From Bernardetiaceae bacterium (GTDB lineage: Bacteria > Bacteroidota > Bacteroidia > Cytophagales > Thermoflexibacteraceae), in contig JANWWZ010000020.1 in NCBI GenBank assembly GCA_025057115.1, positions 1-50,432 of the forward strand: a stretch of DNA of 50,432 bases. The letters are read 5' to 3'. The stretch's first letter is position 1; every line of letters begins with the position of its first letter. Below the pieces are notes generated by a model. The model saw only the letters and a list, made by a program, of their open reading frames with translations. It was not told where the DNA came from and ran no database searches. Below, one piece after another: positions 1 through 50,432 of the stretch. The translations under genes and the position numbers were made by a program.

Positions 1-231
1 TGTCCTCACGCGCAACATGTTCGTGAAGGCGCGAACAGCAAAAACATCATAAGTTGTTCGTGGAGACACGAACAACGGCGGTTTTGAAGACACGAACAAC
101 GGCGGTTTTTAAGACGCGAACAACGGCATCCCCTCCGCCGTTGCGCGTGTCTTCACGCGCAACAATCGGTTGTTCTTCCTGCCGTTGCGCGTGTCTTCAC
201 GCGCAACGTGTTCGTGAAGGCACGAACAATG
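1..231. repeat. Cluster of small palindromic repeats
   Basis: At least five short hairpin units lie side by side. Positions 53-76 have 10-bp arms GTTGTTCGTG/CACGAACAAC with loop GAGA. Positions 140-163 and 184-207 are identical copies with arms GTTGCGCGTG/CACGCGCAAC and loop TCTT. Positions 209-228 have 8-bp arms TGTTCGTG/CACGAACA with loop AAGG. Positions 19-36 are similar with one G.T pair, and 4-16 is a half unit cut by the window edge. The two arm versions differ by paired changes (TTCGTG versus CGCGTG), so base pairing has been kept. This resembles a REP/MITE-like intergenic family; the exact family is not recognised. Confidence 0.85.
67..127. repeat. 24-bp tandem repeat inside the palindrome cluster
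   Basis: Two consecutive 24-bp units (67-90 and 91-114) differ at one base, and a partial third unit follows (115-127). Each contains the half-site ACGAACAACGGC, which is the right arm of the neighbouring hairpin plus GGC. It looks like local duplication of a half palindrome. The apparent open frame across this region comes from the repeat and is not treated as a gene. Confidence 0.75.
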
Positions 232-342
232 GCAATAGAGGTGCTTTTCCATTCATGCTAACTTGTGCATTCGTAGCTTTGATGATTTTTGTTAATCCAC
301 AATTATTCACGTACTTACACTAATTTGTCCATTCGCAATGAA

Positions 343-369
343 GCGCCTTGCACAACGAGGCACTTTTTT
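343..369 (+). terminator. Weak candidate intrinsic terminator
   Basis: A short imperfect stem (GCCTT pairing with GAGGC around a 7-nt loop) is followed by six T residues. No gene is seen upstream inside the window, so it would serve a transcript entering from the left. The stretch 232-440 otherwise holds only this hairpin and the lysS promoter. Confidence 0.35.
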
Positions 370-403
370 ATAATTTCCCTCCAATGCATCGCCAAAAAAC
401 TGA

Positions 404-411
404 TAGTTTTG
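404..411 (+). promoter_or_regulatory. Candidate -7 element for lysS
   Basis: TAGTTTTG matches the Bacteroidota primary-sigma -7 consensus TAnnTTTG at all fixed positions and lies 30 bp before the lysS ATG. No clear TTG -33 element is found at the expected distance, so this rests on the -7 match and its position. Confidence 0.45.
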
Positions 412-440
412 CACCTTAAGTCCACTCTATTGATTACATC

Positions 441-1958
441 ATGCAGCAGTTAAGCGAGCAAGAAATTCAGCGCCGTTTGAAACGCGAACAACTTCTGCTC
501 ATGGGCATTAACCCTTATCCAGCAGAGCTTTTTGAAGTCAATGCCTACGCCAAAGACATCAAAGAAAACTACGAGCGCTTTAAAACTGACTACAAAAACA
601 TTTCCATGGCAGGCAGGCTGATGAGCATGCGCATCATGGGCAATGCCTCTTTTGCCGAACTGCAAGATTCCACTGGGCGCATTCAAATCTACATCCGCCG
701 CGATGATATTTGCCCCAGTGAAGATAAAACCCTCTACAACACCGTATTCAAAAAACTGCTCGACATCGGGGACTACATCGGCATACGCGGCTACGTATTT
801 ACTACCCAAACTGGAGAAATTACCGTCCATGTAACTGAGCTCAAGTTGCTCTCCAAGTCGCTAAAGCCTTTGCCTATAGTTAAAAGAGACGAGGCGGGCA
901 ATGTGTATGATGCCGTTACTGACCCTGAATTTCGCTACAGACAGCGCTACGTGGATTTAGTCATCAATCCCCAAGTGCGAGAAGTGTTTCGCAAGCGCAG
1001 CCAGATGATTACCCTCATGCGCCAATTTCTCAACGACAAAGGCTATTTGGAAGTAGAAACCCCCATCTTACAACCTATTTACGGCGGCGCCACTGCCCGC
1101 CCCTTTACTACTTATCACAATGCCTTAGAAACTACTTTTTACCTGCGCATTGCCAACGAGCTGTATCTTAAACGCCTCATCGTAGGAGGTTACGACGGAG
1201 TGTATGAATTTGCCAAAGATTTCCGCAATGAAGGCATGAGCCGCTTCCACAACCCAGAATTTACCATGATGGAGCTCTACGTAGCCTACAAAGATTACTA
1301 CTGGATGATGGACTTAGTAGAAGAAATGATAGAAACAATTGCCCTCCAGCTGCACGGCACTACTGAACTTCCAGTCGGCAATCACTTGATCAGTTTTAAA
1401 CGTCCGTGGAAACGCCTGACGATGTACGAAGCCATTGAGCATTTTACGGGGATTAATATTGCTGAAATGGAAGAAGCCGAATTGCGGCGCGTAGCCCGCC
1501 AACTCTATGTGCATGTAGATGCCAGCATGGGCAAAGGCAAACTAATTGACGAAATTTTTAGCAATTGCTGCGAACCTTATCTAATCCAACCCACTTTTAT
1601 TATGGATTACCCTGTAGAAATGTCTCCCTTAGCAAAGCGCCACCGCAGCAAGCCTGGACTGGTGGAACGCTTTGAAGTCATCTGCAACGGCAAAGAAATT
1701 TGCAATGCCTTCTCCGAACTCAATGACCCCATCGACCAACGGCAGCGCTTTGAAGAACAGCTCCAACTAAGCCAACGCGGCGATCAAGAAGCCATGATGT
1801 TAGACGAGGATTTCCTCAGGGCTCTAGAATACGGCATGCCTCCTACTGCAGGGCTGGGCATCGGCATCGACCGCCTTGCTATGATTATGACTAATCAAGC
1901 TTCTATTCAAGACGTGCTGTTCTTCCCCCAAATGCGCCCTGAAAAAAAGCCCGAATAG
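441..1958 (+). CDS. lysS: Lysine--tRNA ligase, class II
   Basis: Cytoplasmic enzyme charging tRNA-Lys with lysine using ATP. The 505-residue length is normal for bacterial LysS. An N-terminal OB-fold anticodon-binding domain (about residues 55-145) is followed by the class II catalytic core. Visible motifs are motif 1 (GYLEVETPILQ, near residue 200), motif 2 (FRNEGMSRFHNPEFT, near 262) and motif 3 (GLGIGIDRLAM, near 475). The ATG at 441 gives a normal N terminus, with a -7 promoter match 30 bp upstream. It is followed after 51 bp by a small membrane protein and then the infC cluster, so this is a translation-gene neighbourhood. Nothing looks truncated. Confidence 0.97.
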   Translation: MQQLSEQEIQRRLKREQLLLMGINPYPAELFEVNAYAKDIKENYERFKTDYKNISMAGRLMSMRIMGNASFAELQDSTGRIQIYIRRDDICPSEDKTLYNTVFKKLLDIGDYIGIRGYVFTTQTGEITVHVTELKLLSKSLKPLPIVKRDEAGNVYDAVTDPEFRYRQRYVDLVINPQVREVFRKRSQMITLMRQFLNDKGYLEVETPILQPIYGGATARPFTTYHNALETTFYLRIANELYLKRLIVGGYDGVYEFAKDFRNEGMSRFHNPEFTMMELYVAYKDYYWMMDLVEEMIETIALQLHGTTELPVGNHLISFKRPWKRLTMYEAIEHFTGINIAEMEEAELRRVARQLYVHVDASMGKGKLIDEIFSNCCEPYLIQPTFIMDYPVEMSPLAKRHRSKPGLVERFEVICNGKEICNAFSELNDPIDQRQRFEEQLQLSQRGDQEAMMLDEDFLRALEYGMPPTAGLGIGIDRLAMIMTNQASIQDVLFFPQMRPEKKPE

Positions 1959-1973
1959 TCAAAAAATTTTTCC

Positions 1974-1981
1974 TATCTTTA
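1974..1981 (+). promoter_or_regulatory. Near-consensus -7 element upstream of the small membrane protein
   Basis: TATCTTTA is a 7/8 match to TAnnTTTG, 28 bp before the ATG at 2010, in the only gap between lysS and the next gene. Read-through from lysS is equally possible. Confidence 0.3.
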
Positions 1982-2009
1982 CTTTGTTCAACCATAGTCC
2001 TTTTGCCTC

Positions 2010-2510
2010 ATGGACGCTTTTGACGCATTCTGGTACTTTTTTTTGATAGTGCTCTACTTCTTTTTAAGCACTTTGCTGGGAGCTAAAAAGCAGCAGCAGC
2101 GCCGCCCTGCTAAAACCCCTCCAGTGCAAAAGCAACAACAAAAACAGGAGCAGCAGCCCGTTCCCCAAGTGAGTTTTGAAGAGCTCCTACAAGAGTTGGA
2201 TCAAAAAATAAAAAACAGGACACCTTTGTCTTCTCAAGAAGAAACCATCGCCCAACGCAAAAAGTACAGAGAAACTACTTTAGAGCGCTCCTTCTCTTGG
2301 GATGACAAATACGAAGAGCCTCAAAACCAACCTCCTCCTTCCTCTTCAAAGAGCCAGCTTACCTCACCAGTGCAAAGTGATGGATCAGGGAAGTTTGAGC
2401 CTTTTCAAGAAAAGCAACCAGAATTTCACCCTGTGTTAAAATTATTTTCCAATCCCGAACAGGTTCGCAACGCTTTTATTGTGTCGGAAATTTTTAAGCG
2501 CAAATGGTGA
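2010..2510 (+). CDS. Small N-terminally anchored membrane protein, function unknown
   Basis: A 166-residue protein. One hydrophobic segment (about residues 7-23, rich in Phe, Leu and Tyr) is followed by a Lys/Gln-rich linker (about 26-50) and a polar, charged, low-complexity body. A short conserved-looking C-terminal stretch, PEQVRNAFIVSEIFKRKW, ends the protein; similar tails occur in small uncharacterised Bacteroidota proteins as I recall, but I cannot name a family. The topology suggests a single-pass inner-membrane protein with most of its mass in the cytoplasm. It sits between lysS and infC. It is probably a real gene: it has an ATG, a plausible promoter element and a structured C terminus. 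Confidence 0.75.
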   Translation: MDAFDAFWYFFLIVLYFFLSTLLGAKKQQQRRPAKTPPVQKQQQKQEQQPVPQVSFEELLQELDQKIKNRTPLSSQEETIAQRKKYRETTLERSFSWDDKYEEPQNQPPPSSSKSQLTSPVQSDGSGKFEPFQEKQPEFHPVLKLFSNPEQVRNAFIVSEIFKRKW

Positions 2511-2526
2511 AAAATCAACAAGTAGT

Positions 2527-2534
2527 TATATTTG
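2527..2534 (+). promoter_or_regulatory. -7 element for the infC-rpmI-rplT operon
   Basis: TATATTTG is a full match to TAnnTTTG, 44 bp upstream of the infC ATG. No good -33 TTG is seen; TGG at 2505-2507 lies at about the right distance. Confidence 0.5.
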
Positions 2535-2578
2535 CGCGTATATACACTTAACCAACGTACTAACTTAACCAATACTGC

Positions 2579-3121
2579 ATGGCAAACCCGCGTGAACGCG
2601 CAGAAGAACCCTTTAGAGTAAACGAAAAAATCAAAGCTACCGAAGTGCGTCTGGTAGGCGAAAATGTAGAAACAGGCATTTATCCCCTTAGCAAAGCCCT
2701 TGAGATAGCCAAAGAACAAGGGTTAGACCTTGTGGAGATTTCTCCTAAAGCAGTTCCTCCAGTGTGTAAAATTATTGACTACTCTAAGTTCAAATACGAG
2801 CAGAAAAAAAGGCAAAAAGAACTAAAAGCCAAAACTCACAAAACAGTAGTCAAGGAAATTCGCTTCGGTCCCAATACCGACGATCATGATTTTGACTTTA
2901 AAGTCAAACATGCCATCGCTTTTCTCAAAGAAGGCAACAAGGTAAAGGCGAACGTGCATTTTATCGGAAGAACTATCGTTTTCAAAGAACGCGGAGAAGT
3001 TTTATTGCTTAAATTTGCGCAAGCATTGGAAGAAGTAGGCAAAGTAGAGCAAATGCCTAAATTGGAAGGCAAGCGCATGTACATGGTGATAGCTCCCAAG
3101 AATACTAAATCAAACAAGTGA
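2579..3121 (+). CDS. infC: Translation initiation factor IF-3
   Basis: IF-3 binds the 30S subunit, prevents premature 50S joining and checks start-codon pairing. The 180-residue product has the N-terminal domain ([20 protein letters not shown] and the [26 protein letters not shown] region split by the linker) and a C-terminal domain beginning near [13 protein letters not shown]. The start is ATG at 2579, unlike the AUU of Escherichia coli infC, so start-codon-based autoregulation is not indicated. It heads the classic infC-rpmI-rplT order, with 22 bp to rpmI. Confidence 0.97.
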
Positions 3122-3143
3122 GAAATATTTCAATCCTTTTGAT

Positions 3144-3338
3144 ATGCTGAAGGTAAAAATAAAGTCAAGTGCTGAAAAGCGCTTCAAGTTAACCGCCACT
3201 GGTAAAATAAAGCGCAAGCGCGCCTATCACAACCACATTTTGACAAAGAAGGAAAATCGCCGCAAACGTCGTTTAGGTCAAAAAACATTAGTTTCGCCAG
3301 CTGATCTACCTACGGTGAGAAAAATGCTTTGTTTGTAG
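3144..3338 (+). CDS. rpmI: 50S ribosomal protein L35
   Basis: A 64-residue, strongly basic protein of the large ribosomal subunit. It has the L35 pattern: KIKSSAEKRFKLTATGKIKR near the N terminus and HILTKKENRRKRRLGQ in the middle. The length is typical. It lies between infC and rplT as in most bacteria and ends with a Cys-Leu tail. The 81-bp spacer to rplT contains potential hairpins. Confidence 0.96.
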   Translation: MLKVKIKSSAEKRFKLTATGKIKRKRAYHNHILTKKENRRKRRLGQKTLVSPADLPTVRKMLCL

Positions 3339-3360
3339 TTTAAAGTTTATGGTTTCACTC

Positions 3361-3402
3361 GGCGCAAGGCTCCAAAGTATTGTTCAACAATCGCCTGAAG
3401 CC
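3361..3402 (+). promoter_or_regulatory. Hairpin-forming rpmI-rplT spacer, possible L20 leader
   Basis: A perfect 6-bp stem ATTGTT/AACAAT with a 1-nt loop (3379-3391) is immediately followed by CGCC, which can pair with GGCG at 3361-3364. An alternative GGCT/AGCC pairing (3368-3371 with 3399-3402) is also possible. L20 autoregulates its operon through RNA structure in several phyla, but the link to this structure is my inference. Confidence 0.3.
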
Positions 3403-3419
3403 CCAAACAGCAATGCAAT

Positions 3420-3764
3420 ATGCCACGGTCAGTTAATCATGTAGCGTCCAGAGCGCGACGCAAAAAAATCCTCAAGTTTGCCAAAGGCTACTGGGGAAGA
3501 AGAAAAAACGTTTGGACCATAGCCAAAAATGCAGTAGAGAGGGCATGGCAATATGCCTACCGCGATCGGCGCACGCGCAAACGCGACTTCCGCAAATTGT
3601 GGATCCAGCGCATTAACGCCGCTGCTCGGCAATATGGCTTGAACTACTCTCAATTTATCCACAAAGTGCAAAAGGCAGGCATTGAACTCAACCGCAAAGT
3701 ACTGGCGGATCTAGCCATGAACCATCCTGCAGCGTTTGAGGCTATTGTCAATCTGGTAAAGTAA
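3420..3764 (+). CDS. rplT: 50S ribosomal protein L20
   Basis: A 114-residue basic protein that binds 23S rRNA early in large-subunit assembly. The family pattern is clear: [19 protein letters not shown] at the start, [10 protein letters not shown] next, then [23 protein letters not shown] and the globular C-terminal half ending in AIVNLVK. It is the last gene of the infC-rpmI-rplT operon, and a strong terminator begins 23 bp after its stop. Confidence 0.97.
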
Positions 3765-3786
3765 CCCTGTACCTGTTTGTAAAAGC

Positions 3787-3825
3787 AAGGCTGTGCATGA
3801 AAATTGCGCAGCCTTATTTTATTTT
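3787..3825 (+). terminator. Intrinsic terminator of the infC-rpmI-rplT operon
   Basis: An 11-bp stem (AAGGCTGTGCA at 3787-3797 with TGCGCAGCCTT at 3805-3815, one G.U pair) has a 7-nt loop and is followed by ATTTTATTTT. It overlaps the ATG at 3797, which argues against that codon as the start of the next gene. Confidence 0.85.
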
Positions 3826-3847
3826 ACAAAACCATTCATTTTCCGAT

Positions 3848-5866
3848 ATGCTGCTAAGTGCATTGAGTTGGACCTGCCTGGTGTTGCAAATAGAATGGGC
3901 GTCGGCTGTTTTAGGTGTTTCTTCCGAGTCAATTGCTGCGGGTTTGGCTAAACCTTTCAGCGCTCAGCAAGTGCTAGGTAAACCCAATAAACTGCCCGCT
4001 TATGGGGAAAGTCCTTGTGCATGGCGCCCTGCCACTGCCGACAACCCTCACGGAGAGTGGATACAGGTAAGTTTTGACCGACTCATCCAGGTACAAACCA
4101 TTGTAGTGGCAGAGTCATTTAACCCTGGAGCCATTAAAACCATCAAACTCTACGACACCGCTGGAAAAAGCTACGTAGTCTATCACCAACCTCATCCCGC
4201 TCCTGTTGAAGCTAAGTCGCGCCTGTTTGTCCATCACATCCCCCCTACTCCTTACAAGGTGGCTGCCCTACGACTGGAACTGCAAACCAGCAGCGTGCCG
4301 GGGTTCAATCAGATTGATGCCATAGGCATTGCTGAAGATAACATCAACCCGCCAGCGGATATTGGACTCAACCGCTTGACCCCTGCCCTAGAAGGCACTA
4401 TCGAACCTTTAGGCAAAACCATCAATAGCCCCTACGATGAAATTCTGCCTGTTATCTCTCCCGATGGAAAAACCCTCTACTTTGTGCGCAAGAATCACCC
4501 CGATAACATGCGCAATCCCTTCTTGCCTCAACTCTCCAATGATGACATCTGGTACGCTGAACGCCTGCCCGACGGTTCTTGGAAAGAAGCCCAGCACATG
4601 CCTCCTCCGTTGAATAATTACAGCCACAATTACGTATGCACTGCCCTGCCTGATAACAACACTCTATTGCTTGCTAACCGCTACCTGCCAGAAGGTCGTT
4701 GTGTAACAGGAGTCTCCATCACCTATCGCACAGGAAAGGATACGTGGCAGTTCCCTCAACCACTGCTGATTGATGATTTCTATAACCAAAGTTCGTATAG
4801 CGAATACTTTATGGCAGCCAATCAACAAGTATTGCTAATGGCTATCCAGCGCCGCGACTCCTACGGAGAACGAGATCTTTACGTCAGTTTTCGCCGCCCT
4901 GACAACACCTGGACCGCTCCCATGAATCTAGGCAAGCAAGTCAATACCGCTGGCAGTGAAATTACCCCCGTACTGGCTGCGGACAACAAAACCCTTTACT
5001 TTGCCTCCAACGGACATAGCGGCTACGGCGAAATGGATATTTTCATGACCCGCAGGTTAGATGACACCTGGCAGCAATGGTCAGAGCCTGTCAATTTGGG
5101 TCCCCCTATTAATACTCCTGATTGGGATGCCTCCTATACTATTGATGCTCAAGGAGAGTACGCTTACTTTGTGTCCTATTACCAAAGCACCCACAAAAGC
5201 GCGGATTTATTTAGGATGGCTCTTTCACCTCAAGCCCGCCCTGAGCAAGTAGCTTTTGCATCGGGCAAGGTACGCGATGCCATCACAGGCCAACCCATCA
5301 CAGCCCAAGTGATTTACACCCATCCCGTTACAGGGCAATTGCTCGGCAAGGCTTATGCCCACCCTGTAACGGGAGATTATCAGCTCACTTTGCCGCTTAG
5401 CCAAAACTACTGCCTTAGAGCGGTAGCAGAAGGCTTTTTTGCTTACAGCGAACAAATTTCAGCCGTAGCCCCTCAAGAGCACATAAAACGCGATTTGCTA
5501 CTGATGCCTCTGCAAGAAGGGCAAACCATTCGGCTCAATCACGTCATTTTTGAACAAAGTTCAGCCGACCTCTTGCCCGAGTCCTACGATGAACTAACCT
5601 ATCTGGTAGAGCTCATGAAAACCTATCCAGCAATGGAAATTCGCCTGGAGGGACATACCGACATAGAAGGCAACCCCTTGCTCAACATGCAACTTTCTAA
5701 AGAGCGCGTGCAGCGCATTCGAGAATACCTCATCAGTCAAGGTATTCAAGAGCATCGCATTTTCACAGAAGCCTTTGGCAGCACTCAGCCATTGACGCGC
5801 AAGAGAGACCCAGAAAGCAAAAAACTCAACCGCCGCGTAGAGTTTCGAATTTTGAAAATGCAATAA
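3848..5866 (+). CDS. Discoidin-like / PD40 / OmpA-domain envelope protein
   Basis: Exported protein of 672 residues from the preferred ATG at 3848; an in-frame ATG at 3797 lies inside the preceding terminator stem. The order is: signal peptide (about 1-22); an F5/8 type C (galactose-binding-like) domain (about 33-163); PD40/WD40-like propeller repeats with motifs such as ISPDGKTLYFVRK and LAADNKTLYFASNGHSGYGEMD (about 185-450); a carboxypeptidase-regulatory-like domain (about 455-540); and a C-terminal OmpA domain (about 545-672). The OmpA domain keeps the Asp of GHTD and the Arg of LSKERV that bind diaminopimelate in this family. It probably tethers a propeller to peptidoglycan. The order recalls PorE of the type IX secretion system, with the TPR replaced by a discoidin-like domain (inference). 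Confidence 0.88.
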   Translation: MLLSALSWTCLVLQIEWASAVLGVSSESIAAGLAKPFSAQQVLGKPNKLPAYGESPCAWRPATADNPHGEWIQVSFDRLIQVQTIVVAESFNPGAIKTIKLYDTAGKSYVVYHQPHPAPVEAKSRLFVHHIPPTPYKVAALRLELQTSSVPGFNQIDAIGIAEDNINPPADIGLNRLTPALEGTIEPLGKTINSPYDEILPVISPDGKTLYFVRKNHPDNMRNPFLPQLSNDDIWYAERLPDGSWKEAQHMPPPLNNYSHNYVCTALPDNNTLLLANRYLPEGRCVTGVSITYRTGKDTWQFPQPLLIDDFYNQSSYSEYFMAANQQVLLMAIQRRDSYGERDLYVSFRRPDNTWTAPMNLGKQVNTAGSEITPVLAADNKTLYFASNGHSGYGEMDIFMTRRLDDTWQQWSEPVNLGPPINTPDWDASYTIDAQGEYAYFVSYYQSTHKSADLFRMALSPQARPEQVAFASGKVRDAITGQPITAQVIYTHPVTGQLLGKAYAHPVTGDYQLTLPLSQNYCLRAVAEGFFAYSEQISAVAPQEHIKRDLLLMPLQEGQTIRLNHVIFEQSSADLLPESYDELTYLVELMKTYPAMEIRLEGHTDIEGNPLLNMQLSKERVQRIREYLISQGIQEHRIFTEAFGSTQPLTRKRDPESKKLNRRVEFRILKMQ

Positions 5867-5896
5867 ACTTCATGGAGCATAATAGGACGTTTTAGG

Positions 5897-5911
5897 CTGA
5901 CAAAATGTCAG
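5897..5911. promoter_or_regulatory. Inverted repeat CTGACA-N3-TGTCAG upstream of the Do protease
   Basis: A perfect 6-bp inverted repeat with an AAA spacer lies 112 bp before the protease ATG. A third CTGACA copy is at 5991-5996, 26 bp before the ATG. The position suggests an operator for envelope or heat-stress control, but no regulator is identified. Confidence 0.45.
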
Positions 5912-5957
5912 GTATCGCGTTAAACTTCCTTAAGTGGACTCCTGTGAGCAACACAAT

Positions 5958-5980
5958 GCAAAAATTTGTATAACTTTTGC
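5958..5980 (+). promoter_or_regulatory. Candidate promoter region of the Do protease
   Basis: TATAACTTTTG (5969-5979) resembles the -7 element with one extra base. It sits inside a wider inverted repeat (GCAAAA at 5958-5963, TTTTGC at 5975-5980). It lies about 43 bp upstream of the ATG and between the CTGACA copies. Confidence 0.3.
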
Positions 5981-6022
5981 GAAATTTAGCCTGACATTTC
6001 TCTAATCATCTTTTCCACTGCA

Positions 6023-7516
6023 ATGAAAAACTGGGTTCAGACATTACTTGCCGCTATTATAGGGGGCATTATCACTATAGGCGGCTATAAGATGGCAGGG
6101 CTGGACAAGCGAGAAGTAGTATTGCAACAAGCCAATCCAGCAGTATTGACCGACTACCGCCCTGGAGTACCTACAGAAGGTATTACGCGAGTTCCTTTTG
6201 ATTTTACCGTTCCAGCGGCTAAAACGACCCCTGCAGTAGTCAATATTACCTCTAAGGTCTTTCCGGTGAGCCAAAATCGCGAGCGCAATCAGCAACGGCG
6301 TTATAACTTCCCCTTCGACTTTTTTGGCGATATCCTCCCCTTCGACGATGATATCTTTAACCGCCCTCAAGAGGGTATCGGCTCAGGGGTTATCATCTCG
6401 CAAGATGGCTATATTATCACCAATAACCACGTCATTGAAAACGCCGACGAAATTACGGTTACCTTGCACGACAAGCGTTCCTACAAAGCTAAAGTAATCG
6501 GTACAGACCCTTCCACAGATATTGCCGTTATCAAAATTGATGAAAAAGGATTGGCTACTATCCCCTTCGGCAATTCCGACCAAGTACAAGTAGGAGAATG
6601 GGTCTTAGCAGTAGGTAATCCCTTCAATCTTACTTCTACTGTAACGGCAGGTATTGTAAGTGCTAAAGCTCGCAACATTTCATTGCTGCGCGCCCGCGAC
6701 AATGCTGCCATAGAGTCCTTTATCCAAACCGATGCAGCGGTAAACCCTGGCAACAGTGGCGGGGCACTGGTGAACATGAACGGCGAACTGGTGGGCATTA
6801 ACACAGCTATCGCATCGCGCACAGGCAGTTATGCAGGTTATTCTTTTGCCGTTCCTTCCAACCTTGCCCGCAAGGTAGCCGAAGATCTTATTAAATATGG
6901 CGTCGTGCAGCGAGCTTTTTTAGGCATCTTTATCACTGATTTAGATAGCAAAAAAGCCAAAGAACTCAACTTGCCCATTACAGAGGGAGTACACGTAGAT
7001 AGCATCGTACCCAACGGCTCTGCAGATGCCGCAGGGTTGCGCCGCGGCGATGTAATTACCAAAGTAGATGGACGACCTGTTCGCTCTGTACCAGAGCTAC
7101 AAGAAACCATAGGAAGAAAGCGACCTGGCGAAGGCGTTACCTTGCTAGTGTACCGCGATGGCATTCCCCGCGACGTGAGAATAACATTAAAAAGCCGCGA
7201 AGGCACTACTTCCATCATCAAGAAAACCTCTACCGCATTAGATAAATTGGGCATTGAGGTAGAACCTGCCCCAGCGGAAGAACTCAGAAAGCTCAACCTC
7301 ACCAATGGACTCAAAGTTACAAGGATTAACCGCGGGCTAATTATGCGCGATACCAAAATGCGCGAAGGCTTCATCATCACCAAAGTAGGCGGCAAAACAG
7401 TTCGCACTGTGCAAGATTTGATCGACGTAATAGAAAACTCCTCAGGCGGAGTGATGATTGAAGGTTATTACCCCGATAGCGAAGGCAAACACTACTTCGC
7501 CATTGGACTAGATTAA
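6023..7516 (+). CDS. Do-family (DegP/DegQ/HtrA-like) periplasmic serine protease
   Basis: Periplasmic protease/chaperone that degrades or refolds damaged envelope proteins. The 497-residue product has an N-terminal hydrophobic segment (about residues 5-24; signal peptide or anchor), a trypsin-like domain, and two PDZ domains (about 290-395 and 405-497). The catalytic triad is visible: His136 in TNNHVI, Asp166 in STDIAV and Ser245 in NPGNSGG. An Arg/Asn/Phe-rich insert (about 83-117) corresponds to the LA loop. The second PDZ is somewhat divergent. It is monocistronic: a palindromic promoter region lies upstream and a strong terminator downstream. The gene could be named degP or degQ; sequence alone does not separate these. 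Confidence 0.95.
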   Translation: MKNWVQTLLAAIIGGIITIGGYKMAGLDKREVVLQQANPAVLTDYRPGVPTEGITRVPFDFTVPAAKTTPAVVNITSKVFPVSQNRERNQQRRYNFPFDFFGDILPFDDDIFNRPQEGIGSGVIISQDGYIITNNHVIENADEITVTLHDKRSYKAKVIGTDPSTDIAVIKIDEKGLATIPFGNSDQVQVGEWVLAVGNPFNLTSTVTAGIVSAKARNISLLRARDNAAIESFIQTDAAVNPGNSGGALVNMNGELVGINTAIASRTGSYAGYSFAVPSNLARKVAEDLIKYGVVQRAFLGIFITDLDSKKAKELNLPITEGVHVDSIVPNGSADAAGLRRGDVITKVDGRPVRSVPELQETIGRKRPGEGVTLLVYRDGIPRDVRITLKSREGTTSIIKKTSTALDKLGIEVEPAPAEELRKLNLTNGLKVTRINRGLIMRDTKMREGFIITKVGGKTVRTVQDLIDVIENSSGGVMIEGYYPDSEGKHYFAIGLD

Positions 7517-7538
7517 AAGCACTTTTCTCAACCCCGCT

Positions 7539-7580
7539 GCTCACCCGATGAGGCGCTCCCTTCATCGGGTGAGCTTTTTT
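7539..7580 (+). terminator. Strong intrinsic terminator after the Do protease
   Basis: A perfect 13-bp stem, GCTCACCCGATGA with TCATCGGGTGAGC, surrounds a 10-nt loop and is followed by TTTTTT. It ends the protease transcript 22 bp past the stop codon. Confidence 0.93.
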
Positions 7581-7660
7581 ATCATACAATCAACATTTGT
7601 CTTAAATTCCTTTGCAATTGTATTACTTTTTTGCCTATATTTAGCCAAAACTGTACGTTC

Positions 7661-8524
7661 ATGATACGCCTTTGCTTGCATGTTTGGCTCACATTGCTGG
7701 TAGTGGTGTATTGTCCACCAATAATTGCTCAGAAAAAGCCCCCCAAGCAACCTACCTCTCCTCCTAAAGACCAAGCTGCCGAGTGCGTGCAACTCTTGTA
7801 CGACTTTGCCAAAGCCTACTCAGAAATTTCTATCCACCGCGATAAAAATAAAGTGCTGGCTCATTTCTCTCCTTCTCTAAACACTGAAATTACCACAGTG
7901 AATATTCGCAATAACGTTCAAAGCCGATATTCAGACTATAACCAGTTTTCCCAGTACTTGGACGGCTTAATTAATGCGCGCTCGCTTCGCATAAATTATA
8001 CCATTGAAAAAATTTTGCACACAATAGTAAAAAATAATTTCGCTATTGTAGTGTACGAAACCTCATACAACATTTTCCGCGAAGGCGAATCGCTCATTCA
8101 AGGCAGGGAAATCAACACAGCCAACATGGTCAAAAATAATAATCGCTGGTTGATTACTTACTACACTATTTTTGACGTGGCTGCAAGCCAGCAACGCGGT
8201 AGTTGCCATTGCGAAATATTCAAGAGCGAAGAAGGCAAATACGTAACTCGCACCAGTTACCCTGGCGGAGCCCGCTATGAAGCTAAAATGGATAACTTTG
8301 CCATTACTGTTGATATGCGCGTAGGAGGGAAATTAATCCGCGTCCGCGACCGATATTTTGCATGGAAGCGAAATGGAAGCATCTTTTCCCTTGTTCTGGA
8401 AGGAGAAAAATTCATCGAAACAGGAAGTGAACTAGGCGTAACCGACGAAGAAACAGAAGCTTTGCTCATCATCCTCCACAAAGCCCTATTTGCAGATAAT
8501 TGTTTATCCGTTAGAAAAAAATGA
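7661..8524 (+). CDS. Secreted protein of unknown function, paralogue of the next gene
   Basis: Not recognised as a named family. ATG at 7661 gives 287 residues beginning with a signal peptide (MIRLCLHVWLTLLVVVYCPP, cleavage near IIAQ). An in-frame ATG 30 bp earlier would spoil this signal, and the near-consensus TATATTTA at 7636-7643 fits the later start. The mature part has an N-terminal helical region, a central strand-rich region, and a pattern with the spaced Cys pair CHC before EIFKSEEGKYVTRTSYPGG. The C terminus, ETEALLIILHKALFADNC, closely resembles that of the next gene. The stop overlaps the next ATG by 4 bp (ATGA), so the two are co-translated. The CxC and terminal Cys could form disulfides or bind metal (inference). 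Confidence 0.8.
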   Translation: MIRLCLHVWLTLLVVVYCPPIIAQKKPPKQPTSPPKDQAAECVQLLYDFAKAYSEISIHRDKNKVLAHFSPSLNTEITTVNIRNNVQSRYSDYNQFSQYLDGLINARSLRINYTIEKILHTIVKNNFAIVVYETSYNIFREGESLIQGREINTANMVKNNNRWLITYYTIFDVAASQQRGSCHCEIFKSEEGKYVTRTSYPGGARYEAKMDNFAITVDMRVGGKLIRVRDRYFAWKRNGSIFSLVLEGEKFIETGSELGVTDEETEALLIILHKALFADNCLSVRKK

Positions 8525-9312
8525 AACTTGTTGAAAAATTTGTCATCGCGCTGGTTGCGGTAGGCTTAGGTGCTGCCAACGCACTCTACAGTCAAGAAGG
8601 AAGGCTTAGCCTGCGAGATTTTGCTGTGCGATATGCGCAACTGCGCAGCCAGATGCATCAATTAGGTGCCGAAAAAATCATGAAAGAACTTTTCGATCCT
8701 TCCATGACGGGCTCAAGAGCTCAGTACGATATTAATAACCAATTGCGCGTCGTTCCTCTCAATTATAAAATTCTGCTGGAAAACTACCTCAGCGAACTGG
8801 AAAGTGGCATCATTACCCAAGTGGAACTCATCCAATTGCTCCACGAGTCCGTAAAGGAGAACATTGGCTTGCTCGCTGCAGTGAACCAGCAAACTAGGCT
8901 AAAGGATAACCAAGTTCTAGAAAAAGAAACGGTGGTTTACACCATGTTGGTCATTTTAGACGAACAACAAAAGTGGAAAATCTACAACTACACTGCCACT
9001 TATATTACCGAAGAAAGAAATAAAGGTATTTGCACTTGCGAACTATACACCAGCCACAACGGAAATATTGTTGCGCGGCTGATTTATCCCGAAGGAGAGT
9101 CGATGGCAACAGCACTGGATTATTTTGTTTTTAGCAATAACAATCGCACTGTTACTGTCAAAGACCTCAACTATGAATGGCAAAACGGCATAGTCAATTC
9201 TTTTGACAAAAAACAGCAATTAGGGGTGGCAAAAACTCCTCAAGAGGTGGTAATAGAAATTCTCCTCAAAGCACTTTACAAAGACTACTGCACAGAAATC
9301 AAGCTCAAGTGA
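8521..9312 (+). CDS. Secreted protein of unknown function, tandem paralogue
   Basis: A 263-residue exported protein with a signal peptide (about residues 1-24, ending NALYSQ). It is a diverged paralogue of the preceding gene. Shared features include a LRDFAVRYAQL-type opening helix, the CTC pair followed by ELYTSHNGNIVARLIYPEG, and the closing VVIEILLKALYKDYC. The paralogy is seen directly by aligning the two translations. Translation is coupled through the 4-bp overlap. A histidine kinase/response regulator pair follows after 82 bp, on the same strand, which raises the possibility that the secreted pair and the sensor act together. No catalytic motif is recognised. Confidence 0.8.
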   Translation: MKLVEKFVIALVAVGLGAANALYSQEGRLSLRDFAVRYAQLRSQMHQLGAEKIMKELFDPSMTGSRAQYDINNQLRVVPLNYKILLENYLSELESGIITQVELIQLLHESVKENIGLLAAVNQQTRLKDNQVLEKETVVYTMLVILDEQQKWKIYNYTATYITEERNKGICTCELYTSHNGNIVARLIYPEGESMATALDYFVFSNNNRTVTVKDLNYEWQNGIVNSFDKKQQLGVAKTPQEVVIEILLKALYKDYCTEIKLK

Positions 9313-9394
9313 CTGGATTGCCTTGCTTTGGTGTTAAACTATGTTAAGCTGCCAAGCTCAAAGCGAGGTTTCTCGTTAATTTGCATGGCAGGCT

Positions 9395-11002
9395 ATGAGC
9401 AAGAGACAACTCTATTACACCATCGCTCTTATGAGCGGGGCCACTTTGGGTCTTATTGGCTTGCAATTTTACTGGATTCACCAAGCTATAGAGTTAAATG
9501 CAGAACGCTTCAAGAGCGAGGCTATTAATGCCTTAGAGAACGTAGCGCACGCCTTAGAACGTCGCGAGTTGCGCCAAGCCATGGCGCGCTACTACCAACT
9601 AGCTGCCGAGCGAGACACACTCTTGGCACAAATCCTTCACCCACTGAGTTTTTCGGCAGAAAATAGCGGGGGATTGTTCTCCCATCCAGCTACTCCTCCC
9701 AAGCTGACTAATGAATTGGCTCAACCCAATTCCGTTAGCCGACGCCTAAAACATGGAAGCAATTTAATCTACCAAGAATGGGATAAATACTCCATGCCCA
9801 TTGGCGATTCGGTAATATACATGCAAAAATTGCAGCGCCAGCGCTTACTAGAAAACCTCGAAGAGCTGGAAATGATTATAGGGGTTCTCATCAACCGACG
9901 CAATTTTAACCGACCTCTTACAGAGCGCATCAACACCCCTATCATTGACTCTCTCCTGCGCATGGAACTAACTGCCAAAGGCATCAACTTGCCATATTTG
10001 TTCGGAATACTGGTAAAAGACACTGTGCAAGGATACCATTTCGATTACATCAATTTTACCAAAGACGACCTTACCAGCCTTAAATTACTCCACAGCGGCA
10101 TTGCAGTAAGATTATTTCCCAACGATGACCTTTCACCTTCTAGCTTTTTGCACGTCTATTTTCCAGACAAGAAAAAAACCATTTTTAGGCAAATGATTGC
10201 CGTGCTAATTTCCTCCGCCGTGTTTAACCTCATCATTATCGCTTGCTTTGCTATTGCTATTTCTACCATCATTCGCCAAAAAAAGATCTCCGAAGTAACG
10301 CGAGATTTCATCAATAACATGACGCATGAGTTTAAAACGCCAATTTCTACCATTTCCCTTGCTTGTCAAGCCCTTCAGGATCCCGACATGCGTTCCAATC
10401 CCCGCATTTTGGACCGCTATCTCACCATTATCCGAGATGAAAACAACCGCCTAGGGCATCAGGTGGAAAAGGTACTGCAAATTGCCTCCTTGGAAAAAGG
10501 CGACTACAAACTTAAGATAGAATCCGTAGATGTTCACGAGCTGCTAGAGAAAGCCGCCAATAACATGAAAATTGCTATAGAAAGCCGAGGTGGTAAGTTG
10601 ATTAAACAATTGGAAGCCACTAAAACTATTGTGCAAGCAGACCGCGTACATCTGGCTAATATTTTTTACAACTTGCTAGATAATGCCACCAAGTACTCCC
10701 CTGAAAAGCCACACATTACCATCACTACAGAAGAGGGGCGCAATGGCATTATCATTGCTATCAGTGACAAAGGCATTGGCATTGCCAAGGAGGTCATTAA
10801 CCGAATTTTTGATAAATTTTATCGCGTGCCTACGGGCAATATTCACAACGTAAAAGGATTTGGGCTAGGCTTGAGCTACGTGAAAATGATGATAGACGCC
10901 CACCACGGGCAAATCACAGTTCAAAGCCAACCTGGACAAGGTAGTACTTTCACCATATTTTTACCTTATCGCCATGAATCTCAACAAAATTCTCTTGGTT
11001 GA
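9395..11002 (+). CDS. Membrane-bound sensor histidine kinase
   Basis: Two-component sensor of 535 residues with TM1 (about residues 7-28), a roughly 235-residue periplasmic sensor region without a recognised fold, and TM2 (about 264-292). The HisKA dimerisation domain has phospho-acceptor His311 in NNMTHEFKTP. The HATPase_c domain has an N box (YNLLDNATKYSP), G1 (DKGIGIA) and G2 (GFGLGLSYVK). The kinase is followed immediately by its response regulator with a 29-bp overlap, so they form a pair. There is no HAMP or PAS domain between TM2 and HisKA: the helix runs directly in. The signal is unknown; the secreted tandem proteins upstream are candidate partners. Confidence 0.94.
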   Translation: MSKRQLYYTIALMSGATLGLIGLQFYWIHQAIELNAERFKSEAINALENVAHALERRELRQAMARYYQLAAERDTLLAQILHPLSFSAENSGGLFSHPATPPKLTNELAQPNSVSRRLKHGSNLIYQEWDKYSMPIGDSVIYMQKLQRQRLLENLEELEMIIGVLINRRNFNRPLTERINTPIIDSLLRMELTAKGINLPYLFGILVKDTVQGYHFDYINFTKDDLTSLKLLHSGIAVRLFPNDDLSPSSFLHVYFPDKKKTIFRQMIAVLISSAVFNLIIIACFAIAISTIIRQKKISEVTRDFINNMTHEFKTPISTISLACQALQDPDMRSNPRILDRYLTIIRDENNRLGHQVEKVLQIASLEKGDYKLKIESVDVHELLEKAANNMKIAIESRGGKLIKQLEATKTIVQADRVHLANIFYNLLDNATKYSPEKPHITITTEEGRNGIIIAISDKGIGIAKEVINRIFDKFYRVPTGNIHNVKGFGLGLSYVKMMIDAHHGQITVQSQPGQGSTFTIFLPYRHESQQNSLG

Positions 11003-11666
11003 AGACGATCCCAATCTAGGGCAGATTTTAAAGGATTATTTGGAAGTGAAAGGCTTTCAACCCTCCCTTTACCACGATGGCAAAAGTGCATTGAAAGCCT
11101 TCAAAAGCGAAGTGTTTCAACTTTGCATTTTTGATGTGATGATGCCTATCATGGACGGCTTTACCCTAGCAGAAGAAGTGCGCAAAATTGAAAAAGACGT
11201 GCCGATTATCTTCCTGACAGCCAAATCCATGAAAGAAGACACTATCCGCGGCTTTCAGATAGGGGCAGACGACTACATTACCAAGCCCTTTAGCATGGAA
11301 GAATTGTTGCTGCGCATCAACGCCATCTTGCGCCGCACTATCAAGAATCCGCTCCCGCCTTCAGGGGTTTACCAACTCGGCCACTATACCTTTGATCCTA
11401 AGTTGCATCTTCTTTCAGGGCTGGGGCAAGAAGTCAAACTTACTTCTAAGGAAGCTGAATTGCTGGAAATGCTTTGCCAGCACAAGAACCAACTCTTAGA
11501 GCGCTCCAAAGCCCTGCGCCAAGTTTGGGGAGATGACAACTATTTTAACTCCCGCAGCATGGATGTATACATCACCAAACTGCGCAAGCTACTTAAAGGC
11601 GATGAGCGAATCCAAATTATGAACATTCACGGAACAGGTTATAAATTGATTGTCCCAGAAAATTAG
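10974..11666 (+). CDS. OmpR/PhoB-type response regulator
   Basis: A 230-residue DNA-binding regulator. The receiver domain (1-120) has the acidic pair DD (11-12), phospho-acceptor Asp54 in IFDVMMP, Thr82 and Lys104 of TKPF. The C-terminal winged helix (about 130-228) has the trans_reg_C pattern LTSKEAELLEML and MDVYITKLRKLL with the closing IHGTGYKLI. It overlaps the kinase by 29 bp. Its stop overlaps that of the convergent AraC gene by 4 bp, leaving no room for an independent terminator. Targets are unknown. Confidence 0.95.
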   Translation: MNLNKILLVEDDPNLGQILKDYLEVKGFQPSLYHDGKSALKAFKSEVFQLCIFDVMMPIMDGFTLAEEVRKIEKDVPIIFLTAKSMKEDTIRGFQIGADDYITKPFSMEELLLRINAILRRTIKNPLPPSGVYQLGHYTFDPKLHLLSGLGQEVKLTSKEAELLEMLCQHKNQLLERSKALRQVWGDDNYFNSRSMDVYITKLRKLLKGDERIQIMNIHGTGYKLIVPEN

Positions 11667-12586
11667 TTGAGCATTAGCCTAAACTCGGTGGGGGTATATC
11701 CTACTTTTTGCTTAAAAAGCCGCGTAAAATGCTGTGGATATTCAAAACCAAGCTCGTAAGCTATTTCGCTAATTGACTTTTCAGTAGTCAATAGCTGTTC
11801 TTTGGCAAGTTGCAATATCCATAGTTGAATGTATTCTTGCGCAGTTTTTCCAGTTTGTTTTTTTATCAAATCGCCGAAATATTTGTATGAAAAGCAAAGT
11901 TCTTCTGCACACTGGGCTACCGATGGCAATCCTTCCTTTTGCAAACGCCCTGAATGATAATAGTTTTCCAGTAGCTTATTAAATTTTTCAACAACGCCCT
12001 TGTGCAGGTCCTCCCGCGTAATAAATTGCCTGTCATAGAACCTCATGCAATAATCTAAGAATAAACCAATGGTGCTTACAAGGAGCTTTTTAGTGTAGCG
12101 GTCTAGAGGGCGCTCTATTTCTCGCCTCATTTTTTTGAAAAGGCTTTCTACAATTTCTCGCTCTTGCAAAGAGATGTGAAGAGCTTCGCGAACACTGTAA
12201 GAAAAAAATGAATAATCCTGGATGTTTTGCCTCAAAGGAGTACCTAGCAGAAGATCAGGGTGAAAGATGAGTGCCCAGCCCTTAGGTGGCTGGCTGTTTT
12301 GAGCGTCTCTGATTACTTCTATGATTTGACCTGGAGCTAAAAATACTAAAGTACCTTCTTGGTAGTCGTAAAAGGTGCGACCATAGCGCAGCATGCCGCA
12401 ATTCGAGTCTTTTAAGTAAATGGCATACAATTCAAAACGCAGCTTGCCTTTGTTTTCCGAAGGAGGAGGCGGCACAGAAGTGGACAAATCAAAAACAGTG
12501 ATTAAAGGATGATAGGTGGGTATTTTATAGCGCTCATTGTAGCGCGTTACGCTGTCCACCACAGTGATTTTTTCCATATAACTCAT
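11663..12586 (-). CDS. AraC-family transcriptional regulator
   Basis: A 307-residue regulator. The N-terminal half is a cupin-like ligand/dimerisation region (FELYAIYLKDSNCGMLRYGR, then YQEGTLVFLAPGQIIEV). The C-terminal 100 residues carry the two AraC helix-turn-helix units: VAQCAEELCFSYKYFGDLIK, then ISEIAYELGFEYPQHFTRLF ending GYTPTEFRLML. It is divergent from the DUF5916 gene at 12721. The 134-bp spacer holds a direct repeat at 21-bp spacing, as expected for an AraC-type operator, so it probably controls that gene and perhaps itself (inference). An alternative start is the ATG at 12577. Confidence 0.93.
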   Translation of the reverse strand: MSYMEKITVVDSVTRYNERYKIPTYHPLITVFDLSTSVPPPPSENKGKLRFELYAIYLKDSNCGMLRYGRTFYDYQEGTLVFLAPGQIIEVIRDAQNSQPPKGWALIFHPDLLLGTPLRQNIQDYSFFSYSVREALHISLQEREIVESLFKKMRREIERPLDRYTKKLLVSTIGLFLDYCMRFYDRQFITREDLHKGVVEKFNKLLENYYHSGRLQKEGLPSVAQCAEELCFSYKYFGDLIKKQTGKTAQEYIQLWILQLAKEQLLTTEKSISEIAYELGFEYPQHFTRLFKQKVGYTPTEFRLMLN

Positions 12587-12631
12587 TGGTTTTCAGCAAA
12601 TGTAGTCCCTTCGAGCCGAATTTTCTACCAC

Positions 12632-12667
12632 TTCTGGAATAATGGTTATTAGTTCTGGAATGGTGGT
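12632..12667. promoter_or_regulatory. 21-bp-spaced direct repeat, candidate AraC-regulator operator
   Basis: TTCTGGAATAATGGT at 12632-12646 and TTCTGGAATGGTGGT at 12653-12667 agree at 13 of 15 positions and start exactly 21 bp apart, two helical turns. The downstream copy abuts the expected -33 region of the promoter at 12691. AraC-type activators bind such direct repeats; the assignment to the adjacent regulator is inferred. Confidence 0.55.
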
Positions 12668-12690
12668 AAGCCGCTCCCTGAAGGGGGAAG

Positions 12691-12698
12691 TAACTTTG
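12691..12698 (+). promoter_or_regulatory. -7 element for the DUF5916 gene
   Basis: TAACTTTG fully matches TAnnTTTG, 22 bp before the ATG. There is no TTG at the -33 position. A weak -33 region plus the adjacent direct repeat fits an activator-dependent promoter. Confidence 0.5.
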
Positions 12699-12720
12699 CA
12701 CAGGATTAAAAATAAGGACC

Positions 12721-14928
12721 ATGAAAAACATTTTTTTAATTGCTACTTTGCTAGCTGCTGCTTGGCAAACGGCTGCACAAACTGAAACAGTTTCTCTTAC
12801 TGCCAAATACACTGATGAAAAAATTGTGATCGATGGAAAACTTGACGAACCGGTTTGGCAAACGGCAGAAAAAATAACCAACTTTTGGCAATATTTCCCG
12901 ACTGACTCGGTAAAAGCGCGCAACCAAACCCAAGCTCGCGTGCTTTACAACGACGAGGCAATTTACATAGGCATTCTAGCTCACACTTCAGGCAATCGCT
13001 TTGTGATTAACTCCCTGCGCCGCGATTTCATGGGAGCCGAAAATGACAACGTAGCTCTTGTATTCGATACCTTTAGCGATGGCAATACGGCATACTTATT
13101 CAGCGCGAGTCCTTACGGAGTGCAGCGCGAAGCCTTAGTAGCGGATGGAGGCGCTAACCGCGAAAGTTTCAACCTTGCCTGGGACATGAAGTGGCAAGTG
13201 GAAAGTACGCGTGGCGAAAATTTTTACATCTTAGAAATTGCTATTCCATTTAGTTCAATGAAATTTCCCGAAGGAAGCCAGAAGTGGCGTTTCCAAGTCT
13301 TCCGCTGGGATTTGCAATCTAACGAACAAAGTGCTTGGTCACGCGTTCCACAAAACCAATTGCTAGCTAATCTGGCTTTTATGGGTGAGTTAATTTTTGA
13401 AAAGCCTCTGGGAAAAAGCCGTCCTCCTATCTACTTGATTCCTTACGTCAATGGACTTTCGGCTAAGGATTTTCAAACTGAACAAGCCAAAACTACTAAT
13501 AAATTTTCTACAGGAGTAGATGCCAAAGTAGCCATCGGCAACGGCATGAACTTGGATATTACCCTCAACCCAGATTTTTCAAATGTAGAAGTAGATAACA
13601 TTGTAACTAATTTAACGCGGTTTGAGATTTTCTTGCCAGAGAGAAGACAATTTTTCATTGACAACAACGACCTTTTTGGCAACTTTGGCGACTATTTTGC
13701 CACCATGCGTACTTTCTTTTCGCGCCGAATAGGCATTATTACTGACACTATCGGCAGAACTGTAGAAAACCGCATCTTAGGAGGTTTCCGACTCAGCGGA
13801 AAGCTCAACAATAACTGGCGGCTAGGAGCCATGAGCATCCAAACAGCACAAAACCCTGCCAATCGCATCGCTTCTAACAACAACTCCATGATTGTTTTGC
13901 AGCGAAAAGTATTTAGCCGTTCTAACGTAGGCGCTTTCGTAATTAGCAGAGAAGCATTTTACAGTAGCGATTTTCAGAGTACCCAACCTAAGTACAACCG
14001 CGTAATAGGCATGGACTACAACCTGGCTTCTAAGGACAATACCTGGAACGGCAAATTTTTCTTGCACAAGTCATTTCAGCCCGATGACAAAAGCGGCAAC
14101 TTAGCAGCCCAAGCAACACTTACCTACAATACTCGCTTTTGGAACCTAATTACCGATTGGCTATACGTAGACAAAGACTTTCGCTCTGATTTAGGATTTA
14201 TTCCACGCACTGATTTCTTCCGCTTGGGCAATAGCATAGCCCATACCTTTTACCCTACCCGAGGAATTATCAACAGACATACGCCGAGAATAGTTTACGT
14301 GCAAATTTTTTCCCCAAGCATGGGCTACCAACGCACTGACCAATTTGTATGGGCTTCTTACAATTTTGAATTTCGCAATCAAGCCACTGTTGAACTGCGC
14401 TACACTTGGGATTACGTCTATCTCACCTTCCCTTTTGACCCCTCACGCACCTATCGCAAACAACCTTTGCCCGCTGGTACCGACTATAGCTACAGCCGCT
14501 GGGGCATCAATTTCAACTCTAACCCGACTAAAAAATTTGTATGGTCCGCCGGTGCTGCCACTGGACAATTTTACAATGGCATAGGACATTCCTTCAATCT
14601 CTCGGCTGGCTTGAGGCTCATCCCCTATGCCCAAGTGAGTTTAACTGCCAATTACGACAAGATTATCTTACCTGAGCCTCATGCCTCTTCAGACATGCTT
14701 ATCATCAGCCCGCGCATGGATATTACTTTCAGTAAATCCTTGTTTTGGTCTACTCTTGTCCAATATGCTACCCAGCGCAACAATTTAGGCATTAACTCGC
14801 GCTTGCAATGGCGCTTCGCTCCCCTTTCCGACTTGTTTGTAGTGTATAATGACAACTATTTTGCAGAAAACTTTGCACCGCGCTTTCGCTCTATTAATTT
14901 AAAGTTCACCTACTGGTTTGGCATCTAG
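12721..14928 (+). CDS. CBM9-like / DUF5916 outer-membrane protein
   Basis: Exported protein of 735 residues. After a signal peptide (1-19, ending TAAQ) comes a carbohydrate-binding family 9-like domain (about 25-220; KIVIDGKLDEPVWQTAEK and YNDEAIYIGILAH). A long beta-strand-rich DUF5916 region extends to the C terminus, ending RFRSINLKFTYWFGI, a pattern typical of an outer-membrane beta-barrel with a terminal aromatic. The segment LNPDFSNVEVD is characteristic of the family. The function of DUF5916 proteins is not established; a role in outer-membrane binding or uptake is inference. It is divergent from an AraC regulator and tail-to-tail with the next gene, with no gap between the stop codons. 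Confidence 0.9.
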   Translation: MKNIFLIATLLAAAWQTAAQTETVSLTAKYTDEKIVIDGKLDEPVWQTAEKITNFWQYFPTDSVKARNQTQARVLYNDEAIYIGILAHTSGNRFVINSLRRDFMGAENDNVALVFDTFSDGNTAYLFSASPYGVQREALVADGGANRESFNLAWDMKWQVESTRGENFYILEIAIPFSSMKFPEGSQKWRFQVFRWDLQSNEQSAWSRVPQNQLLANLAFMGELIFEKPLGKSRPPIYLIPYVNGLSAKDFQTEQAKTTNKFSTGVDAKVAIGNGMNLDITLNPDFSNVEVDNIVTNLTRFEIFLPERRQFFIDNNDLFGNFGDYFATMRTFFSRRIGIITDTIGRTVENRILGGFRLSGKLNNNWRLGAMSIQTAQNPANRIASNNNSMIVLQRKVFSRSNVGAFVISREAFYSSDFQSTQPKYNRVIGMDYNLASKDNTWNGKFFLHKSFQPDDKSGNLAAQATLTYNTRFWNLITDWLYVDKDFRSDLGFIPRTDFFRLGNSIAHTFYPTRGIINRHTPRIVYVQIFSPSMGYQRTDQFVWASYNFEFRNQATVELRYTWDYVYLTFPFDPSRTYRKQPLPAGTDYSYSRWGINFNSNPTKKFVWSAGAATGQFYNGIGHSFNLSAGLRLIPYAQVSLTANYDKIILPEPHASSDMLIISPRMDITFSKSLFWSTLVQYATQRNNLGINSRLQWRFAPLSDLFVVYNDNYFAENFAPRFRSINLKFTYWFGI

Positions 14929-15885
14929 CTATGGGCTCACTAGCTCAATGATCTCCCCTACAGGTCCTTGAAATACTACCGCATTGGGCTCTTCCTCATG
15001 GAGAAGGGGCAATCCAATGCGGCTTATGATTTTAAAACCACTATTGGCTATCTGAGAAGCAGCAAGGTCTAAGTGAGGCGATTGCCAACAAGCCGAAGCC
15101 AAACCTGTTTTTTCAAACGAACAGGGATAAGTCTTGAACTCATAAGTAGGATTGTAGGGACCGTAAACATGCTGCTCCATACCTATGCGGTGCAAGTCAT
15201 GACCCATGAGCAACATGTCAAAAGACATTTCTAAAGGTCCTCCCATGATTTTAGCAGCTAGGGGTTGGCTCATATGCAGGTCATTGACGGGAGTGATTCC
15301 CAACACGGGTTGCCAAAAAGTTTCTATTGGGCTGCGGTCCTTTGTAGAAATAACTACGTTAGCGGGGGTATTAACGCCCTTTACTGCCGAGTCTCTTAGC
15401 AACGATACACCTCCCTTGCGACGGATGATTTGCGTGATAAAAATTTGCTCTCCCGCTGGTCCAAAAAACGCAACACTTTTCATCACCACCCAGCCTAGTG
15501 GTTCGTCTCCTTTTGCTTCAAACACAGTAGGCTCAGAAATAGCTCCGAAGCGATTGCGCAACAAACGATAATAAACCGCTTCTACGTCGGTAGTGCCAAC
15601 CTCTATTACTGCCATGCCTAAATCCCACGGGTTGGCATCCAAACGATTGGGCAGAGCATCCACAAGACAGTTTTCCAGCAGACGTACCACGGAGCCTTGT
15701 TCATAACCTAGCAAAGCATAACGCAACAGGTGCTTGCCAAAAATTTCCCGTTGCTGAGGGCTCAGGACGCCTTGGCGCAATATCTTATATCCAAGCCCCT
15801 GTACGTAAAAACGCAAACTTTGATGCCAACAGTTGGTAACTATGCTTACCGCTTGCAATGAGCCCGTTAACAGAACAAAATCCAT
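14929..15885 (-). CDS. Two-domain glyoxalase-fold (VOC superfamily) protein
   Basis: A 318-residue, probably cytoplasmic protein built of two related halves. The first (about 1-150) opens with LQAVSIVTNCWHQSLRFYVQGLGYKIL and the second (about 165-318) with ANVVISTKDRSPIETFWQPVLGI. Both show the VOC pattern in which a strand is followed by a helix leading to an (L/V)G.. turn, and the second ends VFQGPVGEIIELV with the usual metal-ligand-type Glu. The substrate is not identifiable; dioxygenase, lyase and resistance proteins share this fold. Its stop abuts that of the DUF5916 gene. It has its own upstream spacer (15886-16012) shared with the divergent DksA-like gene. Confidence 0.75.
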   Translation of the reverse strand: MDFVLLTGSLQAVSIVTNCWHQSLRFYVQGLGYKILRQGVLSPQQREIFGKHLLRYALLGYEQGSVVRLLENCLVDALPNRLDANPWDLGMAVIEVGTTDVEAVYYRLLRNRFGAISEPTVFEAKGDEPLGWVVMKSVAFFGPAGEQIFITQIIRRKGGVSLLRDSAVKGVNTPANVVISTKDRSPIETFWQPVLGITPVNDLHMSQPLAAKIMGGPLEMSFDMLLMGHDLHRIGMEQHVYGPYNPTYEFKTYPCSFEKTGLASACWQSPHLDLAASQIANSGFKIISRIGLPLLHEEEPNAVVFQGPVGEIIELVSP

Positions 15886-15959
15886 TTATTATAAAAAATT
15901 TACAAAACTTCAACGCAACTTCGACGTAAAATAACGTAAAAAGCCTCAACTTGACTCTA

Positions 15960-15991
15960 TTGGAACTTTGGTAAAAGTTCATTTACTTTTG
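15960..15991 (+). promoter_or_regulatory. Promoter of the DksA/TraR-like gene
   Basis: TTG at 15960-15962 and TACTTTTG at 15984-15991 are separated by 21 bp, a good Bacteroidota -33/-7 arrangement, 21 bp before the preferred ATG. Confidence 0.6.
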
Positions 15992-16012
15992 CAACAAAAC
16001 TATGGATTTAAT

Positions 16013-16396
16013 ATGAAATCTGAAGAAAAGCTTCGCTACTCCGAGTCCGAGCTCAAAGAATTTGAAGAACTGATACTGAGCAAATTGCAAAAGGCACGTG
16101 AAGAGTTGCAACACCTAAAGGACTCTATCACTCGCCGCAACACGGGTAGTGATGATAACATCAGCGGTTTAAAGTCCCTTGAAGATGGGACAGACGTACT
16201 GGAAAAAGAACAATTAAATCAACTGGCTGCCCGTACTCAAAAGTACATCACTCAACTGGAAAACGCTCTTATTCGGATTAAGAACGGCACTTATGGCATT
16301 TGCATTGATACTGGCAAATTAATTCCCAAAGAACGCTTAAGAGCAGTTCCCCACACTCAGCAAACAATTGAAGCCAAGTTAAGCAAGTCCAAGTAA
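16013..16396 (+). CDS. DksA/TraR-family protein with a degenerate zinc finger
   Basis: A 127-residue cytoplasmic protein with an N-terminal coiled coil (about 10-85; EFEELILSKLQKAREELQHL) and a C-terminal DksA-type globule containing YGICIDTGKLIPKERLRAVP. DksA-type proteins bind the RNA polymerase secondary channel and alter transcription, often with ppGpp. Classical members have four zinc-binding Cys; here only one (GIC) remains, as seen in other Bacteroidota members. ATG at 16013 is preferred over an upstream in-frame GTG (15968) because the promoter lies between them. A hairpin terminator follows. The family call is secure; a true DksA function is not. Confidence 0.88.
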   Translation: MKSEEKLRYSESELKEFEELILSKLQKAREELQHLKDSITRRNTGSDDNISGLKSLEDGTDVLEKEQLNQLAARTQKYITQLENALIRIKNGTYGICIDTGKLIPKERLRAVPHTQQTIEAKLSKSK

Positions 16397-16421
16397 ATCA
16401 GCTTCTTTCGTGGAACGTTGG

Positions 16422-16457
16422 CAAGGGAAGAAAATGCTCTTCCCTTGTGTTGTTTTC
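16422..16457 (+). terminator. Intrinsic terminator after the DksA-like gene
   Basis: A 10-bp stem (CAAGGGAAGA with TCTTCCCTTG) with a 6-nt loop is followed by an imperfect T-rich tract (TGTTGTTTTC). It lies inside the longest open frame of the next gene, which supports a later start at 16469. Confidence 0.6.
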
Positions 16458-16468
16458 TGTTGAATATC

Positions 16469-17032
16469 ATGGTGTTGCCATTGCAAACGCTGGTCAATCA
16501 CATAGAAGCAATTATTTTCTGCTCTCCTGCGCCCGTAACAGTAGAGCAGATGTACCAATGCCTTAAAGAGGTCTTGCACGATGAAATCTGCCAAGAGGAT
16601 ATACATCGCGCTCTTGAAGTGCTTAACAAGCGCTACAATCACCAAGGAAGTGCTATTGAGCTAGTGCACGTAGCCGATGGTTATCAATTCTTCACCAAAC
16701 CCGAGTACTATCCAAGCGTGGCTGCCTTGTTGAGAATTACCTCCGCCAAAAGCCTTTCTCAAGCTGCTTTAGAAACTTTAGCTATTATCGCCTATCGCCA
16801 ACCTGTAACAAAAGCACAAATAGAGCAAATCCGAGGCGTAAACTGCGACTATGCCCTGCAAAAATTGCTAGAAAAAGAGCTTATAGAAATAGTAGGCAGG
16901 GCGCAAGCTCCAGGAAAACCTCTGTTATATGCCACTTCCCGCGCTTTTATGGAATACTTCCTCCTCAACAGCGTAAAAGATTTACCTCAACCGAAAGATT
17001 TGCCCACAGAAAAAGACCAACAAAACTCGTAG
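16469..17032 (+). CDS. scpB: Segregation and condensation protein B
   Basis: A 187-residue subunit of the SMC-ScpA-ScpB condensin complex, which compacts and helps segregate the chromosome. The two winged-helix domains are visible: LVNHIEAIIFCSPAPVTVEQ at the N terminus, and AALETLAIIAYRQPVTKAQI followed by IRGVNCDYALQKLLEKELIE in the second. The ATG at 16469 is chosen because the open frame upstream overlaps a terminator hairpin and because this start gives the standard N terminus. It is followed by an RluB/RsuA-type pseudouridine synthase, a neighbour pairing found across many bacteria. Confidence 0.94.
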   Translation: MVLPLQTLVNHIEAIIFCSPAPVTVEQMYQCLKEVLHDEICQEDIHRALEVLNKRYNHQGSAIELVHVADGYQFFTKPEYYPSVAALLRITSAKSLSQAALETLAIIAYRQPVTKAQIEQIRGVNCDYALQKLLEKELIEIVGRAQAPGKPLLYATSRAFMEYFLLNSVKDLPQPKDLPTEKDQQNS

Positions 17033-17051
17033 CACTTTTCCGCCAACAAAT

Positions 17052-17059
17052 TACTTTTG
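17052..17059 (+). promoter_or_regulatory. -7 element for the pseudouridine synthase gene
   Basis: TACTTTTG fully matches TAnnTTTG, 58 bp before the ATG. A second full match, TAAATTTG (17104-17111), lies only 6 bp before the ATG and would give an almost leaderless mRNA. Confidence 0.4.
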
Positions 17060-17117
17060 TAACTTTATAGAATGACAAACCGCTAAAATCGCATTTTAAG
17101 GAGTAAATTTGCTTATC

Positions 17118-18236
17118 ATGACTGGCAAAAAAAACACAACGCCGCAAAAAAGACGCAACACACCCTCTTCTAAAGGTGAGCCCAAACAGCGCAAAACGGT
17201 TTCCAGCCAAAAAAAGCCTCTCTCTGAACCTTTAGATAAAAAGCAAACCGAGGCAAAAAAGAAGGCAAGCCAAGAAAATAAATCAAAAGAGAAAAATAAT
17301 TCTCCAAGGCGGAGAGGCATTCCGCCTAACTACGAGTCCAATAAAAAGCCAACTCGTAAGCAACCTGCTAAAAAAATCAAAGAAAAAGAAACTATTCGCA
17401 CTCCTGATTACGACATGGAAAAAATCAAAGCAATTGGCAAATCCAAAGGAGTGGAACTGACTCCTAAAGAAGGCATTCGCCTCAATCGCTTTATTGCCAA
17501 TTCAGGAGTGTGCTCCCGACGGCAAGCAGACAAGTATATTGCCAGCGGACGCGTAACAGTCAACGGACAAGTAATTACCGAGATGGGCTACCGCGTCAAG
17601 CCCACAGATAAAGTAGCATTAGACGGGGAGGTACTCAAACGCGAGCGACTTGTGTATGTATTGCTCAATAAACCTAAAGGTTACATTACTACCACAGACG
17701 ACCCCAAAGCGCGCAAAACAGTGATGGAATTAGTAGCTGATGCCTGTAAAGAGCGCATTTACCCCGTAGGTCGGTTAGACCGCAACACTACTGGATTGCT
17801 CTTGCTAACCAACGACGGCGCGTTGGCAGAAAGACTCTCTCACCCTTCCAATGAAGTGAGAAAAAATTACCAGTTGGAGCTAGATAAACCCCTCCTAGAA
17901 GAACACTTTAACCAAATTGTTCGCGGCATTTACCTAGAAGATGGTTTCATCAAGCCTGATAAAATGGAGTACATCACTGGCGACCGCAAGATTATTTCCA
18001 TTGATATTCACAGCGGAAGGAACCGCATTGTGCGGCGCATTTTCGAACATTTTGGCTACAAAATTCTCCGCCTAGACCGAGCCATGTACGCAGGACTGAC
18101 GAAAAAAGGCTTGCCCCGAGGTCGCTGGCGCTACCTTACCCAGCAAGAAGTTATTCGGCTCAAGTTTTTCACTGGCAAAAGCAAAAAATGGCTTAAAAAA
18201 GAAGAAACTGCCCAAAGTCCTGTGCCAGAAGAATGA
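17118..18236 (+). CDS. RsuA/RluB-family rRNA pseudouridine synthase
   Basis: Converts a specific uridine in rRNA to pseudouridine. The 372-residue product has a long Lys-rich disordered N-terminal extension (about 1-115), an S4 RNA-binding domain (about 117-180; IRLNRFIANSGVCSRRQADKY) and a catalytic domain starting at YVLLNKPKGYITT. The catalytic Asp is in the signature GRLDRNTTGLLLLTNDG. The adjacent scpB supports RluB, which modifies 23S rRNA, but sequence alone does not fix the target. ATG at 17118 is preferred over an in-frame TTG at 17109. The gene is convergent with the hydrolase at 18273. Confidence 0.93.
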   Translation: MTGKKNTTPQKRRNTPSSKGEPKQRKTVSSQKKPLSEPLDKKQTEAKKKASQENKSKEKNNSPRRRGIPPNYESNKKPTRKQPAKKIKEKETIRTPDYDMEKIKAIGKSKGVELTPKEGIRLNRFIANSGVCSRRQADKYIASGRVTVNGQVITEMGYRVKPTDKVALDGEVLKRERLVYVLLNKPKGYITTTDDPKARKTVMELVADACKERIYPVGRLDRNTTGLLLLTNDGALAERLSHPSNEVRKNYQLELDKPLLEEHFNQIVRGIYLEDGFIKPDKMEYITGDRKIISIDIHSGRNRIVRRIFEHFGYKILRLDRAMYAGLTKKGLPRGRWRYLTQQEVIRLKFFTGKSKKWLKKEETAQSPVPEE

Positions 18237-18272
18237 ATCAAACTTTCATGCTTTGAAAATTTGTTTGGTTGA

Positions 18273-19175
18273 TTAGTTCAAATCTTTCAAATTGCCACTG
18301 GTTACAAGGCACTTGTAAAGCGCATTGCCCGTGGAAACCACTTCGTTGTGCCCCAGCATGCTTTGAATGAATACAACGCGATGTTTTTCTAATTCTGTCA
18401 AAGAAGCGTCTATTTCTTTGAAAGAAGCAAAGGGAATGCGCCATGCCTTCATAACGGTCATCATTTCCATGCTTTGCTGCTCGGTCCCACCTTCAGCAGG
18501 TGAAGTAATAGCTATAAAGCGCCCTAACTTGTTGCGATCTATCCAGAGGATAAATTTTTCAAATTGTCCATACAATCCATCAAAAAGATAAACTTCTTTG
18601 ACCTCCAGCCCCCCGTGCATGAGAATGTGGGCAATGACGCGATAGGCACCACTATGCCCTGCTAACACAACTGTACCAATTTTGGGATTGCCGCGAATTA
18701 CTTTTTCATTGGATAATTTTAACAAAACTTCATTGACAAAGGCAGCAAAAATTCCTGCTTTCTCCAGTTTGCCACCGTGAGAGTCTGGCGCGTTTTTAGG
18801 ACCTTGAGGAAGAATTAAAATCGCATTTTTGCTCGCCTGGACAAATTGGTTAATCAAATTAAACTGCGCCAAAACGCTATCGACGTTGTTGTACCATCCA
18901 TGAAAATAAATCACTAGGTCAATTTCGCGGGAGGTTTGGAACCTTCTAGGTACAAAAACCAAAGCAGTGCTATCGCTATAATGCTCTTGAGCAGGGTAAA
19001 ATTTGCCGTTATAGGTGTGCCCCTGTGCACGCTCAGCCGCAGGGAAAGGCGCATTTGCCAAATACAAGCGATAGAGCTTGCCATAGGACTGGTAAACGGT
19101 ATCGCTGTCAATTTCCTGCCCAATGGCTTGATAGTAGGTCAGCAACAAGCTCAATGTTACTAGCAATGTTCTCAT
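18273..19175 (-). CDS. Secreted alpha/beta-hydrolase-fold protein
   Basis: Exported protein of 300 residues from ATG at 19175, chosen because it gives a clean signal peptide (MRTLLVTLSLLLTYYQAIGQ). A much longer open frame upstream would overlap the divergent methyltransferase promoter. Alpha/beta hydrolase features are IYFHGWYNN near residue 90 (oxyanion loop), nucleophile elbow AGHSGAYR with Ser175, and probable acid Asp199 (YLFDGLYG) and base His276 (MLGHNEVV). The substrate is unknown; esterase- or peptidase-like activity is expected for the fold. It is convergent with the pseudouridine synthase, leaving only a 36-bp gap. Confidence 0.82.
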   Translation of the reverse strand: MRTLLVTLSLLLTYYQAIGQEIDSDTVYQSYGKLYRLYLANAPFPAAERAQGHTYNGKFYPAQEHYSDSTALVFVPRRFQTSREIDLVIYFHGWYNNVDSVLAQFNLINQFVQASKNAILILPQGPKNAPDSHGGKLEKAGIFAAFVNEVLLKLSNEKVIRGNPKIGTVVLAGHSGAYRVIAHILMHGGLEVKEVYLFDGLYGQFEKFILWIDRNKLGRFIAITSPAEGGTEQQSMEMMTVMKAWRIPFASFKEIDASLTELEKHRVVFIQSMLGHNEVVSTGNALYKCLVTSGNLKDLN

Positions 19176-19194
19176 AATCTTAAAAAGAAAAAAC

Positions 19195-19225
19195 TTGCAA
19201 ATGCGTAAGTGCTTGTTTATCTTTA
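19195..19225 (+). promoter_or_regulatory. Candidate promoter of the O-methyltransferase gene
   Basis: TTG at 19195-19197, a 20-bp spacer and TATCTTTA (7/8 to TAnnTTTG) at 19218-19225, which is 40 bp before the ATG. Confidence 0.45.
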
Positions 19226-19265
19226 CTATTAACTTGTTTAGCTCAAGTTTAACTTTAATGTAGCC

Positions 19266-19913
19266 ATGCCTATAAGCCAGTGGGAACAAGCAGCCGTAGA
19301 ACGCTATGCCGAAGCACATACCACTCCCGATCCTCCTTTGTTGAATCAGCTTGTTCGCGAAACACACCTTAAGACAACTATGCCTCGCATGCTTTCAGGA
19401 CCTTTGCAGGGAGCGCTGCTTTCTTTGCTTACAAGGCTTATCCGCCCAACAAAAATACTGGAAATTGGCACATTTACTGGCTATTCTGCCCTCTGTCTAG
19501 CGCAAGGACTTGCCCCAGAAGGAAAACTCATTACCATAGATTGCAACGAGGAAACTTCAGAAATAGCCCGCCGCTATTTTGCTCAAGCAGGTTTGGCTGA
19601 CAAAATAAACATCCTTCTTGGCGATGCGGCACAAATATTGCCCACCTTAAACGAGGTCTTCGACTTAGTATATATCGATGCTGACAAGCGCCGCAACGCC
19701 GATTATTATCAAATGGTCCTTCCCAAAGTTCGTCCAGAAGGCTTAATACTGATTGACAACGTACTTTGGAGTGGCAAAGTGCTTTCCCCAGATCCCACAG
19801 ACAAAGACACTGCCGCTATCGTGGCGTTTAACCGAATGGTGCAAGAAGATAGCCGCGTAAAAAACTTATTACTTCCCATCCGCGACGGATTGATGATAGT
19901 GCAAAAATTGTAA
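19266..19913 (+). CDS. SAM-dependent O-methyltransferase, caffeoyl-CoA OMT-like
   Basis: A 215-residue class I methyltransferase of the metal-dependent O-methyltransferase family. Motif I is ILEIGTFTGYSALCLAQGL (SAM binding); the acidic SAM ribose contact is in KLITIDCNEE. Metal-binding acidic residues are expected in VYIDADKRR and LIDNVLWSGKV. It is probably cytoplasmic, and the acceptor is unknown. It is followed after 24 bp by the LysM gene on the same strand, so read-through is possible, but no functional link is obvious. Confidence 0.92.
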   Translation: MPISQWEQAAVERYAEAHTTPDPPLLNQLVRETHLKTTMPRMLSGPLQGALLSLLTRLIRPTKILEIGTFTGYSALCLAQGLAPEGKLITIDCNEETSEIARRYFAQAGLADKINILLGDAAQILPTLNEVFDLVYIDADKRRNADYYQMVLPKVRPEGLILIDNVLWSGKVLSPDPTDKDTAAIVAFNRMVQEDSRVKNLLLPIRDGLMIVQKL

Positions 19914-19937
19914 ATTAGATAAGTTAATGATAATGTT

Positions 19938-22900
19938 ATGAACACTCCAGGATTATTTTTTCTCTTCAGTAGCATGCTAATGGCTGCGCTACCCGTACAA
20001 GCGCAAGAACTTGCTGTTCCCTTGCAAATGCGTTTTGCTGAAGTAGAGCTTAGCATAGATCCTGCAGCGCGCAACAAAATCCAAAACCGCGCTAACTCAA
20101 TAATGAGCAATTGGAACTACTATCGCGAGCTCTCGGAGCGCTTTCAAATTTACGCCCCCATTATAAAGTCCGTTTTAAAGGAAGAAAATTGCCCAGAGGA
20201 CTTGCAATATATGGCTTTGCAACTCAGTGGACTAATGGCTGACGCTATTTCCCCTCGCATGGCATCAGCAAAAGGGTTTTGGCTTCTTCCTTTAGAAGTG
20301 GCACGCGAACAAGGTTTAACTGTGGACAATAACCTCGATGAGCGCAAGAGCATTCTTCCTGCCACGCGTGCCTTTGCCCGTGCCATGCAAAAAAACAACT
20401 ACTCTTTGCGCAACTGGTTTTATGCCGCTTTAGCCTATCAAGTAGGTCTTTCTAATGCCCTTGCCATGATAGACCGCTCTCGAATCGGTCTTAAACAAAT
20501 AGAAGTTACTACCAATACTCCTGACATGCTTATAGATTTGCTGGCTTATACACACGTTTTTCGAAATCCGCCCAGTGGCGTGGTAAAACCCCCTGTGCAA
20601 TTGCTCATTTATACCGAAACACAAGGCAAAACGCTAGAAGCCATCGCCAAGGCTACTGACTTACCTTTAGAGCAGCTTCGTTACTACAATAGCTGGCTAT
20701 TGGCTAAACACGTGCCACAAAAGCGAAATTTACCCGTATATCTACCCGTTACCCCTGACCAAGTGGAAAAAATAAGCACTGTCTTGAAAATTACCCCTCA
20801 AGGAAAGAATGCGGTTGCACGCGGTGAAATCATTCCCGTAACCGAAAATCCCTATCCAGTGATAACCAACCGCAATCAGCAGCAAATTGGCGACAAATAT
20901 TTCACTTTCGCTACTATCAACGGCATTCCAGGCATTATAGCGGCTGATGGTCAAACGATTGACGATTTAGCGGGTGCTGCCAAAATGAGCAAAAACCGCC
21001 TGCTCAAACTCAATGATCTAAGCGATCCCAACGCGCGCTTGCAAGCTGGAGAAGTTTTTTATGTAAAGCCTAAGCGAAATAAAGGTCCAATTAAAGAACA
21101 CGTAGTACAACCAGGTGAGTCGCTGCAGTCGATCGCCCAAATGTACGCAATGACTTTAAAAAGCCTCCAGCGCCTCAATCGCCTTCCCGCTGATGAAGTT
21201 CTAAAGCCAGGACGCGTGCTAGCGCTACAAGAACGAGTACCCAAAAATACTCCTCCTGAATACCGCTACCCTCCTCATACTCCTCCCATTGCCGACATGC
21301 CCGATGATACTCCTTCTACCTTCGATCCTAATGCACAAGCTAAGGAAAAAGGTGTACACATTGTCCAACCTGGCGAATCTATTTACGACATTGCTCAAAA
21401 ATACGGCGTTACTATTACCGAACTGCGCCACTGGAATGGATTGACTGGCTTCAATGTAACAGCAGGCATGGAACTCAAAATAAAAGGTGAACCCTTGCCC
21501 AAAGACGATACTCCTCCTTTAGCGAAGGACACCGCTGCAACCAGCACTCCCCAGTCCAGCGAAATTGCTATGCAGCCTCCCGCAAAGGATATTGATGTAA
21601 AACCAGACTCAACACAAAAGCAGCAACTTACTCATACTGTCCAACCAGGGGATAACATTTATTCAATTGCTCTTCAATACGGAATTAAGTTGGAAGACCT
21701 TCGCCGCTGGAATAACTTGCAAATTAGCAGCATTATCAAGCCTGGCGACGTACTTAAGTTGTATGATCCCAATCTTGCAACCAATACAGGAGAAACAACG
21801 GTAGTGGCTACGGCTCCCCAGCAAATTATCGTGGTGCAAGAAAGCAATACAGTTACCAAACACAAAGTACAACGCGGCGAGAATCTTACTCGCATTGCTC
21901 AAAAATACGGCGTTACAGTATCAAACCTTCGCGCATGGAATAACTTAAAAACTGACGCTTTAGCCATAGGACAAGAGCTCATCGTAAGCAATCCAACTGC
22001 GCAAAAAACTGCGCCTGCTTCTACTCCTTCTGGAACCACTTTTGTCAATGTCATGCCGCAAAGTGGTCAGTCTGCTACCAATAGTAATGTAGGAGTACAC
22101 CGCGTAGTATTTGGCGAGTCAGTAGAAGATATTATTAGACGCTATCAAATAGATATCAACGATTTTTATCGCTGGAATAACTTACCCGTTGGCACCACTG
22201 CGCTTGTAGCAGGCACTAATGTCTATGTTGCCGACCCTGCCACCGTTGGCAAAAATGAAGTAACTGTAGTACCGCAGCCCATTCCCCCAACCACCCAGCC
22301 TCCTACTACCTCAATTTCTGCACAACCCTCTTCTGGCAGCAACCAAACTCATCAAAGCAACCTTGCCAGCAATAGCGAAACCTATACTGTTCAAGCAGGA
22401 GAAACGCTCTTTAGCATTGCACGCAAGTATAACATTCCAATATCAGACCTGATGCGCTGGAACGGCATGGATATGAATACTCGTTTGCAGGTAAATCAAG
22501 TCATTCGCATTCAACCACCTAAAACCGCTCAAGCCAGTTCTACTAACGGCAATGATGCCGATAATACTAACAAAGGTTCTAGTATGCTTTCCAATCTTTC
22601 TCCTTTGCCCAAGTCAGGGGAAGAAATCCAAGCCACTGCTGCCAAACTTAGCACAGAGCAGGAAGAAGCGCGGGTTTATACTACTGTACCTGGAGACAAC
22701 ATCTATGACCTTGCTAACCGCTTCGGCATTCGACTTAGCGACTTTAGACGTTGGAACAATATTCCTGCTGGCACTTTTACCTTGCCGCCAGGCATGCCCA
22801 TTGCTCTTAATGAGGCAGCTGCTGCTCAAGTGGCAGCTATGAAAGCTAAAGCCCAATTACCAACTTCCTCTCCGCAAAGCCAAAGTATTGTAACCCAGTC

Positions 22901-23099
22901 TCCCCGCTTAGGAAAGTCCCACACAAAAACTACTAGTACTGCTCCCAGTGTTTCTGTGATTTATCACATAGTAAGTAAAGGCGAAACTTTGTACAGTATT
23001 GCCAAAAAATACAAGGTACAAGTAAGCCAATTAAAAGCATGGAATAAACTTAGCTCAGATCGCATCAATGCAGGTGAGCGCATTATTGTGCGCCAGTGA
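19938..23099 (+). CDS. Large exported LysM-repeat protein with degenerate transglycosylase domain
   Basis: Exported 1053-residue protein. After the signal peptide (1-22, ending PVQAQ) comes a region matching the MltD-type lytic transglycosylase (SLT) domain (about 60-175): VLKEENCPEDLQYMALQ, then DNNLDERKSILPATRAFARA and AALAYQVG. At the catalytic position the usual ALIESG reads ALQLSG, so Leu96 replaces the catalytic Glu and lytic activity is unlikely. Eight clear LysM repeats follow (consensus T(V)QPGE.. then YGV... then LR.WNNL), separated by Pro/Thr/Ser-rich linkers, plus two divergent LysM-like units ahead of them. LysM binds glycan backbones of peptidoglycan, so this looks like a non-catalytic cell-wall-binding scaffold (inference). 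It ends at a good terminator. Confidence 0.9.
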   Translation: MNTPGLFFLFSSMLMAALPVQAQELAVPLQMRFAEVELSIDPAARNKIQNRANSIMSNWNYYRELSERFQIYAPIIKSVLKEENCPEDLQYMALQLSGLMADAISPRMASAKGFWLLPLEVAREQGLTVDNNLDERKSILPATRAFARAMQKNNYSLRNWFYAALAYQVGLSNALAMIDRSRIGLKQIEVTTNTPDMLIDLLAYTHVFRNPPSGVVKPPVQLLIYTETQGKTLEAIAKATDLPLEQLRYYNSWLLAKHVPQKRNLPVYLPVTPDQVEKISTVLKITPQGKNAVARGEIIPVTENPYPVITNRNQQQIGDKYFTFATINGIPGIIAADGQTIDDLAGAAKMSKNRLLKLNDLSDPNARLQAGEVFYVKPKRNKGPIKEHVVQPGESLQSIAQMYAMTLKSLQRLNRLPADEVLKPGRVLALQERVPKNTPPEYRYPPHTPPIADMPDDTPSTFDPNAQAKEKGVHIVQPGESIYDIAQKYGVTITELRHWNGLTGFNVTAGMELKIKGEPLPKDDTPPLAKDTAATSTPQSSEIAMQPPAKDIDVKPDSTQKQQLTHTVQPGDNIYSIALQYGIKLEDLRRWNNLQISSIIKPGDVLKLYDPNLATNTGETTVVATAPQQIIVVQESNTVTKHKVQRGENLTRIAQKYGVTVSNLRAWNNLKTDALAIGQELIVSNPTAQKTAPASTPSGTTFVNVMPQSGQSATNSNVGVHRVVFGESVEDIIRRYQIDINDFYRWNNLPVGTTALVAGTNVYVADPATVGKNEVTVVPQPIPPTTQPPTTSISAQPSSGSNQTHQSNLASNSETYTVQAGETLFSIARKYNIPISDLMRWNGMDMNTRLQVNQVIRIQPPKTAQASSTNGNDADNTNKGSSMLSNLSPLPKSGEEIQATAAKLSTEQEEARVYTTVPGDNIYDLANRFGIRLSDFRRWNNIPAGTFTLPPGMPIALNEAAAAQVAAMKAKAQLPTSSPQSQSIVTQSPRLGKSHTKTTSTAPSVSVIYHIVSKGETLYSIAKKYKVQVSQLKAWNKLSSDRINAGERIIVRQ

Positions 23100-23126
23100 A
23101 CTGACTTTAGCGCTGGAGATGTTTCG

Positions 23127-23160
23127 CTGCATCAGAAATCCACTGATGCAGTTTTTATTT
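23127..23160 (+). terminator. Intrinsic terminator after the LysM gene
   Basis: A perfect 9-bp stem, CTGCATCAG with CTGATGCAG, has a 7-nt loop and is followed by TTTTTATTTT. Confidence 0.88.
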
Positions 23161-23199
23161 TGTTGAGCCTTGTTAAGGCAACTTTAATCTTAAAAGCCC

Positions 23200-23231
23200 T
23201 TGAACATTTAGCCGATTTTGTGGTATATTTG
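23200..23231 (+). promoter_or_regulatory. Promoter of the exported unknown protein
   Basis: TTG at 23200-23202, a 21-bp spacer and TATATTTG (full match) at 23224-23231, 34 bp before the preferred ATG. Confidence 0.6.
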
Positions 23232-23265
23232 TTTAGCGACCTTGCCATCAATGGCTCCATCCAAT

Positions 23266-24915
23266 ATGCGCACTTATTGTTTATTTGTGTTGCTGGGGGG
23301 GATAGCTGTCGGTAAAGTGTTTTCACAACCTACTCCCACGGAAAAACTAGATTCCTCGCTAGTAACAGTAAAAAAGCGCCTAGACTTTGATTTAGCCAAT
23401 CGCCGCATTGTAGCCCAACGCGTCATGCCTCTGGGCACGGAGGGGCTGCTGCTTTTCATAGAAGGCGAAGAGATATTGCGCAATATGCGGAAGGAAATCA
23501 CCATTGCTAAATATGATACCGCACTCAACTTGAAATGGGCACAACGCTATGCCATCGATGCCTCTTCTAACATGAACATTTATGCCCAGCAAGGAGATCA
23601 TTTATACTTCCTCATACCCAAAAGCGAGTACCGATATGATATTTTGCGGCTTAATGTAGTCCATGGACAGCTTTACATGATTCGCTATGACAAGCTAGTG
23701 GACATGGAAGTAAGCCATTTTGCCGTAATGAACGACATCATCCTCATAGGCGGACAAGTAAACGGCAATCCTGCGGTCATTCACTACGACTATAAACACG
23801 CCAAGCCTAAAATTCTTCCTTCGCTAAGCCAATTAAAAGGGCAAATTTCGCGCATGGATGTAAGCCCAGAACACAATGCCATCAGCGTGATTATTTCCAG
23901 CAGCATACGCCGAAAGGCAAGTTTTTACCACTATATTTACAACGGTCAAGGGCAGTTGCTTTACAAGCGCATCGTTCCTCATGAGCAGGAGTATAGCATC
24001 GTTAATTTTCGACCTTATTTTATCAGCCAAAGCAAGCAGTTGTTGCTGGGTTTGTACTCCCTGACCACCAAAGAAAAGTCGCAAGGAATCTACGTAGCTT
24101 TGTTTGAGGAAAATCAAAAAAAAGATATTAAGTTCTACGATTTTAGTTTTTTAAAGAATTTTTTTAACTACATGCCACCGCGCCGCCGCGAAAAGGTAAT
24201 TCTGCGCCTAAGAGATAAGCGACAAGAAGGAAAAATTCCTAAGCTAGATTACAACTTTTTTGCGCGCAACTTGCTGGTTACCCCTGAGAGGATCCTGTTT
24301 ATAGCCGACTCTTATATTCCCGTCTTCGTAGAAAGTACGATGGGAAGATTTGCTATCATTGGATCGCCTTTTTTCAATTCCTTTAGCGTTAATACCATGA
24401 ATCCTATCTTTCTTAGCTATAACAATCTCTTTTGGCTAGATCGCAATATGGTTCGCTCTCGGGAAGGCAACCGAATACCCACCTACTATCGCTATAAACA
24501 CACCGTTATCTGCGCCTTCGACAAAACAGGCAAGCTCATATGGGATAATAGTTTTGAGTACAAAGATGTGGAGTTAAAACAACCTGCCGAACTGTTGCAA
24601 ATCAACTTCAACAATGACTATTTGCAAATGATCTACTACCACAAAGAAAAACTCTATTACAAGCAAACCTACCGAAGTTTGCCTAACGAAACAATCTTTA
24701 CGACTCAAATTCCCATTAAACAGGAAGAAAAAAGCCTTATCGGCGAGCGAGAAGATGAGCAAGTCGCCTGGTGGTACAACAATTACTTTATTTTGTTTGG
24801 CAAACAAGAGATTAAGTCCTCTGCGTCAGAAAATGCACCTGTGCGTAAAAGAGTGTTTTACATTGCTAAAACTGCTATCCATCCTGCCTCTGCTGAAGAA
24901 AAGCAAAAGCAATGA
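23266..24915 (+). CDS. Exported protein of unknown function
   Basis: A 549-residue protein from ATG at 23266, chosen because it gives a signal peptide (MRTYCLFVLLGGIAVGKVFSQ) and suits the promoter. The mature part is rich in aromatic and charged residues, with repeated strand-like segments (HLYFLIPKSEYRYDILRLN, then DIILIGGQVNGNPAVIHYDY, later LLGLYSLTTKEKSQGIYVALF). This suggests a beta-propeller-like or other all-beta fold in the periplasm or at the outer membrane. I do not recognise a named family. It lies between the LysM gene (terminated) and pyrH (own promoter), so it is probably transcribed alone. Confidence 0.8.
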   Translation: MRTYCLFVLLGGIAVGKVFSQPTPTEKLDSSLVTVKKRLDFDLANRRIVAQRVMPLGTEGLLLFIEGEEILRNMRKEITIAKYDTALNLKWAQRYAIDASSNMNIYAQQGDHLYFLIPKSEYRYDILRLNVVHGQLYMIRYDKLVDMEVSHFAVMNDIILIGGQVNGNPAVIHYDYKHAKPKILPSLSQLKGQISRMDVSPEHNAISVIISSSIRRKASFYHYIYNGQGQLLYKRIVPHEQEYSIVNFRPYFISQSKQLLLGLYSLTTKEKSQGIYVALFEENQKKDIKFYDFSFLKNFFNYMPPRRREKVILRLRDKRQEGKIPKLDYNFFARNLLVTPERILFIADSYIPVFVESTMGRFAIIGSPFFNSFSVNTMNPIFLSYNNLFWLDRNMVRSREGNRIPTYYRYKHTVICAFDKTGKLIWDNSFEYKDVELKQPAELLQINFNNDYLQMIYYHKEKLYYKQTYRSLPNETIFTTQIPIKQEEKSLIGEREDEQVAWWYNNYFILFGKQEIKSSASENAPVRKRVFYIAKTAIHPASAEEKQKQ

Positions 24916-24949
24916 AACACGATGGAAAAAAGCAACCAAAAAATTCTGC

Positions 24950-24957
24950 TATATTTG
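24950..24957 (+). promoter_or_regulatory. -7 element for pyrH-frr
   Basis: TATATTTG fully matches TAnnTTTG, 24 bp before the pyrH ATG, just after the preceding stop codon. Confidence 0.5.
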
Positions 24958-24981
24958 CCGCGCCTTACCTGATTGATAGCA

Positions 24982-25686
24982 ATGAAATATAAGCGCGTCC
25001 TCCTCAAATTGAGCGGCGAGGCTCTAATGGGCAATCAAAAATTTGGCATAGATACAGAACGGCTAGCTCAATATACTCAAGAAATTAAAAAAGTAGTAGA
25101 TGAAGGCATCCAACTTGCCATTGTAATTGGAGGAGGAAACATTTATCGCGGTATCCAAGCAGAAAAGATGGGTATAGACCGCGTACAAGGCGACCACATG
25201 GGCATGCTTGCTACCTTAATTAACAGCATGGCTCTTCAAAGTGCCTTAGAAAAACTTGGCGTACAAACGCGTCTTATGTCGGCTATTCAAATGCAGCAAA
25301 TTTGCGAGCCTTATATCCGTCGGAGAGCTATTCGGCATTTGGAAAAAGGTCGCGTAGTGATTTTTGGCGCGGGTACGGGCAATCCCTTTTTTACTACTGA
25401 CTCGGCTGCTAGCCTGCGCGCCATCGAAATCGAAGCCGACGTAGTACTCAAAGGAACGCGCGTGGATGGAGTTTATAGCTCAGACCCAGAAAAAAATCCC
25501 AATGCAAAGCGCTACCACAGCCTTTCTTTCGACGAAGTATATGCCAAAGGCTTGCATGTAATGGACATGACCGCTTTCACCCTTTGCAAAGAAAACAAAC
25601 TACCTATCATTGTCTTTGATATGAACATGCCTGGCAATTTGCTCAAAATTGTCAAGGGCGATGAAATCGGTACTCTTATCTTCTAA
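24982..25686 (+). CDS. pyrH: UMP kinase
   Basis: Phosphorylates UMP to UDP with ATP in pyrimidine nucleotide synthesis. The 234-residue product is of the amino acid kinase fold. Visible signatures are [11 protein letters not shown] at the N terminus, [12 protein letters not shown] (phosphate binding) and [20 protein letters not shown] (nucleotide binding). ATG at 24982 is preferred over an in-frame TTG at 24973, since it gives the standard [12 protein letters not shown] start. frr follows after 20 bp, the usual pyrH-frr pairing, so the two form an operon ending at the terminator at 26286. Confidence 0.97.
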
Positions 25687-25706
25687 AATTAAATTCACAT
25701 GCTATT

Positions 25707-26267
25707 ATGGAAGAGGTAAATATGTACCTAGAAGAAGCTGCCCGGTTAATGGAGAAGGCAGTAAAACGCACCCAGCAAGAGTTCACTAAAATCCGCGCTG
25801 GCAAGGCTAATCCTTCTATGCTGGAGGGTCTGTTGGTCAATTATTATGGTGCCAATATGCCAATTAACCAGGTGGCTAATATCACTACTGCCGATGCTCG
25901 TACGCTCATTGTCAAGCCTTGGGAAAAATCCCTGCTAGCAGAAATTGAAAAAGCCATCAAAAACAGCGATTTAGGAGTTACCCCTGCCAACGATGGCGAA
26001 GTAGTCCGCGTCATTTTTCCCCCTCTTAGCGAGGAAAGGCGCCGCGCCTTGGTCAAGCAAGCAAAAGCAGAAGCAGAGCAAGGCAAAATTAACATTCGCA
26101 ATGTACGCAAAGAAACTAATGAACACTTGCGCAAACTCCTCAAAGAAGGCTTGCCAGAAGACGACTTAAAAAAGGCAGAAAGCAAAGTGCAAAACCTTAC
26201 AGATAAGTACATCAAGCAAATAGATGACCTTTTAGAAGCTAAAGAGAAAGATATTATGACTATTTAG
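25707..26267 (+). CDS. frr: Ribosome recycling factor
   Basis: Together with EF-G it splits the post-termination ribosome complex. The 186-residue product has the normal length and all-family landmarks: TKIRAGKANPSMLEGLLVNY, then VKPWEKSLLAEIEKAI and the PPLSEERRRALVKQAK segment before the long C-terminal helix. ATG at 25707 is convincing. It is the last gene of the pyrH operon and is closed by a palindromic terminator. Confidence 0.97.
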   Translation: MEEVNMYLEEAARLMEKAVKRTQQEFTKIRAGKANPSMLEGLLVNYYGANMPINQVANITTADARTLIVKPWEKSLLAEIEKAIKNSDLGVTPANDGEVVRVIFPPLSEERRRALVKQAKAEAEQGKINIRNVRKETNEHLRKLLKEGLPEDDLKKAESKVQNLTDKYIKQIDDLLEAKEKDIMTI

Positions 26268-26285
26268 GCAAAGTGGTCAAAACTA

Positions 26286-26315
26286 TCCGTTGTCAGGCTG
26301 ACAACGGATTTTTTT
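26286..26315. terminator. Bidirectional intrinsic terminator between frr and pyrD
   Basis: An 11-bp stem (TCCGTTGTCAG with CTGACAACGGA, 1-nt loop) is followed by seven T residues on the plus strand. It lies between two convergent genes, and its symmetry may let it act in both directions, although a matching T tract on the minus strand is poor. Confidence 0.85.
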
Positions 26316-26320
26316 ATCTC

Positions 26321-27403
26321 TCAATTTGGGGCTATTTGCAAGCCATTGACAATTTTTTTGACTATTGCAGGACCCTCATAAACAAAACCCGTATACACTT
26401 GTACTAAATCGGCTCCAGCACGGAGCTTTTCAAGGGCATCTTCGGCGTTAAAAATTCCACCTGCGCCAATGATGACAAACTGTTTGTTGCTTTTTTGAGC
26501 CAAATAGCGAATGATTTCTGTTGAGCGCTTTTTTAATGGAGCTCCACTTAATCCACCCGCTCCTATGGATTGAAGCAATTGGGGTGAGGTTTGCAAGTTG
26601 TGGCGGCTAGTGGTAGTATTAGTAGCTATCACACCCGCTAATTTGGTTTGTAAAACAACATCGATGATCTCGTCTAGCTGTTCCGTAGTTAAGTCAGGGG
26701 CGATTTTAAGCAACAGAGGTTTAGGCTTGGGCTTTTGCTGATTTTTCTCCTGCAAGGCATGTAATAAACCCTTCAATAGTTCTTTGTCTTGCAACTGCCG
26801 CAGCCCAGCGGTGTTAGGCGAGCTCACATTGACCACAAAATAGTCCACCCAATCGAATAAAGTTTCAAAACAAGCCATGTAGTCATTAAAGGCTGTTTCA
26901 TTGGGAGTGTCTTTATTCTTGCCGATATTGCCGCCGATAATAACCCTTGCTTTGCGTTTTTGAAGCCTTTGAGCAACTGCTTGCGCTCCATCGTTGTTAA
27001 ATCCCATGCGATTAATGAGGGCTTTATCGAGCACAAGCCGAAAAAGGCGAGGCTTGGGGTTGCCGCTCTGAGGCTGCGGGGTTACTGTACCAATCTCAAT
27101 AAACCCAAATCCAAAACAAGCAAGCTCATCGATCAAGCGGGCATTTTTATCCAAGCCCGCCGCCAGCCCCACAGGATTGGGAAAAGTAAGCCCCATGAGT
27201 TGCTTTTGCAGTTCTTTTCTGCGCGGCACTAGTAAAAAACGCACAAGATTTTTTACCAATGGCAAAGAAAATAGTATCCTAATGAGTCTAAAAGTAAGTT
27301 CGTGAGCCTTTTCAGCCTCCAACAAAAACAACAAAGGTCGAATGAAGTAGCGATAGAACACCTGCAAACGAGTTTGCCATTCAAAATTATGGCAAAGCAA
27401 CAT
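26321..27403 (-). CDS. pyrD: Dihydroorotate dehydrogenase (quinone), class 2
   Basis: Inner-membrane-associated flavoenzyme oxidising dihydroorotate to orotate with quinone as acceptor. Features are an N-terminal membrane-association helix region ([20 protein letters not shown]), then [33 protein letters not shown] and [10 protein letters not shown]. The catalytic-Ser region is [11 protein letters not shown], and FMN phosphate binding is in [18 protein letters not shown] at 27403 (360 residues) is preferred to an upstream ATG at 27460, which would overlap the divergent lipoprotein gene. It is convergent with frr, so two pyrimidine genes are neighbours on opposite strands. Confidence 0.95.
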
Positions 27404-27442
27404 ATTTCGGCATGATTTTGTTACCTTCGAAGACTGGTAAAA

Positions 27443-28081
27443 ATGCATAATAGTATGCAAAGGTTTTGTTGGATATTATTCATCGGGCTGGTTGCACTAG
27501 GGGGAGTTACTTCGTGCAAAAGCAAGAAAAAAATAGCTGAACAACAGGCTGCTGAGGCGAAAGCTCGGCGCATTTCGCAAGCCAAGTCGGAACTACAAGC
27601 CCTGCTCAACGATGAAAGCCGTTCCATAGAAGAACGAGAACAAGCCCTTGCCCGCATCAAGGGACAAAACATAGATGACCCTGAGGTGCAAGCCCTTATC
27701 AGGCAAGTAGAACAAAAATTAGCCGCTGAGAAAGCACGCCGCGCAGAGGAAGAACGCCGCAAGGCAGAAGAAGAACGGCGCAAGGCAGAGGTTGCCAAAG
27801 CAATGACCATCCAAGATTACTTTCGCGACATTGTAGGTTCAGGCAATACCGAAATAGCTAATCGGCGCATTCAAGAAGCCCTTCAGTTGTTTGCCTCTCC
27901 CGATACCCCTGTGTTAATTGTCATCGGTACCTTTAATGGCGAAAAAGACTACGACCGCCCTACTACTATCAGCAAATACCTCAACTACCTGAAAGACCAG
28001 AAAAAAGCGCCTCACCGCATCATTAACGTCAAGCGCAATGCGGCAGGTAAGATAGAAGAACTGGAGTTGGAAAAACAATAG
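27443..28081 (+). CDS. Predicted lipoprotein with coiled coil, function unknown
   Basis: A 212-residue protein with a lipoprotein signal: hydrophobic [14 protein letters not shown] then lipobox VTSC followed by KSKKK. An alternative start at 27455 gives the same signal. A charged helix rich in Ala, Glu, Arg and Lys (about residues 35-125, including [14 protein letters not shown]) should form a coiled coil. A small C-terminal domain (about 128-212) has [28 protein letters not shown]. The domain could be an OmpA-independent periplasmic module; no family is recognised. A strong terminator follows, so it is transcribed alone. Confidence 0.82.
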
Positions 28082-28097
28082 AAAAACAATGTTACTT

Positions 28098-28129
28098 ACC
28101 TGGCGAACTTAAAACGCCAGGTTTTTTTT
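28098..28129 (+). terminator. Intrinsic terminator after the lipoprotein gene
   Basis: A perfect 8-bp stem, ACCTGGCG with CGCCAGGT, has a 9-nt loop and is followed by seven T residues. Confidence 0.9.
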
Positions 28130-28192
28130 CTAAAGCTTTGGCTAACTCTCTTGTTGAACATTTCCCTACTGGCAGGTGTTAGTTACAAAAAA

Positions 28193-28200
28193 TAGCTTTG
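28193..28200 (+). promoter_or_regulatory. Candidate -7 element for mnmA
   Basis: TAGCTTTG fully matches TAnnTTTG, only 16 bp before the preferred ATG, implying a very short leader. No -33 TTG is seen at the right distance. Confidence 0.4.
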
Positions 28201-28216
28201 TGTTTTTGTTTTGACA

Positions 28217-29326
28217 ATGAGTGCTAAAGGCAGAGTATTAGTTGCCATGAGCGGCGGCATAGATAGTTCTTTGGCAGCGGTGTTGCTTCACGAACAAGGT
28301 TATCAAGTCATCGGCATGACCATGAAAACGTGGGACTATGCCTCTTCAGGGGGAAGCAAAAAAGAAACTGGCTGCTGTAGCTTGGATTCTATTAACGATG
28401 CTCGTTATGTAGCCGTTCAGCTAGGTTTTCCCCACTACATTATAGACATTCGCCAAGAATTTGGCGACTACGTCATAGACCATTTTACTAACGAATACTT
28501 GGCAGGGCGTACCCCTAACCCCTGTGTACTTTGCAATACGCACATCAAATGGGACGCGCTCCTGCGTCGCGCAGATAAACTAGGCTGCGACTACATTGCT
28601 ACAGGACATTACGCCAACCTCCGCTATGAAAATGGAAGATATATAGTATCCAAAGGAGTAGATCACGCCAAAGACCAAAGTTATGCCCTTTGGGGAGTAT
28701 CTCAGCAAAGTCTCAGCCGCACTATTTTTCCTTTAGGTAAGTTGCACAAGTCTGAAATTTACCAAATGGCAAAAGAGCGCGGTTTCATGGATTTAGTCAA
28801 CAAGTCCGAAAGCTATGAAATTTGTTTTATTCCCGACAATGACTATCGCGGCTTTCTGCGCCGTCGCGTACCTAACTTAGAGGAAAAAGTAGCAGGCGGG
28901 GACTTTATTTTAGAAGATGGTACCGTAGTGGGCAAACACCAAGGCTATCCATTCTACACCATTGGACAGCGGAAAGGACTGGGCATTTCACTGGGCTACC
29001 CAGTGTTTGTTACCGAGATTCGCAAGGAAACTAACCAGGTAGTACTGGGAACTTATAAAGAACTTGCCCGCGATGGCATGTGGGTAAACCAACTCAATCT
29101 AATGAAATATGAGCAAATCGACCAACCCCTCAAAACGGTTACTCGTGTCCGCTATAACGACAAACCTGGCACCCCTGCCACCATTATCCAAGAAGGCAAC
29201 CGCGTGAAAGTATTATTTGACAAACCTGTTTATGCCATCGCTCCAGGACAAGCAGCGGTTTTTTACGAAGGAGATGATGTAGTAGGCGGCGGTTGGATAG
29301 AGTCTAGTTTTCGCTGGAATATGTAA
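28217..29326 (+). CDS. mnmA: tRNA-specific 2-thiouridylase
   Basis: Adds sulfur to U34 of Lys, Glu and Gln tRNAs, using ATP and a persulfide relay. The 369-residue product has the PP-loop SGGIDSS (12-18). Catalytic cysteines are Cys106 in NPCVLCN and Cys203 in YEICFIPD. Other conserved blocks are YIATGHYAN, GKLHKSEIY and FYTIGQRKGLGI. An additional TGCCSLDS motif (51-58) follows the first Rossmann segment, as in many members. ATG at 28217 is preferred over the in-frame TTG at 28211. The following Uma2 gene starts 25 bp after its stop and may be co-transcribed. Confidence 0.96.
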   Translation: MSAKGRVLVAMSGGIDSSLAAVLLHEQGYQVIGMTMKTWDYASSGGSKKETGCCSLDSINDARYVAVQLGFPHYIIDIRQEFGDYVIDHFTNEYLAGRTPNPCVLCNTHIKWDALLRRADKLGCDYIATGHYANLRYENGRYIVSKGVDHAKDQSYALWGVSQQSLSRTIFPLGKLHKSEIYQMAKERGFMDLVNKSESYEICFIPDNDYRGFLRRRVPNLEEKVAGGDFILEDGTVVGKHQGYPFYTIGQRKGLGISLGYPVFVTEIRKETNQVVLGTYKELARDGMWVNQLNLMKYEQIDQPLKTVTRVRYNDKPGTPATIIQEGNRVKVLFDKPVYAIAPGQAAVFYEGDDVVGGGWIESSFRWNM

Positions 29327-29351
29327 ACCATTAAGTTAAACACTTTTGCCT

Positions 29352-29942
29352 ATGATTACTTCCCTTGCCGAATTAGATAGTAGCCAACGCTATTCGTATG
29401 CGGATTACCTGACGTGGAAGTTTGCTGAACGAATAGAATTGCTCAAGGGTTACATCCGCCGAATGGCTGCCCCTGGAGTCAAACATCAAAAGATATCAGC
29501 AAGATTAACCAAATCCCTATTGCTTTTTTTCGAAAATAAACAATGCGAAGTTTTTCACGCACCTTTTGATGTGCGTTTGTATGACCGCCGAAGGTCAGTT
29601 TTGGAAGATAAGGAAGTATACACCGTTGTCCAGCCTGATTTATGCGTAGTGTGCGATGCAGAAAAACTTGCTGATGGCAGGGGCTGCAACGGCGCTCCTG
29701 ATTGGATTATTGAAATCATCTCTCCTGCCAGCGCCATTACTGACACTAAAGACAAATTTGAACTTTATCAAGAAGCAGGCGTGGGGGAATACTGGATAGT
29801 ATACCCCAACGAAGCAATAGTGCAGCAGTACGTTCTGCAACAGGGGCGCTTTGTCTACGAAAATGTTTTCACTGCGGAAGATAAAGCCACCTCTGCCCTT
29901 TTCCCTCACTTGCAAATTTCAATGGCTGAGGTATTTAAGTGA
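29352..29942 (+). CDS. Uma2-family putative restriction endonuclease-like protein
   Basis: A 196-residue protein of the Uma2 (DUF820) family, a PD-(D/E)XK nuclease-fold family that is especially abundant in cyanobacteria and some Bacteroidota. Visible features are the opening YSYADYLTWKFAERIELLKGYI, then VVQPDLCVVCD (active-site Asp) and APDWIIEIISP (Glu region) followed by KDKFELYQEAGVGEYWIVYP. Catalytic residues appear intact. The biological role is unknown; such genes are often patchily distributed. ATG at 29352 is preferred to TTG at 29346. It is followed by a 324-bp repeat-rich spacer. Confidence 0.9.
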   Translation: MITSLAELDSSQRYSYADYLTWKFAERIELLKGYIRRMAAPGVKHQKISARLTKSLLLFFENKQCEVFHAPFDVRLYDRRRSVLEDKEVYTVVQPDLCVVCDAEKLADGRGCNGAPDWIIEIISPASAITDTKDKFELYQEAGVGEYWIVYPNEAIVQQYVLQQGRFVYENVFTAEDKATSALFPHLQISMAEVFK

Positions 29943-30266
29943 TAACTTTTCAGATCGAACAATTGCTGGATTACCTTGCCATCGTTCGTGGAGATACTAG
30001 CGACCATTTCAATTTGTATGAACGAACAACAGTTAAAACGGAATTGGATTGTGAAAAAATATTTACCATTTGTTCGTTTTTGGTTTGGGTGATTGGTAGA
30101 TCGGATATTAGTCATTCTAGGAATGTTGCATGCACCATTCGTAGAGACGTCGCATGCGATGTCTCTACGAAATTGATGCCAAGCTGCAAATTTTTTTACG
30201 AGGTGTAAAAATATTATACAGTTTTACGTATGTGTAAGTCCTACGATGCAAATAAAAACACCTACT
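29943..30266. repeat. Gene-free spacer with degenerate palindromic repeats
   Basis: This spacer holds no credible gene. A 14-bp match to the left-end cluster (GTTCGTGGAGATAC, 29984-29997) and a 9-bp inverted pair AACGAACAA / TTGTTCGTT (30021-30029 and 30070-30078) look like decayed copies of the repeats at 1-231. A stronger palindrome is listed separately at 30138-30171. An open frame across the spacer is explained by these repeats. Confidence 0.6.
30138..30171. repeat. 34-bp near-perfect palindrome
   Basis: The outer arms TTCGTAGAGAC and GTCTCTACGAA are perfectly complementary. The inner 12 bp (GTCGCATGCGAT) continue the symmetry with one G.T pair. The GTAGAGAC/GTCTCTAC arms are of a type widely scattered between genes in Bacteroidota and cyanobacteria. 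No T tract follows, so it is not a terminator. Confidence 0.8.
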
Positions 30267-31271
30267 TTATACTTCTTGTGCCAAACGTTCTAGCAAAGCC
30301 TTAGTAGCGCGGATGCCTTCTTCTTCAGAAAGCCGTTTGCCTTCGTATTCTACACCAATATATCCCGTGTAACCTGCTTGCTTGACAATTTGCAGCATGC
30401 GTCGATAGTCTATTTTAGTTTCATTGCCTTGCTGGTCAAAATCATAGGACTTCGCACTCACTCCTTTGGCAAAGGGCATGAGCTCACTTACCCCTAAATA
30501 ACGGTCGTACTCTTCTTGGCAACCGTCTTCCCAGCGGTTGTTTTTGTACTTGGTGCAAAAGTTGCCAAAGTCAGGAAGGGTACCACAGCGGTCAGTGTTG
30601 AGGTTTTTATTTACTGTGCTAATTACTTCAGCCAGCCATTTGCCGTTGGAAGAATAATTGCCGTGATTTTCTACAATCACGTTAATATCGTGCTTAATGC
30701 CAAATTCAGTAAGTTTGGTGAGTCCATCGATGGCGTTTTGCTTGACTTGTTCTGCTGTACCTTCCCCATAGGCATTGACCCGAATAGAGTGGCATCCCAA
30801 AAATTTAGCAGCCTCAATCCACTTGTAATGGTTTTCTACGGCTTGCATTCTCTTTTTAGCATCGGCATCGCCTAAGTTGCCTTCTGCATCCACCATAATT
30901 AGCACGCTCACAACGCCATTGTCTTGGCAGCGTTTTTTGAGCTCGGCAAGGTAAGCTGTGTCTTTTGCTTTGTCCTTGTAAAAAATACTTACGTACTCCA
31001 CCGCCTCAATGGCGAAATCTTTTTTTGCTTTAATGGGAAAGTCTAATGGATTGAGTTGCCCAGCAAACAACGCATTGTGCAAAGACCATTGTGCCAAAGA
31101 AATTTTAAAGAAAGGCACCGTAGGAGGAGTTGCCTTTGCCTCAGTAGTGGGAGTATTTTCTTGCTGTTGTTGATTAGAGCTATTGGAACAAGCAAGAGTC
31201 CATACACCCGCTGCGCTAAGAGCGGTGAACCCAGCGATTTGTTTGAGAAAGTAGCGTCGATTCGGTTTCAT
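30267..31271 (-). CDS. Exported sugar phosphate isomerase/epimerase-like TIM-barrel protein
   Basis: A 334-residue protein of the AP endonuclease 2/xylose isomerase-like TIM-barrel family. The N terminus has a twin-arginine motif ([11 protein letters not shown]), a hydrophobic stretch and lipobox-like TLAC, so it is probably exported folded and lipidated. A Ser/Asn/Gln/Thr-rich linker (about 30-50) precedes the barrel. Likely metal ligands lie in [17 protein letters not shown] and IGVEYEGKR. The substrate is unknown; secreted members are common in Bacteroidota. It is monocistronic, with a repeat-rich spacer downstream and a 155-bp spacer to the divergent polyprenyl synthase. Confidence 0.87.
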
Positions 31272-31426
31272 AGGCAGTTAAGGAAATTGTGTATAGATGG
31301 TGCTGTATTGCTGTCAAAAACAGTAACATAGGGCAGATAGTTGTATTAGGTGTGCTAAGTTAAAATTTTACTAATGCTTTTTTCATTTGCGCTCTATCTT
31401 TATCCGTTAAAATTTTCGCCCTTTTC

Positions 31427-32401
31427 ATGACTGTTACTCTAGAGACCATCAAATCGCCTATTGCTGCTGAAATGGAAATCTTTGAAATCCGCTTCAGGGA
31501 TTCCATGCGCACCAAAGTGTTGCTGTTAGACAAAATTATGACCTACATTGTCAAACACAAGGGCAAGCAAATACGACCCATGTTTGTATTTTTAGCAGCG
31601 GGCATGTGTGGCAATATTACTGAAGCAACTTACCGAGGTGCGGCTCTTATAGAATTACTCCATACAGCTACCTTAGTGCACGACGACGTGGTGGATGCTG
31701 CTAGTTATCGCAGAGGTTTTTTTTCTATAAATGCTTTGTGGAAAAACAAAATAGCAGTATTGGTAGGAGATTACTTGCTCTCACGGGGCTTGCTGCTTTC
31801 TATAGAACACGGAGATTTTGACCTACTGCGCATTGTCTCCGATGCTGTGCGCCAAATGAGCGAAGGTGAATTGCTGCAGATGGAAAAAGCGCGTCGGTTA
31901 GATATTGACGAAGCCATTTATTTCGAAATCATCCGCCAAAAAACAGCTACTCTAATTGCCTCTTGTTGCGCTGTAGGAGCGGCTTCCGTAGGAGCAGGTG
32001 ATGAAATTGTCAAGCGCATGAGCAACTTAGGTGAAAAAATAGGCATTGCATTCCAAATAAAAGATGATCTTTTTGACTATAGTAATGAGGAAATCGGCAA
32101 ACCAGTAGGGATAGATATCAAAGAAAAAAAAATGACCCTGCCCCTCATCTTTGCTCTTAACCAAGCCAAGCGGAAAGAAAAAAACTACATTATCAATTTG
32201 ATAAAAAATAAGTCAGAAAATAGCCAAGCTATTGCGGAAGTGATTGATTTTGTCCGCCGGTCAGGAGGTATAGAATACGCTTGTCAAGTAATGGAAGGTT
32301 ATGTTAGGCAAGCCCGTGCTATTCTTTGCAATTTTGGCGATTCACCTTATAAAACTGCTATGCTGCAGTTGATAGAGTACGTCATCAAGCGAAAGCATTA
32401 A
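31427..32401 (+). CDS. Long-chain polyprenyl diphosphate synthase
   Basis: Condenses isopentenyl diphosphate units into a long all-trans prenyl chain for the quinone side chain. The 324-residue product has KGKQIRP (45-51), first Asp-rich motif DDVVD (86-90) and second DDLFD (213-217). Small residues (Ala81, Thr82) lie at the fifth and fourth positions before the first Asp motif, where bulky residues stop elongation, so a long product (menaquinone side chain, octaprenyl-like) is expected. TATCTTTA at 31395-31402 is a near-match -7 element 25 bp upstream of the ATG. It is convergent with the DUF6702 gene. Confidence 0.92.
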   Translation: MTVTLETIKSPIAAEMEIFEIRFRDSMRTKVLLLDKIMTYIVKHKGKQIRPMFVFLAAGMCGNITEATYRGAALIELLHTATLVHDDVVDAASYRRGFFSINALWKNKIAVLVGDYLLSRGLLLSIEHGDFDLLRIVSDAVRQMSEGELLQMEKARRLDIDEAIYFEIIRQKTATLIASCCAVGAASVGAGDEIVKRMSNLGEKIGIAFQIKDDLFDYSNEEIGKPVGIDIKEKKMTLPLIFALNQAKRKEKNYIINLIKNKSENSQAIAEVIDFVRRSGGIEYACQVMEGYVRQARAILCNFGDSPYKTAMLQLIEYVIKRKH

Positions 32402-32461
32402 TGTAAAAAGGCTATTTCAATCTGCCAGATGTGTTTTGCTTGCCTATTTTTTCGAAAAGTG

Positions 32462-32947
32462 TCAAAAATACAACCATCCTTTTTCTTGGTGCCTTCCAAG
32501 TCGTAGGTTTTTTCGCTCTCCTGAGGAATCAACCTGAATAAAGTTGATTTGATCGTCAAAAAGTTCAAGTAGTACTGAGTTTCTAACTTCAATAGATTGC
32601 AAAGGAGATTCTTGCTCCGCTTCTAGATAAATCCAGATGGCATCGAGTTCGTATTCTCTTCCCAAGTACTTCCATTGCACGGGTTTGTTATTGGCAGTGC
32701 ACTCAAACCTTTGGCGAAGATAGCGCTCGATTAATTTTTCTGAATCGGGATGCTCTTTTGCTGTGGCAAGATAGGTGCGCAACTGGTAGTGATGTTCTAA
32801 AGCATTTTCCAAGTCGTCTATAAAAATTTTATGAGTAATTTCCAACTGTTTCGAAGAAGGATTGAAACGAATCTCACACAGGCTGATATGAATGGGATGC
32901 AGCCAATAGCTACAAAATATTTTAAATAAAACAACCAGCACAATCAT
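32462..32947 (-). CDS. DUF6702-like exported protein
   Basis: A 161-residue protein with a short N-terminal hydrophobic segment (MIVLVVLFKIFCSYW) followed by HPIHISLCEIRFNPSSKQL and EITHKIFIDDLENALEHHY. This HP..(I/V)S..E opening, with a FIDDLE block, matches the Bacteroidota family DUF6702 as I remember it. The function is unknown. The short leader could be a signal peptide or an anchor, and the mature part is probably periplasmic. Its gene is downstream of the PP2C gene on the same strand (36-bp gap), so it may be the last member of the aminotransferase-phosphatase operon. Confidence 0.75.
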   Translation of the reverse strand: MIVLVVLFKIFCSYWLHPIHISLCEIRFNPSSKQLEITHKIFIDDLENALEHHYQLRTYLATAKEHPDSEKLIERYLRQRFECTANNKPVQWKYLGREYELDAIWIYLEAEQESPLQSIEVRNSVLLELFDDQINFIQVDSSGERKNLRLGRHQEKGWLYF

Positions 32948-32983
32948 AGCTAAACAAACTCTTACAAAAACCCGCTATCAGAT

Positions 32984-34465
32984 TTACAATTTAACTCCAA
33001 TTGCCAAAAGGTCATCGAGCTGGTCTTCGCAAGCTACCAGTCGCCAGTTTTCAATAGTATCTTTGATGCGCTGTTTTTGCTGCTCAACAGGCAAGCAATA
33101 AATTTCGCTTAAGAGCTGTTCAAGGCGTTTACGTCCAAACTTTCTATTTTCCGGTCCACCGAACTGGTCTGTATAGCCATCGGAGAAAAGATAAAAATGC
33201 AAGCCCTTTTGCAAGGCAATGGTATGAAGTTGGAATTTCATGGTGCTAAATCGGTTCCACCCTCCAATAGGAATTTTATCGCCGCGGACCATTTGTACTT
33301 TTCCCTCCATTACATGGAAGAGAGGAATTCCCGCACCGGCAAAATAAAGGTATCCGCTTCCATAAGCTGGTTGCCCTTGTACAATGTCTATTGCACAAAT
33401 GCCTATTTCCATTCCGTCTTGGTTTTGGGTGGCATGTTGGCGCAAGGCTTTGTTTATGCTCAAGCGAAGTTCTTCCAGAATTAAGTCGGGGCGAGTAATG
33501 CTGCGCGTAATGACGATTTCGTGCAAAGCGTCGTTTCCTATTAAACTCATGAAGGCGCCAGGAATGCCATGACCTGTACAGTCTGCAGCAGCAATCAATA
33601 TTTGATTCTCCAACGGGGCAAACCAGTAAAAATCTCCTGAAACGACATCTTTAGGACTGTACCAAACGAAAGATTGAGGCAAAAAGGTTCTGATTTCTTC
33701 TTCTAAAGGCAAAATAGCCTGTTGAATGCGTCTGGCATAGGCAATGCTTTCACCAATGCTTTGATTTTGCTTGAATAGTAAGCGATTTTGTTCCTCTATC
33801 TGTTGGCGCTGCATGTTAATTTCTTCCGCTTGCTGCTGCAACTCTTCATTTAAAATAGTCAGGTCATCGGTTTGAAGCATGAGGCGCAAATTTTGCTCTT
33901 CTATTTGTGCCTTGCTTTTGCGGAATTTGGAGCCGTACATATAGGCTAAAAAGCCAAAAAAATGCGTTCCTATGATGAGATAAGAAAAAGGAAGGATCAT
34001 TAACCAGTTGGCAGGAATATCGCTGAACTCCCATGCTACCAAAAAACCAGATATCAAAAGCCCTATGGCATAGGATACCCATCCTGAAAAAAATAGGCGC
34101 GGACCTCCTAGCGCTAAATTGGCTGTTGAATTAGTAATCAAAAAGGGTAGAAATAACACAGGAGCATAAAAAACCAACGAAGTAAGCCATCCTATGCAAA
34201 ACATATCGAGAGTCAAAATGCGATGTTCTGCTACGTATCTGCTCCCTGTGATAAGATAATAGCCAAGTGCTGCATGGGGATAAATAGCTGCCCACCAGCA
34301 AAAAAAAGTAGCGTAAATGGAAAGGTGTTGGTAATGATTTAGATGCGTGTAGGCAACAGTAATAGCCGCAAGAATGTAACCAAATACTCTGAAAGGATAG
34401 ACAAATTTACCTATTCGCCCCTTTCTTTCTTTACTTAGTTGTGCATATTTGTTGTCCGTTCTCAT
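32984..34465 (-). CDS. Membrane-bound PP2C (SpoIIE-type) serine phosphatase
   Basis: A 493-residue signalling protein. The N-terminal membrane region (about 15-175, five or six helices) shows a pattern like the MASE2 sensor module: WAAIYPHAALGYYL, then AEHRILTLDMFCIG and ALGGPRLFFSGW. A Gln/Glu-rich coiled coil (about 185-240) leads to a SpoIIE/PP2C phosphatase domain (about 255-493). Metal-binding Asp residues lie in VVSGDFYWF and AADCTGHGIPGAFMS; FSDGYTDQFGG completes the site. Such phosphatases act on anti-sigma antagonist-type partners, none of which is seen here. Its ATG overlaps the stop of the aminotransferase gene by 4 bp. Confidence 0.9.
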   Translation of the reverse strand: MRTDNKYAQLSKERKGRIGKFVYPFRVFGYILAAITVAYTHLNHYQHLSIYATFFCWWAAIYPHAALGYYLITGSRYVAEHRILTLDMFCIGWLTSLVFYAPVLFLPFLITNSTANLALGGPRLFFSGWVSYAIGLLISGFLVAWEFSDIPANWLMILPFSYLIIGTHFFGFLAYMYGSKFRKSKAQIEEQNLRLMLQTDDLTILNEELQQQAEEINMQRQQIEEQNRLLFKQNQSIGESIAYARRIQQAILPLEEEIRTFLPQSFVWYSPKDVVSGDFYWFAPLENQILIAAADCTGHGIPGAFMSLIGNDALHEIVITRSITRPDLILEELRLSINKALRQHATQNQDGMEIGICAIDIVQGQPAYGSGYLYFAGAGIPLFHVMEGKVQMVRGDKIPIGGWNRFSTMKFQLHTIALQKGLHFYLFSDGYTDQFGGPENRKFGRKRLEQLLSEIYCLPVEQQKQRIKDTIENWRLVACEDQLDDLLAIGVKL

Positions 34466-35766
34466 AAAGAAGCTATCCGATGTATAGCATTTACCAAGCG
34501 GTCTAAATCATGAGTGGTAGTATATACATTAGGGGTAACTCGCACACCTTTGATGTTTTCCCATTCAATGGCAACGGTGTGTATCTTGTATTGATTAAAA
34601 AGGGCGCTATCTATTTCCGCTGGGGTTTTTCCTTCTACGGAGAAAAGCCCGATGGCGCAACCAAATTCAGGGTTAAGCGAAGTGTGTAAGCGCACTTTTG
34701 GCAAAGTTACTACTTGTTCAGCCCAATAATTTTTGAGGTAATGCAATCGCAGGGCTTTTCGTTCCGCTCCTATCATAAGGTGAAAGTCAATTGCCTGCCC
34801 TATGGCTTGTTCATTGGCAAAGGGTCGCGTGCCTAAGTGTTCAAATTTGCGAATGTCGTTACTTTCAGGGTCTGGAGCTGCAAATAGGGGATATAACTGG
34901 GCAATTTTTTCCTTTTTCACGTAAAGCATGCCACTTCCAAAGGGAGCCGTAAGCCATTTGTGCAGGCTTGTGCCAAAGTAATCGGCTTCTAGGTCGGGAA
35001 TGCGAAAATTGAGCAAGCCAAAGCTATGCGCCCCGTCCACTATTACTTCTATTCCTCTTGCATGAGCAGCCTGCGCAATGGGGCGCACAGGTATTATTTG
35101 CCCCGACCAATTGATAATGTGCGTAATATGTACAACTTTAGTCTTTGCTGAAAACAAAGAAGTGTATTGTCGGATGATTGCTTCTTTATCTTCTGAAGGC
35201 AGTTGTAAATTAGCATAACGCAATACAATACCATCGCGTTTCTCGCGCTGGCGCCAGGCATTAATCATGCTAGGATAGTCTTGCCGAGCTAAAACCACTT
35301 CATCACCTTTTTGCAGCCGCAACCCGAAAATAACCGTTTCTAGGGCTTCAGTGGCATTCCGTTGGATGGCAATTTCTTCTGGCAAGCAGCCTGCTAATTC
35401 TGCCAGACGAGCCCGCAGCGGTTCACGACCCGCATCCAAGATGCGCCACATGTAGTAACTAGGAGCTTCGTTAGAAAAGCGATTGTAGCGTTCTACGGCT
35501 TCTTGCACCACTCGTGGATGAGGCGACACTCCTCCATTGTTCAAGTTCAAGATAGTGGATGAAACAGTAAATGCTTGTTTGATTTGGTACCAAAATGACT
35601 CGTCGCGGATAATTTCCTCTGTCGTTTTTTGGCCAGCCAACTCAATGGCCCGGTGTAAGTCCCCAGCAATGAGCTTAGCCCCTATGCTGCTCAAGGGAGT
35701 GTAAAGTGATAAAGCTGCTGCCTGTTTGAGAAAATTTCTTCGCCGCAATACGGACAATATTTTCAT
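34462..35766 (-). CDS. Exported class V aminotransferase-fold (PLP) enzyme
   Basis: A 434-residue PLP enzyme of the isopenicillin N epimerase/cysteine desulfurase-like group. The catalytic Lys270 lies in GTSLHKWLTAPFG, and the PLP-binding Asp244 and His247 are in VDGAHSFG. An N-terminal twin-arginine signal (LRRRNFLKQAAALSLY) predicts export of the folded enzyme to the periplasm. The NGGVSPHP block is typical of the group. The substrate is unknown: desulfurase, epimerase and lyase activities all occur in this fold. It heads an operon with the PP2C phosphatase through a 4-bp overlap. A possible promoter lies at 35994-36022, giving a long leader. Confidence 0.88.
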   Translation of the reverse strand: MKILSVLRRRNFLKQAAALSLYTPLSSIGAKLIAGDLHRAIELAGQKTTEEIIRDESFWYQIKQAFTVSSTILNLNNGGVSPHPRVVQEAVERYNRFSNEAPSYYMWRILDAGREPLRARLAELAGCLPEEIAIQRNATEALETVIFGLRLQKGDEVVLARQDYPSMINAWRQREKRDGIVLRYANLQLPSEDKEAIIRQYTSLFSAKTKVVHITHIINWSGQIIPVRPIAQAAHARGIEVIVDGAHSFGLLNFRIPDLEADYFGTSLHKWLTAPFGSGMLYVKKEKIAQLYPLFAAPDPESNDIRKFEHLGTRPFANEQAIGQAIDFHLMIGAERKALRLHYLKNYWAEQVVTLPKVRLHTSLNPEFGCAIGLFSVEGKTPAEIDSALFNQYKIHTVAIEWENIKGVRVTPNVYTTTHDLDRLVNAIHRIASL

Positions 35767-35993
35767 CAGTAACCTACAAATTAGTTAACTTGATTAACAA
35801 TTAAGCTACAAACAACCCCAACACCTCGGCATAGTGATAATGTTAGCTAAGATATAAAAAGCAAACGGATTAACATAGGAAGCAAAAAAACAACTATTGC
35901 AGTGCGAGGTAAAGAAAAAACAAGCCTTTCTTACTCGAGGGCAATCGTGTAAGAGTTATGAAGAAATAAAAATTGATGTAGAGACCACTTGCG

Positions 35994-36022
35994 CAAAGTT
36001 ATCGATGCGATCTTGACACAAA
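35994..36022 (-). promoter_or_regulatory. Candidate minus-strand promoter for the aminotransferase operon
   Basis: Read on the minus strand, TTTG (36022-36019) and TAACTTTG (36001-35994, full match) are separated by 17 bp. The leader to the ATG would be about 220 nt. The rest of the 285-bp gap (35767-36051) is A/T-rich, with no gene seen. Confidence 0.35.
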
Positions 36023-36051
36023 AGGAACAACTCCTTATCTGACAAGTTCTA

Positions 36052-37584
36052 CTACCTTATCAACTGTGCAACTTCTTCGGCTGATGAAGTGCCTATTAAA
36101 TGGAGAAACTCTGCTACTTCTTCATTTTTCCAGCCTTTGCCCGCTAACTGGCAAATGATTTTTAAGTATTCTTCCTTCATTGTAAGACGATAGAGAGCAG
36201 CTGCACAGTAGGGTTTTATCTCCTCGTCGGCAAGTCCTTGTTGCAAGGCTTGTAATGAAGTATGTACAGGAAACTGCGCTAGGGCTAAAGCGGCTCTTCT
36301 GCGGGCAGCAATCGTTCCTTGCTCATACAAGCCGACTTCCTCCTTTTGTTGAAGTTGGCGCACTAGGTAAGGCACGGCTAAATCATTGCCTAGAATGGCT
36401 AACCAAAAAGCAATTTTCAGGGGCGACTCTGCAAATTTATCTTTAGGCAATAAGGAAACAAGAAAGTCAAATGTACCTGGAATTTGCAATTGCACCATGT
36501 ACTGACACAATTTTCCCAGTAAAACCCAGTTATCAGTATGGTGAGCCATTTCCATTATAAGGCGTTGGGCTTGCTTGCCGCGCAAAGTAAATTCTTCCCA
36601 TATTACTTCTTCTAGCTCATAGGGCACCAGTTGATGCCAAATTGCCGTAGCAAGCCATGCCGTACTTTCCGCAGTGGAATCATTTATAAAAGACAGCAAC
36701 AGTTGGCGAATTCCTTCTTTCTTGTTTTCTTCTGCTAGGGCAGAAGACAAGCACGAAAAAATTTCATAATTCTTCTCCGTGTAAGCAAGTTCAATGAACG
36801 GAGGAATAAAATCGTAAAAAGCGGCTTGTTTGACAAACTGTCCCGTTTTTTCTAGGTTATTTTGCGCAAGAGCTATTTCTGCCAACGCCTTTAGAGCGGG
36901 AGTATAACGCGGATTAATAGCAAGACTTTTGGCAAGAGCTTTCTCGGCTGCCGAGTAATCTTTTTGCTGAATTAATAATTTTCCCAGCAATGTATGGTGT
37001 TGTTCTTCCATTGGAAACATGTAAGCTAACAAGGCAGCGTAGTGAAGGGCTTGTTCATAGTTGCCTCTGAGTTTGTACGCATCGGCAAGAGAGTAGAGAG
37101 GAGCACTTTCATAGGGATAGTAGTGAAGGGCTTGTTGAAAAGCAGCGATAGCTGAATCAGCAAGAGCAAGGTATTCAGTGGAAGCAAATTCTAAAGGCAA
37201 TGCGCTTGTAGGAACGCAATCGCGATAGAATAAGGCTTCTGCCTGACGCAAGTAGCACTCGCCAATGGACATTAACAGGGGGTAATCAGTTTCTTTATTT
37301 TGCAGACCTTGTTGCCAAAGTTGAATAGCCTCTCTCCATAGCCCATTTTGTGCTATGAGCGTACCTAGCAATACGCGCGACTCGTTGTCAGTTGAATCTA
37401 ATTCGAGATTGGTTTGCAGAAGTAGGTTAGCTGAAGAGTAGTGACCACGCTCAAGCAAAGTTAAGATTTCTTCAATGGGGTAGCGTTGGGCGTAAAGATT
37501 ATTTTGCGAAAATGTAGCGTAAATTAACAATGAAATAAATAGGCTAGCTAAGAAATTGGCAGGATTGCTGCTAGGTTGTCCCAT
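36052..37584 (-). CDS. Exported TPR protein with HEAT-like C-terminal repeats
   Basis: A 510-residue protein with an N-terminal signal peptide (about 1-32, ending NNLYAQ). Tandem TPR units run from about 35 to 250 (for example ALHYYPYESAPLYSLADAYKLRGNYEQ split over two helices, then AEKALAKSLAINPRYTPALKAL). The C-terminal half has helical HEAT-like repeats (FWLAILGNDLAVPYLVRQL, then AARRRAALALAQFPVHTSLQ). These are protein-interaction scaffolds, and the partner is unknown. It lies between the aminotransferase operon (after a 285-bp gap) and the membrane dipeptidase, all on the minus strand, and appears to be monocistronic. Confidence 0.82.
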   Translation of the reverse strand: MGQPSSNPANFLASLFISLLIYATFSQNNLYAQRYPIEEILTLLERGHYSSANLLLQTNLELDSTDNESRVLLGTLIAQNGLWREAIQLWQQGLQNKETDYPLLMSIGECYLRQAEALFYRDCVPTSALPLEFASTEYLALADSAIAAFQQALHYYPYESAPLYSLADAYKLRGNYEQALHYAALLAYMFPMEEQHHTLLGKLLIQQKDYSAAEKALAKSLAINPRYTPALKALAEIALAQNNLEKTGQFVKQAAFYDFIPPFIELAYTEKNYEIFSCLSSALAEENKKEGIRQLLLSFINDSTAESTAWLATAIWHQLVPYELEEVIWEEFTLRGKQAQRLIMEMAHHTDNWVLLGKLCQYMVQLQIPGTFDFLVSLLPKDKFAESPLKIAFWLAILGNDLAVPYLVRQLQQKEEVGLYEQGTIAARRRAALALAQFPVHTSLQALQQGLADEEIKPYCAAALYRLTMKEEYLKIICQLAGKGWKNEEVAEFLHLIGTSSAEEVAQLIR

Positions 37585-37723
37585 ATGGAAAAGTAGGCTA
37601 AATTTTTTCCTTATTTAACGCAATAAAATGCAATATATTTAAGTTCGAGGTTGTGTTAAGGGAGCTATGAGACGTAATTTTTTGGCTTTTTAAGTAAAAA
37701 ATCCACTTGCCTTCGGCGAGTAA

Positions 37724-38701
37724 TCAATTAAACCACAGATTTTTTAGGAAAGAAATTAAGTTGGTAGTAAAAAAGTTACTTAAGTCGTCTTTTTGTACTC
37801 CGAAATTTTCCATATCTTCTTTTAGCATCAAAAAATTACTTGCGTTAGAATATCTTTCAAAATACACACCAGAAGGAAAGTCTTTGGGTTGATAGTAAAA
37901 CAAATCAGCTCCGCACACCATGGCTGCTCCCAAACGCTTTCCATGTTGCCAGTGCCGCAGTAAATCGGTGGGTTGGTTGCCTACATAGGCTTTTAACCAA
38001 GTAAGTCCAATGATACCGCCCCGCTGGATAATAGCTTTGGCAATATCGTCAGGCAAATTGCGCCGATGATGATGCACGGCTCTAAAATTTGAATGGCTGG
38101 CTATAACTTTCAGAGGGAGGTGATTTTTGTCTATGTGTTCTAGTATGCCATAAGCAAGTGCATCACTGGCATGAGAAAAATCAATGGCAATTCGTTTATT
38201 GGCTAAGTAATCTAGCAAGCGTTTACCATCCTCTTTAAGACCAATGTTCGTATAATTACCTCCTCCGAAGCGATTTTCAGTATGATGAGTCAGACTGATG
38301 TAAAAAATTTTTCCTAGCTGATGCTCTAATTTATCAAGTTGTTGGAAGCCGTTTTGCAGTGGTTCATTTTCTAGACAAAAACTCGAAGCATTTTCAATAG
38401 CGGCTACCAAAGCAATTCGAGGCTCTCGCAATACATTTTGCAGGTGTTCTGCACAGGTTGGAGTATATACTTTGTCTGGATAACGAGTAAGCAGTTGAAG
38501 AAAATGGTTGGCTTGCTGGGCTCCTGCTTGAACGCTGCCAGGCTGGGTAGTGGTAAAAATAGCCATCGTTTGCAAAGCTACTCCACCTTGCTGTAATTGA
38601 GTTAAGCTGCAGCGACTCTCCTCGGCAAACGGAGAAGCATTAGGAACCCCTTGTAAATAACTCAACAGGTCACAATGGGCATCAGCGGCAAAATGCAGCA
38701 T
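37724..38701 (-). CDS. Membrane dipeptidase family (M19) zinc peptidase
   Basis: A 325-residue zinc-dependent dipeptidase of the renal dipeptidase fold. Zinc ligands are visible: His9 and Asp11 in ADAHCDLL, the bridging Glu in AAIENASSF, and His residues in IDFSHASD and VIASHSNFRAVHHHRRN. The ISLTHHTENRFGGG block is also typical. There is no evident signal peptide, so it is probably cytoplasmic. It is shorter than many members (about 350-400) but all core motifs are present. It is divergent from the SusC/SusD pair with a 152-bp spacer; a link to imported peptides is possible but unproven. Confidence 0.92.
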   Translation of the reverse strand: MLHFAADAHCDLLSYLQGVPNASPFAEESRCSLTQLQQGGVALQTMAIFTTTQPGSVQAGAQQANHFLQLLTRYPDKVYTPTCAEHLQNVLREPRIALVAAIENASSFCLENEPLQNGFQQLDKLEHQLGKIFYISLTHHTENRFGGGNYTNIGLKEDGKRLLDYLANKRIAIDFSHASDALAYGILEHIDKNHLPLKVIASHSNFRAVHHHRRNLPDDIAKAIIQRGGIIGLTWLKAYVGNQPTDLLRHWQHGKRLGAAMVCGADLFYYQPKDFPSGVYFERYSNASNFLMLKEDMENFGVQKDDLSNFFTTNLISFLKNLWFN

Positions 38702-38791
38702 CTATCATAAAAAGCATTTTCTAAACAAGGTCGCAAATTGCTCAAATTGGATGAAAGTTCCGACTTGCTTTGTTAAATAACGCATCTTTTT

Positions 38792-38823
38792 TTTGACTAC
38801 ACGCATATTAATCCTTAAACTTG
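38792..38823 (+). promoter_or_regulatory. Promoter of the susC-susD pair
   Basis: TTTG at 38792-38795, a 20-bp spacer and TAAACTTG (7/8 to TAnnTTTG) at 38816-38823, 30 bp before the SusC ATG. This is a good Bacteroidota -33/-7 pair. Confidence 0.6.
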
Positions 38824-38853
38824 GAACGAAATACCACCAAATTCAAGCAAACA

Positions 38854-41823
38854 ATGAGGCAAATTCTACTCTGTACATTGGGTACTTTGATAGCTACCTT
38901 TGTACTGGCACAAGAGAGGCAGATTTCTGGCACTGTTACCGACGGTGCTGAAAAAGTTCCTCTTCCAGGAGTATCTATTTTGATTAAAGGTACTACCTCT
39001 GGTGCTACTACGGATGCAGAAGGAAGGTATCGGATTAACGTGCCTGCTAATGCAAAAACACTAGTGTTTAGCTTTGTAGGTTTTGCAACACAAGAAATAG
39101 AAATTGGCAACCGCACTACTATCGATGTAGTGATGATGCCTGATACAAAAACTTTGCAAGAAGTAGTAGTTACTGGGTACGGTCAGCAGGAGAAAAAAGC
39201 CCTTGCTGGCTCGGCAGCAGTGGTAAATGCAGAAATTATTCGTGCAGTTCCGCTAGGCTCTTTTGACCAAATGCTACAAGGACAAGCACCAGGGTTGTTA
39301 GTAGTGGCTAACTCTGGTCAGCCGGGGGCTCCAGCAGCGGTGCGCATTCGCGGCGTCGGTTCTATCAACGGCACTAACGAACCGCTCTATATTGTTGATG
39401 GAGTACAAATTTCAGCTCAAAATTTTGCCACGCTTAACCCTGCTGATTTCGAATCAGTCAACGTGCTTAAGGATGCAGCTGCTACCTCCATTTATGGCTC
39501 TCGCGGCTCCAATGGAGTAATTGTTGTTACCACAAGACGCGGCAAGGCAGGAAGTGCTAAAATCGAATATGCTGGTCAACAGGGTTGGTCCTTCTTTCCG
39601 CGCAATAGATTAGAATTAATGAACACCAACGAAAAAATCGACTACGAGTTGCGCATCGGCGGCACTCCATTGGAAGACCTCTCTCCTGCTGAAATTGCTC
39701 GGCTGCGCACCATTGAAACTGATTGGCAAAAAGAAATTTTTCAAGTAGGACAAACGGCTCAACATCAAATTAGCGCTTCTGGAGGTAATGAAAAAACTAT
39801 TTTTTACCTTTCTGGCAACCTCTTCCAGCAGTCTGGCACAGTGCGTTTCACAGGGCTAGACCGTTACACAGGTCGGGTAAACATAGAACACAATACGGGC
39901 AACCTGCGCTTTGGACTCAACGCCACTGCTGGATATTCCGACTATCGCAATACTACAGAAGCTAACACAGGAATTGCCTCTCCACTTAATGCCATCCGCT
40001 GGGCAAACCCTTATGAAACCCCCTTCCAACCTGATGGGTCATATACCCAATTTCGCTCTGGGCAACCCAATCCCGTGCAAGAAATGTTAGAAACGTTTCG
40101 CGGTACGCGGGAGTTCAAAGGAGTAGGTAGCGCATTTATAGAGTATAGTTTTCCATTCTTGAAAGGGCTTTCTGCACGCACTATTTGGGGAGTTGATTAC
40201 GAAAATCAGGAAAGTACCACTTTCTTTAGCCGCAAGTCAGTAGTGGGACAATCGGCTGCCAATCGGCGCAATGGAGCCTTAACGCGCAATTTCTTCCGCA
40301 ATACCCGCTGGACAGGTACTACTTCACTCAACTACACCAAAACTTTTGGCGAGCATAACCTCAACGTAGGGCTATTCCAAGAAGTAGTGCGCAACCGATT
40401 TGGCACTTTTGGCTTTACAGGATTTGGCTTAACAGGAAACTTGCAAAATGAGGCAGGCATTACTCCTGGAAGTCCTACCAATAATTTCATCCCTTTAGTG
40501 CGCGGCAATGCTTCTGAAAGTGCCTTAGTGTCTTACTTTTTAATAGCTAATTACAGCTACAAAGACCGCTATTTTGCAAGTGCTACTTTGCGCCGTGATG
40601 GTTCTTCCCGCTTTGGTCCACAACGCCGCTGGGGCAATTTCTGGTCCTTAGGTGGCAGTTGGGTGATTTCTGAGGAAAGTTTTATGGCAGGGATAGACAA
40701 AAGCAAACTTTCCTTGCTGAAATTAAAAGCTAGCTATGGCACAGTGGGTAGCCAAGCAGGCTTTACCAGTGCGTTTGGTTCTTTCGGCATTGGCGACTTT
40801 GCTGCCAGAGAGCTTTTTGCCTCTACTGCCGTTTATGACGGCGCTTCTGGGTTAGTGCTTACGCAACTTTCCAACCCAGAACTAGGCTGGGAGCAGAAAA
40901 ACATGCTCAATGCAGGAATTGAGTTTGGATTGTTTAACGATCGCATCAGTGGTAGCATAGAATTCTACAACAACCTGACCACCAACATGTTCTTACCCGT
41001 ACAGCTATCCCGTACTACAGGATTTACCAGCCAGAACCGCAACGCAGGCAAGATGCGCAACCGCGGCATAGAAATTGCCCTTAACACAGTCAACCTTAGA
41101 ACAGGACAATTCCGCTGGACTAGCCACATCAACTTCACTCTTAATCGCAACAAGATTGTAGACCTGGCAGGAGAAAAGGAAATCATAAGCGGACTTATCA
41201 TTCAACGCGTGGGACATCCCGTAAACAGCCATTTTTTAGTAGAGTATGCAGGTGTGAATCCACAAAATGGCAACGCGCTTTATCGCCGTCCTGACGGAGA
41301 AGTAACGGAAACCTATAGCCCCAATGATCGACAAATTTTCGGTGTGAGAGATGCACCCTACTTCGGCGGCATTACTAACACCTTTACCTTCAAAGGGTTA
41401 GAGCTTACTTTCCTTTGGAACTACGTGTTAGGTCACAAAATTTACAACAATGACCGCACCAACGTAGAAGATCCTACTTACTACATAGACAACCTCTCGC
41501 GCGCCTTGCTGAGAAGCTGGCAAAAACCTGGAGACATTACTGATATCCCGCGCCCTGACCAAGAAATGCAACGCGGCACTACGCGTTTTCTCGAAAAAGG
41601 CGATTTCTGGCGTTTGCGCAATGTAGTCCTTTCCTACACCTTCCCCACCAATCTCATCAACAAGGCTAAAATTTCTTCCTTGCGCTTGTTTGTACAAGGA
41701 CAAAATGTGTTCACCATTACCGAGTTTTTAGGCTTTGACCCCGAAATTACCGGAGGACAACTCACCGGGGCGCAATATCCCGCTCTTCGAACTGTTACCT
41801 TTGGCATCAACTTAGGATTTTAA
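38854..41823 (+). CDS. SusC/RagA-family TonB-dependent outer-membrane transporter
   Basis: A 989-residue outer-membrane importer. After the signal peptide (1-19, ending TFVLAQ) comes a carboxypeptidase-D-regulatory-like domain (about 20-105; ISGTVTDGAEKVPLPGVSI). A TonB-box-type stretch with LQEVVVTGYGQQEKK precedes the plug (VRIRGVGSINGTNEPLYIVDGVQ). The 22-stranded barrel runs to a terminal TFGINLGF with C-terminal aromatic. ATG at 38854 is preferred over the TTG at 38821, which lies in the -7 element. It is paired with the SusD-like gene 14 bp downstream. No glycan-degrading enzymes flank the pair, so the nutrient is not identified; a TonB energiser lies at 48398. Confidence 0.95.
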   Translation: MRQILLCTLGTLIATFVLAQERQISGTVTDGAEKVPLPGVSILIKGTTSGATTDAEGRYRINVPANAKTLVFSFVGFATQEIEIGNRTTIDVVMMPDTKTLQEVVVTGYGQQEKKALAGSAAVVNAEIIRAVPLGSFDQMLQGQAPGLLVVANSGQPGAPAAVRIRGVGSINGTNEPLYIVDGVQISAQNFATLNPADFESVNVLKDAAATSIYGSRGSNGVIVVTTRRGKAGSAKIEYAGQQGWSFFPRNRLELMNTNEKIDYELRIGGTPLEDLSPAEIARLRTIETDWQKEIFQVGQTAQHQISASGGNEKTIFYLSGNLFQQSGTVRFTGLDRYTGRVNIEHNTGNLRFGLNATAGYSDYRNTTEANTGIASPLNAIRWANPYETPFQPDGSYTQFRSGQPNPVQEMLETFRGTREFKGVGSAFIEYSFPFLKGLSARTIWGVDYENQESTTFFSRKSVVGQSAANRRNGALTRNFFRNTRWTGTTSLNYTKTFGEHNLNVGLFQEVVRNRFGTFGFTGFGLTGNLQNEAGITPGSPTNNFIPLVRGNASESALVSYFLIANYSYKDRYFASATLRRDGSSRFGPQRRWGNFWSLGGSWVISEESFMAGIDKSKLSLLKLKASYGTVGSQAGFTSAFGSFGIGDFAARELFASTAVYDGASGLVLTQLSNPELGWEQKNMLNAGIEFGLFNDRISGSIEFYNNLTTNMFLPVQLSRTTGFTSQNRNAGKMRNRGIEIALNTVNLRTGQFRWTSHINFTLNRNKIVDLAGEKEIISGLIIQRVGHPVNSHFLVEYAGVNPQNGNALYRRPDGEVTETYSPNDRQIFGVRDAPYFGGITNTFTFKGLELTFLWNYVLGHKIYNNDRTNVEDPTYYIDNLSRALLRSWQKPGDITDIPRPDQEMQRGTTRFLEKGDFWRLRNVVLSYTFPTNLINKAKISSLRLFVQGQNVFTITEFLGFDPEITGGQLTGAQYPALRTVTFGINLGF

Positions 41824-41837
41824 ACCAGGCAACAACT

Positions 41838-43283
41838 ATGAAACTGCTCAAATACACCCTCACCACTACCTTCACTTTTTTGGCTGCTTCATGTGCCAAT
41901 CTGGTGGATAAAATCAATCCCACGCACATTTTGGATAAGTCCAATGCCTTTAAAACCATTGAAAATTTCGAAGCGGCCTTAAACGGAGCTTATTCGCAGT
42001 TGCGCAGCGTAAACCTGTATGGGCGCAACCAATCAGTAATGCCCGATATGATGAGCGATAACTTGAAAGAATCTCCTGAAAACCTTCCGCAAGGCACTCG
42101 CGGCATGGTGGATTGGGTTTATGCAGCGGATAATGGAGCTGTAGCAGATGCATGGCTAGGGCTTTATACAGTCATCAACTCGGCTAATATTGTTATTAAC
42201 GGCATTGATGATTTTACCACTTCCACTAATCAAAAAACTGCCAACCGCATTAAAGGGCAGGCACTGGCACTGCGGGCTTGGTTGCATTTCGACCTATTGA
42301 AGTGGTTTGCCAACAGCTACGATCGCAATTCCAACGAACCTGCTGTGCCTATTATGACGCAACCTTCCACTAACAATCCTAATTTGCGCCCTCCTCGAGC
42401 TACGGTTAAAGAAGTATACGACCGCATCTTTGCCGATTTAAACGAAGCCTTGCGCTTGTTAAGCGATGTAGACCGCGCTATCAACACGGCTACTCGCCGA
42501 GTAAACATAGACGCAACCACTGTCAATGCGATGTTAGCGCGCATATGCCTCTATGCAGGGCTTAATGCTGAGGCTATTCGCTTTGCTACCAATGTTATCA
42601 ACGCTTTGCCGCTGGCTACTCGCACTCAGTTTCCGGCCATTTGGCGCGATGAAAGCGCAGTGGAAGTAGCTTGGGCTATTCGCTTTAATCCAGGGGAAGG
42701 CGGTCCAGCGTTGGAGGTGTATTCCCCCGCTGGAGCAGACCGCGCTTCCTTTGACGCCTCTCCTGATTTAGCAGCCCTTTACGACCGCGCTAATGATATT
42801 CGTTTCAGCAGCTATTTAGCCCCTGGTTTTGGCACGCGCGCTCCTCGTCCTCAAACGCGCATTATTCCCATCAAGTATCTAGGCAAAGGCAATAACCGCG
42901 ATGGCGTAGTAGACTTTAAAGTATTGCGCACAGGGGAAATGTACCTCATTCGCGCAGAAGCCCGTTTGCGCACTGGCGATACCTCCGGTGCTTTGCAAGA
43001 TTTGAATACTTTGCGCGCTGCACGTATTCAAAACTTTGTTCCAGGCAATGAAACGGGAGAGGCTCTAGTGAGAGCAATTGCCGACGAACGCCGCCGCGAA
43101 CTGTTTTTAGAAGGACATCGCTGGTTCGACCTCAAGCGCACTACGCGCACTATTAACCGACAAAATTGCACTCCTCCAGCCACTCAGTGCAATTTAGCCC
43201 CCAACAGTCCCCGTTGGACTTGGCCCATTCCCATTGTCGAAATCAATGCCAATCCAAATATGACGCAGAATCCGGGCTACTAG
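41838..43283 (+). CDS. SusD/RagB-family surface lipoprotein
   Basis: A 481-residue nutrient-binding lipoprotein that caps the SusC channel. The signal peptide ends in the lipobox LAASC with Cys19. TPR-like helical SusD features follow: ENFEAALNGAYSQLRS, then RIKGQALALRAWLHFDLLKWFANSY and the C-terminal RAEARLRTGDTSGALQDLNTLRAAR, with EGHRWFDLKR near the end. It is translated just after the SusC gene and ends at a terminator, so the pair is bicistronic. The ligand is unknown. Confidence 0.95.
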   Translation: MKLLKYTLTTTFTFLAASCANLVDKINPTHILDKSNAFKTIENFEAALNGAYSQLRSVNLYGRNQSVMPDMMSDNLKESPENLPQGTRGMVDWVYAADNGAVADAWLGLYTVINSANIVINGIDDFTTSTNQKTANRIKGQALALRAWLHFDLLKWFANSYDRNSNEPAVPIMTQPSTNNPNLRPPRATVKEVYDRIFADLNEALRLLSDVDRAINTATRRVNIDATTVNAMLARICLYAGLNAEAIRFATNVINALPLATRTQFPAIWRDESAVEVAWAIRFNPGEGGPALEVYSPAGADRASFDASPDLAALYDRANDIRFSSYLAPGFGTRAPRPQTRIIPIKYLGKGNNRDGVVDFKVLRTGEMYLIRAEARLRTGDTSGALQDLNTLRAARIQNFVPGNETGEALVRAIADERRRELFLEGHRWFDLKRTTRTINRQNCTPPATQCNLAPNSPRWTWPIPIVEINANPNMTQNPGY

Positions 43284-43304
43284 CCTGAGGTTAGCTAATA
43301 AGTG

Positions 43305-43338
43305 AGCCCACCTGGCCATAAAGCTAGATGGGCTTTTT
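43305..43338 (+). terminator. Intrinsic terminator after the SusD gene
   Basis: AGCCCA and TGGGCT form a 6-bp stem, extended by two further pairs (CT with AG) beyond one mismatch, and TTTT follows. It lies 22 bp past the stop codon. Confidence 0.7.
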
Positions 43339-43392
43339 AATTTTTACTTGCCAGGCAGGGCTAAGAAAAAAGTTTTTTCAGGATAGGGCGTG

Positions 43393-46302
43393 TTATCGCA
43401 ACGGTACTTCCTGCATTTCATATGCTGCCACAGGGGCGCAAGTGCATACCAAATTTCGGTCGCCGTAGGCATTGTCAATGCGGCTTACTGGAGGCCAAAA
43501 CTTGTTAGCGCGTAAGTGAGGTAATGGATAAGCCGCCTTCTGGCGCGAATATGGTTTATCCCATTGCTCAGAAAGCAACATGTCGGCAGTATGAGGCGCA
43601 TTGCGAAGTACGTTGTTATGGCGGTCAGCGGTGCCTTGTTCTATTTCTGCAATTTCTTTCCGAATGGCTATCATCGCTTGGCAGAAGCGGTCTAATTCCT
43701 GCAGGGTTTCGCTTTCCGTAGGTTCTATCATCATCGTTCCTGGAACGGGAAAAGAAATGGTAGGAGCATGGAACCCATAGTCCATTAAGCGTTTAGCAAT
43801 GTCTTCCACATCGATGCCTATTGACTTGAATGGACGGCAATCGATGATCATTTCATGGGCGCAGCGTCCATTTTTTCCTAAGTAAAGTATTGGGTAATAA
43901 TCCTTTAGCCGATCTTTGATGTAGTTAGCATTTAGGATGGCAATTTCGCTGGCGCGTTTGAGTCCCTCAGCGCCCATCATAGAAATGTACGCATAAGAAA
44001 TAGCTAAGATGGAAGCACTGCCAAAAGGCGCTGCTGAAACAGCGCTAATGGCTCTTTCGCCACCCGTTTTTACAAATACGTGACCAGGCAAGTAAGGGGC
44101 AAGGTGTCGCGCTACGACAATAGGTCCCATGCCTGGACCGCCTCCTCCGTGAGGAATGCAAAACGTTTTATGTAAATTTAAATGACATACATCAGCACCA
44201 ATTGCTTTAGGACTGGTCAAGCCTACTTGTGCGTTCATATTAGCACCATCCATGTACACTTGACCTCCATGTTGGTGAATAATATCACAAATTTGTTGAA
44301 TTTCTTCTTCAAAAACGCCATGAGTAGAAGGATAAGTTACCATCAGGCAAGCAAGCTCGTGGCTATGAGCTTCGGCTTTGGCTTTCAGATCCGCCAAATC
44401 AATATTGCCTTCTTCGTCGCACTTTACTACCACCACTCTCATACCTGCCATGACAGCGCTTGCAGGATTGGTCCCATGAGCAGAAGAAGGGATAAGCGCT
44501 ACGTTCCGATGCCCCTGGCCGCGGTCTTGATGATAAGCGCGAATGACCATCAGTCCCGTATACTCGCCTTGTGCCCCTGAGTTAGGTTGGAATGAAACAG
44601 CCTCTAAACCCGTAATTTGGCAAAGCCATTGCTCTAAAGAGCGAAAAATTTCTTGATAGCCTTTTGCTTGTTCTATAGGAGCAAAAGGATGCAGTTGATT
44701 TAGTTCAGGCCAAGTAATAGGAATCATCTCCGCGGCAGCATTTAATTTCATGGTACAGGAGCCCAGCGGAATCATGCCGTGAACAAGGGAAAAGTCTTTA
44801 TTTTCCAATTGCTTCAAATAGCGAAGCATTTCATGCTCAGAGTGATAAGTATTGAACACAGGGTGAGCAAGAAAATCTGAAGTGCGCCACAAAGCCTCTG
44901 GTAAGGGGGACTCCACTTCATCAGCTGACAAACTAAATTGCAAAGTCGTATTACGAGCTTTTGCAAAAATTGTTACTAGCTCAGTTAGGTCACTCAAAGT
45001 AGTGGTTTCGTTAAGTGCTATGCCGATATGAGGAGGAGCAAGGTCATATTGCAAATTAATGCGTTTTTCTTCTGCTAGCCGGCGAATAACTGCAGTAAGC
45101 TCAGCGTGGCTGTTAATTTGCAAAGTATCAAAAAAATGCTCGTGAGCAAGTTGATAGCCCAACTTCTTAAGGGCTTGAGAGAGCACCACTGCCAGCCCAT
45201 GAATCCGCTGAGCAATGGCTTTCAATCTTTTTGGACCGTGATACATGGCATAAGCTGCCGAAACAATAGCTAACAGCACTTGAGCTGTGCAAATATTGGA
45301 AGTAGCCTTCTCTCGCCTTATGTGTTGCTCTCGCGTCTGCAATGCCATTCGGTAGGCTGGCTTTCCGTGTGCATCTTTAGAAATGCCAATAATCCGTCCA
45401 GGAATTTGGCGTTTGTAGATATCTTTAGTAGCAAAAAATGCTGCATGAGGTCCTCCATAGCCCATAGGCACTCCAAACCGCTGCGCAGAGCCCACTGCTA
45501 CATCTGCCCCCATCTCTCCAGGAGATTTGAGCAGTACCAATGCCATCAAGTCGCATGCTATGGCACAAAGGACTTGCTTATCATGCAAAGCGGCAATAAA
45601 GTCCGTATAATCTTCTACTTTGCCGTTTGCACCAGGGTACTGTAACAGTGCACCAAACAACAGTTCATCAGCAATGTCTACTTCGCAATGGTTGCCAATG
45701 ATTAACTCTATGCCCAGCGGCTGAGCACGAGTTTTAAGCACATCAATGGTTTGAGGCAAGCAGTTGTCCGATACAAAGAAGCGGTATGCTTCTTTCTTCT
45801 CTTTTGGACGGACAGCATAAAGCAGACTCATGGCTTCGGCGGCAGCCGTAGCTTCGTCCAGCAACGAAGCATTAGCCATTTCCATACCCGTAAGCTCAAT
45901 AATCATGGTTTGAAAATTGAGCAACATTTCTAGCCGCCCTTGCGCAATTTCTGCTTGGTAAGGAGTATAAGCAGTGTACCAGCCTGGATTTTCTAAAATA
46001 TTCCGCAGAATGACCGGCGGGGTAAAGCAGGGATGATAACCCAATCCAATGTAGGATTTGAAAATCTGATTTTGTTCAACAATTTTTTTGAAGTGGTCAA
46101 GAAACGCTTCCTCTGTTTGCGGTGAAGGCAAGGAAAGCGGTGAACTATCGTAGATCCCGCTTGGAATGGTTTCTCGCATTAGTGCCTCCACAGAAGGGGC
46201 ATTTACTACCTTCAGCATGTGCTTAATTTGAGCCTCATCAGGTCCGATATGGCGCTGACTGAACAAATCTTTGTAGTGCAAGTGGAGTTTCATCGAAAAC
46301 AA
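43393..46302 (-). CDS. gcvP: Glycine dehydrogenase (decarboxylating), P protein
   Basis: PLP-dependent P protein of the glycine cleavage system, which decarboxylates glycine and passes the aminomethyl group to lipoyl-H protein. At 969 residues it is the fused single-chain form (P1 and P2 in one). Visible features are the N-terminal [17 protein letters not shown], the PLP-binding Lys in [19 protein letters not shown] (around residue 700), and the conserved [19 protein letters not shown] and [16 protein letters not shown]. Start at 46302 (MFSMK) or 46293 (MKLH) is unresolved. gcvT and gcvH are not in the window, so it is not part of a local gcv operon. Confidence 0.97.
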
Positions 46303-46329
46303 AATAGCTTGAAAGACAATAATAACTCA

Positions 46330-46337
46330 CAAAGTTA
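46330..46337 (-). promoter_or_regulatory. -7 element for gcvP
   Basis: On the minus strand TAACTTTG (46337-46330) fully matches TAnnTTTG, 27 bp before the first ATG. No -33 TTG is seen at the right distance. Confidence 0.45.
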
Positions 46338-46369
46338 CACTAATCTTAATGCGCCATGAAAACCTTTTG

Positions 46370-46404
46370 TTTGGATCCTGCCCACCCGATGTGCATTATT
46401 TTTG
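46370..46404 (+). promoter_or_regulatory. Promoter of the T9SS cargo gene
   Basis: TTTG at 46370-46373, a 23-bp spacer and TATTTTTG (full match) at 46397-46404, 33 bp before the ATG at 46438. Confidence 0.5.
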
Positions 46405-46437
46405 CACCTGCCTATCCTGCTATTTTCACAAATCCCC

Positions 46438-48318
46438 ATGAAATACACAAGGCTAAGTGCGCTGCTGATGTTGTTTGCTTTTCCCTTGTCTGCACAAAAC
46501 CCCTTACGACCTTGTTTTAAACTGCCTGCCACAGTAGTATGTGCTCCTGCTACCGTTACACCTATCGACTGTTCTGGAGCTCCACCTAATTTAATCGTAT
46601 ATGACTACGGCGATGGACAATTGAGGCTAGAGAAGAGTTTTACTTTTACCCGTCCAGGAAGATACTCCATTCGGCAAGGGCTCAACACCTTAGGAGCTGG
46701 GGGTAATTTTTCCGAACCCATCGAACTGGTAGTGTTAGAGCCACGCTCTCCAGTGTTTAGCGCACAAGTTTGTAATGAGCGCCGTGCTATAGTGAGGATT
46801 ATGGATAATCATTTCCCTACCTATCAGATTGATTGGGGTGATGGAAGCACACAACTTGCGCAAAGCAACCAGACTTATCAGCATAGTTATAATGCAGAAG
46901 GCAATTTTACCATTACCGTAAAGGGAATTACCGATGGAGATATTACTTGCGGTACTGCTTCGCAACGGATTGAAGTTGTTTTTCGGATTCCTGCTCCTGT
47001 ATTAAAGTCTGTTCAAGTACTTGCCGATGGCAGGGCGCGCATTAGTTACACTCTTCCACCAGGTTTTGCTTATCGCCTCAGACAAGTAAACATTCTCAAC
47101 AATGCCGTAGAAGTGTTTGACCTTCCCGCTGGAAGCACTTCTTTTACTGCCCCTGGCGTTACCTCAGCTTTCGATAGATACACTTACTCCATCGAAGCCG
47201 TTAATCCTTGCGCACCCAACTCCTCGGTAAACTATCTCAATCAAATTACTACGCACTTTTTGCGCGTCATTCCCATGCGGGAAATGAATAGAATAAGTTG
47301 GACTCCCCCCGCCCACTTCGGTTTTTCTTCTTACACCTTGTTTAGAAATGGGGTTAAAATTGGTCAGTGGAGTGATGCCAATATACTGCAGTACGAAGAT
47401 CGGGATATCACCTGCGGAGAAAGGTATTGTTATAGATTAGAAGTAAGTTATTACAATGGAATTGCTATTTCCATCAGTCAAGAAGAGTGCTTCACCACGC
47501 CGCTTATTTCCAATCCTCCACCTTTAAGAGAACCGATGGCAAGCGTAATCAATCAACAAGTGCAACTTACTTGGCAAGTACCCGAGCGGACTCGCATAGC
47601 ACGGCTGCTGGCGCGTAGAATGCTTTCTGGACAAACTGCCCGAGAAATCACCTTGCCTCAAACGCCTCCACCTTTTGTGGACAATAATGTATTTACAAGT
47701 ACGGATGTTGCTTGTTACCAACTTTCTTACATAGACCATTGCGGCAATCAAGCGCCTTGGACACCCACTTTTTGTACTACTGTTCTTACGGGCAGTATCA
47801 GCGGAGATAGCCTGCTGCTCAACTGGCGTCCCTTAAATGGATATAGACTCATAGCCTATACCATCGAGCAACTTGATGAAAAAGGCAATATTGTCAATAT
47901 TTTCCGCCCTACAGGGCAATTATCTTTGTTCATTCCAGTAGATAACTTTGCTCAGCCTGTGCTGCATTTTCGGCTTGCGGCATTGGTTCACACCACCGGT
48001 GGCACGGCAGTTCTTTATAGCAATACTGTTCGCTTGCGCCTCAACCCCAGCGTTACTTTTCCAACTGCTTTTAGCCCTAACAACGATGGTTTAAACGATA
48101 CTTTTGGCGTAACAGCTCGTTTTATCAGTAAATTTTCTTTGCAAATTTTTAACCGATGGGGCGAACTAGTGTATTATTCCGACAATCCTGCCCAGCGCTG
48201 GGACGGCAGTTATAAAGGTAGCATAGTTCCCGCAGGAATATATGCCCTTGTCATTCAAGCAGAAGATGCCTTGGGCAGACCAGTGGAGTACAAAGCTACC
48301 TTACTGATTGCAAAATAA
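46438..48318 (+). CDS. Secreted protein with PKD-like repeats and T9SS type B sorting domain
   Basis: A 626-residue secreted protein. The signal peptide (1-20, ending PLSAQ) is followed by two PKD-like units (YDYGDG and IDWGDGS motifs, about 25-185) and FN3-like beta domains (about 190-520). The C-terminal gliding-motility-associated domain (about 540-626) carries FPTAFSPNNDGLNDTFGV, then LQIFNRWGELVYYSDN and WDGSYKGSIVPAGIYALVI. That C-terminal domain is the type B signal for the type IX secretion system, so the protein goes to the cell surface or medium. ATG at 46438 is preferred to the TTG at 46402, which overlaps the -7 element. Adhesive or structural function is likely; no enzyme motif is seen. 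Confidence 0.93.
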   Translation: MKYTRLSALLMLFAFPLSAQNPLRPCFKLPATVVCAPATVTPIDCSGAPPNLIVYDYGDGQLRLEKSFTFTRPGRYSIRQGLNTLGAGGNFSEPIELVVLEPRSPVFSAQVCNERRAIVRIMDNHFPTYQIDWGDGSTQLAQSNQTYQHSYNAEGNFTITVKGITDGDITCGTASQRIEVVFRIPAPVLKSVQVLADGRARISYTLPPGFAYRLRQVNILNNAVEVFDLPAGSTSFTAPGVTSAFDRYTYSIEAVNPCAPNSSVNYLNQITTHFLRVIPMREMNRISWTPPAHFGFSSYTLFRNGVKIGQWSDANILQYEDRDITCGERYCYRLEVSYYNGIAISISQEECFTTPLISNPPPLREPMASVINQQVQLTWQVPERTRIARLLARRMLSGQTAREITLPQTPPPFVDNNVFTSTDVACYQLSYIDHCGNQAPWTPTFCTTVLTGSISGDSLLLNWRPLNGYRLIAYTIEQLDEKGNIVNIFRPTGQLSLFIPVDNFAQPVLHFRLAALVHTTGGTAVLYSNTVRLRLNPSVTFPTAFSPNNDGLNDTFGVTARFISKFSLQIFNRWGELVYYSDNPAQRWDGSYKGSIVPAGIYALVIQAEDALGRPVEYKATLLIAK

Positions 48319-48333
48319 ATACTGCAACAAAAA

Positions 48334-48365
48334 TTTGGAACTTACCTCAGCCCTGCTTATCTTTG
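48334..48365 (+). promoter_or_regulatory. Promoter of the TonB-family gene
   Basis: TTTG at 48334-48337, a 20-bp spacer and TATCTTTG (full match) at 48358-48365, 32 bp before the ATG. This is the best -33/-7 pair in the window. Confidence 0.65.
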
Positions 48366-48397
48366 AATATATTGACTCGGTGAAACAATAGAAAAAT

Positions 48398-49213
48398 ATG
48401 CTTTCAGTAGTCTTTATTGCCTTGACGGCTCTTATCCTGATCGCCATCCTCATCTATATATTTAACCAACTTCTAGACGCCAATCGAAGAGAACTGCTGA
48501 GTAAGAACATCTCTCACGATGGTGTTACTAAAAAATACGAGGATGTCGATATTCACAAAACCTACTTTGGACCCATCTTTTCCATTAGTTTAGCCATCAG
48601 TTTGGCTGTAATTTTAACAGCTTTTGAATGGAAAACTTACGAAGAGCCTAAAGTTGCCAGTTTAGGAACGCTTCAAGACGTGCCAGAGGAAGTAATTGAA
48701 ATTCCTCCTACCGAGCAGAAGCCCCCGCCGCCTCCGAAAATCGTGGCTCCAGAAATTATAGAAGTACCTGATGAAGAGGACATTAAGCAAGATCTAGAGG
48801 TGGACTTAAGCGTGGAAATCAATCAAAACACGGTTGTACAAAAACAAGAAGTAGTAAAAGTAGTGGAAGCTCCTCCCGTTAAAGAAGAAGAAGTAGAAGA
48901 GGTCTTTACGATTGTAGAAGAAAGTGCCGAACCTATTGGAGGCATGGATGCCTTTTACAAGTATGTGCAAAAGAATTTAAAATATCCTGCCCAAGCTCGC
49001 CGCATGGGAGTAGAAGGAAAAGTGTTTGTGCAATTTGTTATAGACAAAGACGGAAGCATTACTGATGTAAAGGTAGTAAAAGGCATCGGAGCAGGATGCG
49101 ATGAAGAAGCAGTGCGCGTGATTGAAAGCGCTCCTAAGTGGAAACCTGGTAAGCAGCGCGGTCGACCAGTGAAACAGCGCATCGTACTGCCTATTTCTTT
49201 TAAGCTGGGTTAA
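48398..49213 (+). CDS. TonB-family energy transducer with an extra N-terminal membrane segment
   Basis: A 271-residue inner-membrane/periplasmic protein that passes proton-motive energy to TonB-dependent transporters such as SusC. The standard anchor (about residues 57-76), a Pro/Glu/Val-rich spacer with KPPPPPK (about 80-170), and a C-terminal TonB domain (about 185-271; YPAQARRMGVEGKVFVQFVI, then PKWKPGKQRGRPVKQRI) are all visible. Ahead of the anchor is another strongly hydrophobic helix (residues 2-23) and a charged loop, giving two membrane segments where one is usual. There is no internal ATG between them and the promoter supports the first ATG, so the extra segment is probably real. 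A strong terminator follows. Confidence 0.92.
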   Translation: MLSVVFIALTALILIAILIYIFNQLLDANRRELLSKNISHDGVTKKYEDVDIHKTYFGPIFSISLAISLAVILTAFEWKTYEEPKVASLGTLQDVPEEVIEIPPTEQKPPPPPKIVAPEIIEVPDEEDIKQDLEVDLSVEINQNTVVQKQEVVKVVEAPPVKEEEVEEVFTIVEESAEPIGGMDAFYKYVQKNLKYPAQARRMGVEGKVFVQFVIDKDGSITDVKVVKGIGAGCDEEAVRVIESAPKWKPGKQRGRPVKQRIVLPISFKLG

Positions 49214-49235
49214 TAAAAGTTAATTTTCATTCATA

Positions 49236-49271
49236 AAGCGCCGTCAGCAAGTAGAAAGCGGCGCTTTTTTT
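49236..49271 (+). terminator. Intrinsic terminator after the TonB gene
   Basis: A perfect 8-bp stem, AAGCGCCG with CGGCGCTT, encloses a 15-nt loop and is followed by TTTTT. Confidence 0.87.
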
Positions 49272-49305
49272 GTTATCTTTATCGTTACACCAAAGTGAAC
49301 AAATC

Positions 49306-50178
49306 ATGAACGAAATATCGCTTCTGACCTCAAGAGGAAGGTTTTTCGTCCGCGACAGTGGTCAAACTAACAAACCTACTCTGTTACTTCTGCATGGCTG
49401 GCTCGAAAGCTCTTCTACATGGAAAAGCATTCTGCCTTGGCTAAAGGATTATCGCGTTGTGTGCCCAGACCTGCGCGGCATGGGAAATTCTGAAAGAACA
49501 CAAGACTTGCGATTTTACACTAAGCAAAACATCGCGCAAGATATCGTCGCTATAGTTGATGCTCTAGAACTAAATAGCTTTTTTCTGGTAGGACACAATT
49601 GGGGTGGCGTCGTTGCGCAGGAAATTGCTCTAGCAATTCCCGAACAGGTAGAAGCCTTGTGCTTAATGAATACCGTTATTATCAACAATCCTTTAAATAG
49701 TCAACTAGTCGAGAAGGTATTTCACGAAAAACGCTTGTGGCATGAGCACTTCACGCACCAGTCTAACTTTCCTGAAGAGATGATTTTAAGTAAGGAAGAA
49801 ACGTGGCTGCGCCGTCTTTTGCGTCTTTTTGAACAAAAACCTTTTCCCAAAGATTTGCTAGAAGAATATTTGCGTACTCTTCAAATTCCTGGTACTGCTG
49901 CTAGCATATTGAACTATTACCGCGCTGTGTTTGAATACGATTTGCCAAGATGGCAGCAATTGATTCGAAATCAGACTGTCATCCCTGTAAATTGCTTGTA
50001 CCTTCACGGAAGCAGAGATAGCATTATAGCGCCAAATTATTTACAAGGAGCAGAAAAATGTTTCTACGCTTTTGATTACATCCCCCTTGAGGCAGGGCAC
50101 TTTGTGCATGTGGAAAAACCTGCGGAGATAGGGACTTACATCGCCCAGTTTCTTCACCAGCAATCATTTGTTTTTTAG
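49306..50178 (+). CDS. Alpha/beta hydrolase, epoxide hydrolase/dehalogenase-like, Asn at nucleophile
   Basis: A 290-residue cytoplasmic-looking protein with the alpha/beta-hydrolase layout: oxyanion segment LLLHGWLESSSTW (near 30), LRGMGNSE (57-64), nucleophile elbow LVGHNWGGVVAQ (94-105), acid in HGSRDSIIAP, and base His in EAGHFVHVEKP. In epoxide hydrolases the elbow is GHDWGG with Asp as nucleophile; here Asn98 occupies that site (codon AAT at 49597-49599). Activity may be altered or lost, or the family branch may differ. ATG at 49306 is preferred over an upstream TTG inside the terminator. TATCTTTA at 49274-49281 is a near-consensus -7. Confidence 0.88.
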   Translation: MNEISLLTSRGRFFVRDSGQTNKPTLLLLHGWLESSSTWKSILPWLKDYRVVCPDLRGMGNSERTQDLRFYTKQNIAQDIVAIVDALELNSFFLVGHNWGGVVAQEIALAIPEQVEALCLMNTVIINNPLNSQLVEKVFHEKRLWHEHFTHQSNFPEEMILSKEETWLRRLLRLFEQKPFPKDLLEEYLRTLQIPGTAASILNYYRAVFEYDLPRWQQLIRNQTVIPVNCLYLHGSRDSIIAPNYLQGAEKCFYAFDYIPLEAGHFVHVEKPAEIGTYIAQFLHQQSFVF

Positions 50179-50355
50179 TAGGGCAGGAAAAAAATTCAAG
50201 TGCTTTTCTTTGACCACGCTATAGAATCCAAAAGCAAGTAAAATGATCTGAAAATTTCTCCCTCAATTCGCCAACCTCCCTCCGATTCTGTTGAGTCAGC
50301 ACCAAATCAATAAGGAAATTAGTAAATTATACCTCAAACATCAACTTCATTGGCG

Positions 50356-50432
50356 ATGGGAAAGTTCATCAACCCTTACACAGACTTCGGGTTCAAAAAG
50401 CTCTTTGGAGAAGAAGCCAACAAAGACCTCCT
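50356..50432 (+). CDS. Rpn/PD-(D/E)XK nuclease family transposase-like protein, 5' part only
   Basis: Only the first 25 codons are in the window. They read MGKFINPYTDFGFKKLFGEE followed by ANKDL. This N terminus is typical of the Rpn family (recombination-promoting nuclease, annotated as putative transposase), which contains a PD-(D/E)XK nuclease domain and is abundant in Bacteroidota. Its context with an 177-bp gene-free spacer upstream (50179-50355) suggests a separate, possibly mobile unit. The call rests on a short N-terminal match. Confidence 0.7.
   Translation, partial: MGKFINPYTDFGFKKLFGEEANKDL

Follow-up and report, generated by a model that had tools for sequence, protein, structure and literature searches.

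A candidate AraC-type operator of 21-bp direct repeats between divergent araC and DUF5916 genes, and a putative operator family of related Bacteroidota regulators

The window analysed here, that is, the whole 50,432-nucleotide stretch of contig JANWWZ010000020.1 from a Bernardetiaceae bacterium, contains a regulator gene of the AraC family and, divergent from it, a gene for a CBM9-like protein with a DUF5916 domain (Table 1). The two are separated by a 134-bp spacer (12587–12720), with 12586 as the listed first base of araC and 12721 as that of the DUF5916 gene. Within this spacer two 15-mers, TTCTGGAATAATGGT at 12632–12646 and TTCTGGAATGGTGGT at 12653–12667, are identical at 13 of 15 positions and follow each other, start to start, at 21 bp. 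The initial annotation had pointed to these repeats, and also to a DUF5916 promoter with a perfect -7 box but no -33 TTG; coordinates and identity of the repeats were confirmed, and so was the promoter, as TAACTTTG fits the TAnnTTTG pattern in full and no TTG stands at the expected -33 position. In a Flavobacterium the TAnnTTTG box sits at -12 to -5 (PMC9723704), and transcription of the DUF5916 gene would begin at about 12703.

Several smaller features of the neighbourhood complete this picture. The listed araC start leaves a leader of only ~6 bases past the transcription start of this gene, predicted at about 12592, and an alternative start, the ATG at 12577 (fourth codon), is closer to the starts of several homologs. 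At its other end, araC converges with a response regulator gene, the two overlapping by four bases (11663–11666). The DUF5916 gene is apparently monocistronic and its product is presumably located in the outer membrane; its end adjoins that of a convergent gene (14929–15885) at 14928–14929, and in the latter no Pfam match was found at E 0.001.

Table 1. Genes and putative regulatory elements of the araC–DUF5916 region (window coordinates).
Feature	Positions	Strand	Evidence
AraC-family regulator, 307 aa	11663–12586	-	HTH_18 E 1.1e-20; HTH_AraC 8.4e-17
Probable araC -7 box TACATTTG, 26 bp from the operator on its other side	12597–12604	-	TATATTTG at 25 bp in sister
Candidate operator, two direct half-sites with 21-bp period, toward the DUF5916 gene	12631–12667	+	Rank 1 of 100,792 for learned motif; sole zero-mismatch match in genome
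Distal half-site CTTCTGGAATAATGGT	12631–12646	+	10.7 bits; 12/16 identical in sister
Proximal half-site GTTCTGGAATGGTGGT, abutting the expected -33 region	12652–12667	+	7.3 bits; 15/16 identical in sister
-7 box TAACTTTG of the DUF5916 promoter, 23 bp past the operator	12691–12698	+	Full TAnnTTTG match; 8/8 in sister
Putative target gene, CBM9-like + DUF5916, signal-peptide-like start	12721–14928	+	DUF5916 E 4.1e-20; CBM9_1 E 2.5e-8

The simplest alternative to a regulatory site is that the spacer repeats itself by accident. When the spacer was shuffled with only its base content preserved, an identity of 13/15 at offset 21 was never reached in 20,000 mononucleotide shuffles, and the same identity at any offset from 15 to 59 was reached in five of 3,000 shuffled spacers. 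The repeat-pair pattern occurs once in the window and in none of 100 dinucleotide shuffles. Across the 3.0-Mb genome, the window pair is the only zero-mismatch match to two degenerate patterns. The next best matches to the first pattern are one place with two mismatches (L120, within whose locus no AraC homolog was found) and five with three (reversed control, 5), and those to the second are seven places with three mismatches, one of them overlapping the window site (reversed control, 22). These weaker matches fall in the range of the reversed controls; we claim no further targets in this genome. Single 15-mers are not special either: one has a second exact copy on another contig, which we dismissed as a site since it lies inside an unrelated reading frame. 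That copy and the five shuffled spacers are what accident has in its favour; set against them are the 20,000 shuffles at offset 21, the conservation in a sister genome and the first rank given to the site by a motif learned elsewhere (both described below), and we regard a chance origin as next to negligible.

Four genomes of the genus were searched, the window's own among them. One of these, hereafter the sister (G002), carries the orthologous pair (AraC 82% and DUF5916 86% identical), and in its spacer both half-sites recur at the 21-bp period, with TAACTTTG again 23 bp beyond the operator. Specifically, the two genomes agree at 30 of 37 operator positions and at all eight positions of the -7 box, against 37 of 81 in the remaining spacer. 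Conservation of the repeat at orthologous loci, on whose presence the initial annotation had made its operator reading depend, thus holds for one orthologous pair. In a further genome of the genus (G001), a more distant AraC protein (50% identity) is accompanied by a 22.2-bit operator beside a DUF4440 gene; in the last (G003), no close AraC homolog was found.

The surroundings of the pair in the sister bear on a second alternative, namely that the repeats serve another regulator, such as the OmpR-type response regulator encoded at 10974–11666. The histidine kinase/response regulator pair directly adjoins araC in the window, and OmpR-type proteins also bind direct repeats; such repeats are, however, usually about 10–11 bp apart. 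Four genes downstream of DUF5916 are again found beside it in the sister, and neither the histidine kinase and response regulator nor the three genes upstream of them were found in the 19.5 kb of that genome examined. The araC–DUF5916 pair, together with its repeats, thus stays joined there though the two-component genes that adjoin araC in the window were not found. As the motif also goes with the AraC subfamily to which the window regulator belongs (see below), we consider a site for the response regulator or a similar protein very unlikely.

The upstream regions of homologous araC genes point instead to the AraC-type regulator. We assembled 110 araC-homolog loci, consisting of 30 (the window plus one each from 29 other genomes) and a further 80 among the matches listed for GTDB species genomes, the two sets sharing some organisms. 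An offset spectrum of the 150 bp upstream of araC, computed without any motif and with shuffles that preserve dinucleotides, was highest at 21 bp for regulators with at least 50% identity (z 8.1; 25 sequences, the sister included and the window left out) and again for those with 45–50% identity (z 3.9; 64 sequences), and below 45% identity offsets of 21 and 19 bp tied (z 2.8 for 21; 18 sequences). A half-site matrix was then learned de novo without the window and sister, from starting matrices taken from the training loci alone and with the 21-bp period imposed. Its first version was in a poor phase, with the window site outside its best window matches, and was re-phased and retrained on sites of at least 16 bits. 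The loci had initially been viewed with a window/sister-type seed, which was used neither in the offset spectrum nor in the half-site model. The model converged on AATCCGTAATATGGGT, or better AATCMGTAAWnnnKRT, occurring twice at 21 bp, and reached at least 16 bits in 38 of 105 sequences and in none of 2,100 sequences shuffled with base content alone preserved; 33 of these 38 operators read away from araC. On both strands of the window, it places 12631–12667 first, at 18.0 bits against 10.4 for the second position. Of the 38 family sites, 34 outscore that of the window, because the latter carries GGAA in both halves.

This register settles the extent of the element: the two 15-mers stand as first described, and the operator that had been put at 12632–12667 runs from 12631 to 12667 in the register of the family motif. 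The 21-bp preference and the motif upstream of homologous araC genes support the AraC-type reading that the initial annotation had given the repeats; the wider operator family, and the fixed -7 distance described below, were beyond its view because it was made from the sequence of the window alone. Searches with patterns extended the family somewhat further. A looser family pattern had 11 matches in 59 genomes of the order and its reversed form none; in nine of the 11 the 3-kb locus also contains an araC homolog, and eight of these nine were already in our collection. The new ones among the 11 are L152, which has araC, and L150 and L151, in whose 3-kb loci no araC homolog was found. The operators of these last two adjoin an aldo/keto reductase gene and a DUF4440 gene, an arrangement hinting at regulators that, in some cases, act on genes far from their own. 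A strict pattern had two matches in 198 genomes of the phylum, namely the already known L145, and L146, which has an AraC-like start on one side and genes for aldo/keto reductase, cupin and DUF4440 proteins on the other.

The operator appears to follow one type of regulator, as told by the motif (YFGD or YLSD) in its first recognition helix. A site of at least 18 bits within up to 500 bp was found at 38 of 83 YFGD-type loci, at none of 26 YLSD-type loci, not at the one other locus and in one of 110 control segments, a contrast with the YLSD type that is supportive only, and not independent, given that the matrix was trained mostly on YFGD-type loci. The window site, at 17.98 bits, falls just under this cut. 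At 45 of the 83 YFGD-type loci there is no 18-bit site in up to 500 bp, in some cases apparently because araC is in an operon. Similarly, several araC genes of the YLSD type stand downstream of a co-directional gene: homologs of this group (for example L025, L026, L027, L090, L102 and L109) often come behind genes that we take to be short-chain-dehydrogenase-like, and the operator is absent from up to 500 bp ahead of their araC. Judged from these sequences, the YFGD-type AraC group of Bacteroidota would share a family of operators that are similar in architecture and diverged in sequence, and the 37-bp element of the window, presumably paired with the adjacent AraC regulator, is very probably the operator through which this regulator switches on its neighbouring gene.

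The distances between operator and promoter bear on the probable sign of regulation. Among 35 loci with an operator of at least 17.9 bits reading away from araC, we recorded -7-like boxes matching at least five of six positions. Outside the window pair, the box lies exactly 24 bp from the operator in 24 of 33 loci and is absent at 24 bp in nine, every other distance from 0 to 59 being represented by at most one locus; in the window and sister the distance is exactly 23 bp. Contact between the bound protein and RNA polymerase would be expected to impose such rigidity, and a proximal half-site at the -33/-35 region with a fixed distance to the -7/-10 box is the geometry of class II activation. 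Many of the boxes at 24 bp (14 of 24, among them those of L014, L016, L018, L021 and L022) are imperfect, 13 of them with G or C as the first base of TAnnTTTG, as if held weak without an activator. The window box, unlike these, is perfect.

On the araC side, -7-like boxes also keep preferred distances, at 36–37 bp in 25 of the 35 loci and, about one helical turn shorter, at 25–26 bp in six, the window and sister included. These preferences, and the position of the operator between two divergent promoters, would be compatible with a third alternative in which the regulator does bind here, as a repressor blocking the -33 region or mainly as a controller of araC. The single -7 distance shared on the side away from araC and the orientation of most operators away from that gene argue against it, as does the DUF5916 promoter, which has no -33 TTG and should therefore require assistance. 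A parallel is AggR, an AraC/XylS-family activator whose site overlaps -35 and is most effective at 22 bp from the -10 element (PMC6392122). AggR resembles the window family in this fixed distance; it differs in having a single functional site per fimbrial promoter without a tandem repeat, in being a virulence regulator and in acting on E. coli promoters. Overall we consider a repressing or mainly araC-directed role improbable, and activation of the DUF5916 gene remains our preferred reading.

The regulator protein is built in a manner that would suit this role. Its C-terminal part has the two-HTH domain of the family, with sequence matches to the SoxS, AraC and MarA domains and, in the predicted model (mean pLDDT 84.3, pTM 0.60), fold matches to AraC-type DNA-binding domains. 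The N-terminal part has no Pfam match; its model matches the RhaR regulatory domain (TMt 0.66–0.73) and the arabinose-binding domain entries of AraC (TMt 0.57–0.67), and so resembles the ligand-binding and dimerisation domain of AraC-kind regulators. Full-length ToxT, Rns and CsvR rank high at low TM (0.26–0.37), the two domains being placed differently. Because the modelled N-terminal part has this AraC/RhaR-like fold, a ligand-gated dimer is likely.

From the observed sites, with their conservation, orientation, spacing and phasing, we infer with high confidence that the adjacent AraC regulator uses the 37-bp element as its operator and that this mediates class II activation of the DUF5916 gene by a dimer, where the identity of the binding protein, the dimer, the ligand and the positive sign are parts of the model. 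In this model, a dimer joined through the AraC-like N-terminal domain would occupy each half-site with one two-HTH DNA-binding domain, and the two domains would lie on one face of the DNA. Its promoter-proximal subunit would reach up to the border of the -33 region and stop 23 bp ahead of TAACTTTG. Presumably with ligand in the N-terminal domain, this subunit would contact sigma and recruit RNA polymerase, so that the bound dimer would substitute for the missing -33 TTG. The regulator is likely to control araC as well, because the probable araC -7 box is found 26 bp from the operator, on the side opposite the DUF5916 promoter.

The genes opposite these regulators are of several kinds. The window aside, 34 operator loci were considered; 30 of them have a divergent ORF, and 25 of these were scanned with Pfam, leaving out L013 (close to L012) and four with short, distant or doubtful ORFs (L019, L044, L053, L075). 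The scanned genes comprise seven aldo/keto reductases and five DUF4440 genes (together 12 of 25), one DUF5916 gene (that of the sister), nine from other families (carboxylesterase, another hydrolase, hexapeptide transferase, cupin, flavodoxin, carboxymuconolactone decarboxylase, cyclophilin-like, carbon-nitrogen hydrolase and DXP synthase) and three without a Pfam match. Among scanned genes, DUF5916 thus stands opposite the regulator only in the window and sister, and the kind of operator is retained while the target differs. A full-text literature search for DUF5916 gave no paper.

The window lineage also departs from the family in both the protein and its site. The first recognition helix reads S[AP]NYFGD in 69 of the 83 YFGD-type proteins and SYKYFGD in two, those of the window and sister. 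The family half-site has GTAA where both halves of the window and sister sites have GGAA. Among the 38 listed operators, only that of the sister carries this G in both halves (as does the window site, below the cut); G in one half-site occurs with an N-type helix in L016, L019 and L044, and also in L052 and L055 at 16–18 bits. The exchanged residue (235, K in place of N) corresponds in the alignment to Trp 36 of SoxS, and the MarA Trp that matches this residue contacts DNA. Lysine at the equivalent of residue 235 is also present in six YLSD-type proteins. It is possible, from the sequences compared, that the SYK helix and the GGAA half-sites represent a matched change; with a single evolutionary event behind it, the coincidence is no proof on its own. 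More broadly, the YFGD clade may have kept one rigidly phased operator on unrelated targets, with an N-to-K exchange at residue 235 accompanying the GTAA-to-GGAA change in the window lineage while the target became DUF5916, a scenario we put forward as speculative and rather unlikely to hold in full.

The arrangement has a well-known counterpart. At araBAD of E. coli, AraC binds direct half-sites 21 bp apart (I1–I2), the proximal one at -35, with the araC gene divergent. The window locus is alike in its two direct half-sites, their 21-bp distance, the proximal position at the -35 region and the divergent regulator gene; it differs in half-site sequence and in its Bacteroidota-type TAnnTTTG promoter. 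Similarly, direct repeats of 21 bp have been predicted in Bacteroides for an AraC-family regulator that governs rhamnose use (PMC3870299); these RhaR-type regulators concern rhamnose catabolism, and the likeness considered here is that of the spacing. A likeness by kind of target is offered by YqhC, an AraC-type activator of the aldehyde reductase and methylglyoxal reductase genes yqhD/dkgA in E. coli (PMC8262776): these targets resemble the aldo/keto reductases opposite the relatives of the window regulator, whereas the window target itself is DUF5916 and not a reductase. Repeats at 21 bp are thus already known for AraC regulators, and the switch looks real and of a well-known kind. A description of the YFGD-type operator family was not found in the open-licence full-text literature, in searches that were partly aimed elsewhere.

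For a group of Bacteroidota regulators of the AraC type, the analysis adds a concrete layout of operator and promoter. The operator sequence could serve to assign target genes to them, and there is now a first handle on the control of a DUF5916 gene. The window site and its family relatives also offer a natural variant pair for how the first HTH of AraC proteins reads DNA; if the matched change is true, the N-to-K exchange with GGAA would amount to a switch of specificity that arose naturally in a regulator with two HTH motifs.
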